From Lentisphaeraceae bacterium (GTDB taxonomy: Bacteria > Verrucomicrobiota > Lentisphaeria > Lentisphaerales > Lentisphaeraceae): a stretch of DNA of 64,000 nt. Below, in pieces: positions 1 to 64,000 of the stretch. The stretch's first letter is position 1. The number at the start of each line of letters is the position of its first letter. The notes under the pieces are model-generated. The model had not been told where the DNA came from and searched no databases. It saw only the letters and a list, made by a program, of their open reading frames with translations. Location: the NCBI GenBank assembly GCA_021232515.1, contig JAJPOQ010000013.1, forward strand, positions 1 to 64,000, in the 5' to 3' direction. Position numbers and translations under genes: made by a program.

Positions 1-132
1 TTAGCTGAAAATATCAATGGGAAAATACAATTACTAAAAGCAAAAGCTAGAGGATTTAACGCATTCAAAAACTATCGAAGGAATATTCTCTTTTATTTTG
101 CCGGACTTAAATTATCCCACGCACTTTCCTGA
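1..132 (+). pseudogene. C-terminal end of an ISL3-family transposase (cut by window edge)
   Basis: An open frame runs from base 1 to a TGA at 130-132 and encodes 43 residues. It contains a KAKARGFNAFKNYRRNILFY-type stretch. This Lys/Arg-rich 'KA+ARGF..F.N+R..ILF' block is typical of the extreme C-terminus of IS204/IS1001/IS1096/IS1165 (ISL3) DDE transposases. Only the tail is in the window, so I cannot say whether the upstream gene is intact; it may be a complete insertion sequence rather than a remnant. The reading frame stops inside what looks like the right inverted repeat, as is usual for compact elements of this family. The family call rests on memory of the motif and should be confirmed by search. 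Confidence 0.6.
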
Positions 133-138
133 AGTGCC
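113..138 (+). repeat. Probable right terminal inverted repeat of the ISL3-like element
   Basis: Read on the minus strand from 138, the sequence begins GGCACTTCAGGAAAGTG. This resembles the GG(C/T)(T/A)CTTC/T-type tips known for ISL3-family inverted repeats. It overlaps the transposase stop codon. ISL3 elements usually make an 8-bp target duplication, which here would be bases 139-146 (aaaaaaga). The partner end lies outside the window, so neither the repeat nor the duplication can be confirmed here. Confidence 0.45.
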
Positions 139-187
139 AAAAAAGAGAATGTGAATGTGTATCTATAAGCCATTCGCTTAATAACTC

Positions 188-325
188 TTATTTATTATTC
201 ATTCCTTCCAGTAGACCAAGTGGATAGATTGGGGGTTCCAAAACTCCTATTGCGTAAGGCTGTATTTTTCTAGCGAACTCATCAAATAAAGGTTTATTAG
301 CATTCAAGATCTCATGTAGTTTCAC
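188..325 (-). CDS. Small 45-residue hypothetical protein, GTG start
   Basis: A short minus-strand frame starts at GTG (325-323) and ends at TAA (190-188). A near-perfect ribosome site, AAGAGGAGGG, lies six bases before the GTG, which is unusually strong for this window. The product begins MKLHEILNANKPLFDEF and is moderately acidic, with no signal peptide, membrane segment or recognised motif. It sits between the ISL3-like element end and a gene-poor stretch. It could be the intact N-terminus of a gene truncated by a past rearrangement, or a genuine small protein of mobile-element origin. I do not recognise the family. The strong ribosome site is the main reason to list it. Confidence 0.4.
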   Translation of the reverse strand: MKLHEILNANKPLFDEFARKIQPYAIGVLEPPIYPLGLLEGMNNK

Positions 326-872
326 ATCTTGCCCTCCTCTTAAAATTTACTAATTTTAAGCAGTAACCATCTCCCTTACTTCACAAAGCGTCTAGCTTGT
401 TTATCATTCTTGAGTTGACCAATGAAGGTTTAGATGGTGTGCTATATGACTTCAATATAACTGCGAAGCCTCTCTTGTTATACGATCCTAGGGCTTTAGC
501 CAACTTATGAGTTCGGTTTTTATTCCACAAAAAGGGCCCTCTACCCGATATAATTGCACCTTCAGCTAGGTTTGATATCCAAAAATGACAAGGCTCGAAC
601 TTTACGTTCTGTCGAGTCGTAAATGAATTTATATTGGCGACCGCCACTACCGCAATAGGCGATATCTGTTGGAATTAGCTGAATCAATAATTACTGATTA
701 TGAAAAGTGAAATCATTAACTCAGAAACCTTGCCAGAAGCTAGAGAGAAAGTTAATTATATTTATCAGTCGTTCCTTCTGTGATTGTTTAATTGTGGTAA
801 ATCAAACTAAATCTGAATAACGACTTTTTCTTGGCTAGACTAAAAACCACACAATTCCATGAAAAACCTTTT
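326..872. other. Gene-poor stretch with no convincing gene
   Basis: About 550 bases next to the insertion-sequence end contain no frame I would call a gene. An 88-codon minus-strand frame (381-647) lacks a ribosome site and resembles no family. A second, overlapping minus-strand frame (about 565-680) is protein-like in composition but also has no good start. A 27-codon plus-strand frame starts at 700. The mixture of short protein-like pieces in different frames suggests decayed coding sequence beside a mobile element. The right end (about 650-872) lies beyond the stop of the leftward sensor kinase; no U-tract hairpin was seen there. Confidence 0.45.
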
Positions 873-2324
873 TTATGCCTCTAAAGAAGCCAGTTCAAAA
901 ACGAAAGCCGAACCTTTCCCTTTTTCACTTTCGACAGTTATCTCACTACCAAGCTTCTTACAAAGTTTTGCGGTTATCGCCAAACCCAATCCAGCTCCTT
1001 GATACTGCTTAGTCGAGGAAGAGTCCAATTGAATAAATGGCTCGAAGATCGCATCTTGTTTTGATTCATCGATGCCAATACCGTAGTCGATCACTTTAAA
1101 TTCTAAGTGACCTTTATTTCCAACGCTATTCACCTCAACTACAACTTTCGAGTTTTCACTAAACTTCACTGCATTGCTAATCAAGTTAATAAGGATTTGA
1201 GATAATCTAACCTGATCGGTTTTAATCTTTTGGTGCGTACTACTTTTAAGCACAAGCTCTACTCTATTCGCTTCTGCTTGCTCATCCAAAATAGAAAAGC
1301 AATAATTGACTATCGCGATCGGGTCAACTTCTTTTATATCTAGAACTACCTCTTTGTAATCAAGTTTTGAAAAAGTTAATAAATCATCAATTATTTTCAA
1401 TAAATGTTCACTGCTCTGCTCAATTACATCTAAGCTCTTCTTTTGAGTATCACTTAAATCAGTGCTTTTCATCAAAGAACTCATTCCCAAAATCCCATTC
1501 ATCGGCGTCCGTATCTCGTGTGAGATATTTGCCAAAAAGTTCTTCTGAGTCTCCACGGCAACTTCAGCTTTACCCTTTGCTTTCAGAAGGTCTGATTCAA
1601 CCTTCTCTCTAAATTTCATATCTGCCACTAAACGACCATTTAGCTCTTTAAGCTTAGTAGAAAAAATAGACCAGTACTTATTTAAAAAGTATAAAAATGG
1701 TGCTGATAATAGGAAAAAAAGCAGTGCAGTAAAAATAGAAACTGGAATTTCTTTCCAAAGCTCACTTTCAATATAAGAGATTTCATAATCTGCACCTGAA
1801 ATATATGGCGTCCCGTTTGCTGTTTTTTGTAAGAGAAAACAAGACCTATGGTGTCCCCACTGATCCGTATTATTCAAAAACACAGGTTCATCAGATTCGA
1901 AAACGGCTAATATACTCTCATACTCAGACTCGCCAGAGTCTTTTAAGGAATAGCTATAGCTCAATTCTTCTGAATTTGGATCCTCACCTTCACCATAACT
2001 AGTGGCTGTATAGCGCATTTCTCCATCGATAAGGTGAATAGTATACAAGTACTCAAAACCACCTGATTCAACAAAGTCATTTAAGCGAACCATGTTCTCT
2101 TGATGCTCTGAAGAACTAATGGAGGTTAAACTCGTACAACGCTCTGGAAAACTTTTAGGAAGTATATGCTTGATCTGGTTAGCACCAATTAATAATCGGT
2201 GATCTATCTCGTTAAGCTTTTCTTGTAATTCGATCTGGTATCGACCATAGGTGTAAGTCAAAACCCCCAATAGGTAGATTATCAAAGGAAAAACTATAAA
2301 GTTTCTCTTCTTAGGAATCTGCAT
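873..2324 (-). CDS. Membrane sensor histidine kinase (orphan)
   Basis: This is a sensory histidine kinase that should autophosphorylate on His and pass phosphate to a response regulator. A membrane segment near residues 8-28 is followed by an extracytoplasmic sensor region of about 165 residues and a second membrane segment near 196-215. A short coiled linker leads to the HisKA domain, with phospho-acceptor His near residue 268 in NFLANISHEIRTPMNG. The HATPase domain follows, with N-box (LINLISNAVKF), G1 (DYGIGI) and G2 (GAGLGLAI). There is no receiver domain, and no response regulator is adjacent. I start at the ATG at 2324 because AGAAGGGG lies just before it; an in-frame ATG at 2339 has no ribosome site. 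The sensor region is unrecognised, so the stimulus is unknown. Confidence 0.88.
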   Translation of the reverse strand: MQIPKKRNFIVFPLIIYLLGVLTYTYGRYQIELQEKLNEIDHRLLIGANQIKHILPKSFPERCTSLTSISSSEHQENMVRLNDFVESGGFEYLYTIHLIDGEMRYTATSYGEGEDPNSEELSYSYSLKDSGESEYESILAVFESDEPVFLNNTDQWGHHRSCFLLQKTANGTPYISGADYEISYIESELWKEIPVSIFTALLFFLLSAPFLYFLNKYWSIFSTKLKELNGRLVADMKFREKVESDLLKAKGKAEVAVETQKNFLANISHEIRTPMNGILGMSSLMKSTDLSDTQKKSLDVIEQSSEHLLKIIDDLLTFSKLDYKEVVLDIKEVDPIAIVNYCFSILDEQAEANRVELVLKSSTHQKIKTDQVRLSQILINLISNAVKFSENSKVVVEVNSVGNKGHLEFKVIDYGIGIDESKQDAIFEPFIQLDSSSTKQYQGAGLGLAITAKLCKKLGSEITVESEKGKGSAFVFELASLEA

Positions 2325-2472
2325 ATAGCCCCTTCTCATATGACAATTTCAAAAAATCACCTTCCACACCATCTTTATGTATAAAATCTTAATTTTTCAT
2401 AATTTCAACTAATGACTGAATTAAATGATGCGTCATGTTACAAAGACAATTTTAGAAAGTAAGGAATAAAAC

Positions 2473-2916
2473 ATGTCGCACTACGACAAAATTTGGTGGT
2501 TAGAAGAAAACTCTATTGGCGGAATGCCAAAACCTCCAGCTGACGAGATAGCCGCTCTTTACAATTCTGGCCTCAGAGCCGTTGGTTCTTTTTTAGAAGG
2601 TGAAGACAACTTAACTGAATATACTGAAAACAATTTAGAATATTGTTGGTTAGCTGTTGAAGATGATAAAGCACCAAGTCTTGAACAAGTAAAAGAGTTT
2701 TCTGCTTTTGTTGAGAAAATGAAAGCTGCAAAAAAGCCTCTAGCAGTTCATTGCAAAGGCGGAAATGGCCGAGCCGGAACAATGCTAGCTTCATACTATG
2801 TCCTCAAAGGCCAAACAGCCAAAGAAGTACTAGAATGGATGAGAAGTATAAATCCTAAGGCAGTTCGAACTCAAACCCAAGAAGACTTTTTAAAAGATCT
2901 AGAAAATAAGCGCTAA
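2473..2916 (+). CDS. Dual-specificity-type protein tyrosine phosphatase
   Basis: The 147-residue cytoplasmic protein carries the cysteine-phosphatase signature HCKGGNGRAGT near residues 95-105. This matches HCxxGxxR(S/T/A), with catalytic Cys in the P-loop and Arg binding phosphate. A general-acid Asp is likely in the acidic loop around residues 62-65 (VEDD). The arrangement fits the atypical dual-specificity or CDKN3-like phosphatases found scattered in bacteria. Substrate is unknown: a phosphoprotein, phosphosugar or nucleotide are all possible. AAGTAAGGAATAAAAC precedes the ATG, giving a plausible ribosome site (AAGGA). It stands alone between a divergent sensor kinase and tRNA-Trp; a link to the kinase is not supported beyond proximity. 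Confidence 0.82.
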   Translation: MSHYDKIWWLEENSIGGMPKPPADEIAALYNSGLRAVGSFLEGEDNLTEYTENNLEYCWLAVEDDKAPSLEQVKEFSAFVEKMKAAKKPLAVHCKGGNGRAGTMLASYYVLKGQTAKEVLEWMRSINPKAVRTQTQEDFLKDLENKR

Positions 2917-2940
2917 TTCGTGCCCATTTTCCAGAAAAAT

Positions 2941-2963
2941 GCCTAGCTCATTTTGAGTTAGGC
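2941..2963 (-). terminator. Hairpin, probable terminator of the leftward pseudopilin unit
   Basis: A 10-bp stem (2941-2950 with 2954-2963, one G-T pair) encloses a TTT loop. The minus strand continues ATTTTT after the stem, as in an intrinsic terminator for leftward transcripts. The plus strand has no U-tract, so it may only weakly stop the phosphatase transcript. Confidence 0.5.
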
Positions 2964-3008
2964 GCTATAATCTAGCTTCCAAGCATAAAACGTGCTTAGA
3001 TAAGGTCT

Positions 3009-3084
3009 AGGTGAGTAGCTCAGTTGGTAGAGCATCGGTTTCCAAAACCGACGGCCGCAGGTTCGAGCCCTGTCTCACCTGCCA
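3009..3084 (+). tRNA. tRNA-Trp (anticodon CCA)
   Basis: A full cloverleaf can be drawn. The acceptor stem AGGTGAG pairs with CTCACCT; the D arm is GCTCAGTTGGTAGAGC; the anticodon stem TCGGT/ACCGA encloses loop TTCCAAA with anticodon CCA; the T arm is GCAGG-TTCGAGC-CCTGT. The discriminator is G and the 3' CCA is encoded. CCA reads UGG tryptophan codons. It lies only five bases from the stop codon of the convergent pseudopilin gene. Confidence 0.95.
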
Positions 3085-3089
3085 AGGCC

Positions 3090-3809
3090 TTAATCTGTAC
3101 CATTGAATTCATCTAAGGCATCCCCACTTAACACCATTAAAGATCGCCGAGTTTTAGTTTCCACATGTATATCTCCCATGAGAAAGTTTGCTGCTTCTTT
3201 AGGATGCCCAGATAATTCTGGGTGAGTTAGGTCGTCACTCATCCAAGGAAAGTCTCCTGTCCCATTTGCCTTGATACGAATATAAGATGGAATGTGATAC
3301 TTGTCGCCGCCAACCATTCCCCAAATATAACCATCTGAGTACAAAAAGGTATGGTTACTGAGTTTATCTACTCTTGGCCAGTCAGACTGCTTATGACCAC
3401 CAAGGTACCAATTTTGACCAAAGTCTGAGTACTTATTCCCTCCTCCTGTATACCGTGGCATAAGGTCTCTTCGAGCTTGTGAACAGTTTAGACCTTCCTT
3501 AGGCATATCATAATCGACCCATTTAGAATAAAAGTGACTATACTTAGAAGATTGGGTATAAACTGAGTTGTCATAATATTGGTTATTTCCGGATGCTATA
3601 CCTGAGTTATTGCTACTACTATGAGGTAAGATTCCATCATGGTCATCAGCAAATATTATACTCCAAGTACCAAGCTGTCGTATATTTGAGACACAAACAG
3701 CTGAGTAAGAGGCTCTCCTCGCATTTTGCAATGAAGGCAAAAGCATCGAGCTCAAAATACCAACTATCGCTATGACGACTAACAACTCTATGAGTGTAAA
3801 CTTTTTCAT
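3090..3809 (-). CDS. Prepilin-type (pseudopilin-like) secreted protein, copy 2
   Basis: The protein (239 residues) begins [19 protein letters not shown], a class III prepilin signal. A short basic leader precedes cleavage before Phe, with Glu at +5 and a hydrophobic helix. The rest is a globular extracytoplasmic domain with a SNIRQLG segment after the helix and an [10 protein letters not shown] segment near the C-terminus. This resembles the H-x9-DG motif of the DUF1559-like proteins that are highly expanded in Planctomycetes and Lentisphaerae. Such proteins are presumed to be processed by a PilD-type peptidase and assembled or displayed at the surface; the actual role is unknown. It is a clear paralogue of the gene directly upstream, 58 bases away, and is the last gene of the leftward unit. 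Confidence 0.85.
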
Positions 3810-3867
3810 CCCGACTCCCTGACAATATCAAGATAAACTTTCAGGAGTACTGAATCAAACTTTTGTT

Positions 3868-4572
3868 TTAATCTATGCCGTTCCATTCATCTAAAGTATC
3901 GCCACTTAAAGTCATGAGAGAACGTCTATTGCGAGTTTCAATATGCATATCTCCCATAAGAAAGTTAGATGTTTCTTTTGGATGACCTTTGAGGCTTGGG
4001 TATTCTAGATCATCAGTCATCCAAGGCATATGACCATTGCCATTTCCTTTAAAACGAATGTATGCAGGAATATGGTAGTTATCGCCATTTACAAGATCCC
4101 AAATATAGCCATCTGAGTACAAAAAGTTTTGTGCAGATAACCTTTGAACAAAGGGTAGCTTCGAATACTTGTGTCCACCAAGATACCAGTTTTGACCAAA
4201 GTCTGAGAATTTATTTGAACCACCAGTCCACCTCGGTGTCAATTCCTCTCTTGCTTGAGCACAATTCAAACCTTCTTGAGCCATGCCATAGTCTTTCCAC
4301 ATACTTGTGAAGTGTGTATATTTCTCAGCTTTTGCGTAGTGCGAGTTATCGTAATAACCATTAAAGGTTTGGTTACTACACTTATGAGGTAAAATATTGT
4401 TGTGCTCTTGAGCAAAAACCATACTCCAAGAGCCTAACTGTTTTAAGTTCGACATACAGACCGCCGACTTCGCAGAGCGACGTGAGTTGCTTAATGATGG
4501 CAAGAGCATACTCACTAATATACCAAATATGGCAATCACAACCATTAATTCTATAAGGGTAAATTTCTTCAT
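3868..4572 (-). CDS. Prepilin-type (pseudopilin-like) secreted protein, copy 1
   Basis: This paralogue of the downstream gene shares [19 protein letters not shown], the SN(L/I)(R/K)QLG(T/S)WS block, the [10 protein letters not shown] block and FLMGD(I/M)H near the end, at nearly equal length. The class III prepilin signal implies cleavage before Phe and export as a pseudopilin-like protein. I prefer the ATG at 4572, which aligns with the paralogue's start; an in-frame GTG at 4581 is possible. The DUF1501 gene ends about 26 bases upstream on the same strand, so it is probably cotranscribed with the cytochrome/DUF1501 pair. Function beyond surface display is not known for this family. Confidence 0.83.
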
Positions 4573-4598
4573 TTTCACCACACTGAGACGTTTAGAAA

Positions 4599-5897
4599 TT
4601 AACTAAAAAGTACTTTAAGAGGCTTACCTTTCTTACCCGTATCTTTACCGGCAATAGAGAACTTCTGAGCCCCTGTAAAGGCAGACTCATACTTACTATA
4701 GTCAACACCAAGTGCCCAAGCTATGGTAGAGTTGAAGTCACGAGAAGACACTGGATTTTCAACAGTATTCTTACCATCTTTATCTGACTTACCATAAATG
4801 GCGCCGCCATTGATTCCTGCACCTGCCATCATACAAGTGTAAGCAAGTGGGTTGTGACTACGCCCAGCATATTCATCAATAAATGGCGTTCTACCAAACT
4901 CTGTTGCAAGTACAACTAAAGTACTATCGAGTAAGCCTTGATTCTCAAGGTCAGTCATAAGTGCACTTAAACCTGCATCTAAAGTACCACACTTTGAGGC
5001 TACACCTTTATGGTTGTCCGTATGTGTATCCCAACCACCAAGATCGACTTCAACAAAACGAACTCCTTTTTGAACCAGTTTCCTCGCTAGTAAACAACCT
5101 TGTGAAAAAGGGTTTTTGCCGTAAAGTTCTTTGATATTCTTCGGTTCTTTCTTTATGTCAAAAGCATCTAGGTCTTTTGAGCTCATCATCGCAATAGCTT
5201 CACCATAAAGGTCACCATAAGCACGAACTTGCTTTGAATTATAATTCGCTAAAAACTTTTGATCTAACTGAGACGCTAGGTCCAAACCCTTTTGGAACTT
5301 CTCCATTGAAACATCTTTTGGAAGTTTACTGTTCTGCAAACCATCTGAAGGTTTACTGATTGGCAATGGCGCATACTGAACTTCAAAGAAGCCATTTGCG
5401 GGGTGACCAGCTAAACTACCTGCTCGAACATATGAAGGTAAATTGTCATTTAACTTATTTGCACCTTTAGAGACCCAAGCACCGATTGCTGGATGAACAA
5501 TCACGCCTGGATCAAGTTCATAACCTGTATACATATAGTAGGTTCCAGGCTCATGATTTCCTTGAGTGTGATGCATAGAACGAATCTGCGCAAACTTATT
5601 CATATGCTTCGCCAACTTAGGAAGCTTATCTGTTATCTTTAAGCCTGTGACACTCGTCTTAATGCCGTTTACAGGGCCCTGAACTTTTTTATTATCAAGC
5701 TTAAGGTCAAAGGTGTCGATGTGACTCATACCACCTTTCATGAATAGGTAAATAACACTCTTTGCTTTTGCTGGAATGGTTGGCGTCTGAGCAAACAGAG
5801 AGCTTGAACCTGCAGAAAGAGCACTAACACCTAGTAAAGACTTAGCCTGACGCGCCATGAATTGACGACGAGAAATTTCTGAATTTAAATTAAACAT
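4599..5897 (-). CDS. DUF1501 (sulfatase-fold) secreted protein
   Basis: DUF1501 proteins belong to the alkaline-phosphatase/sulfatase-like superfamily and nearly always pair with DUF1549/DUF1553 cytochrome proteins in PVC bacteria, as here. The N-terminus has SRRQFMARQ followed by a hydrophobic Ala/Ser/Leu run ending at FAQ, which is consistent with a twin-arginine signal. Family blocks are visible: [18 protein letters not shown] near residue 50, the GNHEPG region, the DLGGWDTH motif near residue 300, and ATEFGRTPF. The His/Asp residues in these blocks resemble metal ligands. The ATG at 5897 is preferred because AAGG lies seven bases before it; an in-frame GTG at 5903 is the alternative. Substrate is unknown. 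Confidence 0.88.
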
Positions 5898-5906
5898 ACA
5901 CACACC

Positions 5907-8129
5907 TTACTTAATAAATAAAAATTGTTTTGTATTCAAAAGGGCCCAAGATAACTGTGCAAAGTCATAATCATCTCCATTGCCGATTGCTGCTAGACTT
6001 GCCTTAAGTTCTCCGCTACTTGGATACCGTGTTAAAATCGTGGCAAACAGCAACTTTGCCTTTGCTGTAGGAGTTGACCTTAGATTCAAAGCCTTTTCAA
6101 GGGCTGAGCCTTTTCCACTAATAGAGCGAATCATTTTACTGTTAAGTAAAGTCAATGATTGCGGTATAGTCGGGTTTGCCCATTGATCTTCAACAAGCTC
6201 TCTGTCAGCCTGACCGAACTGTCTTAACAAGTGTCCTGCAGGTGAAGGCTGGCTTATCTCAGACGCCCTTTTAAAGCCAGACACTACATAACCTTGTTTT
6301 TTCATCATCACATTCATCTTAGCCATATTTGAATTTTGTCTGTCACGGACTTTCAAAGAAGCCTTTTTCTTCATAACATCCCAAAACTCTTCTTTAGTTT
6401 TAGAGTTTGTGACTGCAAAGTAAAAATCAAAATCCGGCTTCATATCTTTTAGTTCCGAATCCAGATCTGGCTTGATCAATACCATCATTGAATCCCACGC
6501 TTGCTCAGCCGTCATCCTTCTAAGTAATGGGCCTGTAAAAGTTTTTTTAATAGTAAATTCATCTTCAGTCATCGCCTGACTTTGATAAAGTCTCGTATTA
6601 TATAAAATCTTACTAAATGCCTTCATATCGTACTTCAAAGAAACCATCAACTCAGCCAAGTACTGGACAAGTTTAGGGTTCTTTGCATTCTCAATACTTT
6701 TTATATCTGTTAAAGGGCCAAGAATTGATTCTCCCATAATTTTGTGCCAAAGTCTATTAACAATAACATAGGTAAATTTCAGATTATCTGGTGACGTAAC
6801 CCACTTTGCAAAAATAGGTGCTGCCTTCTCTTTATTGTTCTCTAACGCTGGTGACTTCCCAAAGAGGACATCTGGTATTAATACTTTTCCAGCTTTACCA
6901 TCGTCGTACTGGTAGTCAACCGGAAACTTACTTTGATGAATCTTATCGGACTGAACGATTCTCTGCCTAAGTTTTTTCAAAGTTAAATAAGCCATTAACC
7001 AAATGCTTCGTGTTTCTTTTCCAAAGCGTGGTTTCTTAAGACGCATTTCACTATGAACTTTAGCCACCTCTTTGATCATCTCTCGCCCTTTCAAATTATT
7101 CAAAATTTTACTTTGAGGGAAATAAGGGTGAGCTGTCGCTATATAGCCATACATTTCAAAATAGTCTCGACGTGACGTTGTATCGTATGGATGATCGTGG
7201 CACTGGGCACAACCGATCTGTTTACCTAAAAACACTCCAGTCAAAGCTTCATAACCGGCTAATCTATTTCGTGAATCTCTTCTTAGAAAACCTACTGCAG
7301 GATCTTCCCACATGGCACCATTAGCATTTATCATACTATGAACCCATTTATCATAAGGAGTATTTTCTCTCAATGAGTCTTTGATAAAATCAAACCAAAC
7401 GCCTTCTGCGTTTCCATCTTGATTTGATTGAGCTCGAAGTATATTTCCCCAATAATTTAGATTATGACTAACATAACCTTCTGAGTTCTGAAGAGAACTT
7501 ATTAGTTCTATACGCTTATTTTTATTTGAGCTTTTTAAGTAGGCAACTGTTTCTTTCAAGGAAGGTATACGACCGATAACAGATAGGTACACTCTCCTTA
7601 AAAAGGTCTCTTCGTCGACCGGTGGGTTTAGTCTAAGCTTTTCTTTCTGGCGCTCTTCGTTTAGCAGGGAGTCTATCTTTGAAGATGCTACTAAAAGGTT
7701 TGTATCAATACTTGCTCCAGAGAGACCTGATACAAGTTTCTTTTCCTTTTTATTGACATACTTTTCCCAAGAACCAAAGTGAGCCCCTTGCTCCAACCAA
7801 AGCTTAATTTTCGCCTTAGCTTTTTCATCTACTGCGGGAGCCTTGCCTTCTGGAGGCATGATGTCATCATGACCTTTAGGAAGAGCTAAAAGAGTATAAA
7901 GGGAACTTTTCTCTGGCTTACCTGGAATGATTAATTCTTCGAAGCCTTGCATGTCCTTAGCAACATCTAAACGAAGACCTGCTTTGGGCTTTTTAGTATC
8001 GCCGCTATGACACTTGAAACAAGATTTTTCGAGAGCTGGCAATACATCTCTCTCAAAATTTAATGGGGGAGCTGCTTGTACACTTGCACTGAGAAACAAG
8101 GCAGCTGATAGAACTTTAATTTTAAACAT
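5907..8129 (-). CDS. Planctomycete-type cytochrome protein (PSCyt1-DUF1549-DUF1553)
   Basis: This 740-residue secreted protein has a cleavable signal (MFKIKVLSAALFLSASVQA). A PSCyt1 domain follows with heme motif CFKCH near residue 36, paired with the typical KAGLRLD and IMPPEGKAP blocks (the Met may be the axial ligand). Residues of about 150-360 form DUF1549, containing a second C-x-x-C-H (IGCAQCHDHPYD). About 430-715 is DUF1553, with FTYVIVNRLWHKIMG and PSLTLLNS-like blocks. These proteins are thought to be periplasmic or surface redox proteins linked to polysaccharide or complex-carbon use; no reaction is established. The DUF1501 partner follows after nine bases. The gene starts the leftward four-gene unit; the upstream sulfatase is insulated by a terminator. 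Confidence 0.9.
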   Translation of the reverse strand: MFKIKVLSAALFLSASVQAAPPLNFERDVLPALEKSCFKCHSGDTKKPKAGLRLDVAKDMQGFEELIIPGKPEKSSLYTLLALPKGHDDIMPPEGKAPAVDEKAKAKIKLWLEQGAHFGSWEKYVNKKEKKLVSGLSGASIDTNLLVASSKIDSLLNEERQKEKLRLNPPVDEETFLRRVYLSVIGRIPSLKETVAYLKSSNKNKRIELISSLQNSEGYVSHNLNYWGNILRAQSNQDGNAEGVWFDFIKDSLRENTPYDKWVHSMINANGAMWEDPAVGFLRRDSRNRLAGYEALTGVFLGKQIGCAQCHDHPYDTTSRRDYFEMYGYIATAHPYFPQSKILNNLKGREMIKEVAKVHSEMRLKKPRFGKETRSIWLMAYLTLKKLRQRIVQSDKIHQSKFPVDYQYDDGKAGKVLIPDVLFGKSPALENNKEKAAPIFAKWVTSPDNLKFTYVIVNRLWHKIMGESILGPLTDIKSIENAKNPKLVQYLAELMVSLKYDMKAFSKILYNTRLYQSQAMTEDEFTIKKTFTGPLLRRMTAEQAWDSMMVLIKPDLDSELKDMKPDFDFYFAVTNSKTKEEFWDVMKKKASLKVRDRQNSNMAKMNVMMKKQGYVVSGFKRASEISQPSPAGHLLRQFGQADRELVEDQWANPTIPQSLTLLNSKMIRSISGKGSALEKALNLRSTPTAKAKLLFATILTRYPSSGELKASLAAIGNGDDYDFAQLSWALLNTKQFLFIK

Positions 8130-8280
8130 ATTAACACCACATCAATTATTCATACACTTAACCATAGCCATCGCCGCAATAAACTTACTCAATATTTGAA
8201 AAAATATTTTATTTACAAAATAAATTATTCATCATCACAGTTTTTCACATAGTCTCAAGATACTGATTTTACGGAACAAA

Positions 8281-8316
8281 AACAAAAAAAGCTCTTAAAC
8301 AAATTGTTTAAGAGCT
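8281..8316 (-). terminator. Intrinsic terminator of the sulfatase gene
   Basis: An 11-bp perfect stem (8290-8300 with 8306-8316) and 5-base loop is followed, on the minus strand, by TTTTTTT. It lies 25 bases beyond the sulfatase stop codon. Confidence 0.88.
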
Positions 8317-8341
8317 CATCAGTAGAAAAGTATATTAGTAG

Positions 8342-10201
8342 TTACTTTGTTTTGCCTGTATAGCCGATTAAGTACTCTAGCCGTCTGCCAGTAGGTGATT
8401 TCAAACTTAAACCTGACCATCTTTTCTCTGTCAGTAAATAATTCAGATCAAATTTATACTTGTGCTTTCCATCTCTTAAAAGAACTACTGTATTTAAAAT
8501 CAGCCCCAAATCATTTTCATCTTTAGCCATCTCGATTAAGTTTTTTATATAGTTACCTGGAACTATTTGGTTATTTAAGGCTAGGAACTCCAAAGCACGG
8601 GTTTTAACAAAAAGGTCAGAATCATTTTCTAACATCTTTTTGGCTTTATCGTACAAACCAATCGCTTGGTTTCCGAAGTTTGAGCAAACAATTAATCCCC
8701 AATATCTTTCTAAGGCATCTGAAGAGTTAAGCGTAGCCGTTAAATCTTTTTTAATTTCTGGAAAGGCTCTCAAACTTAAGTCTGAGATTTGTGATAATTT
8801 GGCAATTCTCTGTTTATTTTTTTGGCCATACTCAACAAAGTTTTCTACTCCCTCACGAATCATAATGGGTTCCGGTATAAAACTAAGGTCTGCCAGATCT
8901 TTAACTTGACCTGTAAGAAGTCCTCGCATCTCTTTAACTATCGCAGAATATTGCGGATCTTTAGCTAAATTATTTACTTCATCTGGATCGTTTGATAAAT
9001 CGTACAAACACTCAACTGGGCGTTCCTCAAAAAACTGACTTTGCTCTTTCGTTAGTTTCCCTTCATCAAACATTTTCTGCCATTCTTTATAAGCCAACAT
9101 TCGATACCGGTAACGATTGTAGAGCCCATCATAATTAAAGCGCTGGTAGTTTCGCATATAATGAAAATCACCCTTGCGAACAGTTCGTACCATGTCATAC
9201 TTTTCATCAAAACGGTCGGCGTAGCCGTAACTCGTGTTTCGCTTATTTAACTCATCAAGTTTTACCTCTTTACCAAGAAAAGCTTTTCCATCAAAACCCA
9301 AATCCGATTTTAATCCTGCAAGCTCAAGAACTGTTGGAGCTAAATCAACAAACTGAACGAAGCCGTCCACTCGCGAACCTCTTGAGGCTGGAGAAAGGTG
9401 CTGCCAATTCTTAGGAACATAGACTACCATCGGAACCTGTAAGCCATTATTATAAGCGTAACCTTTACCTCTCGGTAAAACTCCACCATGGTCACCATAG
9501 TAAAAAATAAATGTATCATCTAGTAAATCATCTTTTTCTAATCCCTTAAGAAATTTAGAAATTTGCTGATCCACTAAGCGATGACGATCTCGATAATAAG
9601 CATATGTATAACGAAAGGTTTCAGTATCTGGATGATACTTAAAAACTCTCATATCGGCAGGATTATCAGTTGTCTTTTTCTTCATATCTTGAAAGTGAAG
9701 TGAACTTTCATGAGTTGTCGTAAAGTTCTGAACATGAAAAAATGGTTGACCAGGTTTACGCTTTTTGTAGGAAGCTTTTCTCGATGACTCGTCCCAGACA
9801 CCTTCTTTCTCTTTAGGGTTGTAATTATAATCTTCCTTGTGGCAATTTGAAGTATAGTAGCCGACTTGCTTCAGATAATAAGGAAAGAGTTTTAAGCCAT
9901 CTGGCATTTTAGCATATTGTTGATTGCGGTGATACTGAGTTCCAACACGAGGTCCATAACATCCAGAAATGATAGTACTTCTGGCGACGGAACAAACTGG
10001 AGCACAAGAAAAAGCATTGTTGAACACTAGGCCATTTTTAGCAAGTTTCTCTATAGCAGGCATTTCAACGCCCGTTTTACTGTAAAGCTTCAACCAACTT
10101 GCTGAGTTATCCTCACTAACGACCCAAACAATGTTTGGCTTATCTACAGAAAAAAGAGAGAGACTTAAAAAGATGAATGGTATAAATAGTTTTAATTTCA
10201 T
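8342..10201 (-). CDS. Secreted S1-family sulfatase
   Basis: This 619-residue exported enzyme is predicted to hydrolyse sulfate esters, most likely on sulfated polysaccharides. A signal peptide (MKLKLFIPFIFLSLSLFS) is followed by KPNIVWVVSEDNS, the first metal-binding segment. The formylglycine site is C70 in CAPVCSVARST, where the usual Pro at +2 is Val (C-S-V-A-R). The second metal segment is FIFYYGDHGG, and DGFVQFVDLAPTVLELAG is typical of heparan-sulfamidase/arylsulfatase-like family members. The last 150 residues form helical repeats (HEAT-like) found in related PVC sulfatases. Maturation needs a formylglycine-generating or anaerobic maturase enzyme, not in this window. Substrate cannot be inferred. 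It is a single-gene unit ending at its own terminator. Confidence 0.9.
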   Translation of the reverse strand: MKLKLFIPFIFLSLSLFSVDKPNIVWVVSEDNSASWLKLYSKTGVEMPAIEKLAKNGLVFNNAFSCAPVCSVARSTIISGCYGPRVGTQYHRNQQYAKMPDGLKLFPYYLKQVGYYTSNCHKEDYNYNPKEKEGVWDESSRKASYKKRKPGQPFFHVQNFTTTHESSLHFQDMKKKTTDNPADMRVFKYHPDTETFRYTYAYYRDRHRLVDQQISKFLKGLEKDDLLDDTFIFYYGDHGGVLPRGKGYAYNNGLQVPMVVYVPKNWQHLSPASRGSRVDGFVQFVDLAPTVLELAGLKSDLGFDGKAFLGKEVKLDELNKRNTSYGYADRFDEKYDMVRTVRKGDFHYMRNYQRFNYDGLYNRYRYRMLAYKEWQKMFDEGKLTKEQSQFFEERPVECLYDLSNDPDEVNNLAKDPQYSAIVKEMRGLLTGQVKDLADLSFIPEPIMIREGVENFVEYGQKNKQRIAKLSQISDLSLRAFPEIKKDLTATLNSSDALERYWGLIVCSNFGNQAIGLYDKAKKMLENDSDLFVKTRALEFLALNNQIVPGNYIKNLIEMAKDENDLGLILNTVVLLRDGKHKYKFDLNYLLTEKRWSGLSLKSPTGRRLEYLIGYTGKTK

Positions 10202-10279
10202 GCATTCCTCAAAGGGTTTACTTATTCTAAATAAATAAACGTTATGAAAAGCTTCTTTCTGTCAGCTATATACGAAATT

Positions 10280-10319
10280 AAACAAAAAATGCCGCAATAA
10301 TCAAGTAATTGCGGCATTT
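10280..10319 (-). terminator. Intrinsic terminator of cysDN
   Basis: A 12-bp perfect stem (10287-10298 with 10308-10319), containing GCCGCAAT, encloses a 9-base loop. The minus strand continues TTTTGTTT. It lies 25 bases past the cysN stop. Confidence 0.9.
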
Positions 10320-10343
10320 CAAAAAAAGAATGTAGTCTTTAAT

Positions 10344-11765
10344 CTATTTTAAGATCTGACTGATGTCCTTACATTCCCATGCAGGGAAGTGCTTGCGAAT
10401 CAAAGCATTTAGTTCAACTTCAAATGATGGACCAGCTGCAACAGCTGAACCGTCTGTAGAACTTAAAGCTTTAGAAACAATACCAGCACCGATCGTTACA
10501 TTTGATAATCTATCGATCACAACGAATGCACCTGTGCCTGGAACTAGCGAATAAGGATCAACTGAAACTTTATCAGTTACATCGATGCGACAAAGACCTA
10601 TCTCATTTAACTCGAAATGATCTGTGCTTATCTTATCTAGAGTATTGATGTCATACTTATAGTCAACTGAAATTAGCTGACCACTAACACTTTTTGAAGC
10701 AAATTTAAAATCGTACAAACGACCAGTTTCAAACTTCTCTTCGTGCATCCAAACAATGTGAGCTTGAAGTGAATCTGTTGAAGTAGCTTCATCGCCTTTC
10801 TTAACGATCAAGTCACCACGACTACTGTCAATTTCATCTTCTAAAGTCAAAGTCACAGCCATACCAGCGCAAGCCTCTTGAAGCTCACCGTCATAAGTAA
10901 CGATGCTTTTAACTTTGCTTTCTTTGCCTGAAGGAAGAGTTACTATCTCATCACCGACTTTTACTTCTCCACCAGAAATTGTTCCGCAAAAACCTCTAAA
11001 GTCGAGATTTGGGCGAACTACGTACTGAACTGGCATACGGAAGTTTTCATAGTTACGGTCATGAGTTAATTCAACAGTATTCAGTAGTTCCATAAGAGTT
11101 GGTCCATCGTACCAATCTGTTTTCGAACTACGGTCAACAACATTGTCGCCTTTAAGAGCTGAAAGAGGTAGGTAATGAACTTCTTCGATACCAATAGTTT
11201 TTGCTAGCTCGTTATAGCCTTTAATTGTCTCATTGTAGACGTCTTCGCTAAAATCAACTAAGTCCATTTTATTGATAGCTACAACGATATGCTTGATACC
11301 AAGTAGGTGAGCAATAAAACTATGACGTTTAGTCTGTGGCAAAACACCTTTTCTTGCATCGAGAAGAATAATCGCCAATTGACAATTTGAAGCTCCTGTT
11401 GCCATGTTACGAGTATATTGCTCGTGTCCTGGTGTATCTGCTATGATAAACTTTCTCTTAGAAGTCGAGAAGTAACGGTAAGCAACGTCAATAGTTATAC
11501 CTTGCTGACGTTCATCTTCTAGACCATCAACAAGAAGAGCTAAGTCAAACTCTTCATCAGTAGTATTGAACTTCTTAGAGTCTTTCTTGATCGAGCTAAG
11601 CTGATCTTCATAGATCAGTTTGGAGTCATGAAGAAGTCTTCCGATAAGAGTTGATTTACCATCATCTACACTACCACAAGTCAAAAAGCGAAGAAGCTCT
11701 TTGTTTTCATGTTCCTTAAGATAACCTAGTATGTCTTTTTCTATCAATTCAGATTGGTGTGACAT
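10344..11765 (-). CDS. cysN: Sulfate adenylyltransferase subunit 1 (GTPase)
   Basis: CysN is the GTPase subunit of bacterial ATP sulfurylase. It couples GTP hydrolysis to CysD-catalysed formation of adenosine 5'-phosphosulfate from ATP and sulfate. EF-Tu-like GTP-binding motifs are intact: G1 GSVDDGKST (31-39), G3 DTPGHEQYTRN, G4 NKMD. Domains II and III follow. At 473 residues it lacks the fused CysC APS-kinase domain found in NodQ-like proteins. Its ATG overlaps the cysD stop by one base (TAATG), so the two subunits are translationally coupled. No APS reductase or APS kinase gene is in the window, so whether the APS feeds assimilation or sulfation is open. Confidence 0.95.
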   Translation of the reverse strand: MSHQSELIEKDILGYLKEHENKELLRFLTCGSVDDGKSTLIGRLLHDSKLIYEDQLSSIKKDSKKFNTTDEEFDLALLVDGLEDERQQGITIDVAYRYFSTSKRKFIIADTPGHEQYTRNMATGASNCQLAIILLDARKGVLPQTKRHSFIAHLLGIKHIVVAINKMDLVDFSEDVYNETIKGYNELAKTIGIEEVHYLPLSALKGDNVVDRSSKTDWYDGPTLMELLNTVELTHDRNYENFRMPVQYVVRPNLDFRGFCGTISGGEVKVGDEIVTLPSGKESKVKSIVTYDGELQEACAGMAVTLTLEDEIDSSRGDLIVKKGDEATSTDSLQAHIVWMHEEKFETGRLYDFKFASKSVSGQLISVDYKYDINTLDKISTDHFELNEIGLCRIDVTDKVSVDPYSLVPGTGAFVVIDRLSNVTIGAGIVSKALSSTDGSAVAAGPSFEVELNALIRKHFPAWECKDISQILK

Positions 11766-12673
11766 TAAAAGTACCCCTCTCTCTTTTTCTTTTCCATCGA
11801 TCCAGCTTGATCTTGATCAATAACTCGACCTTGTCTTTCCGATGTCTTAGTCAGAAGCATTTCTTGGATAATTTCAGGAAGTGTTGTCGCCGTTGATTCA
11901 ACTGCACCAGTTAGTGGGTAACAACCAAGAGTTCGAAACCGAACCATTTTCTCTTCAATAACTTCGTCTTCACCAATTTTCATACGATCGTCGTCGATCA
12001 TAATGTCGACACCATCACGATTAACTACGGGGCGCTTATCGGCAAAATAAAGCGGAACAATTGGAATCTCTTCAAGGTATATATATTGCCAGATGTCTAA
12101 CTCAGTCCAGTTTGAAAGTGGGAAAACGCGAATACTTTCGCCTTTATTTACTTTACCGTTGTAGATGTTCCAAAGTTCAGGACGCTGATTTTTAGGATCC
12201 CATCGGTGATTTTTATCACGGAAAGAATAAACTCGCTCTTTAGCACGAGACTTTTCTTCGTCTCTTCTAGCTCCACCAAATGCTGCATCAAAACCATGCT
12301 TATCCAATGCTTGTTTCAATGCTTGAGTTTTCATAATATCTGTATGAACTTGGCTACCATTATCAAAAGGGTTTATATTTTTATCTATACCTTCTTGATT
12401 ACTGTGAACTATTAAATCTAGACCAAGATTCGCCACATGATTATCTCTAAACTTAATCATCTCTTTGAACTTCCACTTGGTATCAACATGCATAAGTGGA
12501 AATGGCGGCTTTCCTGGGTAAAACGCTTTCATTGCGAGGTGAAGCATAACTGCAGAATCTTTACCTACAGAATAAAGCATAACAGGGTTATCAAACTCTG
12601 CTGCAACTTCGCGAATTATATGTATACTCTCAGCCTCAAGTTCTTTGAGGTGAGTCATTTTATGATTATCCAT
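11765..12673 (-). CDS. cysD: Sulfate adenylyltransferase subunit 2
   Basis: CysD is the catalytic ATP-pyrophosphatase-type subunit of ATP sulfurylase and partners with CysN encoded immediately downstream. The PP-loop [13 protein letters not shown] lies about 40 residues from the N-terminus. The conserved THL+ELEAESI start, [16 protein letters not shown] block and [12 protein letters not shown] are all characteristic. I chose the ATG at 12673 (MDNHKMTHL), which matches the usual family N-terminus; an in-frame TTG at 12679 is less likely. The ribosome site is weak. About 190 bases separate it from the upstream dehydrogenase gene, so it probably has its own promoter. Confidence 0.94.
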
Positions 12674-12860
12674 AGTCAACCATTCTTAAATAAAGTCTTT
12701 AGTATTTGACGGCAGTCGTTTAAACATTAAAACGTAGCAACGTACTGCTCAGCTTATAATTTATATCAATGTGCCCTAACCATTAACACTTTATAATGAA
12801 AAATACAGTACATTCTAGACGGTTTTTGAGCTTTTGCAGAAATCGTTTCTCTAGGCAAAA

Positions 12861-14132
12861 CTATAATCTTAAGTCTACCAAAGATTCTGGGTAAACATAC
12901 TTGAGGTCATATATCACAGCATCTGCATTACACTTTGCACGGAGATCTTTAACGGACAACTCTTTAAATTCTTTGTGTGCAACACAAACTATAACTGCAT
13001 CGTAGTCATTTGCAGAAATTTCACTGTAAACTTCTAAGCCATACTCTTCTGTTGCTTCTTCTTTATCAACCCAAGGGTCATACACATCAACAGTACTACC
13101 GTAATCTGCTAGCTCTTTGATTATATCAGTTACTTTCGTATTGCGAAGATCTGGGCAATTTTCTTTAAAAGTTAACCCCATAATCAGTACTTTAGATTTA
13201 CCGGCATTAATTCCGCGCTTACTTAGCTGTTTCACCAAATTTGATACTACGAAAGAAGCCATATTATCATTAATGCGTCGACCAGCAAGGATAACCTCTG
13301 GAGTATAACCAAGCTCTTCTGCTTTGTGAGTTAAGTAATATGGGTCTACACCGATACAATGACCGCCAACTAGACCAGGTCTGAAATTTAAAAAATTCCA
13401 TTTTGTCCCAGCTGCTTTAAGAACATGTTCTGTATCAATCCCAACACGGTCAAAAATAAGTGAAAGTTCATTTATCAAAGCGATATTTAAATCCCGTTGA
13501 GTATTCTCGATGACTTTTGCTGCCTCGGCAACTTTGATTGATTCTGCCTTAAAAGTTCCTGCAGTAATAATACTCGCATATACTTCATCAACAAAATCTG
13601 CTACTTCTGGAGTCGAGCCTGACGTAACCTTTAAAATAGTCGTCAAGCGGTGCTGTCTATCCCCTGGATTAATTCTCTCTGGAGAATAACCAAGGTAAAA
13701 GTCTTTGTTAAAAGTTAGACCTGATTCTTTTTCTAGAATAGGCTTACACACTTCCTCTGTAACACCTGGATAAACCGTTGATTCAAAAACAACGATATCT
13801 CCTTTAGATAGTACAGAAGCTACAGCTTTACTAGCTTTTTGAAGGGGAGTTAAGTCTGGTCTTTTATTTTTATCAATTGGGGTTGGTACTGTAACTATAT
13901 AAAAATTACTTTGCTTTAAACTTTCTATTTGTGAAGAAAAGGACAAACTTGAAGAGCCTTTAAGCTCTTCATCGGTCACCTCAAGTGTTGAGTCAAAACC
14001 TTTAAGTAACTCTTTTATACGGTCTTCTTTTATATCAAAACCGATTGTCTCATATTTCTTACCAAATTCAACAGCCAAAGGTAGGCCTACATAACCAAGA
14101 CCTAATACCGCAATTTTTACATCACTCATCAT
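12861..14132 (-). CDS. UDP-N-acetylhexosamine 6-dehydrogenase (TviB/WbpA type)
   Basis: This 423-residue NAD-dependent four-electron dehydrogenase oxidises C6 of a UDP-sugar to the uronate. It has an N-terminal Rossmann motif ([14 protein letters not shown]-like, residues 6-19), the VTVPTPID block, the [11 protein letters not shown] block and catalytic Cys near residue 258 in [12 protein letters not shown]. The YSPERINPG and [12 protein letters not shown] forms are typical of the TviB/WbpA/VipA branch, which acts on UDP-GlcNAc or UDP-GalNAc, rather than of UDP-glucose dehydrogenase. It likely supplies an aminouronate for surface polysaccharide. The gene directly upstream, eight bases away, is a second dehydrogenase of a different branch. 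Confidence 0.88.
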
Positions 14133-14140
14133 TACAATAA

Positions 14141-15514
14141 TTACCTTTTATGAATTTTAGGTTTTTGACCAATTGTATGAACATTGAAACCAAGTTCGTA
14201 TAATTCTTTCGCATTCAAACAACCTCTCGTATCAAAAATATGCGCTGGTCGAACCATAGATTGAAAGATCTTTTTAAAATCTAACCCCCTGAACTCTTGC
14301 CAATCCGTAACTACAATCACCGCATGGGCATCTACTGTAGCTTTAGAAACACCATCACAGTAAATAATATTCGTCAAACCTTTCAAGTCTTCTCTAGCCT
14401 GAGGTATTGCTTGTGGGTCATAAATTGCAACTTCAGCTCTCTCTTCAACTAAAGAATTAACAATTTGAATTGCAGGACTTTCTCGAGTATCTCCTGTATC
14501 AGCTTTAAAGGCAAAACCTAAAACAGCAATCTTCTTACCGGCGACAGAATTAAACATCGAAGAAATCACATTCTTTACAATGCGTTTTTTTTGATATTCA
14601 TTTATGTCAATAACACTTTGCCAGTATTGGGCTACTTCAGACAATCCAAGTGTCTCGCACAAATAAACAAGGTTCAATATGTCTTTTTGAAAACATGAGC
14701 CCCCAAAACCAGGGCCAGATTTCAAAAACTTTGCTCCAATCCTAGAGTCTGCTCCAATTGCTTCTGAGATCTTACTTACATCGGCACCTGTCTCCTCACA
14801 AATAGCTGAAATACTATTGATTGAACTTACTCGTTGAGCTAAAAATGCATTTGCTGCAAGCTTTGATAATTCTGAAGACCAAGAGTCGGTAGTAATTATT
14901 CTTCCTTTAGAAATCCAATTTTCATAAATCTCCGAAATGGCTGCAACAGCTGCTTCTCCTTCAGGAGTTGGTCTGCCTCCAATTAAAACCCGATCAGGGT
15001 TTTGTAAGTCGGCAATTGCTGTACCTTCGGCCAAAAATTCAGGATTGGAAATAACTTCAAAAGAATGTTTAGAATCTCCACTTTCTAGAATCTCGGAAAT
15101 AATCTTAGATGTTCTAACGGGTACAGTGCTTTTCTCTACAACAATCAAATCTTTTTGAGCATATTCACTTATCTGGCGAGCTGTTTTCTCACAAAACTGT
15201 AAATCAGCAGCTTTACCGGCCCCTAGACCAAAAGTTTTAGTTGGAGTATTTACACAGACAAATATAACATCTGCTTGTTTTATACCTTCAATCACATCTG
15301 TTGAGAAAAAAAGGTTTTTACCGCGCTGCTTTTCAATAAGCTCACCTAAACCAGGTTCAAAAACTGGTAAGTCACCTGAATTCCAAGCATCTATTCTTGA
15401 TTGATTTAAATCGACAACATTTATTATATAATTTGGACAGTTTGCTGCGATGGTCGCCATCGTCGGTCCACCTACATAACCAGCACCAATACAAAGTATA
15501 TTTTTTGAAATCAT
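14141..15514 (-). CDS. ugd: UDP-glucose 6-dehydrogenase, eukaryote-like class
   Basis: This 457-residue enzyme converts UDP-glucose to UDP-glucuronate. The N-terminus ([15 protein letters not shown]) and the following [22 protein letters not shown] blocks match the longer, animal-type UGDH class found in many bacteria rather than the short Ugd of enterobacteria. Catalytic Cys is near residue 273 in [19 protein letters not shown]. It shares a leftward transcript with the TviB/WbpA-type dehydrogenase. No glycosyltransferases for a capsule locus are adjacent, so the pair seems to be a precursor-supply unit. An intrinsic terminator upstream separates it from argF. Confidence 0.9.
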
Positions 15515-15529
15515 TTTGAGCCCACGGTA

Positions 15530-15566
15530 AAAATAAAAAAGACTGTTCTAAAAGTTAGAACAGTCT
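15530..15566 (-). terminator. Intrinsic terminator of the arg operon
   Basis: A 12-bp stem (15540-15551 with 15555-15566; AGACTGTTCTAA arm), 3-base loop, then TTTTTTATTTTT on the minus strand. It lies 25 bases past the argF stop and before ugd. Confidence 0.92.
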
Positions 15567-15591
15567 ACAAAAAATTACTTAAAAATGCTAC

Positions 15592-16491
15592 TTAAAACTT
15601 AAGAGTCATAATAGCTTTTTGAGCATGAAGTCGATTTTCTGCCTGATCCCATACTACAGAGTGCTTCCCTTCGAGAACTTCAGCTGTTATCTCTTTCTCT
15701 CGGTAAGCTGGTAAACAATGCATAACTTTTACATCTGAAGCTGCAACATTAAGCAACCCTTGGTTAACCTGATAAGGCAAAAAAGCCTTAGACCTTTCTG
15801 CGGCTTCTTCTTCAAAACCCATACTGATCCAAACATCCGTATATATAAAGTCCACACCCTCTGCAGCTTCTTTTGCATCTGGACAAACTTTAACATTATC
15901 AGGATTGCCAATACTTTCCAAAAACTCTTTCGGTGGCATAAAGTCTTCTGGACCACCAAGACGAAGTTCCATACCAGTCATATGAGCCGCATAAATCCAC
16001 GACAGTGCCATATTGCTTGCACAGTCTCCCATAAAGGCAACTTTTACACCCTCTAAACGACCTTTTAAATTGTCAATCAGTTGTATATCTGCCAAAAGCT
16101 GACAAGGATGAAAAGTATCCGTCAATGCGTTAATAACTGAAATAGAACAGGAGTCTGCAAAAGCTTTAATGTCTCCGTGCTTATGTCCGCGAATCACAAT
16201 ACCGTCAAGATAACGACTCAATACTTTTGCGGTATCTTCAAAACTTTCGCCACGTCCAACCTGAAGGCCATTCTGATCCATATACATCGGATTTCCACCA
16301 AGCTGATAAACACCAGTCTCAAAAGACACTCTTGTGCGAGTTGAGTTTTTTAAGAAAATCAAACCAATAGTTTTACCACTAAGATGATTTGAATTTAAAG
16401 TTCTGTCTTCACGATACTTATGTGCAAGGTTTATTGTTTCTCGAAGCTCTTCCTTCGAAATATCTAATAAACGCATAAAATCTTTAGCCAT
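15592..16491 (-). CDS. argF: Ornithine carbamoyltransferase
   Basis: The enzyme makes citrulline from ornithine and carbamoyl phosphate in arginine synthesis. At 299 residues it is of normal length. The carbamoyl-phosphate motif STRTR is at residues 50-54, HPCQ at 128-131, and the ornithine-loop HCLPAYRE near 258. The FMRLLDISKEEL start is typical. It is the last gene of argCBDF; its first eight bases overlap the end of argD, indicating coupling, and a strong terminator follows. The lysine of the family motif and all three signature loops are present, so activity is expected. Confidence 0.95.
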   Translation of the reverse strand: MAKDFMRLLDISKEELRETINLAHKYREDRTLNSNHLSGKTIGLIFLKNSTRTRVSFETGVYQLGGNPMYMDQNGLQVGRGESFEDTAKVLSRYLDGIVIRGHKHGDIKAFADSCSISVINALTDTFHPCQLLADIQLIDNLKGRLEGVKVAFMGDCASNMALSWIYAAHMTGMELRLGGPEDFMPPKEFLESIGNPDNVKVCPDAKEAAEGVDFIYTDVWISMGFEEEAAERSKAFLPYQVNQGLLNVAASDVKVMHCLPAYREKEITAEVLEGKHSVVWDQAENRLHAQKAIMTLKF

Positions 16492-17662
16492 GATTCAACT
16501 CCTCAAAAGTTTGGGAAATTATATTCATTCCTTCATCCAATTCAGCGTCTGAAATATTTAGTGGAGGTAATAGTCGCACAGTTTTTTCTCCAGCAGTCAA
16601 AAGTATCAGACCTTTCTCAAATGCTTTAGAGACAACATCGCCAGTTGGTATTTCAACATCTATCCCAACCATCATCCCAAGTGAACGAACTTCAGTTATA
16701 AAGCTATATTTATCAACTAAACTATTTAAAAATGACGATAGCTTCTCACTTTGCTTAACACAGTTCTCTAAAACTTTTTCATCTTCAAAAATCTCAAACA
16801 CAGCTAAGCCAGCAGCACAAGCCAGCGGAGTACCACCAAAAGTCGTTGCGTGAGTTCCTGGAACTAAAATCCCTTCATACTTAGCTTGAACCATAAAAGC
16901 GCCAATAGGCATACCATTGCCAAGCGCTTTCGCCATACTCATAATATCTGGCTCAACATCAAAATGCTGATGAGCAAACATCTTCCCTGTACGACCAATA
17001 CCAGTTTGAACTTCATCAAACATAAGTAAAATACCAGCCTCATCACAAAGTTGGCGAACACCTTGAATAAAAGCTTTCGCTGCAGGACGAACGCCACCTT
17101 CACCAAGTACAGGCTCTAGCATAACTGCTGCAGTCTTATCTGAAACAGCATTCTTTATTGCTTCAAGATCACCATAGTCTACATGAGTAAAACCTTGTAA
17201 GTCTGGGCCGAAGCCTTCACGGTATTTTGAACGACCCGTTGCTGCAAGAGAAGCTAGTGTGCGACCGTGAAAAGAATCATTCATACAAATGATTTCATGA
17301 CGACCTTTGTCGGTACCCCATTTTCGAGCAAACTTGATCAAACCTTCATTTGCTTCTGCACCACTATTACAGAAAAAAACTTTGCCGCCAAAGCCAGCTT
17401 TAGAAATCTTCTCTGCCAGAAGCGGAGCGTTCTCTGTCATGTATAAGTTTGAAACATGCAAAAGCTTCGTAGCTTGGTCACTTATTGCCTTAGCAACTTT
17501 AGGATGAGAGTGACCGACGTTACAAACACTGATACCAGTGCCAAAATCTAAATATTTTTTACCTTGGTCATCCCAAAGGTAACTTCCCTGACCTTTTTCA
17601 AAAAAGATCGATGGCTTATATGTGCCTAAAATGTATTCTGTATATTTCTCGCGAATATTCAT
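16484..17662 (-). CDS. argD: Acetylornithine aminotransferase
   Basis: This PLP-dependent class III aminotransferase (392 residues) converts N-acetylglutamate semialdehyde to N-acetylornithine. Visible blocks are YLDFGTGISVCNVGHSHP, FCNSGAEANEGLIKFARKW, FHGRTLASLAATG, the Asp-containing LLMFDEVQTGIGRTG and the PLP lysine in SMAKALGNGMPIGAF. These fit ArgD, which often doubles as succinyldiaminopimelate aminotransferase. It sits between argB and argF; the argB stop is eight bases upstream of its ATG and argF overlaps its end. Confidence 0.94.
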   Translation of the reverse strand: MNIREKYTEYILGTYKPSIFFEKGQGSYLWDDQGKKYLDFGTGISVCNVGHSHPKVAKAISDQATKLLHVSNLYMTENAPLLAEKISKAGFGGKVFFCNSGAEANEGLIKFARKWGTDKGRHEIICMNDSFHGRTLASLAATGRSKYREGFGPDLQGFTHVDYGDLEAIKNAVSDKTAAVMLEPVLGEGGVRPAAKAFIQGVRQLCDEAGILLMFDEVQTGIGRTGKMFAHQHFDVEPDIMSMAKALGNGMPIGAFMVQAKYEGILVPGTHATTFGGTPLACAAGLAVFEIFEDEKVLENCVKQSEKLSSFLNSLVDKYSFITEVRSLGMMVGIDVEIPTGDVVSKAFEKGLILLTAGEKTVRLLPPLNISDAELDEGMNIISQTFEELNHG

Positions 17663-17670
17663 AAAAAGTC

Positions 17671-18546
17671 TCAGTCGTTGATTATTTCTGTACCTACACC
17701 TTGGTCGGTGAACAATTCAAGTAAAACAGAGTGGCTCATCCTGCCGTCAATCATGTGAACTTTACGTGTACCTGCTTTAAGAGCTTCTACAGCACTAAGA
17801 ACTTTTGGAAGCATACCGCCAGCAATAATGCCTTTGCCGATATATTCTTCTACTTCGTTGATTTTTATAGAATGAATCAATGTCGACTCATCTTTAGGAT
17901 CCATCAACAAACCAGGGACATCACTTAAGAAAACTAACTTGCGCGCCTGCAATGCCTCTGCAACTTTTGCTGCTGCTATATCTGCATTTATATTGTAAGT
18001 ATTACCTTGATCATCTTTCGCTAAGGGAGCAATAATTGGTATTTCACAATTATCAATAACTTCTAAGATATGCCCTGCATCGACGTCGCTTACATTACCT
18101 ACGTAACCTACGTCAATATCATCTCCAGAATCTGGATCCTTGACAAACATCTTAGTTGCTTTGAGAATATCTTTCCCTGAAATGCGCTGACCTTTGCCTT
18201 TCAGTTTCCCCATAAGGTTCAGTAAGTTTTGATTTACCTCATTGTGTAAAACGTCATCGACAACTTCGATTGTGGCATCGCAAGTATGGCGCATACCGCC
18301 CGTACGTTTTACTGGGATACCCATCTTTTCTAGTCTTGCAGAAATAGCTTTACCACCACCGTGAACTATCACAGGGCGCATACCAATGCACTCCATAATC
18401 ACAACATCACGAATGACTGATTCTATTAGTTCAGGGTCTTCCATCGCACTGCCGCCAAACTTTACGACAACGACTGCACCACGGAATTCTTGAATATAAG
18501 GAAGAGCCTCAACGAGAACAGAAGCTTTTTCAATTAACTCAATCAT
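17671..18546 (-). CDS. argB: Acetylglutamate kinase
   Basis: ArgB phosphorylates N-acetylglutamate, usually the committed step of arginine synthesis. The amino-acid kinase fold is evident: VVVKFGGSAM near residue 28, VIVHGGGKAIS near 60, NINADIAAAKVAEAL, and GGMLPKVLSAVEAL at the C-terminal side. The length (291) and the N-terminal helix resemble the hexameric, arginine-inhibited class, but I cannot confirm the arginine-binding residues. The gene is second in argCBDF, ten bases after argC. Confidence 0.95.
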   Translation of the reverse strand: MIELIEKASVLVEALPYIQEFRGAVVVVKFGGSAMEDPELIESVIRDVVIMECIGMRPVIVHGGGKAISARLEKMGIPVKRTGGMRHTCDATIEVVDDVLHNEVNQNLLNLMGKLKGKGQRISGKDILKATKMFVKDPDSGDDIDVGYVGNVSDVDAGHILEVIDNCEIPIIAPLAKDDQGNTYNINADIAAAKVAEALQARKLVFLSDVPGLLMDPKDESTLIHSIKINEVEEYIGKGIIAGGMLPKVLSAVEALKAGTRKVHMIDGRMSHSVLLELFTDQGVGTEIIND

Positions 18547-18555
18547 ATCTAATCC

Positions 18556-19575
18556 TTAAAGGCCTGCACTCTCAGCCAAACCAAACATGATATTCATGCA
18601 TTGAACGGCCTGCCCTGAAGCGCCTTTAGTTAAATTATCAATTGCACTACTTATAATGACATTTCCAGTGTGAGGGTCACATGCAAATGCGATCTCACAG
18701 ATATTCGTATAAGTCACATGCTTCGTATCAGCCAATTTACCTTGGCTTAAAACTCGAACAAATGGTTCATCGGCGTAGTACTTTTGCCAGCATTCATGAA
18801 TTTGGTCAGCTGTAACACCTGCAGACTTCTTAACAATGATTGTGCTGTGAATACCGCGATTAACAGGAATAAGATGCGGTATGAAGTTTACAACGACTTC
18901 ATCAACGCCTGCTGATTCAGCAAGCTCTTGCTCTATTTCAGGTAAATGACGATGACCAACAACTCCGTAAGGACGGACGCTTTCATTGCATTCTGGGAAT
19001 ATAAAATCTACTGCAACTTTACGACCAGCACCGGAGACACCACTCATAGACGAAGAAATAATATTCTCAGAAGAAATAAGTCCATCTTTTAATAAAGGAG
19101 CTAGAGGCAAAACGATACTAGTTGGATAACAACCAGGACAAGCAACTAAGTTTGCATTCGCAATTTCTTCGCGCTTACGCTCTGGTGAACCATATACAGA
19201 AGCTTTCATAAGAGCTGGAGCAGGATGCTCAGCTTTATAGTACTCAAGGTATTTCGCTTCTGACTTAAGGCGAAAGTCTGCACTTATGTCAATCACTTTT
19301 AAGCCAGCCTCAACTAGCGGCACTGCAAACTCTGCTGCAACGCCATGAGGAAGTGCTAAAAATGCAACCTCTGAGTTTTGGACTATCTCATCAACAGTAG
19401 GAGCTGAAAACTTGAGTGAAGATTCTGCAAAGCGTGGGAATACATCCCCAATTGGTTGACCGGCATATTGCCTTGAGGTAATACAGCTAACTTCTACTTC
19501 AGGATGTTTGAGTAAAATTCGTAGTAGTTCTTCGCCACTGTATCCGCTTGCACCAATTATTGCTGCTTTAATCAT
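18556..19575 (-). CDS. argC: N-acetyl-gamma-glutamyl-phosphate reductase
   Basis: ArgC reduces N-acetylglutamyl phosphate to the semialdehyde with NADPH. A Rossmann start (AAIIGASGYSGEELLRILL), the catalytic Cys near residue 148 in NLVACPGCYPT, and the HRHLPEIEQEL block with conserved His identify it. At 339 residues it is a type 1 enzyme. It opens the leftward argCBDF operon. No ArgR-type operator was recognised upstream. argJ or argA for N-acetylglutamate supply are not in this window. Confidence 0.95.
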   Translation of the reverse strand: MIKAAIIGASGYSGEELLRILLKHPEVEVSCITSRQYAGQPIGDVFPRFAESSLKFSAPTVDEIVQNSEVAFLALPHGVAAEFAVPLVEAGLKVIDISADFRLKSEAKYLEYYKAEHPAPALMKASVYGSPERKREEIANANLVACPGCYPTSIVLPLAPLLKDGLISSENIISSSMSGVSGAGRKVAVDFIFPECNESVRPYGVVGHRHLPEIEQELAESAGVDEVVVNFIPHLIPVNRGIHSTIIVKKSAGVTADQIHECWQKYYADEPFVRVLSQGKLADTKHVTYTNICEIAFACDPHTGNVIISSAIDNLTKGASGQAVQCMNIMFGLAESAGL

Positions 19576-19660
19576 CTTAGCTTTCTCTCTTTTTGATCTG
19601 CCTTCTACAGACTGAAATATTCCATTCTTAACTTAAATCTAATCAACAGTAGAACCTGCT

Positions 19661-19692
19661 GAAACAAAAAACCCCCGCTTGATGGCGAGGGT
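19661..19692 (-). terminator. Intrinsic terminator of rplM-rpsI
   Basis: A GC-rich 8-bp stem (19671-19678 with 19685-19692, one G-T pair) with a 6-base loop is followed on the minus strand by TTTTTTGTTTC. It is 25 bases past rpsI. Confidence 0.9.
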
Positions 19693-19716
19693 CTTTTAAA
19701 GTGCTGAATTTCCAGA

Positions 19717-20112
19717 TTAACGTTTTGAGAACTGGAAACGCTTACGTGCACCAGGCTGACCCGGTTTGTTTCTTTCCTTTTTCCTCGCATCACGAGTCAA
19801 CATACCGCTCTGTTTAAGAACTGTACGTAGATCTGCGTCATGCTCGATAAGTGCACGTGAAATGCCGTGACGAACAGCGCCTGCTTGTCCAGATAGACCG
19901 CCGCCTTTAACATTTACTGTAAGATCAAATTGTCCTTCAAGGCCAGTGACCTGAAGAGGTTGGTTAACAAGAGTACGTAGCGACTCTACAGGAAAGTAAA
20001 CTTCTGAAGGTTTACCGTTAACTGTAAGTTTGCCAGAACCTTTAACCAGTTTTACACGGGCAGTAGCTGTCTTACGACGACCTGTACCCCAAATTCCATT
20101 TTTATCAGCCAT
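19717..20112 (-). CDS. rpsI: 30S ribosomal protein S9
   Basis: The 131-residue protein has the S9 signature [20 protein letters not shown] and the conserved C-terminal tail ending RFQFSKR, whose basic residues reach the P-site tRNA. The start ([21 protein letters not shown]) is typical. It follows rplM after 11 bases, the near-universal rplM-rpsI pair, and is followed by a terminator. Confidence 0.97.
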
Positions 20113-20123
20113 CTAAAATATCC

Positions 20124-20549
20124 TTAATTCGCTAATTCTGGTTTTTGAGCAGCATGAGGATGCTCAGGACCAGCGTAAACGTGCAGGTTACTATAAACCT
20201 GACGACTTAAGCGTCCTTTTGGAAGCATACCTTTAACAGCACTTTCAATCATGAACTCAGGCTTTTTCTCTCTGACTTCTTTCGCAGTCATAACCTTACG
20301 TCCACCCATAAAACCAGTGTGTTTGATATATTCTTTATTTTCGTTCTTGTTACCAGTGAGCTGTACTTTTTCAGCATTGATTACGATGATGTTCGCACCA
20401 GTATCAAGGTGAGGAGTGTAAGTCGGCTGATCCTTGCCTCTTAAAGCATTGGCAATTTTAACAGCTAGCTTACCAAGAACTTCTTTCTCTGCATCCAAAA
20501 GAATCCACTTCTTTTCTATCTCTGCAGTATTCGGCAAGTATGTTTTCAT
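20124..20549 (-). CDS. rplM: 50S ribosomal protein L13
   Basis: L13 (141 residues) is an early-assembly protein of the large subunit. The WILLDAEKEVLGKLA start, the HLDTGANIIVINAEKVQLTGNK block and the LPKGRLSRQVYSNLHVYAGPEHPH C-terminus are characteristic. A leader of about 100 bases separates it from rnc and likely holds the promoter for rplM-rpsI; I could not define an autoregulatory structure there. Confidence 0.97.
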   Translation of the reverse strand: MKTYLPNTAEIEKKWILLDAEKEVLGKLAVKIANALRGKDQPTYTPHLDTGANIIVINAEKVQLTGNKNENKEYIKHTGFMGGRKVMTAKEVREKKPEFMIESAVKGMLPKGRLSRQVYSNLHVYAGPEHPHAAQKPELAN

Positions 20550-20652
20550 TTATATAATCCAGTATAACTATAACTTAAAATCAGTCATTAATAAAATCGA
20601 GCCGTAACATTATCTCCAATGTCACTATTTACAAACGTCTTTAGAAACTTTT

Positions 20653-21354
20653 TCAGCTATCATTTTCACCACCCATAATTTGGGCAATTCCCTGCCTAGC
20701 AGCTTCTTCTTCAGCTTTACGACGACTACCCGCAAAACCCAATCCTATAACATCTCCGCTCAAGAGAACTTCAACCTCAAATTCAGGATCATGTTCTTCT
20801 CCGGTGACATTCTTTAGTCTATATTCAGGTCTCTTACCTGTCTTTTTCTGAGTTAACTCCTGCAGACTACCTTTAGGATTCTGCTTAAGCATCAACTCAT
20901 AAGGGCTACTCCAACATTTCTTAGCTAAGGACAAATAAAGGTCTTTAGCCGGTCGTAGTCCACCATCTATATAAAGAGCCGCCAACAGCGACTCAAAAGC
21001 ATCTATTACTCGAGTCTCTCTATTCTTACCTTTTAAAGAACGTTCACCTTTCCCTAAAAAAAGATAGTCGTCTAATTGAAAAGAATGCGCTAACTCAAAT
21101 AACGCTTCGCCACGAGTCATAGCTGAACGCATCTTAGTTAATTCACCTTCCATTGATTGATCATATCGATCAAAGAGGTATTCAGAAGCGATCAATTCTA
21201 AAACAGCATCACCAAAAAACTCTAACCGCTGATTATCTGACAACTCTTCCTTTTTCTCGAAAGAATAAGAACGATGGGTTAATGCTTCTTTTAAAACATT
21301 GATATCTTTAAATTGATAGTTAATAACCTTTTGAAGGGCCTCAAGAGTTTTCAT
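20653..21354 (-). CDS. rnc: Ribonuclease III
   Basis: RNase III cleaves double-stranded RNA in rRNA and mRNA processing. The signature NQRLEFFGDAVLELIASEY (about residues 41-59) carries the catalytic acidic residues, and a second acidic site follows in VIDAFESLLAALYIDGG. A C-terminal double-stranded RNA-binding domain spans about 157-226 (GSLQELTQK, GFAGSRRKAEEEAARQGI). Length 233 is normal. The start overlaps the recJ end by 14 bases, so the two are likely coupled. Confidence 0.95.
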   Translation of the reverse strand: MKTLEALQKVINYQFKDINVLKEALTHRSYSFEKKEELSDNQRLEFFGDAVLELIASEYLFDRYDQSMEGELTKMRSAMTRGEALFELAHSFQLDDYLFLGKGERSLKGKNRETRVIDAFESLLAALYIDGGLRPAKDLYLSLAKKCWSSPYELMLKQNPKGSLQELTQKKTGKRPEYRLKNVTGEEHDPEFEVEVLLSGDVIGLGFAGSRRKAEEEAARQGIAQIMGGENDS

Positions 21355-23098
21355 AACTTTTCACGTCTACTATAAATAATTGAATTTCTACACAACCCTT
21401 AATTGTAACGCGCCTTGGACTCGCCAATATCGAAATATCTCCTGATGGAAACTGCGACTGAGAAATAGAGTAACAAACAAATGAAACATTTATCCCACTA
21501 TCATCCTCAAGCATTCCTCGACAATGACGTTCCCCTAACTGACAGACTTCAACAACTTTAGCCTTTCTATAAAAATAGATTGGCTCGGAATTACCGACAC
21601 CAAATGGTTCTAACATTTCTAACTGATCTATAAATGAATCGCTCAATTCACAGAACATCATCTCATCATCAGCAAAGAGTTTATCTCCACCAACAGCAAC
21701 ATTAAAATCCATCCCATAAAAGGCTTCAATAAAACCAGTTTTAAATTCATCTAAATTAGACTCTGAAAGACTTATACCCACGGCCATAGGGTGGCCACCA
21801 AAACTACTCAATAAATGAGCGTGGCTATTCAAAACTTTGAGAATATCTAACTGGGCGCAACTACGGCCAGAGCCTAACAGTTCGCCACTTTCAGAGTCTT
21901 TACAAAGGACAATGACTGGGCGATTGTAGTGTTTACTCACTTTTGTTGCCAAGAGCCCGATAACGCCAGGGTGCCAGCCATGGCCAACAATCACCAAGCC
22001 ACCCATACTATTTAAGGACAGTTCAAATCTTGCCAGCTCTAATGCTTCACGGTAAGCCTGCCTTTCTGCTTGACGACGTTTGCGATTAAACTTTTCTAAA
22101 AGGTATGCAAGTTTTGATGCAGTTACAGATTCTTTAGATCGTAGTAAATCTACAGAAACCATAGGGTCTCCAACACGGCCAGCTGCATTAATCTTAGGAG
22201 CTAAACGACGCGAAATATCACTTGTTGTAACACGTCCTTCCATATAAGCCATTTCACTCAAAGCTAACAAACCAGGCCTACCCTGCATCGCTAAAAGCTT
22301 CAAGCCATTTTTAACTAAAGATCTATTTTCACCAGTAAGTGGTGAAACGTCTGCTACTGTCCCCATAGCAACAAGATCTAAACCTATTCTCAGATCTATA
22401 TCTGGGGGGCAGCCTGTTCGAGATAAAGATGACTTCACAAACCCGTGACAAAGTTTAAACGCAACCCCGACTCCTGCTAAACCATGTAAGTCAATTAAGT
22501 CCATCTTCAATCTTGGGTTGACTATTGCAAAAGCATCCGGAAGCTCAGCCCCTGGATTGTGATGATCTGTGATGATAAAGTCTATGCCAAGTTCTTTTGC
22601 TTTAACACAAGCTCCAAATGAAGTGATACCACAGTCAGAACTAATGACAACACTTGCGCCACGTGCAGAGAGTTTTGAAATTGTTGACTCGGTAGGGCCG
22701 TAACCATCTTCCATACGATTTGAGACAAAGACTTCTATATCGGCGCCATAAGCTGCAAGAACCCACTCGATAAGCACTGCAGAAGTGACTCCATCTGTAT
22801 CATAGTCACCATGAACAAAGATCTTTTCTTTATTCTCAATTGCTTTCCAAATACGATCAACAGCAATTTCCATATCTGGTAACCTAAAAGGGTCTGTCAG
22901 AGAATCTAAAGGAGCTCGAAGAAAATCATCTACGTTGTCGATAGCTATGCCACGGATAATTAAACTGCGAATAATTGAACGACTGAGACCTCCAAACACC
23001 TTGGAGTAAGATGCAAACACAGCATCATCAACTTCAGAAAGAAGCCATGTGCTACCTCGATCAAAATCGAGATCAAACTGTGTATCGTAGTTTTCCAT
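21341..23098 (-). CDS. recJ: Single-stranded-DNA-specific 5'-3' exonuclease RecJ
   Basis: RecJ is a DHH-family nuclease for recombination and mismatch repair. Phosphoesterase motifs are present in order: VHGDYDTDGVTSA, ISSDCGI, FIITDHHNPG (the DHH motif), and GLAGVGVAFKL. The DHHA1 region carries GHGWHPGVIGLLATKV and SSFGGHPMAVGISL, and an OB-like C-terminal domain follows. I take the ATG at 23098; an in-frame TTG at 23113 would add five residues, but neither start has a strong ribosome site. Length of about 585 residues is normal. It is upstream of and overlaps rnc. Confidence 0.93.
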   Translation of the reverse strand: MENYDTQFDLDFDRGSTWLLSEVDDAVFASYSKVFGGLSRSIIRSLIIRGIAIDNVDDFLRAPLDSLTDPFRLPDMEIAVDRIWKAIENKEKIFVHGDYDTDGVTSAVLIEWVLAAYGADIEVFVSNRMEDGYGPTESTISKLSARGASVVISSDCGITSFGACVKAKELGIDFIITDHHNPGAELPDAFAIVNPRLKMDLIDLHGLAGVGVAFKLCHGFVKSSLSRTGCPPDIDLRIGLDLVAMGTVADVSPLTGENRSLVKNGLKLLAMQGRPGLLALSEMAYMEGRVTTSDISRRLAPKINAAGRVGDPMVSVDLLRSKESVTASKLAYLLEKFNRKRRQAERQAYREALELARFELSLNSMGGLVIVGHGWHPGVIGLLATKVSKHYNRPVIVLCKDSESGELLGSGRSCAQLDILKVLNSHAHLLSSFGGHPMAVGISLSESNLDEFKTGFIEAFYGMDFNVAVGGDKLFADDEMMFCELSDSFIDQLEMLEPFGVGNSEPIYFYRKAKVVEVCQLGERHCRGMLEDDSGINVSFVCYSISQSQFPSGDISILASPRRVTIKGCVEIQLFIVDVKSYENS

Positions 23099-23144
23099 TT
23101 TCTCAACGTCCAATTTTTAGAACATCTGAGAAAGAAATGACTTA

Positions 23145-23831
23145 TTAGTTAGTGGCTTTTTTCTCGCGCCAGTTTCTAATCAGAAGTTTATCGTCCTCAC
23201 AAACAACATCAACAACTAAATTTAATGAACCTTTGATATTCTCATAGTCCTTTAAATAAGCTAACACGTTAATTTGCTGAAGGGAAGCGATAGCATCGAC
23301 TTCCAGCTTCTCACCCTGCAAATAGAATCCTTCGGTAAAAACTCGAAGTTCATCCTTTTTCACAAATAACTGAAACTTAGTCTCACCATTTAGAAAGAGT
23401 CCATCACCCTTTCCATCCAATCCCTCTATTCTATCTAGAGGAAATGAAGTCTCGGCTAAGATTTCACCGTTATTTATTCTGAATTTCAATACACCTTTAA
23501 GATTGGCCAGACGATTGTCATGAGCCACTAGGCTATTGAGTTCATTTGCGTTTAGAGAAAACTGCAACTTGCCCGCGTCTTTTGAACCTTTGAGGAATCC
23601 ACTAATTTTTCTCTTAGCTTCAAGATACACCTCATCTGTAGCTTCACTGTACTCCATAGGAAGTGGTGTTTTTTCGGATTTAGTAAGCAAGATTTTTTTC
23701 CCTGCCATGACCGAAGACATGCCTATTCCTATAGAAATAATGAAAACTCCAAAGGCACAAAAAGCTCCAAGCGCTAAGGATCTCATCCCCGCAACCGGTC
23801 TCTGTGCTTGCTCATTGTCTTTTTCTGTCAT
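23145..23831 (-). CDS. Membrane-anchored protein of unknown function
   Basis: I do not recognise this 228-residue protein. A short polar N-terminus leads to one hydrophobic segment (about residues 17-42, SLALGAFCAFGVFIISIGIG), suggesting an inner-membrane anchor with a periplasmic domain. The rest is rich in beta-type alternation and asks to be compared with lipid-binding LolA/DUF2993-like folds: LQFSLNANELNSLVAHDN, then strands ending LIRNWREKKATN. No catalytic motif is visible. It is 46 bases upstream of recJ on the same strand and so could be cotranscribed, but function should not be inferred from that. Confidence 0.7.
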   Translation of the reverse strand: MTEKDNEQAQRPVAGMRSLALGAFCAFGVFIISIGIGMSSVMAGKKILLTKSEKTPLPMEYSEATDEVYLEAKRKISGFLKGSKDAGKLQFSLNANELNSLVAHDNRLANLKGVLKFRINNGEILAETSFPLDRIEGLDGKGDGLFLNGETKFQLFVKKDELRVFTEGFYLQGEKLEVDAIASLQQINVLAYLKDYENIKGSLNLVVDVVCEDDKLLIRNWREKKATN

Positions 23832-23924
23832 TTCAAACTCAGTTTAATTCTTTAGAATCAATACTTATTATCCGAATATACTAACGGTACTTAGCGCAAG
23901 AACAAACTGTAAGTTGTGAAAAGC

Positions 23925-24137
23925 TTATTTCTCGAGCTGTTTTAGTGCATCGGCATCGGCTTTGTTTTTTTGATCTAAAGCGTTATTCAGCTTAGTCTTC
24001 ATCTTGTTCATTGTCTCTAAATCCTGCTTACCGGTAACTTTATCGGCAACCCCATCAGCACCTTCTTGAACCTCTTTGCAACCAGTCAAAACAAATAAAC
24101 AAATCAGTATAGTTTTCAACAACATAAGCTTTCTCAT
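23925..24137 (-). CDS. Small lipoprotein
   Basis: A 70-residue precursor has a basic start (MRKLMLLKTI), a hydrophobic core and a lipobox FVLTGC with the Cys at residue 20. The mature chain is about 50 residues, highly charged and predicted helical (VADKVTGKQDLETMNKMKTK...). The start at 24137 is chosen because AAGGAG lies seven bases before it; an in-frame ATG at 24161 lacks such a site. It may be a small envelope lipoprotein like the entericidin or helical structural types, but no family is recognised. Confidence 0.72.
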   Translation of the reverse strand: MRKLMLLKTILICLFVLTGCKEVQEGADGVADKVTGKQDLETMNKMKTKLNNALDQKNKADADALKQLEK

Positions 24138-24300
24138 CGAGTACTCCTTTATTTTAAGCAATGATATGGAATAATTTTACCAATACTCAAGAACTCAGTC
24201 AAGTGCTCAAAAAACCTCATTTTTTCATCTTTAAAAAGGTTATTATCCCCCTATATTCTGGTCAATTTTAAACTGCTCTTAATAGGACTCTGTATATATA

Positions 24301-25200
24301 ATGATGAGCGATCACATCAAAATGCCCGAAAAAATCTGCATAGTTGGCCTTGGTCAAATGGGCGGTTCTATCGCCAAAGCCCTCAAGGCAAAAAATGATT
24401 CCATTCACGTTACTGGCTGGGCAAGATCACAATCATATATAGACGATGCTCTTAAAAACAATTATATCGACTCTGGATCCACAGACATAGTAGAAGCTGT
24501 CAAAGATGCAGACTTCAGCATATTAGCTCTCCCTGTAGAACCTCTTATAGACTTTGTAAAAGTTCACGCAGACAAATTCAAAGCAGGATCAATCGTAACA
24601 GATGTAAGTAGCGTCAAGTCCATCATTGTTGAAGAAGTTAGACCTATCTTCAATGAAAAAGGCATACACTTTATTGGTAGCCACCCTATGGCAGGTAACG
24701 AAAAAAGTGGTTTGGCGAATGCATGTGAAAACCTTTATGAAAAAACTGTCTTATTCATATGCAGCTATTCTACAGATGACCCTGCAGCTATAAATATTGT
24801 TAGAGAATTCTGGAGAGAACTTGGCACTACGCCATACGAAGTAGATGCTATTGAACACGATGAAGCAGTCTCATGTACCAGTCACACACTTCACTTGACC
24901 TCTGCCATCTCGACTCAAGTTGCTTTAGGAAATGAAAAATACGACCTTACTAAACTGGCTTGTGCCGGCGCATTTAGAGACATGTCTAGAATCTCTGGAA
25001 GCTGCCCTAAGATGTGGCGAGACATAACCAAGACAAACAAAGCTGCAATACTCAAAACTATAGACAAAACTGTCGAAGAAATAGAAGCTGTAAAGAAAAT
25101 TATCGAAAGTGACGATTGGAACAAACTTGAAGACTACCTCGATGAAGCAAAAGTTCTTAGAAATCAATGGTGGGCCGACCATCAGGAGATGAAAAAATAA
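24301..25200 (+). CDS. tyrA: Prephenate dehydrogenase
   Basis: TyrA oxidatively decarboxylates prephenate to 4-hydroxyphenylpyruvate in tyrosine synthesis (or arogenate to tyrosine). The 299-residue protein has an NAD-binding Rossmann motif, ICIVGLGQMGGSIAKAL, the FIGSHPMAGNEKSGL block and the catalytic-His region HDEAVSCTSHTLHLTSA. No ACT or chorismate-mutase domain is fused, so allosteric control may be absent. It begins a rightward run with dxs four bases downstream. An upstream divergent lipoprotein gene leaves about 160 bases for promoters. Confidence 0.9.
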   Translation: MMSDHIKMPEKICIVGLGQMGGSIAKALKAKNDSIHVTGWARSQSYIDDALKNNYIDSGSTDIVEAVKDADFSILALPVEPLIDFVKVHADKFKAGSIVTDVSSVKSIIVEEVRPIFNEKGIHFIGSHPMAGNEKSGLANACENLYEKTVLFICSYSTDDPAAINIVREFWRELGTTPYEVDAIEHDEAVSCTSHTLHLTSAISTQVALGNEKYDLTKLACAGAFRDMSRISGSCPKMWRDITKTNKAAILKTIDKTVEEIEAVKKIIESDDWNKLEDYLDEAKVLRNQWWADHQEMKK

Positions 25201-25204
25201 TCTC

Positions 25205-27073
25205 ATGGAATCCATATTAGCTTCAGTAAACTGTCCTGCAGATATAAAATCTTTAACTATAGACCAACTTCGTCAACTCTGTGATGAAATTCGCGATGAA
25301 TTAATCGAGATAACAAGCAAACACGGCGGTCACTTAGGCTCTAACCTTGGTGTCGTTGAACTAACAGTTGCGCTTCATAAAGTTTTCGATTCTCCTAAAG
25401 ACAAATTTATTTTTGATGTTAGTCACCAAGGCTACGTCCACAAGATACTAACTGGTCGTAAAGAGTATCTCCATACTCTGCGCCAAACTGGCGGGTGCAG
25501 TGGATTCCTTCAACGTGAAGAAAGTGAACATGACCACTTTGGCGCTGGACATGCAGGCACAGCGCTCTCATCTGCCTTAGGTTTTGCTGCTGCGCGAGAT
25601 GCATTAAACACAGACGATAAGATTGTCGCTGTTGTTGGAGATGGCGGACTTGGCTGTGGAGTTTCTCTCGAAGCCTTAAATAACGCTGCCGATACGACTA
25701 AGGACATTATATTTATTCTTAATGATAATAAGATGTCCATCTCCCCCAACGTTGGAGGCATGTCTAAGTACCTTAACCGCATCATAACGGATGGCCGCTA
25801 CAACCACTTCAAAAGTTCAGTTGCTGATCTAGTCAAGAAAATACCAGGTATAGGCTCATCCCTCAAAAATGGCATTAGCAAAGTTGAAGAAGCAGCAAAA
25901 GGCCTCCTCATTCCAGGAGTTATCTTTGAAGAACTCGGTTTACGCTACTTCGGACCAGTAGATGGCCACGATATAGAAGAACTCATCTCTACCTTCAAAA
26001 AGCTTAAAGAACTAAAGCAACCAGTTCTACTCCACCTTTTAACTGAAAAAGGCCATGGATTTGAAGGTGCTAAAAATGACCCTGAAAAGTGTCACGGCTT
26101 CAAAAAGAAAGAAGTCACTTCAAAAGATTCAAATGCCCTAAGCGTTACAAAACCTGCAGGTCTTACTTTTTCTAATATCTTTGGTGACGAACTATGCCAA
26201 CTTGCCAAGAAAGACGATAAAGTTGTTAGTATCACAGCTGGCATGTTATCTGGTACCGGAATGCAAAAGTTTAAAGATGCCTTCCCTGAAAAAGTATATG
26301 ATGTTGGCATTGCTGAAGAACACGGTACAATTTTCGCCGCTGGCATGGCTGGTGGTGGCCTAAAACCAATCGTTGGTATATATGCAACATTCATGCAACG
26401 CGCCATGGACTGTGTTTACCACGATATCTGCCTACAAGAACTTCCAGTCATCTTCTGTATGGATAGAGCTGGAATCGTTGAAGATGGCCCGACCCATCAT
26501 GGTATAGTCGATATAAGCTTTTGGCGCAGCCTACCAAATCTACACATACTTCAGCCGAGAGATGCAACTGAATTACGCCAAATGATGAACATGGCCCTGG
26601 ACTTCAAAGTTGCTTCGGTTATTCGCTACCCAAAAACTGACTCAAGTGATTTAGATGTAAATAGAGACGAACTCGTTCTCGGTAAATCTGAAGTTATCCG
26701 CCAAGGTAAAGACATCTGTATCTGGGCAAGTGGCAGAGAATGCGAACATGCTCTACAAGTCGCAAGTATCTTAGCGCCTAAAGGCATAGAAGTAAAAGTC
26801 GTAAATACCCGCTTCTTAGCTCCATTTGATCAGACCGCATTACTTAAAGATTCACAAGAGATGCCTGTCATCACTCTAGAAGATCACATGATAAATGGTG
26901 GATTAGCGTCGATATGCAGTGAAATCCTTACAAATAAAAAGCATAATGGCTTAGTTGCGAAAGGCTATCCAAGTGAAATTATTCCTTGGGGTAAGACCAA
27001 AGACATACGTCAACAGTACGGTCTTTTACCTGAGCAAATCGCTAGTGAAATTGAAGAGCTTTTGAAAAAATAA
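25205..27073 (+). CDS. dxs: 1-deoxy-D-xylulose-5-phosphate synthase
   Basis: Dxs condenses pyruvate and glyceraldehyde 3-phosphate, the first step of the MEP isoprenoid pathway. The 622-residue transketolase-like enzyme shows SKHGGHLGSNLGVVELTVAL, catalytic-region DVSHQGYVHKILTGR, the TPP motif GDGGLGCGVSLEALNNA to LNDNKMSISPNVG, and the pyrimidine-binding block GIAEEHGTIFAAGMA. The C-terminal domain carries VVNTRFLAPFD and TLEDHMINGG. It lies between tyrA and an HExxH membrane protein and is likely cotranscribed with both. Confidence 0.95.
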   Translation: MESILASVNCPADIKSLTIDQLRQLCDEIRDELIEITSKHGGHLGSNLGVVELTVALHKVFDSPKDKFIFDVSHQGYVHKILTGRKEYLHTLRQTGGCSGFLQREESEHDHFGAGHAGTALSSALGFAAARDALNTDDKIVAVVGDGGLGCGVSLEALNNAADTTKDIIFILNDNKMSISPNVGGMSKYLNRIITDGRYNHFKSSVADLVKKIPGIGSSLKNGISKVEEAAKGLLIPGVIFEELGLRYFGPVDGHDIEELISTFKKLKELKQPVLLHLLTEKGHGFEGAKNDPEKCHGFKKKEVTSKDSNALSVTKPAGLTFSNIFGDELCQLAKKDDKVVSITAGMLSGTGMQKFKDAFPEKVYDVGIAEEHGTIFAAGMAGGGLKPIVGIYATFMQRAMDCVYHDICLQELPVIFCMDRAGIVEDGPTHHGIVDISFWRSLPNLHILQPRDATELRQMMNMALDFKVASVIRYPKTDSSDLDVNRDELVLGKSEVIRQGKDICIWASGRECEHALQVASILAPKGIEVKVVNTRFLAPFDQTALLKDSQEMPVITLEDHMINGGLASICSEILTNKKHNGLVAKGYPSEIIPWGKTKDIRQQYGLLPEQIASEIEELLKK

Positions 27074-27082
27074 AGGATTCGC

Positions 27083-28033
27083 ATGTCAGCATTCTGCAAA
27101 GAACACGAACTAAAAAAAGCTGCAGAAAATGACCTTCCCACACTAGTAGATCTAGATAAACGTGGACTCCTAATTGGCGCAACAGAGACTTCTGAAGAGT
27201 ACGTCAACCGCCTGAAGGTTTTCCAAAAAAATCTAAGCGAAATGGAAAGTGGACTTAAAAAAGATAAAAAGTTCACTGTAGAAGATTTAACTTTCCCTGA
27301 AAGTGAGAAGATTCCCGAAAAAACATTCAATTCACCAGCCAAGATCACTTCTGAATTATACGACTTTAAAATCGATTGGGTCCCTGGCTTTTACATAACC
27401 CCTGACTTTGGAATGCTTTTTGGTGGCTGTGCTTACTCATTTGACCCAGACTTTTTCTCATTATTCATAATCCGCAATAGTTTTAAAAAGAAAAATAAGT
27501 GGCTCTTCTACGAGCGCGATGAGCTCATGTCACATGAACTTTGTCACGTCGCCAGATTTGCTTTAAAGTCAAACACCTATGAAGAAATGTTTGCTTACCA
27601 GACAAGTACATCTGGCTTCCGCAGAAAATTTGGCAGCATGATGCGCGCCGCCTGGGAAACCTACTTATTCATGGCAATTCTACTTGGTATGCTAGTAACT
27701 CAAGTTTCCTTAATCGTCTTTTATTCAAAATGGTTAGCGTCTCGCAGCCTTACAGAAAATCCAGTCCATTGGTTCTACGCAGCCCTATTCTCACTTGTGT
27801 CCTTTCTTGTACTTAGACAGAGTAGACAAAATAAACTCTATAAAAAAACACTCGAGAACTTCGAAGAAATTACCAAGAAACCCAGAGCCTTGGCTTTTAG
27901 GCTTAATGACAAGGAAATGGACTCATTTGTTAAAATGAAGAAAATCACTAAAGAGAATTTCATAGAAACACTAAACACTCATAATTGTTCGGACATACGT
28001 CTCAAAATCATTTCGGAGCGCTTTTTAAGTTAA
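27083..28033 (+). CDS. Membrane protein with HExxH zincin-like motif, unknown family
   Basis: I do not recognise this 316-residue family. A soluble N-terminal part of about 145 residues ends in a H-E-L-C-H motif at 151-155, flanked by hydrophobic residues as in zinc metallopeptidases, with E167/E168 12-13 residues later as possible third ligands. Two membrane segments follow (about 193-217 and 228-245), then a short cytosolic-type basic tail. An intramembrane-adjacent metallopeptidase is the natural inference, not an established fact. It follows dxs by nine bases, and its stop overlaps the lnt start (TAATG), so it is cotranscribed with a lipoprotein-maturation enzyme. AAAGGATTCGC gives a good ribosome site. 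Confidence 0.72.
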   Translation: MSAFCKEHELKKAAENDLPTLVDLDKRGLLIGATETSEEYVNRLKVFQKNLSEMESGLKKDKKFTVEDLTFPESEKIPEKTFNSPAKITSELYDFKIDWVPGFYITPDFGMLFGGCAYSFDPDFFSLFIIRNSFKKKNKWLFYERDELMSHELCHVARFALKSNTYEEMFAYQTSTSGFRRKFGSMMRAAWETYLFMAILLGMLVTQVSLIVFYSKWLASRSLTENPVHWFYAALFSLVSFLVLRQSRQNKLYKKTLENFEEITKKPRALAFRLNDKEMDSFVKMKKITKENFIETLNTHNCSDIRLKIISERFLS

Positions 28034-29415
28034 TGAGTACTCAAGGGCTAACAACAAAACAACTTTGGGGCTATACTGCACTTTCCTGTGCTAGCTACAT
28101 CTCCATCTCAATCTCGTCTTATTTTATTTTTTTACTGCCATTTTTCTATATTGGACTATTTAAAATAAGCGATGCAAAAAATAGTCGTATATCCTTCTAT
28201 TTAGGTCTTCTCGTTGGCTTAGCTATATCCGCATTTCATTTGCGATTTTTCTCAAATATCTTCCACTCTGCAAGCATTGCACTGTGGCTAATACTAGCTT
28301 TTTGGATTGCCCTCTCCTGCATTATCACAAATATACTCAAAAAGAAACTCTCTCCAACAAATATAGTTTGGTGCATTCCCTGCCTCTATTTTCTAATAGA
28401 CTTCTTCATGTGTGAGATGTACAAGCTTAAGTTCTCATGGCTAAATACAGGCTTCTTCACATATAAAAATGCGAATAACTTCCTTATTCAATTTACCGGA
28501 ATATATGGCTTTGGCTTAGTCATCTTCATCCTATCACTTTTAGCACTTCACTCAAAGAAAAAGAAAATCTATCTTCCCACGCTTTCACTCTTCTTAGGAG
28601 TTCTCAATATCCTTCCATCCCAAATAAAAAATCCCACTGAAGGACCAATAGTTTCTGGGATACAATTAGAGCTCCCTGATGATAAAGATGTCCTTAAAGG
28701 ACTCGAAAAGACGAAAAACAAACACCCTCAAACTGATATCTTTTTATTAAGTGAATATACGTTCCTTTACGAAGTTCCTAATGAAATTAAAGAATGGTGT
28801 AAAACAAACAAAACTTACCTAGTTTGCGGGTCGAAGATATTTACAGATTCTTCTCAAAAAGAATTTTACAACTCCGCCACAATCGTAAACCCTCAAGGTG
28901 AAGTTGAGTTCACACAAACAAAGTCTGTACCTATTCAATTCTTTGAGGATGGCATTGCTGCCACTAAACAAGAACTATGGAACTCACCATGGGGTAAATT
29001 TGGCCTAGCCATCTGCTACGACCTTAGTTATGCAGGGGTCATCGATAACCTAGTAAGCCAAGGAGCCGAAGCTCTACTCATTCCTACAATGGACGTCATA
29101 AGCTGGGGCGCTGGCCAACACTACCTACACTCTAAAGTCGCACCCGTAAAATCAGTCGAGTATAACATCCCCATCTTTAAAGTTTCTAGCTCCGGAATTT
29201 CTCAATTTGTAAATAAGGACGGACATGTGCTAGCAAAGGGAAGTTACCCCGGTCAAGGCGATATACTTTCTGCACAGCTAGAGACTTCTCAAAGTACTAG
29301 AAGACCAATCGACCGCTTTCTATTCTGGCCTATTTTTATTCTTCTCACTTTAACCATTCTCCGCACCCAGACAACAAAAAAGCCGACTAAAGAAGCCGGC
29401 TTAGAAAATTCTTAA
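28033..29415 (+). CDS. lnt: Apolipoprotein N-acyltransferase
   Basis: Lnt adds the third acyl chain to the N-terminal Cys of lipoproteins in the inner membrane. An N-terminal multi-pass region (about six helices over residues 15-200) precedes a nitrilase-fold domain. The Glu-Lys-Cys triad can be placed at LLSEYTFLYE, TQTKSVPIQFFEDG and GLAICYDLSYAG, and a final helix lies near the C-terminus. I start at 28033 (MSTQGLTTK), where the ATG overlaps the preceding stop; upstream in-frame codons within that gene are unlikely. About 460 residues is slightly short but within the family. The last codons overlap a terminator-like hairpin serving the convergent gene. Confidence 0.88.
   Translation: MSTQGLTTKQLWGYTALSCASYISISISSYFIFLLPFFYIGLFKISDAKNSRISFYLGLLVGLAISAFHLRFFSNIFHSASIALWLILAFWIALSCIITNILKKKLSPTNIVWCIPCLYFLIDFFMCEMYKLKFSWLNTGFFTYKNANNFLIQFTGIYGFGLVIFILSLLALHSKKKKIYLPTLSLFLGVLNILPSQIKNPTEGPIVSGIQLELPDDKDVLKGLEKTKNKHPQTDIFLLSEYTFLYEVPNEIKEWCKTNKTYLVCGSKIFTDSSQKEFYNSATIVNPQGEVEFTQTKSVPIQFFEDGIAATKQELWNSPWGKFGLAICYDLSYAGVIDNLVSQGAEALLIPTMDVISWGAGQHYLHSKVAPVKSVEYNIPIFKVSSSGISQFVNKDGHVLAKGSYPGQGDILSAQLETSQSTRRPIDRFLFWPIFILLTLTILRTQTTKKPTKEAGLENS
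29371..29402 (-). terminator. Terminator of the epimerase gene, embedded in lnt coding sequence
   Basis: A 9-bp stem (29380-29388 with 29394-29402, one wobble) with a 5-base loop is followed on the minus strand by TTTTTTGTTG. It lies 29 bases beyond the stop of the leftward epimerase gene but inside the final codons of lnt. Confidence 0.75.
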
Positions 29416-29430
29416 ATATTTAAATCCAAC

Positions 29431-30270
29431 TTAAGACCATTGCTCTTTAATGAGCTTTATACCAGCAAGGTAACACTCTTCTTCTGAGCCAAAGAACGGA
29501 CGCCAAACATGAAGAGCCTGCCTTAAGCCATCTACTTTTGTCGTAAAGGCTTCTATTGTGACCCAACCATCATAACCTATATCTTTTAAAGCTTTTGTAT
29601 TTGCGGCCCAATCAACCAAGCCTTGACCTGGGTTCCCGCGGTTACTTTCAGAATAATGAACGTGCTTAATTGAAGAGCCGCCAAGTTGAATGGCTTTAGC
29701 TATATCGTACTCTTCATAGTGAACATGGTGAGTATCGTAATGAATCCCAACAAATTCGCTATCGACCGCATCTGTTATCTCTTTTGCTTGAGCCACTGTA
29801 TTCATCAAGTAACTCTCAAAGCGATTTAGGAATTCGAGTGTAAGTGTAACTCCAGCTTGACCTGCATGCTCGCCGGCAGCCTTAAGGTTTTCAATACACC
29901 AATCTTTTTCTTGCTGAGTAGCTTCTGAACCTGTAAAAAGCCCTGGAGAAGAATGTATCGGACCACCGATGATTTTACTTCCTAAAGCATGATTACAATC
30001 AACTGCCCACTTGAGGTGATCTAGTCCAGCTTGACGAATCACTGGATCGGAAGAAATGATATTTTTTTCTGGGGAACAATTAGAAGTGGTGGTACACTCT
30101 AAGCCTTCACTTTCGATGACTTTTCTGAGATGTTCGTAATGCTTTACGTCACCAAATGTAAGGGGAATTTCGACACCGTCATAACCAGCATCTTTTAATT
30201 TCTTAAATAGAGGAAAATGTTGTTCCTCAACATGTACTGTCCAAAGAAGGAAATTAATTCCTGCTTTCAT
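29431..30270 (-). CDS. Sugar 3-epimerase / hydroxypyruvate-isomerase-like TIM barrel
   Basis: The 279-residue protein belongs to the AP-endonuclease-2-like TIM-barrel family. The four metal-binding/catalytic residues of the D-psicose/D-tagatose 3-epimerase class can be placed at E146 (LTLEFLN), D179 (IHYDTHH), H205 (KHVHYSE) and E240 (VTIEAFT). Their spacing is 33, 26 and 35 residues, identical to the well-known Agrobacterium D-psicose 3-epimerase set (E152, D185, H211, E246). Epimerisation of a ketose at C3 is therefore likely; the actual sugar is unknown. A MFS transporter gene lies just upstream on the same strand, separated by a terminator, suggesting a sugar uptake/processing pair. Confidence 0.82.
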   Translation of the reverse strand: MKAGINFLLWTVHVEEQHFPLFKKLKDAGYDGVEIPLTFGDVKHYEHLRKVIESEGLECTTTSNCSPEKNIISSDPVIRQAGLDHLKWAVDCNHALGSKIIGGPIHSSPGLFTGSEATQQEKDWCIENLKAAGEHAGQAGVTLTLEFLNRFESYLMNTVAQAKEITDAVDSEFVGIHYDTHHVHYEEYDIAKAIQLGGSSIKHVHYSESNRGNPGQGLVDWAANTKALKDIGYDGWVTIEAFTTKVDGLRQALHVWRPFFGSEEECYLAGIKLIKEQWS

Positions 30271-30287
30271 AATATCTCCAATTTATT

Positions 30288-30316
30288 AAAAAAGGCCGCA
30301 TATAAACGCGGCCCTT
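30288..30316 (-). terminator. Intrinsic terminator of the MFS transporter gene
   Basis: GGCCGC pairs with GCGGCC across an 8-base loop, extended by flanking A/T pairs. The minus strand continues TTTTTTTAAT. It lies about 20 bases past the transporter stop and before the epimerase start. Confidence 0.82.
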
Positions 30317-30336
30317 AATTTATCTAATTGACGATC

Positions 30337-31959
30337 TTATAGTTCGACAGCCGGAATCGGCTCTCCCTCTGGATCGTCATGACTGTTGTCTTCGCCATCA
30401 TCAAGTTCAATAGGCTTATAACCGCCCTTTGACTTGTAATAGAAAGCAATTAAAGCAAAACAGATAAGCATTACTAGTGGGAATGCCAAAGCTGTAGTTT
30501 TAAGAGCGCCACGACCAGCTTTATTTACTGCATCGCCATACTCTGTAGCTAAACCAGCAGCTGTTGCTGCTTCTGAAGCTTTTGCTGCATCGATACCTGT
30601 GTATGTAGCAGAAAAGAACGTTTTATCAGCTTGTGCTGACTCATAGATTTCAGGAGAAACCGTTTTAACTTCGTTTGCTAGGTTACTATCATAAAAAGCA
30701 CCCATGATTGGAGTACCAATGATACCTACTGAAAGTAGACCAATAGCAGAAACTGTATTTAGAGTTAAAGCACCACCTTTAGGGAACTGCTCAGAAACAA
30801 GACCAAGAACTGTAGGCCAGTAGAAAGTTTGTCCAACTGCATAGAGAACGAACGCTACAAATACCATTGCACCAGAAGCTCCAGAAAGAGTCAGAAGACC
30901 AAGCATTGAGAATACTGAACTAATACAAAGAACGATTGGAGGATTGAATTTATGAAGTAAAACACCCGCTTGGAAACGTAAAATCATCATGATAAAAGCT
31001 GAAAGAGCAATAGCCCAACTTGCGTAAACACCCATCTGAGGTGTCATAAGCTGCTTGATCCATGCATCAGTACCAAGCTCTGTAGTAGCTAGTGGAACCA
31101 TAAGTACACATAGGAAAAAGAAAAGAGGTTTACCAATTGATTTAGTGAAAGCGCCAAATCCTGCACCAACAACTGCACCGAAACCGATACTCATCCATAA
31201 AAGATTACTAGGCTCTTCACCTTTTGCAATTCTGTAGATCTCGTAGAAAAGAAGCGTACCAGCGATAAATGCACCTAGGAAACCAACTTCCTTAAGCATG
31301 TCGCGGTATGGAACTTTAGCGTGTACACGTTCGTCGATTGGGAACTTAGATTTAATGAACATTACACCGTAGATAACAACTGGAAGCATCATCCACCAAG
31401 AGTGAGTTCTCCAAGCAAGACCAGATGCACCTTCAACAACTGCAACACCAGCAGCTGAGTCTGCAACTCCAATAGGAATCATGAAAAGTGATCCAACAAC
31501 CATACCTGCAGGCCATGCTGCGTGAAGGATGTTCAGTTTAGTAGATTTGTCTTTCGTGTACATTGAAGAACAAGCTGGGTTAATAACAGCTTCGACAATA
31601 CCATGGCCTAGACCTGCACAGAAAGAACCCCACCATAGAGCATCAGCATTCTTTGCTGTAGCACAAAGAACAACGGAAACAGCTTGTAAAGCGAAAGCTA
31701 TATATATTGACGGTTTGTAGCCAATTTTATCAACAATCAAACTGAAAAGAATCATAGTGATAGCGATTGGCCATAGAGAAGCACCAAAAATACCACCAGC
31801 TTCTTGACCACTAATACCGAATTCGTTGATCCAGTTACCCATTGTTAAAACACGGAAGAGGAAACCTACCGCACATGCTAAAAGGGCTAAGAACGATGCC
31901 CAGAAGACAGTCGACTTCTCAGCTTCCGTTAAGCCTGATTTACAAGTTACTTCACTCAT
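30337..31959 (-). CDS. Major facilitator superfamily transporter
   Basis: A 540-residue integral membrane protein has about 12 hydrophobic segments with MFS features, including SLIVDKIGYKPSIYIAFAL (motif A-like between helices 2 and 3) and LNILHAAWPAGMVVGSLF. A long periplasmic or cytoplasmic loop rich in Ala/Glu/Lys (about residues 435-485) separates the last helices, and the C-terminus is strongly acidic. The substrate is not defined by sequence. The neighbouring sugar 3-epimerase suggests a monosaccharide. Divergent from gpmI across a 400-base spacer. Confidence 0.85.
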   Translation of the reverse strand: MSEVTCKSGLTEAEKSTVFWASFLALLACAVGFLFRVLTMGNWINEFGISGQEAGGIFGASLWPIAITMILFSLIVDKIGYKPSIYIAFALQAVSVVLCATAKNADALWWGSFCAGLGHGIVEAVINPACSSMYTKDKSTKLNILHAAWPAGMVVGSLFMIPIGVADSAAGVAVVEGASGLAWRTHSWWMMLPVVIYGVMFIKSKFPIDERVHAKVPYRDMLKEVGFLGAFIAGTLLFYEIYRIAKGEEPSNLLWMSIGFGAVVGAGFGAFTKSIGKPLFFFLCVLMVPLATTELGTDAWIKQLMTPQMGVYASWAIALSAFIMMILRFQAGVLLHKFNPPIVLCISSVFSMLGLLTLSGASGAMVFVAFVLYAVGQTFYWPTVLGLVSEQFPKGGALTLNTVSAIGLLSVGIIGTPIMGAFYDSNLANEVKTVSPEIYESAQADKTFFSATYTGIDAAKASEAATAAGLATEYGDAVNKAGRGALKTTALAFPLVMLICFALIAFYYKSKGGYKPIELDDGEDNSHDDPEGEPIPAVEL

Positions 31960-32367
31960 ATGATTATGTAATCCCTATAATTACGCTTTCGTTAAATATA
32001 AACAGTCAGCACGTGGCTGATCACTCTAAAAGAGAGAGCAAAGTTACGAGTTGGTGTGTTTTTTTTCAAGTTGACTGAATTAAAATAATTATAACACAAC
32101 ACCTCTATGACAAGACAAAGCATTCTAAATGAGCCATTTATCTACAATTATTTAGCGTAAAAATACAAATGTTTACCACTCCCCAAGCATTGAGAGCCGG
32201 TAAAAACTTCTACCGAAGCATTTCTGTCACCAATTAAGAACTAATTTGGACTAAATGATGATTGGATGTATATTCCGCGACACTTACTACCTGTTGATGT
32301 ATTTCTTCGGTAGATTTTATCACACGAACTTATCCTGCGGGATACCCTTAAGTTATATGAGGATATT
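31960..32367. other. Divergent promoter region between the MFS gene and gpmI
   Basis: About 400 bases without a gene. Visible features are AT-rich stretches and a 10-bp inverted repeat: TCTACCGAAG at 32209-32218 and CTTCGGTAGA at 32305-32314, about 86 bases apart. AGGATATT before the gpmI ATG is its ribosome site. No riboswitch or small-RNA structure was recognised. A 62-codon minus-strand frame reaching into gpmI is judged spurious. Confidence 0.5.
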
Positions 32368-34011
32368 ATGATTTTAGATAAACTTACAGACTTTTCACGA
32401 CGCCCCGGCCCAGTAGTTCTTTGTATCATGGACGGTATCGGCTACAGCCCATATGAAGATGGAGATGCATACAAAGCTGCTCATACACCAAATCTAGACG
32501 AGCTCCACAGAATCTGCCCAAACAAACCTCTACTTGCTCATGGTCTATCTGTTGGTCTTCCATCTGACGACGACATGGGTAACTCTGAAGTTGGTCACAA
32601 TGCTATCGGTGGTGGTAAAATCGTTTCTCAAGGTGCAAAACTTGTTAACGAAGCCATAGAATCAAAAGACATGTTCGCTGGTAAAATCTGGCAGAAGCTT
32701 ACCAAGAATGCTATCGACAAAGAAAGCACTTTGCATTTCGTCGGTCTATTTTCTGATGGCAATGTCCACTCACACATCAATCACCTGAAAGCTATGATTA
32801 TTCAAGCTAAAGATGAAGGTGTTAAAAAAGTTCGTTGTCATATACTTGTGGATGGTCGCGATGTCGGTGAAACAAGCGCACTCGACTACATCCTTCCGTT
32901 TGAAGAGTTTTTAACTGAACTAAACTCTAGTGGTTTAGACATAGCTATCGCTTCTGGCGGTGGTCGCATGAAACTTACTATGGATAGATACGAAGCTGAT
33001 TGGGCAATGGTCGAAAGAGGCTATAACTGTCACGTCCATGGTAAAGGTAGACAGTTTGCATCTGCTGAAGAAGCTGTCAACACTTACCGAGGTGAGCTTG
33101 AGTGTATTGACCAGAATCTTCCTGAATTTGTTATTGCCAAAGATGGCGTTCCTGTTGGTCAAATCCAAGACGGCGACTCTGTCATCTTCCACAACTTCCG
33201 TGGTGACAGATCTATAGAATTCTCACTCGCTATGCAGCCTGAAGAGTTTACTGCATTTGATCGTGGTGACCATCCAGATATCGAATATGCTGGAATGATG
33301 GAATATGACGGTGATCTTCACATCCCAACTCAGTACCTAGTGAACCCACCGTTAATTAATGGTCCAATGGGTGAATATCTTTCTCACAATGGCGTTTCTC
33401 AATTCGCTATAAGTGAAACTCAGAAATACGGTCACGTAACTTTCTTCTTTAATGGCAACAGAAGCGGTAAGTTTGACGACAAGCTTGAAACATTCGTCGA
33501 AATTCCTTCTGAGACTACTCCATTTGAGGAAAACCCTTGGATGAAAGCTGCCGAGATCACTAACAGCGTAGTTGATGCAATTCAGCAAAACAAGAGTGAC
33601 TTCTTGAGAATCAACTATGCAAATGGTGACATGGTTGGTCACACTGGTAACTTCGACGCAACTAGACTTGCCTGCGAAGTTGTCGACATGCAAGTTGGTC
33701 GTCTTATGAAAGCAGTCAAAGCAGCTAACGGCATACTCCTTATCACTGCAGACCATGGCAATGCTGATGAGATGTATGAAAGAAATAAGAAAGGTGAGGC
33801 TGTTGTGTCTGATAGTGGCCGAATTAAGCCTAGAACATCTCACTCTCTTAACAAAGTTCCTTTCATTGTTTACGATCCACAAGGTGCAAGCTACGTCTCG
33901 TTTGATAACAACGAAAAAGCTGGCCTTGGTAACATTGCTTCAACTTGTATCAACCTACTTGGCTTCCAAGCTCCGGACGAATTCACTCCTAGCTTAATCA
34001 ACCTTAAGTAG
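32368..34011 (+). CDS. gpmI: 2,3-bisphosphoglycerate-independent phosphoglycerate mutase
   Basis: GpmI interconverts 3- and 2-phosphoglycerate in glycolysis using two Mn ions. The 547-residue alkaline-phosphatase-fold enzyme starts with the metal Asp in VVLCIMDGIGYS, then has the catalytic Ser in DDDMGNSEVGHNAIGGG. Substrate-binding blocks are HILVDGRDVGETSA, SGGGRMKLTMDRYEADW and FHNFRGDRSIEF, and the C-terminal metal site is LLITADHGNADEM. Slightly longer than the usual 510-515 residues, as in some PVC and eukaryotic-like forms. It is a single-gene unit ending at a strong terminator. Confidence 0.95.
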   Translation: MILDKLTDFSRRPGPVVLCIMDGIGYSPYEDGDAYKAAHTPNLDELHRICPNKPLLAHGLSVGLPSDDDMGNSEVGHNAIGGGKIVSQGAKLVNEAIESKDMFAGKIWQKLTKNAIDKESTLHFVGLFSDGNVHSHINHLKAMIIQAKDEGVKKVRCHILVDGRDVGETSALDYILPFEEFLTELNSSGLDIAIASGGGRMKLTMDRYEADWAMVERGYNCHVHGKGRQFASAEEAVNTYRGELECIDQNLPEFVIAKDGVPVGQIQDGDSVIFHNFRGDRSIEFSLAMQPEEFTAFDRGDHPDIEYAGMMEYDGDLHIPTQYLVNPPLINGPMGEYLSHNGVSQFAISETQKYGHVTFFFNGNRSGKFDDKLETFVEIPSETTPFEENPWMKAAEITNSVVDAIQQNKSDFLRINYANGDMVGHTGNFDATRLACEVVDMQVGRLMKAVKAANGILLITADHGNADEMYERNKKGEAVVSDSGRIKPRTSHSLNKVPFIVYDPQGASYVSFDNNEKAGLGNIASTCINLLGFQAPDEFTPSLINLK

Positions 34012-34026
34012 ATTTTTTACACCTTT

Positions 34027-34067
34027 AAAGCACTCGGATTTTTCTAAAATCCGAGTGCTTTTTATTT
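34027..34067 (+). terminator. Intrinsic terminator of gpmI
   Basis: A 16-bp stem (34027-34042 with 34046-34061; GCACTCGGAT core), 3-base loop, then TTTTTATTTT on the plus strand. Confidence 0.95.
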
Positions 34068-34121
34068 TCTATTATAGATAATGCATTATCTTAGCTGAAA
34101 AATTGATTGTGAGATTAACAA

Positions 34122-35318
34122 ATGCTTAGACCTGAACTCTTAGAAAGACTTATCGAAAGACTAGGACAAATGGACTCCCAAAGCATTCAGGGATACTTCC
34201 TTCGCCTTGTCAGAGAAAAAGGCGTCCTTGACACCATCTTCAATACCATTCAAGAAGGCATAGTCGTCATGAGCCCTGATCTTGAAATGGAGTATGTCAA
34301 TTCTGCGGCAAATGAACTTCTTGGACTTCCTGAAAACATTATTGGCGAAAAAATAAATCGCTTCCTTAAAGAAATAGACTGGAATGCCCTCCTCATGATG
34401 GACTTTGATGCTTGGGAAGGCTTCAGCCGTCAGGAAATAGAAGTGTTTTATCCTCAACAAAGAACTTTAAACTTTTACTTGCTTCCTCAACAAGATGAAA
34501 CTGGCGATGCAATTGAAAAAATAGTCCTAGTACTTCACGACATAACTGAAATAAGACAAGAAGCAAAGTCTGTTAAAGAAAGTGAGCTTCTACAAGCCAT
34601 GACTATGCTCGCCGCTGGCGTCGCCCATGAGATCGGCAATCCATTAAATAGCTTAAATATCCATTTACAACTGATGGAGCGACTCACAAACAAAGTGAGT
34701 GAAACGGCAATCAAAGATGAAGCTGAAGAACTTTTAAAGATTTGTACTGATGAAGTCAAAAGACTCGACATGATCATTCATCAATTCCTTGGAGCTGTTC
34801 GTTCAAGCAAACCCGAAATGCTTCCTGTTCGAGTTGATGAGATACTAGCTGAGTCCTTAAAGTTCATGAAGGCTGAGATAGAAAATAAAAATATCGACGT
34901 CGAAGCTGTCCTGCAAGATAACATCTCGACCATTCCAGGCGACATGACTCAGCTTAAACAAGCTTTTTATAATATTATAAAAAACGCCATACAAGCTATG
35001 CCCGATGGAGGTAAGCTTACCATTCACTGCAAAAACTCTAGTGACTTCCTCATCATCACTTTCATGGATACAGGCAAAGGCATAAAACTCAAAAACATGG
35101 GCAAGATCTTTGACTCCTTCCATACAGATAGGCAAGGTGGAACAGGTTTAGGCCTATTTATTGTTGATAGAGTTATAAGAGACCATGGCGGTAACATCGG
35201 CGTCACCAGTAATGAAGGAGAAGGGACTATATTCACCATACGACTCCCTCTTCAAACGAGACGAACAAGGAGAATAGAAGCTCCAGTCGTCGAAGAAAAT
35301 AGAGAACAAGATGACTAG
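34122..35318 (+). CDS. PAS-domain sensor histidine kinase (NtrB-like)
   Basis: This soluble 398-residue kinase has a PAS domain (about residues 38-150: LDTIFNTIQEGIVVMSPDLE), a HisKA domain with phospho-acceptor His near 168 in AAGVAHEIGNPLNSLN, and a HATPase domain with N-box (FYNIIKNAIQAMPDGG), DTGKGI and GGTGLGLFIV. No membrane segment is seen, so it senses a cytoplasmic signal, as NtrB does. Its end overlaps the start of a sigma54-dependent response regulator by eight bases, so the two are an obligate pair by context. The targets are unknown; nothing nearby is a clear nitrogen gene. Confidence 0.9.
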   Translation: MLRPELLERLIERLGQMDSQSIQGYFLRLVREKGVLDTIFNTIQEGIVVMSPDLEMEYVNSAANELLGLPENIIGEKINRFLKEIDWNALLMMDFDAWEGFSRQEIEVFYPQQRTLNFYLLPQQDETGDAIEKIVLVLHDITEIRQEAKSVKESELLQAMTMLAAGVAHEIGNPLNSLNIHLQLMERLTNKVSETAIKDEAEELLKICTDEVKRLDMIIHQFLGAVRSSKPEMLPVRVDEILAESLKFMKAEIENKNIDVEAVLQDNISTIPGDMTQLKQAFYNIIKNAIQAMPDGGKLTIHCKNSSDFLIITFMDTGKGIKLKNMGKIFDSFHTDRQGGTGLGLFIVDRVIRDHGGNIGVTSNEGEGTIFTIRLPLQTRRTRRIEAPVVEENREQDD

Positions 35319-36690
35319 AACCATCCCCAAACTACTTATCGTTGAAGATGAAAAAAATACTCGTGAGGGTATTGGCCGTGCTTTGAAATTTGATTACCAC
35401 GTCATCCTAGCGGAAAATGCCGAAATCGCTCTTGAGTATTTAAATAAAGAAAAGTTTCAACTTATATTAACAGATGTAAAAATGCCCGGTATGGACGGCG
35501 TTAGTTTTGTTAAAGAAGCACTTAAGGTAGATGATGAACTTTCTTGCCTTGTCATGACTGCTTACGGCACTGTTGAAACGGCTGTCGATGCCATGAAAGC
35601 TGGCGCTTATGACTTTTTAATCAAGCCGGTACAGCTTGACCAAGTTGAAGCCACTTTAAAAAATGCGATGAGTGCTAGAGAACGAAAGCTGAATGCGAAA
35701 GCAACAGAAGCGACACCCGAACCGACAGCAGTCACAACTCGCAAAAAGTCTTCTACACCTAGAGTTATCGGTCAATCCAAAGAAATGAACGCAGTCCTAG
35801 AACTCGTTCAACAAATTGCCCCTGCTCGCTCTACTGTTTTACTCACTGGCGAAAGCGGAACTGGTAAAGAAGTCATAGCAAACTGCATACATGAAGTTTC
35901 TGACCGTACAAGTAACCCTTTCGTGACGGTGCACTGTGCAGCTCTCAATTCAAATTTACTCGAAAGTGAACTCTTTGGTCATGAAAAAGGTGCCTTCACA
36001 AATGCCAACTCTAGAAAAATTGGTCGTTTTGAAGCTGCAGATGGCGGAACTCTATTTCTCGATGAGATTGGCGAAATAGATGCATCTACACAAGTAAAAC
36101 TTTTAAGAGTCTTAGAAAATAGATGTTTTGAAAGAGTTGGTGGAACAGAAACCATCCATATAGATGTAAGGCTTGTTGCAGCGACAAACAGAGACCTAAG
36201 GAAAATGGTCCAAGATGGTGACTTCAGAGAAGACCTATACTATAGGCTAGACGTACTCAACATTAATCTTCCTCCACTTCGAAGTCGAAGAGATGATATA
36301 CCACTACTTTTAAATCATTTCCTGGAAGCCTGTAGTTTGGACAATAACAAAACCATCAAAGGCTTTTCAAAAGATGCTATGGATAGTCTTTGTAAGTATA
36401 ACTGGCCTGGCAATGTCCGTGAGTTGAGAAATATCGTTGAAAGAATGACAATTTTAGCTCGTAGTGAATACATCGAACTTAAAGATGTTCCGGCAATCAT
36501 CAATGAACCAGCTCTAAATCCAATTCAAAATTTAGACGACAGCACGGACTCATTGGACGTCAGTCAAAACGAACAACAATTAATAATAAAAGCTCTTAAA
36601 GAAACGAATAATAATAAAACAGCTGCGGCGAAAATGCTCGGAATCAGTCGCCGAACGTTACACCGCAGAATAACTGAATTGGGGCTTTAG
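35311..36690 (+). CDS. Sigma54-dependent response regulator (NtrC-like) with GAFTNA loop
   Basis: The 459-residue regulator has a receiver domain (residues about 6-118; phospho-acceptor Asp near 54 in LILTDVKMPG), an AAA+ domain with Walker A GESGTGKE near 183, Walker B GGTLFLDEIGE, and arginine-finger region RDDIPLLL. A Fis-type helix-turn-helix lies at the C-terminus (NNKTAAAKMLGISRRTLHRR). The sigma54-contact loop reads GAFTNA (227-232) instead of the canonical GAFTGA. It is coupled to the kinase upstream, and coaD follows 10 bases later, so coaD and the yceD-fab genes may be read from the same transcript. Confidence 0.92.
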   Translation: MTRTIPKLLIVEDEKNTREGIGRALKFDYHVILAENAEIALEYLNKEKFQLILTDVKMPGMDGVSFVKEALKVDDELSCLVMTAYGTVETAVDAMKAGAYDFLIKPVQLDQVEATLKNAMSARERKLNAKATEATPEPTAVTTRKKSSTPRVIGQSKEMNAVLELVQQIAPARSTVLLTGESGTGKEVIANCIHEVSDRTSNPFVTVHCAALNSNLLESELFGHEKGAFTNANSRKIGRFEAADGGTLFLDEIGEIDASTQVKLLRVLENRCFERVGGTETIHIDVRLVAATNRDLRKMVQDGDFREDLYYRLDVLNINLPPLRSRRDDIPLLLNHFLEACSLDNNKTIKGFSKDAMDSLCKYNWPGNVRELRNIVERMTILARSEYIELKDVPAIINEPALNPIQNLDDSTDSLDVSQNEQQLIIKALKETNNNKTAAAKMLGISRRTLHRRITELGL

Positions 36691-36700
36691 GAATATAAAA

Positions 36701-37180
36701 ATGAAGATAGCACTCTACGCTGGATCCTTTGATCCTGTAACAAATGGACACTTAGACATAATTCATAGAGCCTCCAAACTCTTTGATAAAGTTATAGTAA
36801 CTGTTGCCCACAATGCCGGTAAAAGCCCAATCTTTTCTGTTGACGAAAGAATCGAAATGGTCTCTGAAAGCTGCAAAGAATTAGATAATGTCGAAGTCAG
36901 TACATTTGATGGTCTCTTAAAAGACGCCATCACCACCTTTAGCGCCAGTTGTGTCATTCGTGGTTTACGTTCAGTCTCTGACTATGAGTATGAAAGTCAG
37001 ATGGCGATGATGAACCGCGAGCTTAACCCTCAATGTGAAACAGTCTTTTTCATGCCTAGTCCAAAACTTTCATATGTAAGTTCTAGAATGATTCGTGAAA
37101 TTGCTGCATTCGGTGGTAATGTCGACGCGTTTATACCGAAATTCATAGAAGCGAAATTAAAAGAAAGGCTCGCAAAGTAA
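36701..37180 (+). CDS. coaD: Phosphopantetheine adenylyltransferase
   Basis: CoaD makes dephospho-CoA from 4'-phosphopantetheine and ATP, the penultimate CoA step. The 159-residue nucleotidyltransferase has the TNGH motif in YAGSFDPVTNGHLDII and the second signature in PKLSYVSSRMIREIA. VIRGLRSVSDYEYE is the conserved substrate-binding stretch. Its stop overlaps the yceD start (TAATG). CoA supply beside acyl-carrier-protein and fatty acid synthesis genes is functionally sensible. Confidence 0.96.
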   Translation: MKIALYAGSFDPVTNGHLDIIHRASKLFDKVIVTVAHNAGKSPIFSVDERIEMVSESCKELDNVEVSTFDGLLKDAITTFSASCVIRGLRSVSDYEYESQMAMMNRELNPQCETVFFMPSPKLSYVSSRMIREIAAFGGNVDAFIPKFIEAKLKERLAK

Positions 37181-37653
37181 TGCTTCAGTTAAATATCCAT
37201 CATATTCCTGAAAATGGTTTAGATATTGACACAACTATACCGCCAGAAACTTTAGAGTTGGCAAATGATAAGCGCATCAAAGATGTGACGCCACTCGTTT
37301 GTGAGTTCAAGGCCAGCATGGTAGATAAAGACTTGGTGGTAAGAGGTACAAGTACATTAGTAGTGAATTGCTCATGTGACCGTTGCCTTGAAGATATAGA
37401 AGAAGTCATCAGCTCAGACGATGTATGTATAGTAATTGAAAATACTCCTGAAATAGTTGACTTGACAAACGATATACGTGAAGATATACTACTCGCTTTT
37501 CCGCAGTTATTCCTATGTGATGCGGACTGTAAAGGCCTTTGTTTTAACTGTGGACAGAACCTAAACAAAGCTGAATGTCAGTGCGACTCTGAAAGTGAGT
37601 CCAGCTCCCCGTGGGGCACACTGGATAATATAAATTTTGATGACGAAAAATAA
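37180..37653 (+). CDS. YceD/DUF177 family protein
   Basis: This 157-residue protein carries the DUF177 features: VVNCSCDRCLEDIEE in the middle and a Cys-rich CDADCKGLCFNCGQNLN near the C-terminus, likely a zinc site. Homologues are almost always encoded just upstream of rpmF, as here (16-base gap), and are linked to 23S rRNA accumulation or ribosome assembly in bacteria and plastids. Start is the ATG overlapping the coaD stop. Confidence 0.85.
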   Translation: MLQLNIHHIPENGLDIDTTIPPETLELANDKRIKDVTPLVCEFKASMVDKDLVVRGTSTLVVNCSCDRCLEDIEEVISSDDVCIVIENTPEIVDLTNDIREDILLAFPQLFLCDADCKGLCFNCGQNLNKAECQCDSESESSSPWGTLDNINFDDEK

Positions 37654-37668
37654 GCTCAGGAGAGTGTC

Positions 37669-37854
37669 ATGGCACAGCCAAAAAGAAAGACTTCTAAAAT
37701 GAAAAAACGTCAGCGTAAAGCTTCAAACCGTTACGCTGGTATCCAAGTTGCAGTTTGTACTAACTGTGAAGCTCCATCACTACCACATCGCGCATGTGCT
37801 GAGTGTGGACACTACGGTGGCAAAGCAGTTCTTGAAGTAGCAGCTGCTGAGTAA
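37669..37854 (+). CDS. rpmF: 50S ribosomal protein L32
   Basis: The 61-residue basic protein begins AQPKRKTSKMKKRQRKA, standard for L32, and contains a CTNC...CAEC zinc ribbon. AGGAGAGTGTC is a good ribosome site. It joins yceD upstream and plsX five bases downstream, the classical yceD-rpmF-plsX-fab arrangement. Confidence 0.96.
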   Translation: MAQPKRKTSKMKKRQRKASNRYAGIQVAVCTNCEAPSLPHRACAECGHYGGKAVLEVAAAE

Positions 37855-37859
37855 ACCGA

Positions 37860-38870
37860 ATGATCATTGCCGTTGATGCAATGGGGGGCGACGACGCCCC
37901 TGACATAGTTATCGAAGGAGTAGCTCAGGCTCTATCTGAGTATAAATCTATCGACAAGACTATTCTTGTTGGAGATGAAGAGCAAATAAAAAAACTCCTT
38001 CCGGTACACAAGCTAGAAAATCACCCAAAGATAGAAATACATCATGCTTCTCAAGTTGTTGAGATGCACGAACCTTCTACTCTCGCCATTCGTGGCAAAA
38101 AAGACTCCTCTATTACCGTATGTACCAATCTTGCCAAAGAAGGTAAAGTTGATGCTGTTGTAAGCGCAGGTCACACCGGCGCAGCTGTTGCTGCTAGTGT
38201 TATCCGTATGCGTAACCTTGAAGGAGTTGAACGTCCCGGAATAGTTACTCCCTTCCCCACTCCTGATGGACAATTTGTACTTGTCGATGCTGGAGCGACT
38301 CCTGAGTGTACGCCAAACAACCTTATACAGTTTGCCCTTATGGGTAAAATCTATGCTGAAAAGATACTTAAAATCAGCAACCCTCGTATTGGCCTACTGA
38401 GTAATGGAGAGGAAGAGAGTAAAGGCAACGAACTAACCAAAAACACGTCAAAGCTTCTCAAGGAAGTTAAAAATATAAACTTCATCGGAAATATCGAAGG
38501 CAAAGAAATCTTCGATAATACAGTCGACGTGGTTGTTTGTGACGGATTTACAGGTAACGTAGTCCTCAAATTTGGCGAAGGGTTAGCAAAGGGGTTATTT
38601 AAAATCCTCAAAGAAAAACTAACATCGAATCCGAAACGAAAAGTCGGTGCACTGTTAGCAAAAAATGCTTTCCGCGAAGTCAAAAAAGTTAGTGACCATG
38701 CAGAATATGGTGGAGCTCCTCTTATGGGAGTAAACGGTGTCACTATCATTGGACATGGCAGTTCATGTCCCAGAGCAGTAAAAAATGCTCTTAGAGTTGC
38801 GACAGAATTTATTCAATTTGGTGTTAATGACGCCATAGTTGAGCGTATCAAGGAATATAAAGAACAATGA
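37860..38870 (+). CDS. plsX: Phosphate acyltransferase PlsX
   Basis: PlsX converts acyl-ACP to acyl-phosphate for phosphatidic acid synthesis. At 336 residues it shows IIAVDAMGGDDAPDIVIEG, the VSAGHTGAAVA block, RPGIVTPFPT and LLSNGEEESKGNEL, with the C-terminal GGAPLMGVNGVTIIGHGSS. Its TGA overlaps the fabH ATG (ATGA). A rare short distance to rpmF suggests shared regulation of ribosome and membrane synthesis. Confidence 0.95.
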   Translation: MIIAVDAMGGDDAPDIVIEGVAQALSEYKSIDKTILVGDEEQIKKLLPVHKLENHPKIEIHHASQVVEMHEPSTLAIRGKKDSSITVCTNLAKEGKVDAVVSAGHTGAAVAASVIRMRNLEGVERPGIVTPFPTPDGQFVLVDAGATPECTPNNLIQFALMGKIYAEKILKISNPRIGLLSNGEEESKGNELTKNTSKLLKEVKNINFIGNIEGKEIFDNTVDVVVCDGFTGNVVLKFGEGLAKGLFKILKEKLTSNPKRKVGALLAKNAFREVKKVSDHAEYGGAPLMGVNGVTIIGHGSSCPRAVKNALRVATEFIQFGVNDAIVERIKEYKEQ

Positions 38871-39856
38871 AGTTCCAAGGTGTTAAAATAGCTGGTACAG
38901 GCTCTTATGTACCAGAAAAAGTTCTCACAAATGACGACCTGTCTAAAATCGTCGATACATCCGACGAGTGGATCGTTACCAGAACTGGCATCAAAGAAAG
39001 ACACATCGCTGAAGACGACCAATTTACATCCGACCTTTCAAGTGAAGCTGCACTAAAAGCTATCGCTTCTGCAGGTATTACAGTCGAAGAACTCCAGCTT
39101 ATCATTGTTGCAACACTTACTCCTGATAAAACTTTCCCAAATACAGCAAGCTTAGTTCAAAAGAAAATTGGTGCAGTAAATGCAGCATGCTTCTCTCTTG
39201 AAGCTGGCTGTACAGGTTTCGTCTATGGCCTAGAAGTTGGAGCTGGTATGATTGGCTCTGGACTTTATAAGAACATCCTCGTTATAGGCGCTGAAAAACT
39301 TTCATCTGTAGTCGATTGGACTGACAGAACTACTTGTGTTCTTTTCGGCGATGGTGCCGGTGCTGCAGTACTTACTGCAACAGAAGTAGAAAACAACGCA
39401 TACCTCGGCAGTGACCTCGGATCAAGTGGAGAACAACACGATATACTTCACATACCTGCGGGTGGTTGCGCTATACCATTTTCACAAAAAGTTGTTGATG
39501 AAAAACTAAATACTCTTCAGATGAATGGCAAAGAAGTTTTCAAACATGCTGTAAAGGGCATGTCCAACTCTGCCACAAAAGCACTAGAAGAAGCAAACCT
39601 TACAGTCGACGACATCGATTGGGTTGTTGCCCACCAGGCAAACGTAAGAATTATCAACGCTGTTGGCCAAAAACTAAACGTACCTTCTGAGAAGGTCTAT
39701 ATAAACGTTGATCGTTTTGGTAACACATCTGCAGCCTCAGTCCCCATAGCATTTGATGAAATGATTCAAAAGGGACTTGTCAAAAGAGGTCAAAAAGTTT
39801 TATTTGTTGCATTCGGTGGTGGTCTCACCTGGGGTGCTAACATCATAGAATATTAA
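38867..39856 (+). CDS. fabH: 3-oxoacyl-ACP synthase III
   Basis: FabH starts fatty acid synthesis by condensing acetyl-CoA (or branched starter) with malonyl-ACP. The 329-residue thiolase-fold enzyme has Cys in LEAGCTGFVYGLE, His in VVAHQANVRII, and Asn in RFGNTSAASVPIA, completing the triad. The N-terminal GTGSYVPEKVLTN and WIVTRTGIKERHIA blocks are typical. It is translationally coupled to plsX. fabG follows after 21 bases, with no fabD in between. Confidence 0.95.
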   Translation: MKFQGVKIAGTGSYVPEKVLTNDDLSKIVDTSDEWIVTRTGIKERHIAEDDQFTSDLSSEAALKAIASAGITVEELQLIIVATLTPDKTFPNTASLVQKKIGAVNAACFSLEAGCTGFVYGLEVGAGMIGSGLYKNILVIGAEKLSSVVDWTDRTTCVLFGDGAGAAVLTATEVENNAYLGSDLGSSGEQHDILHIPAGGCAIPFSQKVVDEKLNTLQMNGKEVFKHAVKGMSNSATKALEEANLTVDDIDWVVAHQANVRIINAVGQKLNVPSEKVYINVDRFGNTSAASVPIAFDEMIQKGLVKRGQKVLFVAFGGGLTWGANIIEY

Positions 39857-39877
39857 AAAAATTCAGGATTAATACTC

Positions 39878-40618
39878 ATGAGATTTGAAGGTAAAGTTGT
39901 TGTCATAACTGGCGGCAATAGAGGTATAGGCTTGGGAATCACTAAAAGATTTCTTTCTGAAGGTGCTAAAGTAGCGGTAATCGGAACTCGTCCAGAGTCT
40001 GTCGATCCAGTTATCTCTGACCTTTCAAATACTGACAACGAGATCCGCGGATACGCTCTAAACGTTGCCGACCGAGAAAAGGTTGAAGAAACCTTTAAAA
40101 AGATCGCCGAAGACTTCGGAACAATTGACGTACTAGTCAACAATGCCGGCATAACTCGCGACACACTTCTCATGAGAATGAAAGAAGATGACTGGGATGC
40201 AGTCATCGACATAAATTTAAAAGGTGCTTTTAACTGCTTAAAAGCAGTGACAAGACCGATGATGAAAGCCAGAAAAGGCAGAATTATCAACATATCTTCT
40301 GTAGTGGGCTTGACCGGCAATGCTGGACAGGCAAATTACTCAGCTTCAAAAGCAGGTCTTTTTGGTTTGACTAAGTCAGCCGCAAAAGAACTTGCTGCCA
40401 GAAACATAACGGTTAATGCGATTGCTCCCGGATATATAGCAACCGAAATGACCGATGCCGTTTCTGATGAAGCCAGAGATGCATTTTTACGCAACATTCC
40501 TCTCGCTCGTCCTGGACAAGCTGACGAAGTAGCTGCAGCAATTGCATTTTTAGCCTCAGATGACGCCGCTTACATCACAGGTCAAACTGTGAATGTAGAT
40601 GGTGGTCTGGTAATGTAA
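39878..40618 (+). CDS. fabG: 3-oxoacyl-ACP reductase
   Basis: FabG is an NADPH-dependent short-chain dehydrogenase of the elongation cycle. Visible are the TGGNRGIGLGI cofactor loop, the NNAGITRD block, catalytic Ser in NISSVVG, YSASKAG with Tyr and Lys, and the PGYIATEM C-terminal motif. At 246 residues it is typical. Its position between fabH and acpP supports the fatty acid role over other SDR functions. Confidence 0.95.
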   Translation: MRFEGKVVVITGGNRGIGLGITKRFLSEGAKVAVIGTRPESVDPVISDLSNTDNEIRGYALNVADREKVEETFKKIAEDFGTIDVLVNNAGITRDTLLMRMKEDDWDAVIDINLKGAFNCLKAVTRPMMKARKGRIINISSVVGLTGNAGQANYSASKAGLFGLTKSAAKELAARNITVNAIAPGYIATEMTDAVSDEARDAFLRNIPLARPGQADEVAAAIAFLASDDAAYITGQTVNVDGGLVM

Positions 40619-40692
40619 GTATCAGTTTGCAATTTATTGAATGCGAGACAAATTACTCGCTGAAACATTTTTAAAATTTAGAGGAGAAACTT

Positions 40693-40929
40693 ATGTCTTC
40701 TGTTCAGGACAAAGTAGTAGAAATAATTGTAGAGCAGCTCAACGTTAACGCTGAGCAATGTGTACCTGAAGCAAAATTCATCGAGGATCTCGGTGCTGAT
40801 TCACTAGACACAGTAGAGCTAGTAATGAAGCTCGAAGAAGAGTTTGGCATTGATATTCCAGACGAAGACAGCGAAAAAATCCTTACTGTCGGTGATGCTT
40901 CTAAGTACATCGATGAAAACGGTAAGTAA
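40693..40929 (+). CDS. acpP: Acyl carrier protein
   Basis: The 78-residue acidic protein has the phosphopantetheine attachment Ser in [15 protein letters not shown], at about residue 38. AGAGGAGAAACTT is a strong ribosome site, as expected for one of the most abundant proteins. It lies between fabG and fabF, each with its own gap (74 and 31 bases). Confidence 0.97.
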
Positions 40930-40960
40930 TCTGTCGATAAGATTTTAATACGGATAGGAC

Positions 40961-42205
40961 ATGGGACTAAATAAAAGAGTTGTTATTACCGGCGTTGGAG
41001 TCATCGCAAGTAATGGTAACAGTGTTGACGAATTTTGGAATGCACTGCAAAACGGTGTTAGTGGTATCGGAAGAATTACTCATTTCGATCCAAGTGATTA
41101 TCGTTGCCAGATCGCTGGCGAAGTTAAGAACTTTGACGCTGCAGAGTATCTAGATCGAAAAGAAGCCAAAAGTATGGATCGCTTTTGTCACTTTGCTGTA
41201 AAGGCATCTGACGAAGCTGTTGAGATGGCAGGTTTATCTGCCGATGAGCAAGATCCTGAAAGAATTGGTGTTCTTATTGGTTCTGGTATCGGAGGCCTCC
41301 AAACTCTGGAGACTGAAGTAGCCAACCTCATCAACAAAGGTCCAAAACGTGTTTCTCCTATGCTGATCCCTAAAATGATCGGCGATATGAGTTCAGGTCT
41401 TGTTTCTATCCGTCATGGATTTAAAGGTCCAAACTATACTGCAGTCTCTGCTTGTGCTTCTGGCACACATGCTATCGGTGAAGCTTACTGGACAATTGTC
41501 CGCGGTGATGCTGACGTGATGGTTACGGGCGGGGCTGAAGCAGCTATAACTCCTGTTGGTATTGCCGGCTTTGCTTCAATGAGAGCGATGTCTACAAGCA
41601 ATAATAGTCCAACAACAGCAAGTAGACCATTTGACGCTGATCGTAACGGATTCGTTATGGCAGAAGGAAGTGGAATACTGATTCTTGAAAGTCTTGAGAG
41701 CGCTCAGGCTCGCGGAGCTAATATCATCGCCGAATTTATCGGTTACGGTGCTACTGCTGATGCAAGTCACATAACTGCTCCTGCCAGCGATGGTAATGGT
41801 GCGGCTAGAGCAATCGAAATGGCAATTAAGCATGCTGGAATTAGCAAGGATGAAGTGACGTACATAAATGCGCACGGTACTTCAACTCCGCTAAACGATA
41901 AGTTCGAAACCTTAGCTATCAAAAAAGTTTTTGGTGATCGTGCTTATAAGATTCCTGTTAGTAGTACAAAGTCTATGACTGGTCACTCGCTGGGTACAGC
42001 TGGTGCTTGGGAAACGATCGTATGTGCTCTTGCAGCGAAAAACAATGTCGTTCCACCGACAATCAACTATACGACTCCTGATCCAGAGTGTGATCTTGAC
42101 TACGTTCCAAATGAAGCTCGTGAAGTGGATATGAATGTAGCCTTGAACATAAATCTTGGTTTCGGCGGTCATAATGCAACTGGGTTAGTAAAGAAATTCA
42201 AATGA
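40961..42205 (+). CDS. fabF: 3-oxoacyl-ACP synthase II
   Basis: FabF elongates acyl-ACPs with malonyl-ACP. The 414-residue enzyme has the catalytic Cys in VSACASGTHAIGEAYW, His in NAHGTSTPLND and His in STKSMTGHSLGTAG, with GFGGHNATGL at the end. The RVVITGVGVIASNGN start is typical. Its TGA overlaps the ATG of a 54-residue lipoprotein gene by the ATGA arrangement. Confidence 0.96.
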   Translation: MGLNKRVVITGVGVIASNGNSVDEFWNALQNGVSGIGRITHFDPSDYRCQIAGEVKNFDAAEYLDRKEAKSMDRFCHFAVKASDEAVEMAGLSADEQDPERIGVLIGSGIGGLQTLETEVANLINKGPKRVSPMLIPKMIGDMSSGLVSIRHGFKGPNYTAVSACASGTHAIGEAYWTIVRGDADVMVTGGAEAAITPVGIAGFASMRAMSTSNNSPTTASRPFDADRNGFVMAEGSGILILESLESAQARGANIIAEFIGYGATADASHITAPASDGNGAARAIEMAIKHAGISKDEVTYINAHGTSTPLNDKFETLAIKKVFGDRAYKIPVSSTKSMTGHSLGTAGAWETIVCALAAKNNVVPPTINYTTPDPECDLDYVPNEAREVDMNVALNINLGFGGHNATGLVKKFK

Positions 42206-42366
42206 AGAAAATATTCATAGTTCTTTTCTTGGCGTGCACAGCTTTGACTTCGTGTACTTCTACGCAAATTCAATCGCAAGAAATGCCTCCTATGGAACAA
42301 GAATGGGCTAATACCCTACTTCATTGGTATCCTGATTGGACCGCACCGGTTATTATCCACAAGTAA
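42202..42366 (+). CDS. Tiny predicted lipoprotein (54 residues)
   Basis: A short frame starts at an ATG overlapping the fabF stop (ATGA). It encodes a basic start (MKKIFIV), a hydrophobic core and lipobox ALTSC with Cys at residue 18. The mature peptide of 37 residues is Gln/Pro/Trp-rich (EWANTLLHWYPDW). The lipoprotein signal and ATGA coupling make it a real gene in my view, although it is shorter than most annotation cut-offs. I know no family for it. It ends 34 bases before ybeY. Confidence 0.65.
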   Translation: MKKIFIVLFLACTALTSCTSTQIQSQEMPPMEQEWANTLLHWYPDWTAPVIIHK

Positions 42367-42370
42367 TAAT

Positions 42371-42400
42371 ACGAGGTTTGAAAGCACATAGCTTTCACCA
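42371..42400 (+). promoter_or_regulatory. Hairpin between ribosome site and start codon of ybeY
   Basis: GAGG at 42373-42376 is the only ribosome-site match before ybeY but is 24 bases from its ATG. Between them is a perfect 7-bp hairpin, TGAAAGC (42379-42385) with GCTTTCA (42391-42397) and a 5-base loop. Folding it leaves 2 + 3 unpaired bases between GAGG and ATG, the normal spacing. A structure-bridged ribosome site is inferred. Confidence 0.45.
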
Positions 42401-42889
42401 ATGAATATCTGTTTCGCTAAAAAGACTGACAAATACTCTTTAAAAAATGAAGAGTTGCTTGTTAACTGTATTGAGAAGATTGCTGAAATAAGCGGTCTCT
42501 CTAAGCTATTGCCTTGTTCAAACCTTACTCTACCTGTCATTCTTCTTGATGATGAAGAGATAACTGCCATCAATGAGCAGTACCTCAACCACGAAGGTCC
42601 GACGGATGTTATCAGCTTTGACTACGTTGAAGACTTCGACGAAGAAATAGATGGTGACGACGAATTTACAATTGGTGAACTTTACATCTCTCTTGAAACT
42701 GCCGAAAGGCAAGGAAAAGAGTTTGGTAAGTCTCTAAATGATGAACTCCTTCTATATATCGCTCATGGCATACTACACATCTGTGGTTTTGACGATCACT
42801 GTGATGAAGACATCGCTGAAATGAGGAAAGCTGAGGCGAGCGCTCTAGCTGAACTTGAAAAACAACTCGGCAAAGTAGAGGTTATTTAG
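42401..42889 (+). CDS. ybeY: Endoribonuclease YbeY
   Basis: YbeY is a metal-dependent RNase needed for 16S rRNA 3'-end maturation and ribosome quality control. The 162-residue protein has the HGPTDVISF-like block (NHEGPTDVISF near residue 72), the GELYIS segment and the metal motif HGILHICGFDDH (122-133). The third His is one residue further than in the common HGxLHLxGYDH form. Length is normal. The stop overlaps the GTG of the next gene (TAGTG). Confidence 0.9.
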   Translation: MNICFAKKTDKYSLKNEELLVNCIEKIAEISGLSKLLPCSNLTLPVILLDDEEITAINEQYLNHEGPTDVISFDYVEDFDEEIDGDDEFTIGELYISLETAERQGKEFGKSLNDELLLYIAHGILHICGFDDHCDEDIAEMRKAEASALAELEKQLGKVEVI

Positions 42890-44184
42890 TGGCACAACTC
42901 ATCATATATTCACTAGCCTTTATACTTGTTGCTATATGGCTCGAAGCTGCAAGAAGTGCCATAAACTCACTTTCTGGCGGCTATATCCGCTCACTTGAAG
43001 AAAGTAAGTCAATCAAAGCCGAAACTTGGCTTCGGGACAAAAAACCTTATTCTTTTGTATTGCGCTCGCTCAGCTTTATCATAACGATCGCCTTCTCATG
43101 TTTTATCTATCACATAAGCTTTGTCGATCCCATTTATATCTTTCCGCATAACGGACTGCAAGCAGTAAAACAAGTTATAGTCTTTATCCTATTTCACGCA
43201 CTATACCTCATCTCAAGAGAAACTGTCGGCGCCATATGGATAAGCTACTACAGGTACAGTTTACTTAAATTCTCTATCCCAATCATCAATATCCTCCGAG
43301 TCATTATGAAGCCATATGAGCTGATATTAATCAACTCGTTTGAAAAAGCCAAACTCAGAGATGAAGCAGACCAAACAGAACAAGATGTTTCGACCGAACA
43401 TGAAATACTTTCCCTAGTTGAAAATGACGTTAACATGGAACTTGAAGACGATGAACGCCGCATGATCAAAGGTGTTTTTGACCTCAATGATAAGATCGTC
43501 AAAGAAGCTATGACTCCAAGAACTGACGTTATCGGCATAAATATCGAAAAGTCAGCTGAAGAAGCCATACAGCTTTTAGAAGAAACTAACTTTAGCCGCA
43601 TGCCTGTCTATGAGGAAAACATGGATAACATAATCGGCATGATTTACTTTAAAGATTTCCTTAAAAGTAAGGACATAACCGAGAAGCCTCTCAAAGACTT
43701 CCTTCACAAGTGCATGCTTGTTCCCAAAACAACACCACTCGATGAACTTCTGGAAGAATTTAGAAGGACTCAACACCATATGGCAATCGTCCAAGATGAT
43801 TGGGGCGGCACTAGTGGTCTTATCACTATTGAAGATATCCTCGAAGAAATAGTCGGCGAGATATTTGACGAATATGATGAACTCGGATCTGAATGTGAAA
43901 TTTCCTGCTTAGGCAATGGAGAATATATTCTCGATGCGAAAGCAACTATTGATGACATCAATAAAGTCTTAATTGAAGACGATCCAGTCTTGCCTTTTGA
44001 CGAACACTTTGACACAATCGGCGGTTATATCTATAGGACTGTAAGTCGTATACCTGTACAAGGCGAAGCAATCGAGTTAGATAACTACATAGCTAAAGTT
44101 CTTGAAGCCGATGAACGCAGTATCTTAAGAGTCGCTCTTTCTAAGATCGAAAAAGAAGAAAACTTAGAAGACACAAAAAGCTAA
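42889..44184 (+). CDS. CorC/HlyC-type CBS-domain membrane protein
   Basis: This 431-residue protein resembles the TlyC/CorC family: about four N-terminal membrane segments (residues 1-145), an acidic linker, a CBS pair (about 200-325) beginning EAMTPRTDVIGI, and a C-terminal CorC_HlyC transporter-associated domain (about 335-420). The family is linked to magnesium/cobalt efflux or transport, sometimes mislabelled haemolysin. It starts with GTG at 42889 overlapping the ybeY stop, the common ybeY-corC pairing. It converges with the next gene, sharing the four bases CTAA for both stops. Confidence 0.88.
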   Translation: MAQLIIYSLAFILVAIWLEAARSAINSLSGGYIRSLEESKSIKAETWLRDKKPYSFVLRSLSFIITIAFSCFIYHISFVDPIYIFPHNGLQAVKQVIVFILFHALYLISRETVGAIWISYYRYSLLKFSIPIINILRVIMKPYELILINSFEKAKLRDEADQTEQDVSTEHEILSLVENDVNMELEDDERRMIKGVFDLNDKIVKEAMTPRTDVIGINIEKSAEEAIQLLEETNFSRMPVYEENMDNIIGMIYFKDFLKSKDITEKPLKDFLHKCMLVPKTTPLDELLEEFRRTQHHMAIVQDDWGGTSGLITIEDILEEIVGEIFDEYDELGSECEISCLGNGEYILDAKATIDDINKVLIEDDPVLPFDEHFDTIGGYIYRTVSRIPVQGEAIELDNYIAKVLEADERSILRVALSKIEKEENLEDTKS

Positions 44185-45047
44185 TCTCGCTTAACACTGT
44201 TTTGACTCAATTCCTTAAAGCGCTTACGGATTTTTTCTATAGAACCTATAGTTAAGAAAACATCGTAAGTAATGGTACTCCCTTTCACGATTGCCGACTT
44301 CATCGTTGGTGCAAAATAAGAACAATCGGCAGACTTTGAGCCAGTCTTATTCTTTACGATATACCTATAACAAGTAAGGTTTTTAGATGATGGGCTCAAA
44401 ACTCCAAGGCCAAACTTTTCATCATTCACATAAGCTGCCCAAGATTCTGTCATATTAAAACTCTTATTTGGCCAACCTGGAATCACTACATCTAACTCTT
44501 TATCTTTCCATGGTTTGTCACCAGAGTAAAACATCAATTTATTGTAACTTGAGTCGACAAAAACAGCCGGAACTTCATGAGTCTTTTCTGGATGTTTCTC
44601 GTCTCCATCATAGGTAAACTTATAACGAATATGGACTATGCGGCCTTTTAAAACTATCCACTGTTCCATAATTGAATCAGTTAGATCTTCTCCAGATGCC
44701 CAATGAACCGGAGTACTCTTCACATAAATGGCGTCAGCAGATTTCTTATACTCTAAAACTTTAGCTCCATCACCTTTATAGTGTCCTCCTTGAACAGGAT
44801 TCCACACCCAATGCTGATCCATCCACATGGTTCCATCTTTACGACCATAGTAAGACTGCTGAATGTACCTTCCTCGATCATAGTGATTTAAAAGGTTCTT
44901 TCCACCTAGGGTACTTAAGTAAAAGACACTTCCGCCTGAGGATAGATTTATGCCGAGTTTAAGTTTCCCATTCTCTATATAATGAAGCTTATCTTGAGCA
45001 AACAAAGAACCAAGTAGAGCGAAAAACAAAAACACAGAGTATTTCAT
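44181..45047 (-). CDS. Secreted protein of unknown function
   Basis: The 288-residue precursor has a signal peptide (MKYSVFLFFALLGSLFAQ) and is otherwise a soluble, beta-rich domain with many aromatic residues. Motifs visible are LSSGGSVFYLSTLGGKNLLNHYDRG, MDQHWVWNPVQGG, and TESWAAYVNDEKFGLGVLSP. They recall the sugar-mutarotase-like beta-sandwich families found in PVC bacteria, but I cannot assign one. The ATG at 45047 with GGGAG upstream is preferred over a GTG at 45062. Its ATG overlaps the stop of the MEKHLA-domain gene (ATGA). Confidence 0.75.
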   Translation of the reverse strand: MKYSVFLFFALLGSLFAQDKLHYIENGKLKLGINLSSGGSVFYLSTLGGKNLLNHYDRGRYIQQSYYGRKDGTMWMDQHWVWNPVQGGHYKGDGAKVLEYKKSADAIYVKSTPVHWASGEDLTDSIMEQWIVLKGRIVHIRYKFTYDGDEKHPEKTHEVPAVFVDSSYNKLMFYSGDKPWKDKELDVVIPGWPNKSFNMTESWAAYVNDEKFGLGVLSPSSKNLTCYRYIVKNKTGSKSADCSYFAPTMKSAIVKGSTITYDVFLTIGSIEKIRKRFKELSQNSVKRD

Positions 45048-45523
45048 TTCAAATACTCCCACTTCTCAAAAACGGCAGCTTGTCCAACTTTATCACCAGA
45101 CTCATCTAGTAAGTTAAAAATGATTACATCTTTTATAAAAAAACGCTTTCCATCACTAGAGGTACGAATTCCTTTATAACCTTTGAAATAACCTTTCTGC
45201 AAAGCCTCTTCTAGCATTTCTTGTCGTGAGCTTCGCTCATCTAATGCTGCTGAGTATTTCGAGTGTAAACCTATGAAGTCCTTCCATTCAATACGCCACA
45301 AATTTTGAGCAGCTAAGTTAACATAGGTAAATTTTGGGTCAAATGTTCCGTCATGGGAAAGAATTATTCTAGAAGATTTATATAACCCTTCTGCTGAACA
45401 ATCAACATCGAGATCCTCTCCTAGTAAAGTCTTATAGGAATTGGCAATAAGTGAGGACTGTGAAGTCACTTCATCATTTTTGGAAAGCTCTCCCCAAGGA
45501 GTCGGTGAAAAACTGCTACTCAA
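45044..45523 (-). CDS. MEKHLA-domain (PAS-like) protein
   Basis: The 159-residue protein matches the MEKHLA domain, a PAS-like sensory fold best known from plant homeobox proteins and widespread in bacteria as stand-alone proteins. Typical stretches are ILSHDGTFDPKFTYVNLAAQNLWRIEW, the SRQEMLEEALQKGYFKGYKGIRTSSDG block and VIIFNLLDESGDKVGQAAVF. No signal peptide is present, so it is cytoplasmic. No enzymatic residues are known for the family. It is coupled to the secreted unknown downstream and lies about 70 bases after the giant CxxCH gene. Confidence 0.85.
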   Translation of the reverse strand: MSSSFSPTPWGELSKNDEVTSQSSLIANSYKTLLGEDLDVDCSAEGLYKSSRIILSHDGTFDPKFTYVNLAAQNLWRIEWKDFIGLHSKYSAALDERSSRQEMLEEALQKGYFKGYKGIRTSSDGKRFFIKDVIIFNLLDESGDKVGQAAVFEKWEYLK

Positions 45524-45594
45524 ATCATTTCCTTTAGTCGATATACGCTAAATAAAACTAATTCAGGTTTCAATTATTTCACCTCGGGCAAAAA

Positions 45595-48500
45595 CTAGTC
45601 TTTCTTTACTAGCTTGATACAATCTAAGCCAAACATAAATCTCTTCTCAGCAGAAGGATTATGCCCAGTGATTTCAAATACCAAAGAAGAATTAGAGGAT
45701 AAACTGTGAACTCCAAGAGATAACATACCAGTTGACGTCACATCTGACCGGTCTGAACGAGCTGGTTCATATAAATCAAGAGATTTCACCTTCTTATCAC
45801 CAAGTAGTACATCAACTTGTGCATAGTCCCTTGCCTTAGTCAACGAAACAAAAACTTCATACTTCCCAACACTCTTTACCAAAGGTACAATGACCTTAGT
45901 TCCTTTCGATGCACCGGTTAACCATAAGTGATTTTCACCTGACCAACGTCCTTTGAAGCCTGACATTTTCTGTTTTTGAAGCTTACCTTGACCGGCGACT
46001 TTTACATTCTTTAAATCCTCAGCCTCAATTGCTCCAATTAACTTCTTGGTTTTGGAATCGAAAGAAGGTTTTTCTCCGGGAAGAGGTACTTGATAGTCAG
46101 ACTGAAGGTAAGCGACTAAATCCCTCACTTCAGAATCTTGAATGGTCTGAAAGAGGCCAGCCGGCATCATTGAACTTTCTAGAACTTGACGGCTTTTTAT
46201 ATTTTCCTTAACAACCAAAGTCTTACTACCGGGCATCTGCAGAGTAAGTGTTTGATCATTTTCTTCCTTAATCATTCCAGATAAAATACGACCATCTTTA
46301 AGCTTTAATACATTTAGTTGATAGTCACGACCAATCACAGAGTTAGGATCAACTACATTTTGCAGAATATAGTCTAAGTCCTTTCGGTTCGATGCGGTTA
46401 ACTCTGGACCGACATGACCGCCCTTTCCAAATAACTCGTGACATGCTGCACAAGAGCGCTGATAAACTTGGCGACCATTTGATGCATCTGCAGTGGCCAT
46501 ATAGTTGTTATTCAACAAAGTCCGCCACTTAGTCATTTCCTTTTTTAAATCTGCTGAGCTACTTCGAACTGTCCCTAAATTCTTCTTGATCAGTTCAACC
46601 AAATTCTTACTTTTAAAAGAACCCAATTGACGAATGTGATACGCTGTCAAAATGTTTTTTGAAACAGTTTTACTATCAATCGCTTTGAGAAGCTCAAGAG
46701 CATTTGATTCGCTACTAACTAAAACGGATAAAGACTGCTGCTGTTCATCTTGATTCATCTCTTTAAACTTAGACATCAACAAAGAAGACAAATCTTCTGC
46801 CTTTGAATCAGCTAATCCCTGTATGGCTTGTGACCTTAAGCTTTCATTTTGAAAAGCAGTTTTATAGGCTTCTACAGAGCCTTTATCTTTAGATGCGACA
46901 AGAGTATCTAAAGCCCAAGACTTTCTCGATAATGGAGACGATTCACTTTGAACTATTTGTCTAAGTTCTGGGAACACCGTCTTATCTCCAAACTTGACTG
47001 AAAGAGCCACAAGAGTATCCTTCACTCTATTATTCGGATGACTTATAGTCTTTTTATATGCTGCTGACCATGTCGCTGGAGCTGCAACTTTAGTCTTCTT
47101 TTCAAAAGCACGACTCATGGCAAAAACTATTTCTTCTTCTAATTGGGTCGATTTCGTATTTTTAAGAACGTTCACGAGTTCAACTAACCCCTGACTTGTC
47201 TCAGCAGATTTCCTTAAGAGAAATGCTTTTACTTTAGGAATTTTTATTTGATCGATCATTAATAAAGCTTTCGCTGGATCAACATCCACCAAAGGCTCAA
47301 GTCCATACCAAACCATCAAGGGAATATTGTGATCATCATTATCTTCAGCTTTTGTTGCTAGTGCAGAAGCTATATTCCAACACTGATCCGCCGGGATACG
47401 CTGTAGGGCAGAAGCTAAGTACAGTCTAACTACTGCGGATTTATCTTGAACTGCAAGAGTCTCAAGTGTTCTTAACTGCTTCTCGCTAAATCTTCCAGAC
47501 TCTGCAGCGAACTGAACTCCCCACGCTCTGACATATTCATTTTCATGTCTAAATATTTCTTGGAATAATTCTTCACTTATACCTTCAGTCACATGTAAAG
47601 CCCAAAGAGCTCTCAACTTTCTCGTGTTATCTTTATTCTCTCGAAAAATAGTCAAAAGAGAGGCATGAACTTTTTCGTTTGAGCCACGCTCCATAAGTAT
47701 TCGTCTAGCAGTTCGCACATACCAATCGTTTTTATGCAGTTGCAGCTGAACCAGTTCTTCACTCGAAAGCTTCGAAAGGTTTACTTGAGGGCTTTTCACA
47801 TCACCGTAAGTGATCTTATAAATACGGCCATTTGTTATGTCATTTGGAGTCTGTTGGTGACAAGCTCGACGGTCATACCAGTCATTTACAAACACACCTC
47901 CATCTGGTCCATAACGCAGGTAAAGTCCACGGTACCACTTGTCATTTGCCATCATAAAATCATCGCCATGTGTACCATGGTAGCCAGAACCTTCTGGCTC
48001 CAACAAGTCGTTATTAATTCTATTCCCGTGAATGTTATTCATGAAAATTGAATTCCGGTATTTATCTGGCCAATTATCACCAAGGTAAATCATCGCTCCT
48101 GCATGAGCATGCCCACCACCAGCTTTATTGGCTTCCTTGGTCGCTTCTTTTGAATTCCAAGCGCGCATGCCTTTTTGAGCTTTATGCCTATGGTCAGCAA
48201 TAGTCTGTATATCTTCATAAGTATATTTATTGAAGTGACGCCCAGCCTGACGCTTGAAACGACCGTGATGAACAACATGAAATAAATGCTCGATAACACA
48301 GCAAGTTAAAAATGCCTGACCCTGATCATTAAAATCAACACCCCATGGGTTACTTGTACCGTGAGCAAAAACTTCGAATTCTTTCTTCAGTGGATGAAAG
48401 CGCCATATTCCGCCATTTATCTGCTGTCTATCTTTATCTGCAGCACCAGGTTTGCCAACATTTGAACGAGTAAAAACACCATGGCAACCGTATAACCAAC

Positions 48501-50160
48501 CATCTGGTCCCCAAATAAATGAGTTTAAAGTTTCATGAGTATCTTGGTGAGCCCAACCATCAAGCAAGACCTCTGGTTCGCTATCTGGGACATCATCCCC
48601 ATTTTTATCTGGTATAAATAATAAATTTGGCGGTGTTCCGACATAGACTCCACCGAAGCCAACTTCTAAACCTGAACCAAAGTTAATTTTGTCGTAAAAC
48701 ACTTTTCTCTTATCGTGCTTTCCATCGCCATTTGTGTCTTCAAAAATAACTATCCGATCTTTGCCTTTTGCGGACCATTTAGGGTAAGAGTAATTTTCTA
48801 AAACCCATAAACGACCACGATCATCAATTGTAAATGCTATAGGCTGAGTTACGTCAGGCTCACCAGCAAACAAAGTTGATTTAAAGCCTTTTGGCAAAGT
48901 CATACCGTCTGAAGTTTGCTGAGGAGTTTTACCAATGGCCTTCATTGAAGGGTGATTCGCCCAAAACCACTTACGTCGATCTATTTTCTTCTTTGCATGG
49001 ATATGAACGAAAGTACCTTTTTTGCTCGATGTCATAACATCTAACGCACCATCTTCATTTAGATCTTTGACTGTAAATGAAACACCTATTCCAGAATCAT
49101 TATCAATTGGCTGAGGGATATACTTCACCCCACCTTTTTCACGAATAAGCTGAAACCAATAAAGAGCTGCAGGCTCTTTAGCACCAGGGTCTTTGCCATT
49201 ATGAGCATACCAACGCTTCCCTGTAACTATATCCTTGAGGCCATCGCCATCCATATCGACCAACTCAATCGCATGTAACTGACTTATCGCCAAACCAAAT
49301 GGAGTATCTCTTTCATTCTCACCCATAATCAAATGAGGTTTAAACGTTTTGTCTTCTAGCTGCTCAGCCCAGACGAGACCATAAGAATGAGCTGACTTGC
49401 TGCTTATAATGTCACTATCGCCATCGCCATCCACATCATAAGCATACATTTGTGCTCCATGGTGAACGCCAAAATTCGCTTTTTGAAAAGTCCAGGCCTC
49501 TGAAACTTTGCCTGAGTTTTTATACCAACCTTTTGAAACGATAAAGTCTTTTAATCCATCTCCATCTATGTCACCAATGCCCATACCATGAGTAAACTTA
49601 TGAACTCTAGCATTCTTAGTAACAGTCTGAAACGTCCAAGGCTTTGCAACGTCTGTTTTAGAGATCTCAGCATAGCCATACTCACCTTTGTGACCACCAA
49701 CAATTTCCGGGACCCCATCTCCAGTTACATCTACAAACATAGGAGATTCATTATCTAAAGAACTAAGAGCGATAAACTGCAGCCAAGGCTTACCTGTTTT
49801 AGCAGGATTTTTATACCAGCGGACAGCTTTACCAGGAAAGCCAATGACTAAAACATCTTGCCAGCCATCTTTATCAATATCAAAACAAGAGGCAACAAAA
49901 TTGTCGCTGTAGCCTTTCACTTTAAATTCTTTTGCGGGATAGATCTCAAACTTCTCTTTAAAATTTGGTCCTAAATAACAATATGGTCCCGCGACTATGT
50001 CTTGATGACCATCTTTATTTAAATCTCCAGAAGTAGCTCCTTCTGCAAAAAACTTATCCGACAATTGAGTCTTGGACCACTTATGCTCAAAGTACTCTTT
50101 TTCTGCATGCGCAGAACACACAAACAGCAAAATGCTGTAACACATTAATCTAATAGACAT
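45595..50160 (-). CDS. Giant PVC-type heme-binding protein with FG-GAP propeller
   Basis: A 1521-residue secreted protein with signal peptide (MSIRLMCYSILLFVCSAHA). Residues about 25-395 carry seven FG-GAP/VCBS repeats with DxDGDGxxD calcium loops, a first beta-propeller. About 415-790 form the PVC 'membrane-bound dehydrogenase' propeller (LPKGFKSTLFAGEPDVTQPIAF...). About 800-1160 is HEAT-repeat-like helix pairs. A cytochrome c domain follows with CAACHELFGKGG near residue 1236 and the Met ligand region SSMMPAGL. The C-terminal 130 residues look like a beta-sandwich carbohydrate-binding module (AIEAEDL ... ITGHN). Such proteins are thought to oxidise or bind polysaccharides at the cell surface; activity is unproven. 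Confidence 0.88.
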   Translation of the reverse strand: MSIRLMCYSILLFVCSAHAEKEYFEHKWSKTQLSDKFFAEGATSGDLNKDGHQDIVAGPYCYLGPNFKEKFEIYPAKEFKVKGYSDNFVASCFDIDKDGWQDVLVIGFPGKAVRWYKNPAKTGKPWLQFIALSSLDNESPMFVDVTGDGVPEIVGGHKGEYGYAEISKTDVAKPWTFQTVTKNARVHKFTHGMGIGDIDGDGLKDFIVSKGWYKNSGKVSEAWTFQKANFGVHHGAQMYAYDVDGDGDSDIISSKSAHSYGLVWAEQLEDKTFKPHLIMGENERDTPFGLAISQLHAIELVDMDGDGLKDIVTGKRWYAHNGKDPGAKEPAALYWFQLIREKGGVKYIPQPIDNDSGIGVSFTVKDLNEDGALDVMTSSKKGTFVHIHAKKKIDRRKWFWANHPSMKAIGKTPQQTSDGMTLPKGFKSTLFAGEPDVTQPIAFTIDDRGRLWVLENYSYPKWSAKGKDRIVIFEDTNGDGKHDKRKVFYDKINFGSGLEVGFGGVYVGTPPNLLFIPDKNGDDVPDSEPEVLLDGWAHQDTHETLNSFIWGPDGWLYGCHGVFTRSNVGKPGAADKDRQQINGGIWRFHPLKKEFEVFAHGTSNPWGVDFNDQGQAFLTCCVIEHLFHVVHHGRFKRQAGRHFNKYTYEDIQTIADHRHKAQKGMRAWNSKEATKEANKAGGGHAHAGAMIYLGDNWPDKYRNSIFMNNIHGNRINNDLLEPEGSGYHGTHGDDFMMANDKWYRGLYLRYGPDGGVFVNDWYDRRACHQQTPNDITNGRIYKITYGDVKSPQVNLSKLSSEELVQLQLHKNDWYVRTARRILMERGSNEKVHASLLTIFRENKDNTRKLRALWALHVTEGISEELFQEIFRHENEYVRAWGVQFAAESGRFSEKQLRTLETLAVQDKSAVVRLYLASALQRIPADQCWNIASALATKAEDNDDHNIPLMVWYGLEPLVDVDPAKALLMIDQIKIPKVKAFLLRKSAETSQGLVELVNVLKNTKSTQLEEEIVFAMSRAFEKKTKVAAPATWSAAYKKTISHPNNRVKDTLVALSVKFGDKTVFPELRQIVQSESSPLSRKSWALDTLVASKDKGSVEAYKTAFQNESLRSQAIQGLADSKAEDLSSLLMSKFKEMNQDEQQQSLSVLVSSESNALELLKAIDSKTVSKNILTAYHIRQLGSFKSKNLVELIKKNLGTVRSSSADLKKEMTKWRTLLNNNYMATADASNGRQVYQRSCAACHELFGKGGHVGPELTASNRKDLDYILQNVVDPNSVIGRDYQLNVLKLKDGRILSGMIKEENDQTLTLQMPGSKTLVVKENIKSRQVLESSMMPAGLFQTIQDSEVRDLVAYLQSDYQVPLPGEKPSFDSKTKKLIGAIEAEDLKNVKVAGQGKLQKQKMSGFKGRWSGENHLWLTGASKGTKVIVPLVKSVGKYEVFVSLTKARDYAQVDVLLGDKKVKSLDLYEPARSDRSDVTSTGMLSLGVHSLSSNSSLVFEITGHNPSAEKRFMFGLDCIKLVKKD

Positions 50161-51556
<1,396 letters not shown>

Positions 51557-51608
51557 TAGATTTCTAATCGGGGAATAACCCGAAACTAATCTTTAAAATA
51601 TACATTTT

Positions 51609-51642
51609 AGGCACGCTCTTTTCACAGAGCGTGCCTTTTTTA
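51609..51642 (+). terminator. Intrinsic terminator of frmA
   Basis: An 11-bp perfect stem (51609-51619 with 51626-51636; GGCACGCTCT arm), 6-base loop and TTTTTTT on the plus strand. Confidence 0.95.
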
Positions 51643-51663
51643 TTCATTAAGGCTTTGCAAGGG

Positions 51664-51691
51664 TTTACATTCCTAATCAAATCATTATATT
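51664..51691 (+). promoter_or_regulatory. Candidate sigma70-type promoter of metK
   Basis: TTTACA (51664-51669) and TATATT (51686-51691), separated by 16 bases, lie 42 bases before the metK ATG and after the frmA terminator. A GGAGA ribosome site follows at about 51723. I saw no SAM or SAH riboswitch in the roughly 90-base leader. Confidence 0.5.
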
Positions 51692-51733
51692 CCTTTATGC
51701 GAATATTTAAATAGATTTAAATCGGAGACAATA

Positions 51734-52918
51734 ATGAGTAAAATCAAAACTAGTCATATTTTCACTTCTGAGTCAGTTTCAGAAGGTCACCCAGACAAAG
51801 TATCTGATCAGGTTTCAGATGCAATTTTAGATGCATGTTTAGCACAAGACCCTGAAAGTCGCGTTGCTTGCGAAACTCTTTGTACTACTGACCTAGTAGT
51901 TATCGCTGGTGAATTAACAACAAATGCAAAAGTAGATTTCGAAGCTGTTGCTCGTCAAGCAATCCGCGACATCGGTTACACAAGCAACGACATCGGTTTC
52001 TGCGCTGACACTTGTGAAGTACAAGTAAGACTTCACTCTCAATCTGCTGACATCGCTCAAGGTGTTGACGAAGGTGCTGGTCTTCATACTGAACAAGGTG
52101 CTGGCGACCAAGGTATGATGTTCGGTTATGCTTCAAATGAAACAACTGCTCTTATGCCTGCTCCAGTTGACTACTCTCACAAGATCTTAGCTAAACTTGC
52201 TGACTTGAGAAAGAATCAACCTGAGAAATACAGTTTCCTACGTCCTGACTCTAAGAGTCAAGTTTCTGTTCAGTACGAAAACGGTAAGCCTGTTAAAGTT
52301 ACAGCTGTTGTTGTTTCTCATCAGCACACTGAAGAAATGGAAGCTTCACAACTAGAAAACATCGTTCGCGAAGTTGTTGCCGAAGTTATTCCTGCAGATC
52401 TTTTAAATGACGAAATCGTCTATCACATCAACCCAACTGGTAAGTTCGTTATCGGCGGACCTCACGGTGACTGTGGTTTAACTGGACGTAAAATCATCGT
52501 TGACACTTACGGTGGTGTTGGTTCTCACGGTGGTGGTGCTTTCTCAGGTAAAGACCCTTCGAAAGTTGACCGTTCTGCGGCTTACTACTGTCGTTATATT
52601 GCAAAGAATATCGTTGCTGCTGACCTTGCTGAAAAATGTGAGATTCAAGTTGCCTACGCTATCGGGGTTCCAGAGCCAATCTCAATCAACGTTGATACTT
52701 ATGGAACTGGTAAACTTGCTTCTGACTCTCAACTAGAAGAAGTCGTTAACAAAGTTTTCTCTCTAAAACCTGCGGATCTTATCGCGGATCTTGGACTTAA
52801 AAATCCAAATGGCTGGTGCTACCAAAACTCTGCAGCATATGGTCACTTTGGTCGCGACATCTTCCCATGGGAAAAAACTGACAAAGCTGAAGCTCTTAAA
52901 GCTGCTGTTGGAGCATAA
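51734..52918 (+). CDS. metK: S-adenosylmethionine synthetase
   Basis: MetK forms SAM from methionine and ATP. The 394-residue enzyme has [21 protein letters not shown] at the start, [12 protein letters not shown], the P-loop-like [15 protein letters not shown] and the C-terminal [16 protein letters not shown]. All are family signatures. Codon use is biased toward a few codons, as in highly expressed genes. It heads metK-adenosine kinase-ahcY, in which the three products make SAM and clear its by-product. Confidence 0.96.
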
Positions 52919-52923
52919 GCTAC

Positions 52924-53904
52924 ATGAGTAAAAGAATTATCGGAGTGGGATCTCCATTAGTGGATATCCTATCTCAAGTTCCACATGAGCACATCGATAC
53001 AATCGACGGTGATAAAGGTGGTATGCAGATGGTTGATTTCGATCAACTACAGAAACTCATTTCAGATGCTGGTGATCATGAACTAGCACCTGGTGGTTCT
53101 GCAGCAAATACACTACTTGGTCTTTTAGAACTTGGTTTTGACGGAGCTTTCCTCGGTAAACTTGGCAAAGACGAAAGAGGCCAATTTTTCACTGATAGCT
53201 TTACCAAAGCTGGCGGCAAAACGACTAGCTTTAAGTACTGTGCTGAAACTCCAACTGGAACTTGCTTAAGCCTAGTAACTCCAGATGCAGAAAGAACTTT
53301 ACGTCCTTTCCTTGGTGCTGCGGCAAATCTTGGTACTCATGAAGTGTCTGCGGCTGACTTCACCGATCACGATCACGTTCACATCGAAGGTTACCTTCTC
53401 TTCAATCGCGAACTTGCTCTACAAACTTTGAAAGCTGCAAAAGAAGCTGGCTGTACAGTCAGTGTAGACCTTGCATCATTTGAAGTCGTCTTAGCAAACA
53501 AAGATGTTCTTGGTGAATTACTCAACGAGTATGTCGATATGGTATTTGCCAATGAAGAAGAAGCCAAAGCATGGTGTGACAGTGAAGATCCACATGTTGC
53601 TCTTGACTCTCTTAAAGCTCATTGTGATGTAGTTGCTGTTAAGCTAGGTGCCGATGGTGCTTGGGTCCAACATGGCGATGAAAAGGTTTTTGTCGATGCA
53701 CATAAAGTAAATGCAATCGACACCACAGGTGCAGGTGACTTGTGGGCAAGTGGTTTCCTTTACGGCCACTTTAGCGGTTTAGGCCCTGAAAAGAGTGCTA
53801 AACTTGCAAGTAAAGTTGGTGCCGAAGTCGTCCAGATCATGGGCGCTACAATCCCTAAAGAAGGCTGGTCGCGCATAAGCGAGCTCCTTAAAGAATTAAA
53901 ATAG
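52924..53904 (+). CDS. Adenosine kinase (PfkB family)
   Basis: The 326-residue PfkB/ribokinase-family enzyme shows the GGSAANTLLGLLELG N-terminal signature (near residue 57) and the C-terminal DTTGAGDLWASGFLYG with catalytic Asp. The long form with a small lid domain fits adenosine kinase. Context supports it: the gene sits between metK and ahcY, so it can remove adenosine from SAH hydrolysis as AMP and pull the reversible AhcY reaction forward. Other PfkB substrates cannot be excluded by sequence alone. Confidence 0.85.
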   Translation: MSKRIIGVGSPLVDILSQVPHEHIDTIDGDKGGMQMVDFDQLQKLISDAGDHELAPGGSAANTLLGLLELGFDGAFLGKLGKDERGQFFTDSFTKAGGKTTSFKYCAETPTGTCLSLVTPDAERTLRPFLGAAANLGTHEVSAADFTDHDHVHIEGYLLFNRELALQTLKAAKEAGCTVSVDLASFEVVLANKDVLGELLNEYVDMVFANEEEAKAWCDSEDPHVALDSLKAHCDVVAVKLGADGAWVQHGDEKVFVDAHKVNAIDTTGAGDLWASGFLYGHFSGLGPEKSAKLASKVGAEVVQIMGATIPKEGWSRISELLKELK

Positions 53905-53916
53905 GAAGGAAGAATT

Positions 53917-55353
53917 ATGAATGATTATATCGTAGCAGCAAAAACTCCTGAAGAGTTTGCAAAAGCAGCAGAATTTGGTCGCAAAGAACTTATTATTGCT
54001 GAACAAGAAATGCCTGGTCTTATGGCAACAAGAGAGAAGTATGGTCCATCTCAGCCTCTAAAAGGTCTGAAGATCATGGGTTCTCTTCACATGACAATCC
54101 AAACTGGTGTTCTTATCGAGACTCTTACAGCTCTTGGTGCAGACGTTCGTTGGTGTTCTTGTAACATCTTCTCTACTCAAGATCACGCTGCTGCTGCTAT
54201 CGCTGCTGCTGGTGTTCCTGTTTTTGCTTGGAAAGGCGAAACTCTTGAAGAATACTGGGACTGTACTTATAAAGCTCTAACTTGGCCTGACGGTTCTGGC
54301 CCTGATCAGATCGTTGATGACGGTGGCGACGCAACAATGCTTATCCACAAAGGTAAAGAAGCTGAAATAGATCCATCATTCCTAGATGGAACTCCAGGAA
54401 GTGAAGAAGAAGGCGTATTCTTCCAACTTATCAAAAAGATTCTAGCTGAAAAGCCAAAACATTGGCACCAAGTTGCAGAAAAAGTTGTCGGTGTTTCTGA
54501 AGAAACTACTACTGGTGTTCACAGACTTGAACAGATGCAGGAAAACGGCGAGCTTCTTTTCCAAGCAATCAACGTAAATGACTCTGTAACTAAGTCTAAG
54601 TTTGACAACGTTTATGGCTGTCGTCACTCTCTAGTAGACGGTATCAAACGTGCAATGGACGTTCTACTTTCTGGTAAAGTTGCAATGGTTTGTGGTTACG
54701 GCGATGTTGGCAAAGGTTCTGCTGAGTCTCTAATCAACGAAAAGGCTAGAGTTCTTATCTCTGAAGTTGACCCTATCTGTGCACTACAGGCATGTATGTC
54801 TGGCTACCAAGTTTGTACTGTTGAAGACGCTCTTGCTACAGCTGACATCTACGTTACAACTACTGGTAACAAAGACATCATCACTGCTGAACACATGAGC
54901 AAGATGAAAGACCAAGCAATCGTTTGTAATATCGGCCACTTCGATAACGAAATTCAGATTGCTGAACTTGAAGCAATGCCTGGCGTTGTTAAAGAAAGTA
55001 TCAAAACTGACGACATCCCTGGTGGTCCAGTTGACCGTTACACATTCGCTGACGGACACTGTATCTACATTCTTGCTGCTGGTCGTCTAATCAACCTAGG
55101 TTGTGCAACTGGTCACCCAAGTTTCGTTATGTCTAACAGCTTCACTAACCAAACTATCGCTCAGATCGATATCGCTGAAAACCCAGACCGTGCGACTGGT
55201 GTTTACCGTTTAGATAAAGAACTCGATGAAGAAGTTGCAAGACTACACCTTGGTAAACTAGGTGCTAAGCTTACAACTCTTTCTAAAGAGCAAGCTGATT
55301 ATATCGGTGTTAAAGTTGAAGGTCCTTATAAACCTGAACACTACCGTTACTAA
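53917..55353 (+). CDS. ahcY: Adenosylhomocysteinase
   Basis: AhcY hydrolyses S-adenosylhomocysteine to adenosine and homocysteine with bound NAD. The 478-residue protein has [21 protein letters not shown], the NAD-binding [27 protein letters not shown] and the C-terminal KPEHYRY, whose Lys and Tyr complete the NAD site of the neighbouring subunit. The ATTDDG-type insertion makes it the bacterial/plant long form. AGGAAGGA precedes the ATG. The operon ends at a strong terminator. Confidence 0.96.
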
Positions 55354-55374
55354 AATTACTTATTAGTTAATTTT

Positions 55375-55405
55375 AAAGCGCCCTATTCACAGGGCGCTTT
55401 TTTTA
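55375..55405 (+). terminator. Intrinsic terminator of metK-adk-ahcY operon
   Basis: A 10-bp stem (55375-55384 with 55391-55400; AAAGCGCCCT arm), 6-base loop, then TTTTTTT. Confidence 0.95.
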
Positions 55406-55478
55406 TGTCAAAATAACTTGCATTCATGGCATTCCTGCAATATTATAGTTGCATGCAATTTAACTACGGACTACTTTT

Positions 55479-56426
55479 ATGGACATTAGTAAAAGACCTT
55501 CAATAAAATATAATAGAAAGATTACTGGCTACTCTGCCATTCTCCTACCATTCAATGAAGACGGTAGTATCGACTGGGCCGGATTTACAAATCACGTCAA
55601 AAGAACTAGTGATGCTGGCTTAACTCCGACAATCAATATGGATACAGGTTATGGAAATCTCATAACTTATGAGATTCGTGAAGAAGCTCTGAAAAGATCT
55701 CGTGAAGTTCTTGGCAAAGGATCTGTTGCTTCTGGTGTATTTGTCGGCGATAAACCTGGTGCTTCTTTTAACTATGAAGAATACGCTCGTGGTATCGAAC
55801 AAATCCTAAGATTTGCTGGTGAACCAGTAATCTTCCAGTCATACGGTCTTACAGAACAACACTCTTCTGGCATTGTTGATTCATATAAAAAGATTGGCTC
55901 ACTTACCGACAAATTTATTGCTTTTGAACTTGGAAATATGTTCGCGCCATTTGGTTCTATCTACGACATAGAAACTTATACTGAGCTGGTAAAGATCCCT
56001 CAGTGTATTGGTGCTAAACATTCTTCCTTATCCCGCACACTTGAATGGGAAAGGCTCCATGTTCGCGACGAGATTCGTCCAGAATTTAAAGTCTTTACGG
56101 GAAATGACCTAGCAATCGATATGGTTATGTATGGCAGTGACTACTTACTAGGCCTCAGTACATTCTGTCCTGACTACTTTGCGAAAAGAGATGCAATGTG
56201 GGAGAAAGGCGATGTAGACTTCTACGAGCTCAATGATTTACTTCAATACTTAGGCTTCTTAGCGTTTAGACCAACAGTTCCTGCTTATAAGCACAATGCT
56301 GCCCAGTTCCTGAAACTAAGAGACTGGATTGCAACTAACAAAACTCACCCTCAAAGTCCAGAAAGACCTGAGAGTGACATTCCTATTCTTAAGGACATCC
56401 TTTCACGACTAGAAGAACAGTTCTAA
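55479..56426 (+). CDS. Dihydrodipicolinate synthase (DapA) family aldolase
   Basis: A 315-residue TIM-barrel class I aldolase. The Schiff-base Lys is likely in [11 protein letters not shown], about residue 185, and the [20 protein letters not shown] start matches the DapA/NanA superfamily. The usual YNxP motif is replaced by QSYGL, so it is probably not a true DapA. A 2-keto acid (such as a keto-deoxy sugar acid) is a more likely substrate than aspartate semialdehyde. It is a single-gene unit with flanking terminators; no other carbohydrate genes adjoin. Confidence 0.82.
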
Positions 56427-56445
56427 AACACTTTTCACACACACG

Positions 56446-56481
56446 AAAAGCCCTTCTGGATTTAATCCGAGGGGCTTTTTT
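56446..56481 (+). terminator. Intrinsic terminator of the DapA-family gene
   Basis: AAAAGCCC pairs with GGGCTTTT through an imperfect longer stem (56446-56479) with a small internal bulge; TTTTTT follows on the plus strand. Confidence 0.8.
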
Positions 56482-56504
56482 ATGCATATACCCATTTAAT
56501 CTAG

Positions 56505-56542
56505 ACATAAAAAAGCCGGCAATTAATAAAAATTGCCGGCTT
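56505..56542 (-). terminator. Intrinsic terminator of the LamG-like gene
   Basis: A 12-bp perfect stem (56513-56520 plus 56521-56524, with 56531-56542), 6-base loop, and TTTTTT on the minus strand. It lies 20 bases past the leftward gene. Confidence 0.9.
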
Positions 56543-56561
56543 AGAAAGTTTTAAAACTAAA

Positions 56562-57482
56562 TTACTTAGTTTCTTGGTCGATCACTTTCTTACTGATTTT
56601 GATATTATCAATCAGAGCAGATAAACCATTGTTTCCTGCGCCAAATTTGATGTACTTACCAGCAGATGTACCGCGATCTAGGAAAATACCCATTCTACCA
56701 TTTTCTGATGCGAAAGAACGGACTGCGTATTTGCCGTTTACATATACAACAAATAAACCTTTTCTTAGGTTCCAGCTTACAGCAATATTCTGCCACTCGC
56801 CTGGAGTCCAGTTCTTACTATCACCAAGTTGGAATGAGTGAAAGTCATATTCTCTAACTTCGAACTTAGGCTTTGCCGCTTCTTCAAGTTTCTTAGCAGC
56901 TGCTTCGGCATCTTCACGACTTTCGTCAGTAGCTAGGTCAACAGCATTTCTATTATCAAACTGTATAGACGGTCTTTCTTGTTCTCTGAAGAACTGTTCA
57001 TCATAAACAACTTTTTCGCCTTCGTTTTCTTCAACGATGTCGAACATTGCTGTAACTTTAAGTTTAAGTCTTCCTGATTCATTTAGGTACAGACCAAAAG
57101 ATGTATCTTCATTCTTTTCTTCAAAAATGACTGCTTCGTCTTTAACGCCAAAACCCTTTTTAAGAGGAGCGATGTCAAAGCTAATTGTACCATTGTTTAA
57201 ATCGTAGTATTCTCCAGTCTTCAAACGGAGCTCGGTTCTTGAACGAGTATCACTTATATCTAGCGACTGACCAGACTTACCATCTACCAATTTACCTTTA
57301 CCGTAAATATAGGCGTAAGTATCACCTGGGTTCTTTTTAGAAGTAGAAATCAAGTGGCGCACATTCCTTCCAGAGGATTCTGCTTTGACTTCATCAAAAC
57401 TAATAACATGATCTTTATCTTTAGCAGACAAACTTAGAGTTAAAGCTACGGTCAGAGCAGACCCTGCAATTTTTTTCAACAT
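56562..57482 (-). CDS. Secreted LamG/concanavalin-like domain protein
   Basis: A 306-residue exported protein with a signal peptide (MLKKIAGSALTVALTLSLSA). The rest is one beta-sandwich of the LamG/ConA-lectin type: GKLVDGKSGQSLDI and FDIAPLKKGF early, then GEWQNIAVSWNLRKGLFVVYVNGK, a signature stretch, and a final IDNIKISKKV strand. The sandwich is interrupted near residues 155-215 by an acidic, Ala/Lys-rich insert. Binding of sugars or matrix is plausible but not shown. It stands alone with its own terminator. Confidence 0.82.
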   Translation of the reverse strand: MLKKIAGSALTVALTLSLSAKDKDHVISFDEVKAESSGRNVRHLISTSKKNPGDTYAYIYGKGKLVDGKSGQSLDISDTRSRTELRLKTGEYYDLNNGTISFDIAPLKKGFGVKDEAVIFEEKNEDTSFGLYLNESGRLKLKVTAMFDIVEENEGEKVVYDEQFFREQERPSIQFDNRNAVDLATDESREDAEAAAKKLEEAAKPKFEVREYDFHSFQLGDSKNWTPGEWQNIAVSWNLRKGLFVVYVNGKYAVRSFASENGRMGIFLDRGTSAGKYIKFGAGNNGLSALIDNIKISKKVIDQETK

Positions 57483-57727
57483 GACTTATCACCTGATTTT
57501 TCCGGTTTCAACAAATTTGCTGACGGCACTTTTGCCGTTTTTGGACTATCTAATGTATTCTGGCAGTTCTTAAAGTCAATTACATTTCATGTATAATTAG
57601 CTGTAAACCTCTAGAAAATTCCTTACTTAAAAATATTTAATCATGTCGTTTTCGACATCTTAACAAAAATTCTTGGTTGACATTTTAAAGTCATCCAGTA
57701 ATCATCTTGTCCAACAAGAGAAAGAAA

Positions 57728-58963
57728 ATGTTGCTAAAAATCATTACGATCTTCATAATTGCCGTCATTTTTGGCAAATTAGCAGAAAAGCTAAAGCTCC
57801 CTAAACTATTGGGCTATATGCTGGCGGGAATCGTCTTCTCGCCTCACACTCAAGAACTGCTACGCTTACCTTTAGAGCTTTCTTTTACCAAAACAGAGTT
57901 AGTCAAATCAACACCTGTACGCCTATTAGCCTTATTTATAATATTGTTTAGAGCAGGACTTGGTTTGGACAAAGCTGGACTTATCCAAAATGGTAAAGCT
58001 GCAGCAAGGCTCGCAATATTGCCTTGCCTTTGTGAAGCTACTGTCATCGCCCTATTCTCTCACTACTTTCTTGGATTCCTTTGGCCTGAAAGTTTCTTAC
58101 TCGCATTTGTTATCTCTGCTGTTTCCCCTGCAGTGATAGTCCCAATGATGTTAGAACTAAAAGAAAAGAGAATTGGTACTGATAAAAAAATCCCTACACT
58201 CATACTGGCTAGTGCTTCGATAGACGACATAGTCGCTATAACGGGTTTTGGAGCTTGTCTGTCGATACTCTCAGTTAATATGCAAGAAAGCTGGCTTGTG
58301 GGACTTATCTTTTTGCCATTTTCAATTTTAACTGGTTTCGTTTCTGGAGTCCTCATCGTCCGACCACTGAAGTCGACACTTGCAGCAACAACTACTCCAG
58401 CATTTTTGAAGGTCATTCTTCTTTTAGCCATCGCCCATTTATTTAAAGAAATAGAAGAGACTAACATCATTCCATTTTCTCATTTAGTTGCAATCATGAG
58501 TTTTGGTTTCGCTATACGTGAAACTCTTCTAACAAAAGCTGAGCCTATTTCAAAAAGCTTTTATCAAATCTGGCAAATAGCCGAAGTCGTTTTGTTTGTG
58601 ATTATTGGTGCCATGGTCGATCTCAACTTGGCGATGGATATGGGACTCACCGGCTGCTTCATTCTCTTTATCGGACTTTGTGCAAGATCCGTAGCAAGCT
58701 ACTTATCGCTCAGTGGCACTAATCTAAATTCTTCTGAAAAGTTATTTTGCACACTCGCCTATTGGCCTAAAGCTACAGTACAAGCAACTATTGGTGGACT
58801 GGCGCTCTCACTTTTTTACGAAGGCTCGATCAAACTTTACAATGGAGCTGAAATGGGAGAGTTCATACTAACAATGGCAGCCTCAAGCATACTTATAACA
58901 GCTCCTATTGGTGCCATCGCTATACGTTTATCATCTGAAAGGTTACTCAGTAAAGAGCCCTAG
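57728..58963 (+). CDS. Cation/proton antiporter (CPA, Na+/H+ exchanger family)
   Basis: A 411-residue polytopic protein has about 12 membrane segments. The N-terminus (LAEKLKLPKLLGYMLAGIVF) and the ASIDDIVAITGFG block, with the Asp pair typical of transport, identify a CPA1/CPA2 antiporter. Ion specificity is not evident. No regulatory RCK/TrkA-N domain is fused. I start at the ATG at 57728; an in-frame TTG at 57707 could add seven residues. The gene ends four bases into the convergent pspF gene. Confidence 0.85.
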   Translation: MLLKIITIFIIAVIFGKLAEKLKLPKLLGYMLAGIVFSPHTQELLRLPLELSFTKTELVKSTPVRLLALFIILFRAGLGLDKAGLIQNGKAAARLAILPCLCEATVIALFSHYFLGFLWPESFLLAFVISAVSPAVIVPMMLELKEKRIGTDKKIPTLILASASIDDIVAITGFGACLSILSVNMQESWLVGLIFLPFSILTGFVSGVLIVRPLKSTLAATTTPAFLKVILLLAIAHLFKEIEETNIIPFSHLVAIMSFGFAIRETLLTKAEPISKSFYQIWQIAEVVLFVIIGAMVDLNLAMDMGLTGCFILFIGLCARSVASYLSLSGTNLNSSEKLFCTLAYWPKATVQATIGGLALSLFYEGSIKLYNGAEMGEFILTMAASSILITAPIGAIAIRLSSERLLSKEP

Positions 58964-59889
58964 CTTTCGCGATATTTCCTATAAAAATGGCGATACTGAT
59001 CATAGGTCATTTCCAAGGCTTCAGCAGCTTGTTTTTGATTTCCTCTTGCTGAGTCCAAGGCTTCAAAAATGAGCTTCTTTTTAAACTGATCGACCTTTTC
59101 ATCGAAAGAATCACCAGTTATAGCAAAGGTTGTCCCGCCTATTTCACGCGGTAAGCTGTCAGGCAAGATTACATTTTCTTCTGCATAGAGATAAACACGC
59201 TCAACAACATTCTTTAACTCTCGAATATTTCCTGGCCAGTGATAATCCATCATTTGCTCAACAGTTTCTCTTTTAAATGTACGAGGAACTATATTGGGAA
59301 TTTCTAAATGAAGCTCTCTGACAAAGTGTACGATAAGGTGAGGTACATCTTCTCTTCTCTGGCGTAGTGGTGGAATCTGTATTTCAGCAAATGTTAATCT
59401 ATCGTAGAGATCTCGGCGAAATAAGTCTTCTTCCATCATCTCTTCAAGGTCTGCATTTGTTGCAGAAACAATTCTTACATCTGCATCGATAGTTTCCGTA
59501 CCACTCAAACGTTCAAACTTCTGATACTCTACGACTCGAAGAATCCTTTCTTGGAAACTTGAGGACATATTGCCTATTTCGTCCATAAAAAGAGTTCCAC
59601 CTGAAGCCTGCTCCAATCGGCCTATTTTCCGACTATCCGCTCCAGTGAATGCACCTTTTTCATGACCATAAATTTCTGAATTCAGTAATTCATCATTGAA
59701 GGCAGCACAATTAATCGCTACAAAATTCTTATCTGCTCGAGGACTGGCTTTATGGATATAGTCAGCCATAAGCTCTTTACCTGTTCCTCTTTCTCCACGA
59801 ATCATTACAGGTCGAGGAATTTTTGCTATCTGAGCAGCTTTCGCTGTCAAATTCTTCATTACATTACTTCTGGCAATGCCCTTAAACAT
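58960..59889 (-). CDS. pspF: Phage-shock operon activator PspF-like
   Basis: A 309-residue sigma54 activator lacks a receiver domain and begins directly with the AAA+ module (MFKGIARSNVMKNL), as PspF does. Walker A is RGERGTGKE, the contact loop is GAFTGA, Walker B is GGTLFMDEIGN, and a Fis-type helix-turn-helix ends the protein (NQKQAAEALEMTYDQYRHF). Divergent pspA makes the assignment firm. The start at 59889 has GGAG six bases before; an ATG at 59901 is the alternative. Activity in PspF is normally held back by PspA binding. Confidence 0.9.
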   Translation of the reverse strand: MFKGIARSNVMKNLTAKAAQIAKIPRPVMIRGERGTGKELMADYIHKASPRADKNFVAINCAAFNDELLNSEIYGHEKGAFTGADSRKIGRLEQASGGTLFMDEIGNMSSSFQERILRVVEYQKFERLSGTETIDADVRIVSATNADLEEMMEEDLFRRDLYDRLTFAEIQIPPLRQRREDVPHLIVHFVRELHLEIPNIVPRTFKRETVEQMMDYHWPGNIRELKNVVERVYLYAEENVILPDSLPREIGGTTFAITGDSFDEKVDQFKKKLIFEALDSARGNQKQAAEALEMTYDQYRHFYRKYRES

Positions 59890-59903
59890 CAAAATCTCCA
59901 TGT

Positions 59904-59950
59904 ATGGTGTTTTTCACCAATAAAATAACACTAGTGGTGTAAACCACCTT
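59904..59950. promoter_or_regulatory. Paired GGTGT-N4-CACC elements between pspF and pspA
   Basis: Two direct copies of GGTGTNNNNCACC occur at 59906-59918 and 59936-59948, exactly 30 bases apart (about three helical turns). The first is next to the pspF ribosome site. Placement suits enhancer/autoregulatory PspF sites. I saw no canonical GG-N10-GC sigma54 promoter between them and pspA. Confidence 0.55.
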
Positions 59951-60096
59951 TTCAAGAGAAGAATAAAACTTACCCAATTCACAACAAATAATCTATAAAC
60001 ACCTTATAAAAAGTAACTTATACCTCATAAAAAGAATCTTTCATTCAACCTGCTATAAACTAACCATAAAACAATCAATTCAAAAAGGAGAAGGCA

Positions 60097-60795
60097 ATGG
60101 GTATTTTCAAAAGACTAAAAGACATGATCACAGCTAATCTTAACGATATGCTAGACAAAATCGAAGAACCAGAACATGCGATCGATCAAATGATCAAAGA
60201 GATGGAAGAATCTATTTTAGAGCTTCGCAAACAAACTGCTTCGTCTATAGCATCTTCAAAGATCAATACGAAAAAGCTTGATGAAACAAAGTTAGAAGTT
60301 AAGAAATGGCAAAAAAATGCCGAGCTCGCTATTGTTGACGGTCAAGATGAATTAGCTAAGAAAGCTCTATTGAAAAAGAACGAACTTGAAGCTGTCGTAC
60401 TACAGCACGAAACACAACTTGCTGAAGAAGAAGCGCTAATAGAAAGAATGAAAAGTGATCTTCATAAAGTCGAAGATAAAGTTCAAGAAGCTCGCCGAAA
60501 AAGAGAAGTTTTGCTTATGAAGAAAAGAGCTGCTGATAGTAAAAAGAAAATGCTAGAAAGTAGCGAAAAAGCTCAAGCTGCATTCGATGGTTCTTCAAGT
60601 AGCATCATCAATGGATTCGACAGCTTTTCTAAGTATGAAGAGAAAATTGAAAGAGAACTTGCCGAGCTTGAAGCTAGAGAAGAGCTAAAACCAGGTAAGC
60701 AATATACAAGCTTAGAAGCTCAATTTGAGCATCTTCAAGGTAACGACGATGTCGATGACGAGTTAGCTGCTCTTAAGAAAAAGCTTAAGAAATAG
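60097..60795 (+). CDS. pspA: Phage shock protein A
   Basis: PspA (232 residues) is a coiled-coil, ESCRT-III-related protein that stabilises the inner membrane and inhibits PspF. The MGIFKRLKDMITANLNDMLDK start is a membrane-binding amphipathic helix, and the rest is almost all charged coiled coil (e.g. EEALIERMKSDLHKVEDKV). A ribosome site AAAGGAGAAGG precedes it. The divergent pspF gene supports function. No pspB or pspC genes follow; an intrinsic terminator does. Confidence 0.92.
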   Translation: MGIFKRLKDMITANLNDMLDKIEEPEHAIDQMIKEMEESILELRKQTASSIASSKINTKKLDETKLEVKKWQKNAELAIVDGQDELAKKALLKKNELEAVVLQHETQLAEEEALIERMKSDLHKVEDKVQEARRKREVLLMKKRAADSKKKMLESSEKAQAAFDGSSSSIINGFDSFSKYEEKIERELAELEAREELKPGKQYTSLEAQFEHLQGNDDVDDELAALKKKLKK

Positions 60796-60806
60796 TCTAA
60801 AGAATT

Positions 60807-60837
60807 GCCCGCAAAGTTTCTTTACGGGCTTTTTTAC
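60807..60837 (+). terminator. Intrinsic terminator of pspA
   Basis: GCCCG/CGGGC stem extended by AAAG/CTTT (one mismatch), 3-base loop, followed by TTTTTT. Confidence 0.88.
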
Positions 60838-60878
60838 ATCTAAATTAGATGTAAATCATATAAGAAAAAAGGATCCCT

Positions 60879-61643
60879 ATGTGCCAGTTACTTGGAATGA
60901 ACTGCAATGTACCAACAGATATCTGCTTTTCATTTGAAGGTTTTTGTGAAAGAGGTGGCGCCACCGGCACACACGAAGACGGCTGGGGAATCGCATTCTT
61001 TGAAGGTAAAGCTTGCCGAGTTTTTGTCGATACACAACCATCGGCTAACTCCCCCATAGCTGAACTGGTTAAAAACTACCCGATAAAGTCACTCAATACT
61101 ATTGCTCACATTCGCAAGGCAACTATCGGTGCTATTGAACTAAGCAATACCCAACCATATAGACGAGAAGCTTGGGGACTTGAGTGGATCTTTGCACACA
61201 ACGGTGACCTTTGGAACTTCAATCCGACAATCAATGGTGCTTACCAACCAGTTGGTACAAGCGACAGTGAACGAGCTTTTTGCACAATGCTAAATTCACT
61301 CAAAAAGAAATACCCAGACTGCCCTCCTCCTCTGCATATTTTTCAAAAAGAATTAGAAGAGATCTGTAACCCTATCGCAGAATACGGAACTTTAAATTTT
61401 CTACTTTCAAATGGTCAGGTGCTATTTGCCAGATGTTCGACAGAGCTTTACTACATAGTCCGCGAAGCTCCGTTCGATAAAGCTCATCTGAAAGACAAAG
61501 ACATATCAATAGATTTTTCTCAGCATACAACTGAAAATGATAGAGTTGCAGTTATAGCGACGGAACCGCTAACAGACAATGAGCATTGGACCAAATTTGA
61601 AGCGGGTCAGCTGATCACTTTCAAAAATGGCCAAGTACTATAA
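60879..61643 (+). CDS. Class II glutamine amidotransferase (YafJ-like)
   Basis: A 254-residue Ntn-type glutaminase. The nucleophile would be Cys2 after Met removal (MCQLLGMNCN), with RGGATGTHEDGWGIAFF and the oxyanion/Arg block HIRKATIGAIELSNTQPY, WIFAHNGDLWNF. This fits stand-alone YafJ/YkuJ-type amidotransferases, whose acceptor is unknown; no synthetase domain is fused. The gene converges with the glycosyltransferase two bases away and has AAAAAAGGA upstream as a ribosome site. Confidence 0.88.
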   Translation: MCQLLGMNCNVPTDICFSFEGFCERGGATGTHEDGWGIAFFEGKACRVFVDTQPSANSPIAELVKNYPIKSLNTIAHIRKATIGAIELSNTQPYRREAWGLEWIFAHNGDLWNFNPTINGAYQPVGTSDSERAFCTMLNSLKKKYPDCPPPLHIFQKELEEICNPIAEYGTLNFLLSNGQVLFARCSTELYYIVREAPFDKAHLKDKDISIDFSQHTTENDRVAVIATEPLTDNEHWTKFEAGQLITFKNGQVL

Positions 61644-61645
61644 AG

Positions 61646-62851
61646 CTACTTAGAATACTCTTTGTATAAATCTACAATTTGCTCTGCTATGGCTGTCCAA
61701 CTGAATTTATCTTGAGCTCTTTTACGACCATTTGACGCCATAGTATTTCGAAGGTCTTCATCGGCCATCAAGCGATTGACGCCAGCAGCAAGATCTTTAG
61801 AGAATTGCTCTGGATTAACAGGTTCATATGGTGCCTCATGTAACTGTTCAACAGGGATAAGAAGACCTGTTTCTTCAGGAACAACCACTTCTTTTATGCC
61901 GCCAACAGCACTTGCGACAACAGCAGTCTCACAAGACATAGCTTCAAGGTTAATTATACCAAATGGCTCATAAATAGACGGACAACAGAAAACTTCTGCA
62001 TGAGAGTAAAGCTCAATTGCGCCCTCTTTAGTTATCATATCATCTATCCAGATAACACCGTCGCGTTCTTTCTGAACTTCATTTACAGCATCATGCATTT
62101 CATCTGCTATCTCTGGAGTGTCTGGTGCACCTGCGCAAAGAACAACCTGAAAACCAGGATCCATATGCTTGATCGCATTTACAAGATGGATGATACCTTT
62201 TTGGCGAGTGATACGACCAACAAAAAGTACAACTGGTTGATCTGGATCAACACCATAATCAAGAAGAGTTTGTTTATCTGAAGTCTTAGAATACTGATCA
62301 GTATCTATACCATTGTAAACAACTTTGAGATTTTCCTCTTTAACATCGAATAAACCGCGAACATCTTCAGCTGTTTCTTCCGATACAGCGATAACACAAT
62401 CTGCCATCTCCATCGCAGTTTTCTCAACCCATGAAGACATGTCGTAGCCACCACCAAGTTGTTCTCTCTTCCAAGGGCGAAGTGGTTCTAAACTATGAAC
62501 AGTAACAAAAAGAGGTTTTCCATAAAGGATTTTGGCAAGGATACCGCCAAAGTGTGAGTACCAAGTATGACAATGAACTACATCTGCATCGATTGGATCC
62601 ATATTAAAAGACAAACATTGACCAAGAGTCTTCATCAAACCCTGTAAGTTTTTAGGACAAGCGTCTGACACAAAATTTTGTAGGTCGTGACCTTTAACCG
62701 AAGTGTGTTCATCTTTAGAGTCTTGATCACCAAAACAACGAACTTCTGTTTCTATCAGTTTAGATAACTCTCTAGTTAGGTACTCTACATGAACTCCAGC
62801 ACCGCCATAAACATGCGGTGGAAACTCATTCGTCAATAAAAGGCTTTTCAC
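61646..62851 (-). CDS. GT4 glycosyltransferase, actinobacterial-type glycogen/maltosyl synthase-like
   Basis: A 401-residue retaining glycosyltransferase (GT-B fold). The N-terminus LLTNEFPPHVYGGAGVHVEYLTREL resembles the short GlgA/GlgM-type enzymes of Actinobacteria, which use NDP-glucose to make glycogen or maltose 1-phosphate. The C-terminal half has FVGRITRQKGI and the E-x7-E motif EPFGIINLEAM. Donor and product are not certain. It starts with GTG overlapping the recX stop (TAGTG). No other glycogen gene is in the window. Confidence 0.82.
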   Translation of the reverse strand: MKSLLLTNEFPPHVYGGAGVHVEYLTRELSKLIETEVRCFGDQDSKDEHTSVKGHDLQNFVSDACPKNLQGLMKTLGQCLSFNMDPIDADVVHCHTWYSHFGGILAKILYGKPLFVTVHSLEPLRPWKREQLGGGYDMSSWVEKTAMEMADCVIAVSEETAEDVRGLFDVKEENLKVVYNGIDTDQYSKTSDKQTLLDYGVDPDQPVVLFVGRITRQKGIIHLVNAIKHMDPGFQVVLCAGAPDTPEIADEMHDAVNEVQKERDGVIWIDDMITKEGAIELYSHAEVFCCPSIYEPFGIINLEAMSCETAVVASAVGGIKEVVVPEETGLLIPVEQLHEAPYEPVNPEQFSKDLAAGVNRLMADEDLRNTMASNGRKRAQDKFSWTAIAEQIVDLYKEYSK

Positions 62852-63504
62852 TAATCAAAATCTCCTGTTTGTCTCGAAACTTCAGCAACAACTCTTCCTA
62901 TAAGTGCTGAAGAAAATCCCCTCGACATTAAAAATCTGTATAATCGAGCTTTTCTCTTCTGTAGTTCAAGATTGCTTTTATAAGTTCTCCACTTTTTTAA
63001 AGCTAGCTCTAAAATCTTCTCATATTCATCTTCTGGATCAAGTGCAGTTTCTTGCATGACTTGATCAATTATTTCTTTAGAAATTCTTTTTTGGTATAAA
63101 CGGGTACGGATCTTTGCCGGTCCATCTTGTTTTCTCAGTCTCAAACTATCGTCAACGAATAAACGTGCAAACTCAAGATCGTTTAAAAAACCTTGCTCTT
63201 CGGCGTTATCTAAAAGTGAATCGATGAGCTCTAAACTGAAATCCTGATTGCGACGAAGCTTATCTCTTAATTCTCGTTTCCCATGCGGCCGCCTAGATAA
63301 GAGGTCTAACATCTTTTTTCGGCACTTATCTACATGAATCATAGAATTGAGCTGAATCCACTGAGACTGATCCAGTTCCATTTCTGAGCGAAGATCCATT
63401 TCAAACGCAATATTCTGAGTAACATTCAACTTGGATTTGTCATCAAACAACAATTCCACCTTACCATCGGCCTTATATGAGATCCTTTTGATAAGATAAG
63501 ACAT
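62851..63504 (-). CDS. recX: Regulatory protein RecX
   Basis: RecX binds RecA filaments and limits their activity. The 217-residue protein is three tandem three-helix repeats: LLSRRPHGKRELRDKLRR, DDSLRLRKQDGPAKIRTRLYQK, and ALKKWRTYKS...FLMSRGFSSALIGRVV. The N-terminal 60 residues are a beta-rich extension (SYLIKRISYKADGKVEL), seen in some longer RecX proteins. recA is not adjacent; the gene instead lies between panC and a glycosyltransferase, coupled to both by short junctions. Confidence 0.88.
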   Translation of the reverse strand: MSYLIKRISYKADGKVELLFDDKSKLNVTQNIAFEMDLRSEMELDQSQWIQLNSMIHVDKCRKKMLDLLSRRPHGKRELRDKLRRNQDFSLELIDSLLDNAEEQGFLNDLEFARLFVDDSLRLRKQDGPAKIRTRLYQKRISKEIIDQVMQETALDPEDEYEKILELALKKWRTYKSNLELQKRKARLYRFLMSRGFSSALIGRVVAEVSRQTGDFD

Positions 63505-63508
63505 AAGC

Positions 63509-64000
63509 TTATAAGAGTTGAATATTGTCTAACAAACGTGCGGGACCAAAGTGAGCTGCGACAAGACAACGAACTGAGCCTTGAGCTACATCGATCTTCT
63601 CAAGTGAGTCTGCATTGACTGTTTCTATATAGTCTACGTTTCCACCGACGGACGAAATTTCATCCGTTAAAAACTGGCGAATAGCCTTCAAATCTGAATT
63701 TTCTTCAACTCGTGAAGCTGCTTCTTTGAGACTTTTATATATGATCAGAGAATCTTTTCTTTCTTGCTCAGACAAATAACGATTCCTTGAGCTCATCGCC
63801 AAACCTGAACTTTCACGAAAGATAGGACCTGGAAGGATCTGTATTGGAAAATTTAAATCACGCGTTATGCGCCGTAAAACCTGTAACTGCTGATAATCTT
63901 TTTCACCAAATACTGCAACATCTGGTAACACCGCATTATAAAGTTTAGTCACAATAGTCGTTACGCCACGAAAATGTGTAGGCCTTGATCCTCCACAAAA
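63509..64000 (-). CDS. panC: Pantothenate synthetase, C-terminal part (runs off window)
   Basis: PanC joins pantoate and beta-alanine with ATP to make pantothenate. The frame stays open to base 64000, so the N-terminal half with the HIGH-like motif is outside. The visible 163 residues include CGGSRPTHFRGVTTIV, which matches the family's FRPGHFxGVxTVVxKLFN, then KLYNAVLPDVAVFGEKDYQQL and the RESSGLAMSSRNRYL ATP-binding block. recX follows after four bases on the same strand. Confidence 0.93.
   Translation of the reverse strand, partial: FCGGSRPTHFRGVTTIVTKLYNAVLPDVAVFGEKDYQQLQVLRRITRDLNFPIQILPGPIFRESSGLAMSSRNRYLSEQERKDSLIIYKSLKEAASRVEENSDLKAIRQFLTDEISSVGGNVDYIETVNADSLEKIDVAQGSVRCLVAAHFGPARLLDNIQLL

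Follow-up and report, generated by a model that had tools for sequence, protein, structure and literature searches.

Published work places 24–64 residues between the second His of the HExxH motif and the Glu ligand in known gluzincins, and gives the pattern HEXXHX(8,28)E for M60-like peptidases (PMC3267712). In the membrane metalloprotease BlaR1, H205 and E242 are separated by 36 residues, and E242 belongs to an ExxxD signature (PMC9834060); a model of the related MecR1 has a re-entrant helix between the two motifs (PMC6925264). SPRTN reaches its third ligand across a short gap, from His115 to His130 (PMC5128726). The motif is also found in ChlB-type HExxH oxygenases, which occur in peptide-modification gene clusters (PMC12636437). 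Here we describe a gene from a 64,000-nucleotide stretch of a Lentisphaeraceae genome (the window: positions 1 to 64,000 of contig JAJPOQ010000013.1), which encodes a putative membrane-anchored protein of the zincin type with an unusual arrangement of these elements.

The gene lies between two others on the same strand.

25205 to 27073, forward strand: dxs, the upstream neighbor, separated by a 9-nt gap (Pfam DXP_synthase_N, 1.8e-113)
27083 to 28033, forward strand: coding sequence of the predicted membrane-anchored zincin-like protein, 316 residues with an ATG start, defined by the open reading frame (ORF) and its translation and by homologues across the class
28033 to 29415, forward strand: divergent Lnt-like gene, the downstream neighbor, overlapping by 1 nt (Pfam CN_hydrolase, over cut-off)

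The dxs stop codon (TAA, 27071–27073) precedes the ATG of the ORF by 9 nt, and the stop codon of the ORF (TAA, 28031–28033) has one base in common with the next ATG (28033–28035), confirming the overlap with the lnt-like gene that had been noticed from the sequence alone. This tight spacing to dxs, together with the one-base overlap, makes cotranscription of the gene with its neighbors likely in this genome. Compared with a 71%-identical congener orthologue, the gene differs at 81, 47 and 183 first, second and third codon positions, respectively, over 316 codons, which at the sequence level is the pattern of purifying selection; dS in this comparison is saturated.

The protein contains a single HExxH motif, H151-E-L-C-H155 (HELCH), followed by E167 and E168 at 12 and 13 positions past H155, so that 12 residues separate H155 from E168.

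27533 to 27547, forward strand: HELCH motif, residues 151–155 in helix 145–157, with predicted zinc ligands H151 and H155 and predicted catalytic base E152; invariant in 67/67 sequences
27584 to 27586, forward strand: E168 in helix 167–172, the predicted third metal ligand; invariant in 67/67 sequences

Among 200,000 shuffles of the window protein, HExxH arose in 1,097 and HExxH-x12-E in 89. By itself the motif is uncommon but not decisive; what is decisive is its invariance in 67/67 homologous ORFs. These ORFs come from a whole-protein search that returned 71 matches, from which three same-genome duplicates and one fragment were removed. H151, E152, H155, E168, Y143, E147, R180, G184 and R306 show no variation across the set, at identities down to about 21%. 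The sequence-only reading had made its case depend on the conservation of HExxH in close homologues; examined here, the motif is kept throughout. In alignment A1, which comprises 52 of the 67 sequences, the same nine residues are invariant along with G28 and G115, and the N-terminal D25, E35 and R43 and the C-terminal R273 and E278 are nearly so. Past the motif, A1 has a single invariant residue that is acidic or His, namely E168, and we infer from this that it would be the third metal ligand. Across the 67 ORFs no His is conserved at 70% or more past residue 155, and position 172 is occupied by Tyr (56 sequences) or Cys (11 sequences), so the ExxxD signature is missing. A wider set of 111 sequences (161 matches minus three short ones and duplicates) retains H151, E152, H155 and E168 in 111/111 and Arg at position 306 in 107/111; many of its members were recruited by a pattern containing HExxH, and the conservation case therefore rests on the 67 ORFs.

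The full-length AlphaFold model has a pLDDT of 95.3 and a pTM of 0.91. It runs from N-terminal helices through a helix at 79–93, strands at 102–104, 115–120 and 125–130, the HExxH helix at 145–157 and a helix at 167–172 that carries E168 to two long helices at 190–213 and 227–260 and finally to C-terminal helices. The ORF and the model together confirm what had been read from the letters alone, namely HExxH at position 151, Glu-Glu 12 residues on and two membrane helices next. We divide the protein as follows.

27083 to 27265, forward strand: N-terminal helical region, residues 1–61, with G28 invariant in A1 and D25, E35 and R43 nearly so
27266 to 27649, forward strand: zincin-like putative catalytic domain, residues 62–189, comprising a helix, strands, the HExxH helix and the Glu helix, backed by the domain model and by the VIA list, which zincins head
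27650 to 27862, forward strand: helical hairpin, residues ~190–260, predicted to be transmembrane from hydropathy, charge bias and the model, with both flanks positive
27881 to 28030, forward strand: C-terminal helical region, residues 267–316, with R306 and the nearly invariant R273 and E278

A Foldseek search with the full model returned nothing at E ≤ 0.001 from the PDB or from a viral structure library (best E in the latter, 0.41). The helical hairpin dominated the VIA alignments of the full model (best Z 6.2), with gluzincins such as ACE and LTA4 hydrolase ranking lower (Z 4.4–4.7, r.m.s.d. 6–8), and residues 62–189 were therefore modeled separately (pLDDT 90.7, pTM 0.86). Foldseek again gave nothing at E ≤ 0.001 for the isolated domain (best E 1.9), and its list also included unrelated GTPases. 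The 207 chains that it ranked highest were then aligned with VIA, and the best 50 rows were retained. Abylysin came first (4jiu; Z 6.4, r.m.s.d. 3.8, 92 residues aligned), followed by 6mdw, which we take to be SPRTN (Z 5.8, r.m.s.d. 3.7, 98 aligned). BlaR1 (8exq; Z 5.6, r.m.s.d. 3.9, 107 aligned), the ChlB HExxH domain in the fifth row (8s5f; Z 5.5, r.m.s.d. 3.7, 121 aligned) and BepA (6ait; Z 4.2, r.m.s.d. 4.5, 107 aligned) were also among them. Judged by title, 46 of the 50 rows are zincin-type, the rest being ChlB, two YbeY-type proteins and one hypothetical protein. All Z values reported here lie below 8, the level under which the tool warns of chance or of a merely common arrangement, and for this reason we regard the zincin fold (clan MA) suggested by the models as probable rather than proven. 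The VIA lists speak for the chains that were aligned and not against families that do not appear in them.

Hydropathy peaks in the 19-residue windows that begin at residues 195 and 226. Averaged over 52 sequences, the count of Lys plus Arg against Asp plus Glu is 3.6 to 0.3 ahead of the first hairpin helix and 4.2 to 0.5 past the second, compared with 0.3 to 0.25 in the loop between them. By the positive-inside rule, these flanking charges predict that the active site and both termini are cytoplasmic. No membrane or re-entrant segment lies between HExxH and the Glu, as the hairpin begins at residue 190.

The window protein stays below the cut-off of every Pfam and NCBIfam model, and none of its four sub-cut-off Pfam matches is M48, M56 or M60. 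For the 52 members of A1, profiles of M48, M56 and M60 are likewise missing from 25 of the 36 Pfam families matched. Among these 25, the most recurrent matches are weak and metallopeptidase-like, namely eCIS_core in 12 members, M78 in three and SprT-like in three (best E values 0.077, 0.021 and 0.036, respectively); the lowest E values, 2.4e-4 for DUF4129 and 6.4e-4 for DUF6203, concern one or two members each and are read as chance or membrane-segment matches. NCBIfam gave scattered weak matches to 21 families over the 52 members (best E 0.0011), and a PDB sequence search gave two chance-level matches. PADLOC had no match for the window protein, and a role in defense was set aside on that count. 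The impression formed from the sequence alone that this is no known family is borne out at these cut-offs, and no publication on the family was among the matches listed in our literature searches, which mostly did not cover subscription journals.

Of 98 genomes, 93, counting the one that holds the window, have a match in the whole-protein search. With a profile built from A1, 124 of 387 genomes of the phylum matched, none of them beyond the class: within Lentisphaeria, as judged by record names, 124 of the 131 genomes sampled carry the gene, versus 0 of 256 others. The 263 non-matching genomes comprise seven from the same class, 13 from the same phylum and 243 unlisted ones, which were taken as lying outside the class because the list is ordered by decreasing relatedness. 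When eight non-matching class genomes were searched permissively, just two weak traces came up. Two of these eight genomes (G039 and G047) are an estimated 95–96% complete, so the absence may be real there and the gene may be dispensable. The nearest relative, at 71% identity, is from a Lentisphaerales MAG, and strains of Lentisphaera marina, Oligosphaera ethanolica and Victivallis vadensis carry the gene. Some genomes hold a second, shorter paralogue (11 loci, L051–L061, most of ~280 residues, from genomes of two families); nine paralogues included in A1 are 21–24% identical to the window protein and keep HExxH and E168. In two loci (L006, from genome G005, and L135) the copy is split over two open frames, as in pseudogenes or through sequencing errors.

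A motif-pattern scan found 288 stretches, 153 of which encode relatives. Among the best 80 of these 153, three are labeled Kiritimatiellota, four "Verrucomicrobia", one Paceibacterota and some "uncultured bacterium". The gene-bearing loci labeled Paceibacterota (L095) and Kiritimatiellota (L076) suggest misnamed MAGs of the same class. Restriction to the class holds within the sampled phylum; beyond the phylum, the best 80 of the 153 relatives leave it not proven. None of 600 pattern stretches from viral contigs was confirmed as a relative, nor was any relative confirmed in plasmids or phages, and a mobile origin was rejected on that basis.

We compared gene order in 97 deduplicated loci, the window not included. 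Upstream sequence of 1,200 bases or more is available for 90 of them, and downstream sequence of 1,500 bases or more for 84. To name neighbors within 700 nt we used 15 query proteins that represent 13 chosen genes, and a neighbor left unnamed by these queries is not the same as no neighbor. Upstream we found PSP1 in 24 of the 90 loci, dxs in four, a rhomboid gene on the opposite strand in two and pheT in two, with no query matched in 58; downstream we found Nif3 in 31 of the 84, a PcrA/UvrD-type helicase in eight and lnt in one, with no query matched in 44. Where both neighbors could be named (18 loci), PSP1 and Nif3 occurred together in 15. The four dxs loci all fall within the window's own family, and the single lnt locus is that of a congener (L071). 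Five loci (L124, L126, L128, L132 and L140) share the order PSP1, zincin-like gene, Nif3, a small lipoprotein-like gene with no Pfam match, rplU and purC. A conserved partner was rejected, as the neighbors vary from PSP1 and Nif3 to helicase, rhomboid and pheT. Read from gene order, the context appears to be one of varied housekeeping genes, indicating neither a substrate nor a single functional partner.

The overlap with the lnt-like gene had led the sequence-only reading to link the protein to lipoprotein maturation. A protease of that pathway working with Lnt would fit the tight packing of dxs, the zincin-like gene and the Lnt-like gene in the window and in the congener, but lnt downstream and dxs upstream are rare among the other loci (1/84 and 4/90) compared with Nif3 (31/84) and PSP1 (24/90). 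Moreover, the genome has a better Lnt match than the adjoining gene. The product of that gene spans the whole of TIGR00546 but reaches 64.6 bits (56.2 when the genome was searched), short of the cut-off of 132.9. Below that cut-off the model also matches other nitrilase-type proteins (of 14 control genomes, 13 have a match at E ≤ 0.01 and seven have one over the cut-off); a canonical Lnt scoring 263.4 bits is encoded on another contig of the same genome (G000:C69:25780-27024). The Lnt-like neighbor may be an additional acyltransferase that uses a different substrate. Lnt works on the outer side of the inner membrane, and the active site of the zincin-like protein is predicted to be cytoplasmic, which also speaks against the link. 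On the strength of the synteny and of the second, canonical Lnt we dropped the lipoprotein role, which we now consider extremely unlikely.

We favor, with a probability of roughly two in three, a zincin anchored in the inner membrane, acting as a metallopeptidase with a single zinc. Its soluble catalytic domain (residues 62–189) would lie on the cytoplasmic side, tethered by the hairpin that follows the active site. In such an enzyme H151, H155 and E168 would bind zinc, E152 would activate water, and the cut, made beside the membrane, would fall in a membrane protein's cytoplasmic loop or terminus or else in a membrane-bound regulator. The membrane zinc protease proposed from the sequence alone survives to this extent, as a protein that appears zinc-protease-like and membrane-anchored, with conserved HExxH and Glu, and without the part in lipoprotein maturation.

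HExxH oxygenases are a real rival to this assignment. The protein could be a zincin-fold metal enzyme that is not a peptidase, for instance an iron/alpha-ketoglutarate oxygenase like the ChlB HExxH domain, and the 121 residues aligned to 8s5f are the widest coverage among VIA rows with Z of at least 5. That Z is tied with those of true peptidases in the same list, and none of the 21 NCBIfam families matched by the 52 members is of this kind, in a library that presumably includes an HExxH oxygenase model. One HExxH protein with a metallopeptidase annotation is reported to have turned out to be such an oxygenase (PMC12636437); all considered, we hold this reading unlikely for the window protein. 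Similarly small odds go to a zincin relic, a membrane scaffold or regulator that kept the metal site and lost catalysis. The lack of a known substrate or activity and the paralogues in some genomes would suit such a relic, but E152 varies no more than the His ligands do, even in the paralogues at 21–24% identity, which counts against it because a structural metal site would not need E152. Finally, the protein might be a distant member of M48 or M56 (HtpX, Ste24, BlaR1) that has diverged beyond the profiles, having the same membrane side and a similar core (Z 5.6 for BlaR1 8exq, 4.2 for BepA 6ait). We judge this very unlikely, given the 12-residue gap, the missing ExxxD and the position of the hairpin after the Glu, and since neither profile occurs among 25 of the 36 Pfam families matched by the 52 members.

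For the membrane-anchored metallopeptidase, the likeliest role by analogy with HtpX or BlaR1 would be housekeeping quality control of membrane proteins or their regulated processing. Its presence in 124 of 131 class genomes argues for a general role. M48 peptidases are present in 80 of 98 genomes, the window's genome counted, which points to an additional activity and led us to reject a simple replacement of HtpX. The window's genome also encodes a PrsW-type membrane protease (G000:C155:5931-6464; PF13367, 76 bits, over cut-off). Members of Lentisphaeria inhabit marine waters, sediments and guts, and to our knowledge little of their cell biology has been worked out. We tentatively propose, at somewhat less than even odds, that the gene represents an undescribed zincin family with an HExxH-x12-E motif, a membrane hairpin after the site and a cytosol-facing domain, which would have arisen at the base of Lentisphaeria, been retained nearly class-wide and nowhere else in the sampled phylum, and would serve a general membrane proteolysis task specific to the class. 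A class-restricted, widely kept and unnamed gene with an intact catalytic motif is a candidate for a lineage-specific cell process. It is also a candidate sequence marker for the class; clade signatures are treated in PMC3444138.

Compared with described systems, the putative catalytic core is closest by VIA score to the minigluzincins (abylysin 4jiu, jannalysin and selecase), which have a minimal zincin core of like size, with 92 residues aligned of the 105-residue abylysin chain. Their chains of 104–108 residues leave no room for a hairpin and terminal helical regions, and they show no sequence match. The SprT/SPRTN/Wss1 DNA–protein crosslink proteases come next in VIA and likewise have a short gap to the third ligand, but in SPRTN this ligand is a His 15 positions past the second His, whereas the family described here has a Glu as predicted ligand and no such conserved His. 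BlaR1/MecR1 (M56) and HtpX/Ste24 (M48) are also membrane metalloproteases with a cytoplasm-facing HExxH...E site; the window protein differs from them in the Glu gap, the ExxxD signature and the placement of membrane segments, and is without a sensor domain. Its 12-residue gap falls outside the 24–64 residues of gluzincins and inside the loose 8–28 pattern of M60-like peptidases, so that on sequence the gap is unusual rather than unprecedented. M60-like/enhancin peptidases are described as extracellular, whereas the window protein is predicted to face the cytosol and matches no M60 profile. The ChlB-type HExxH alpha-ketoglutarate oxygenases carry their motif on a comparable fold. The zincin-type motif itself is known; on our best reading, what is new here is an unnamed, class-wide, membrane-anchored zincin-like family, in which a short gap to the presumed third ligand and an anchor placed after the site make a layout unlike that of the membrane zincins compared, although the gap alone fits M60-like peptidases.
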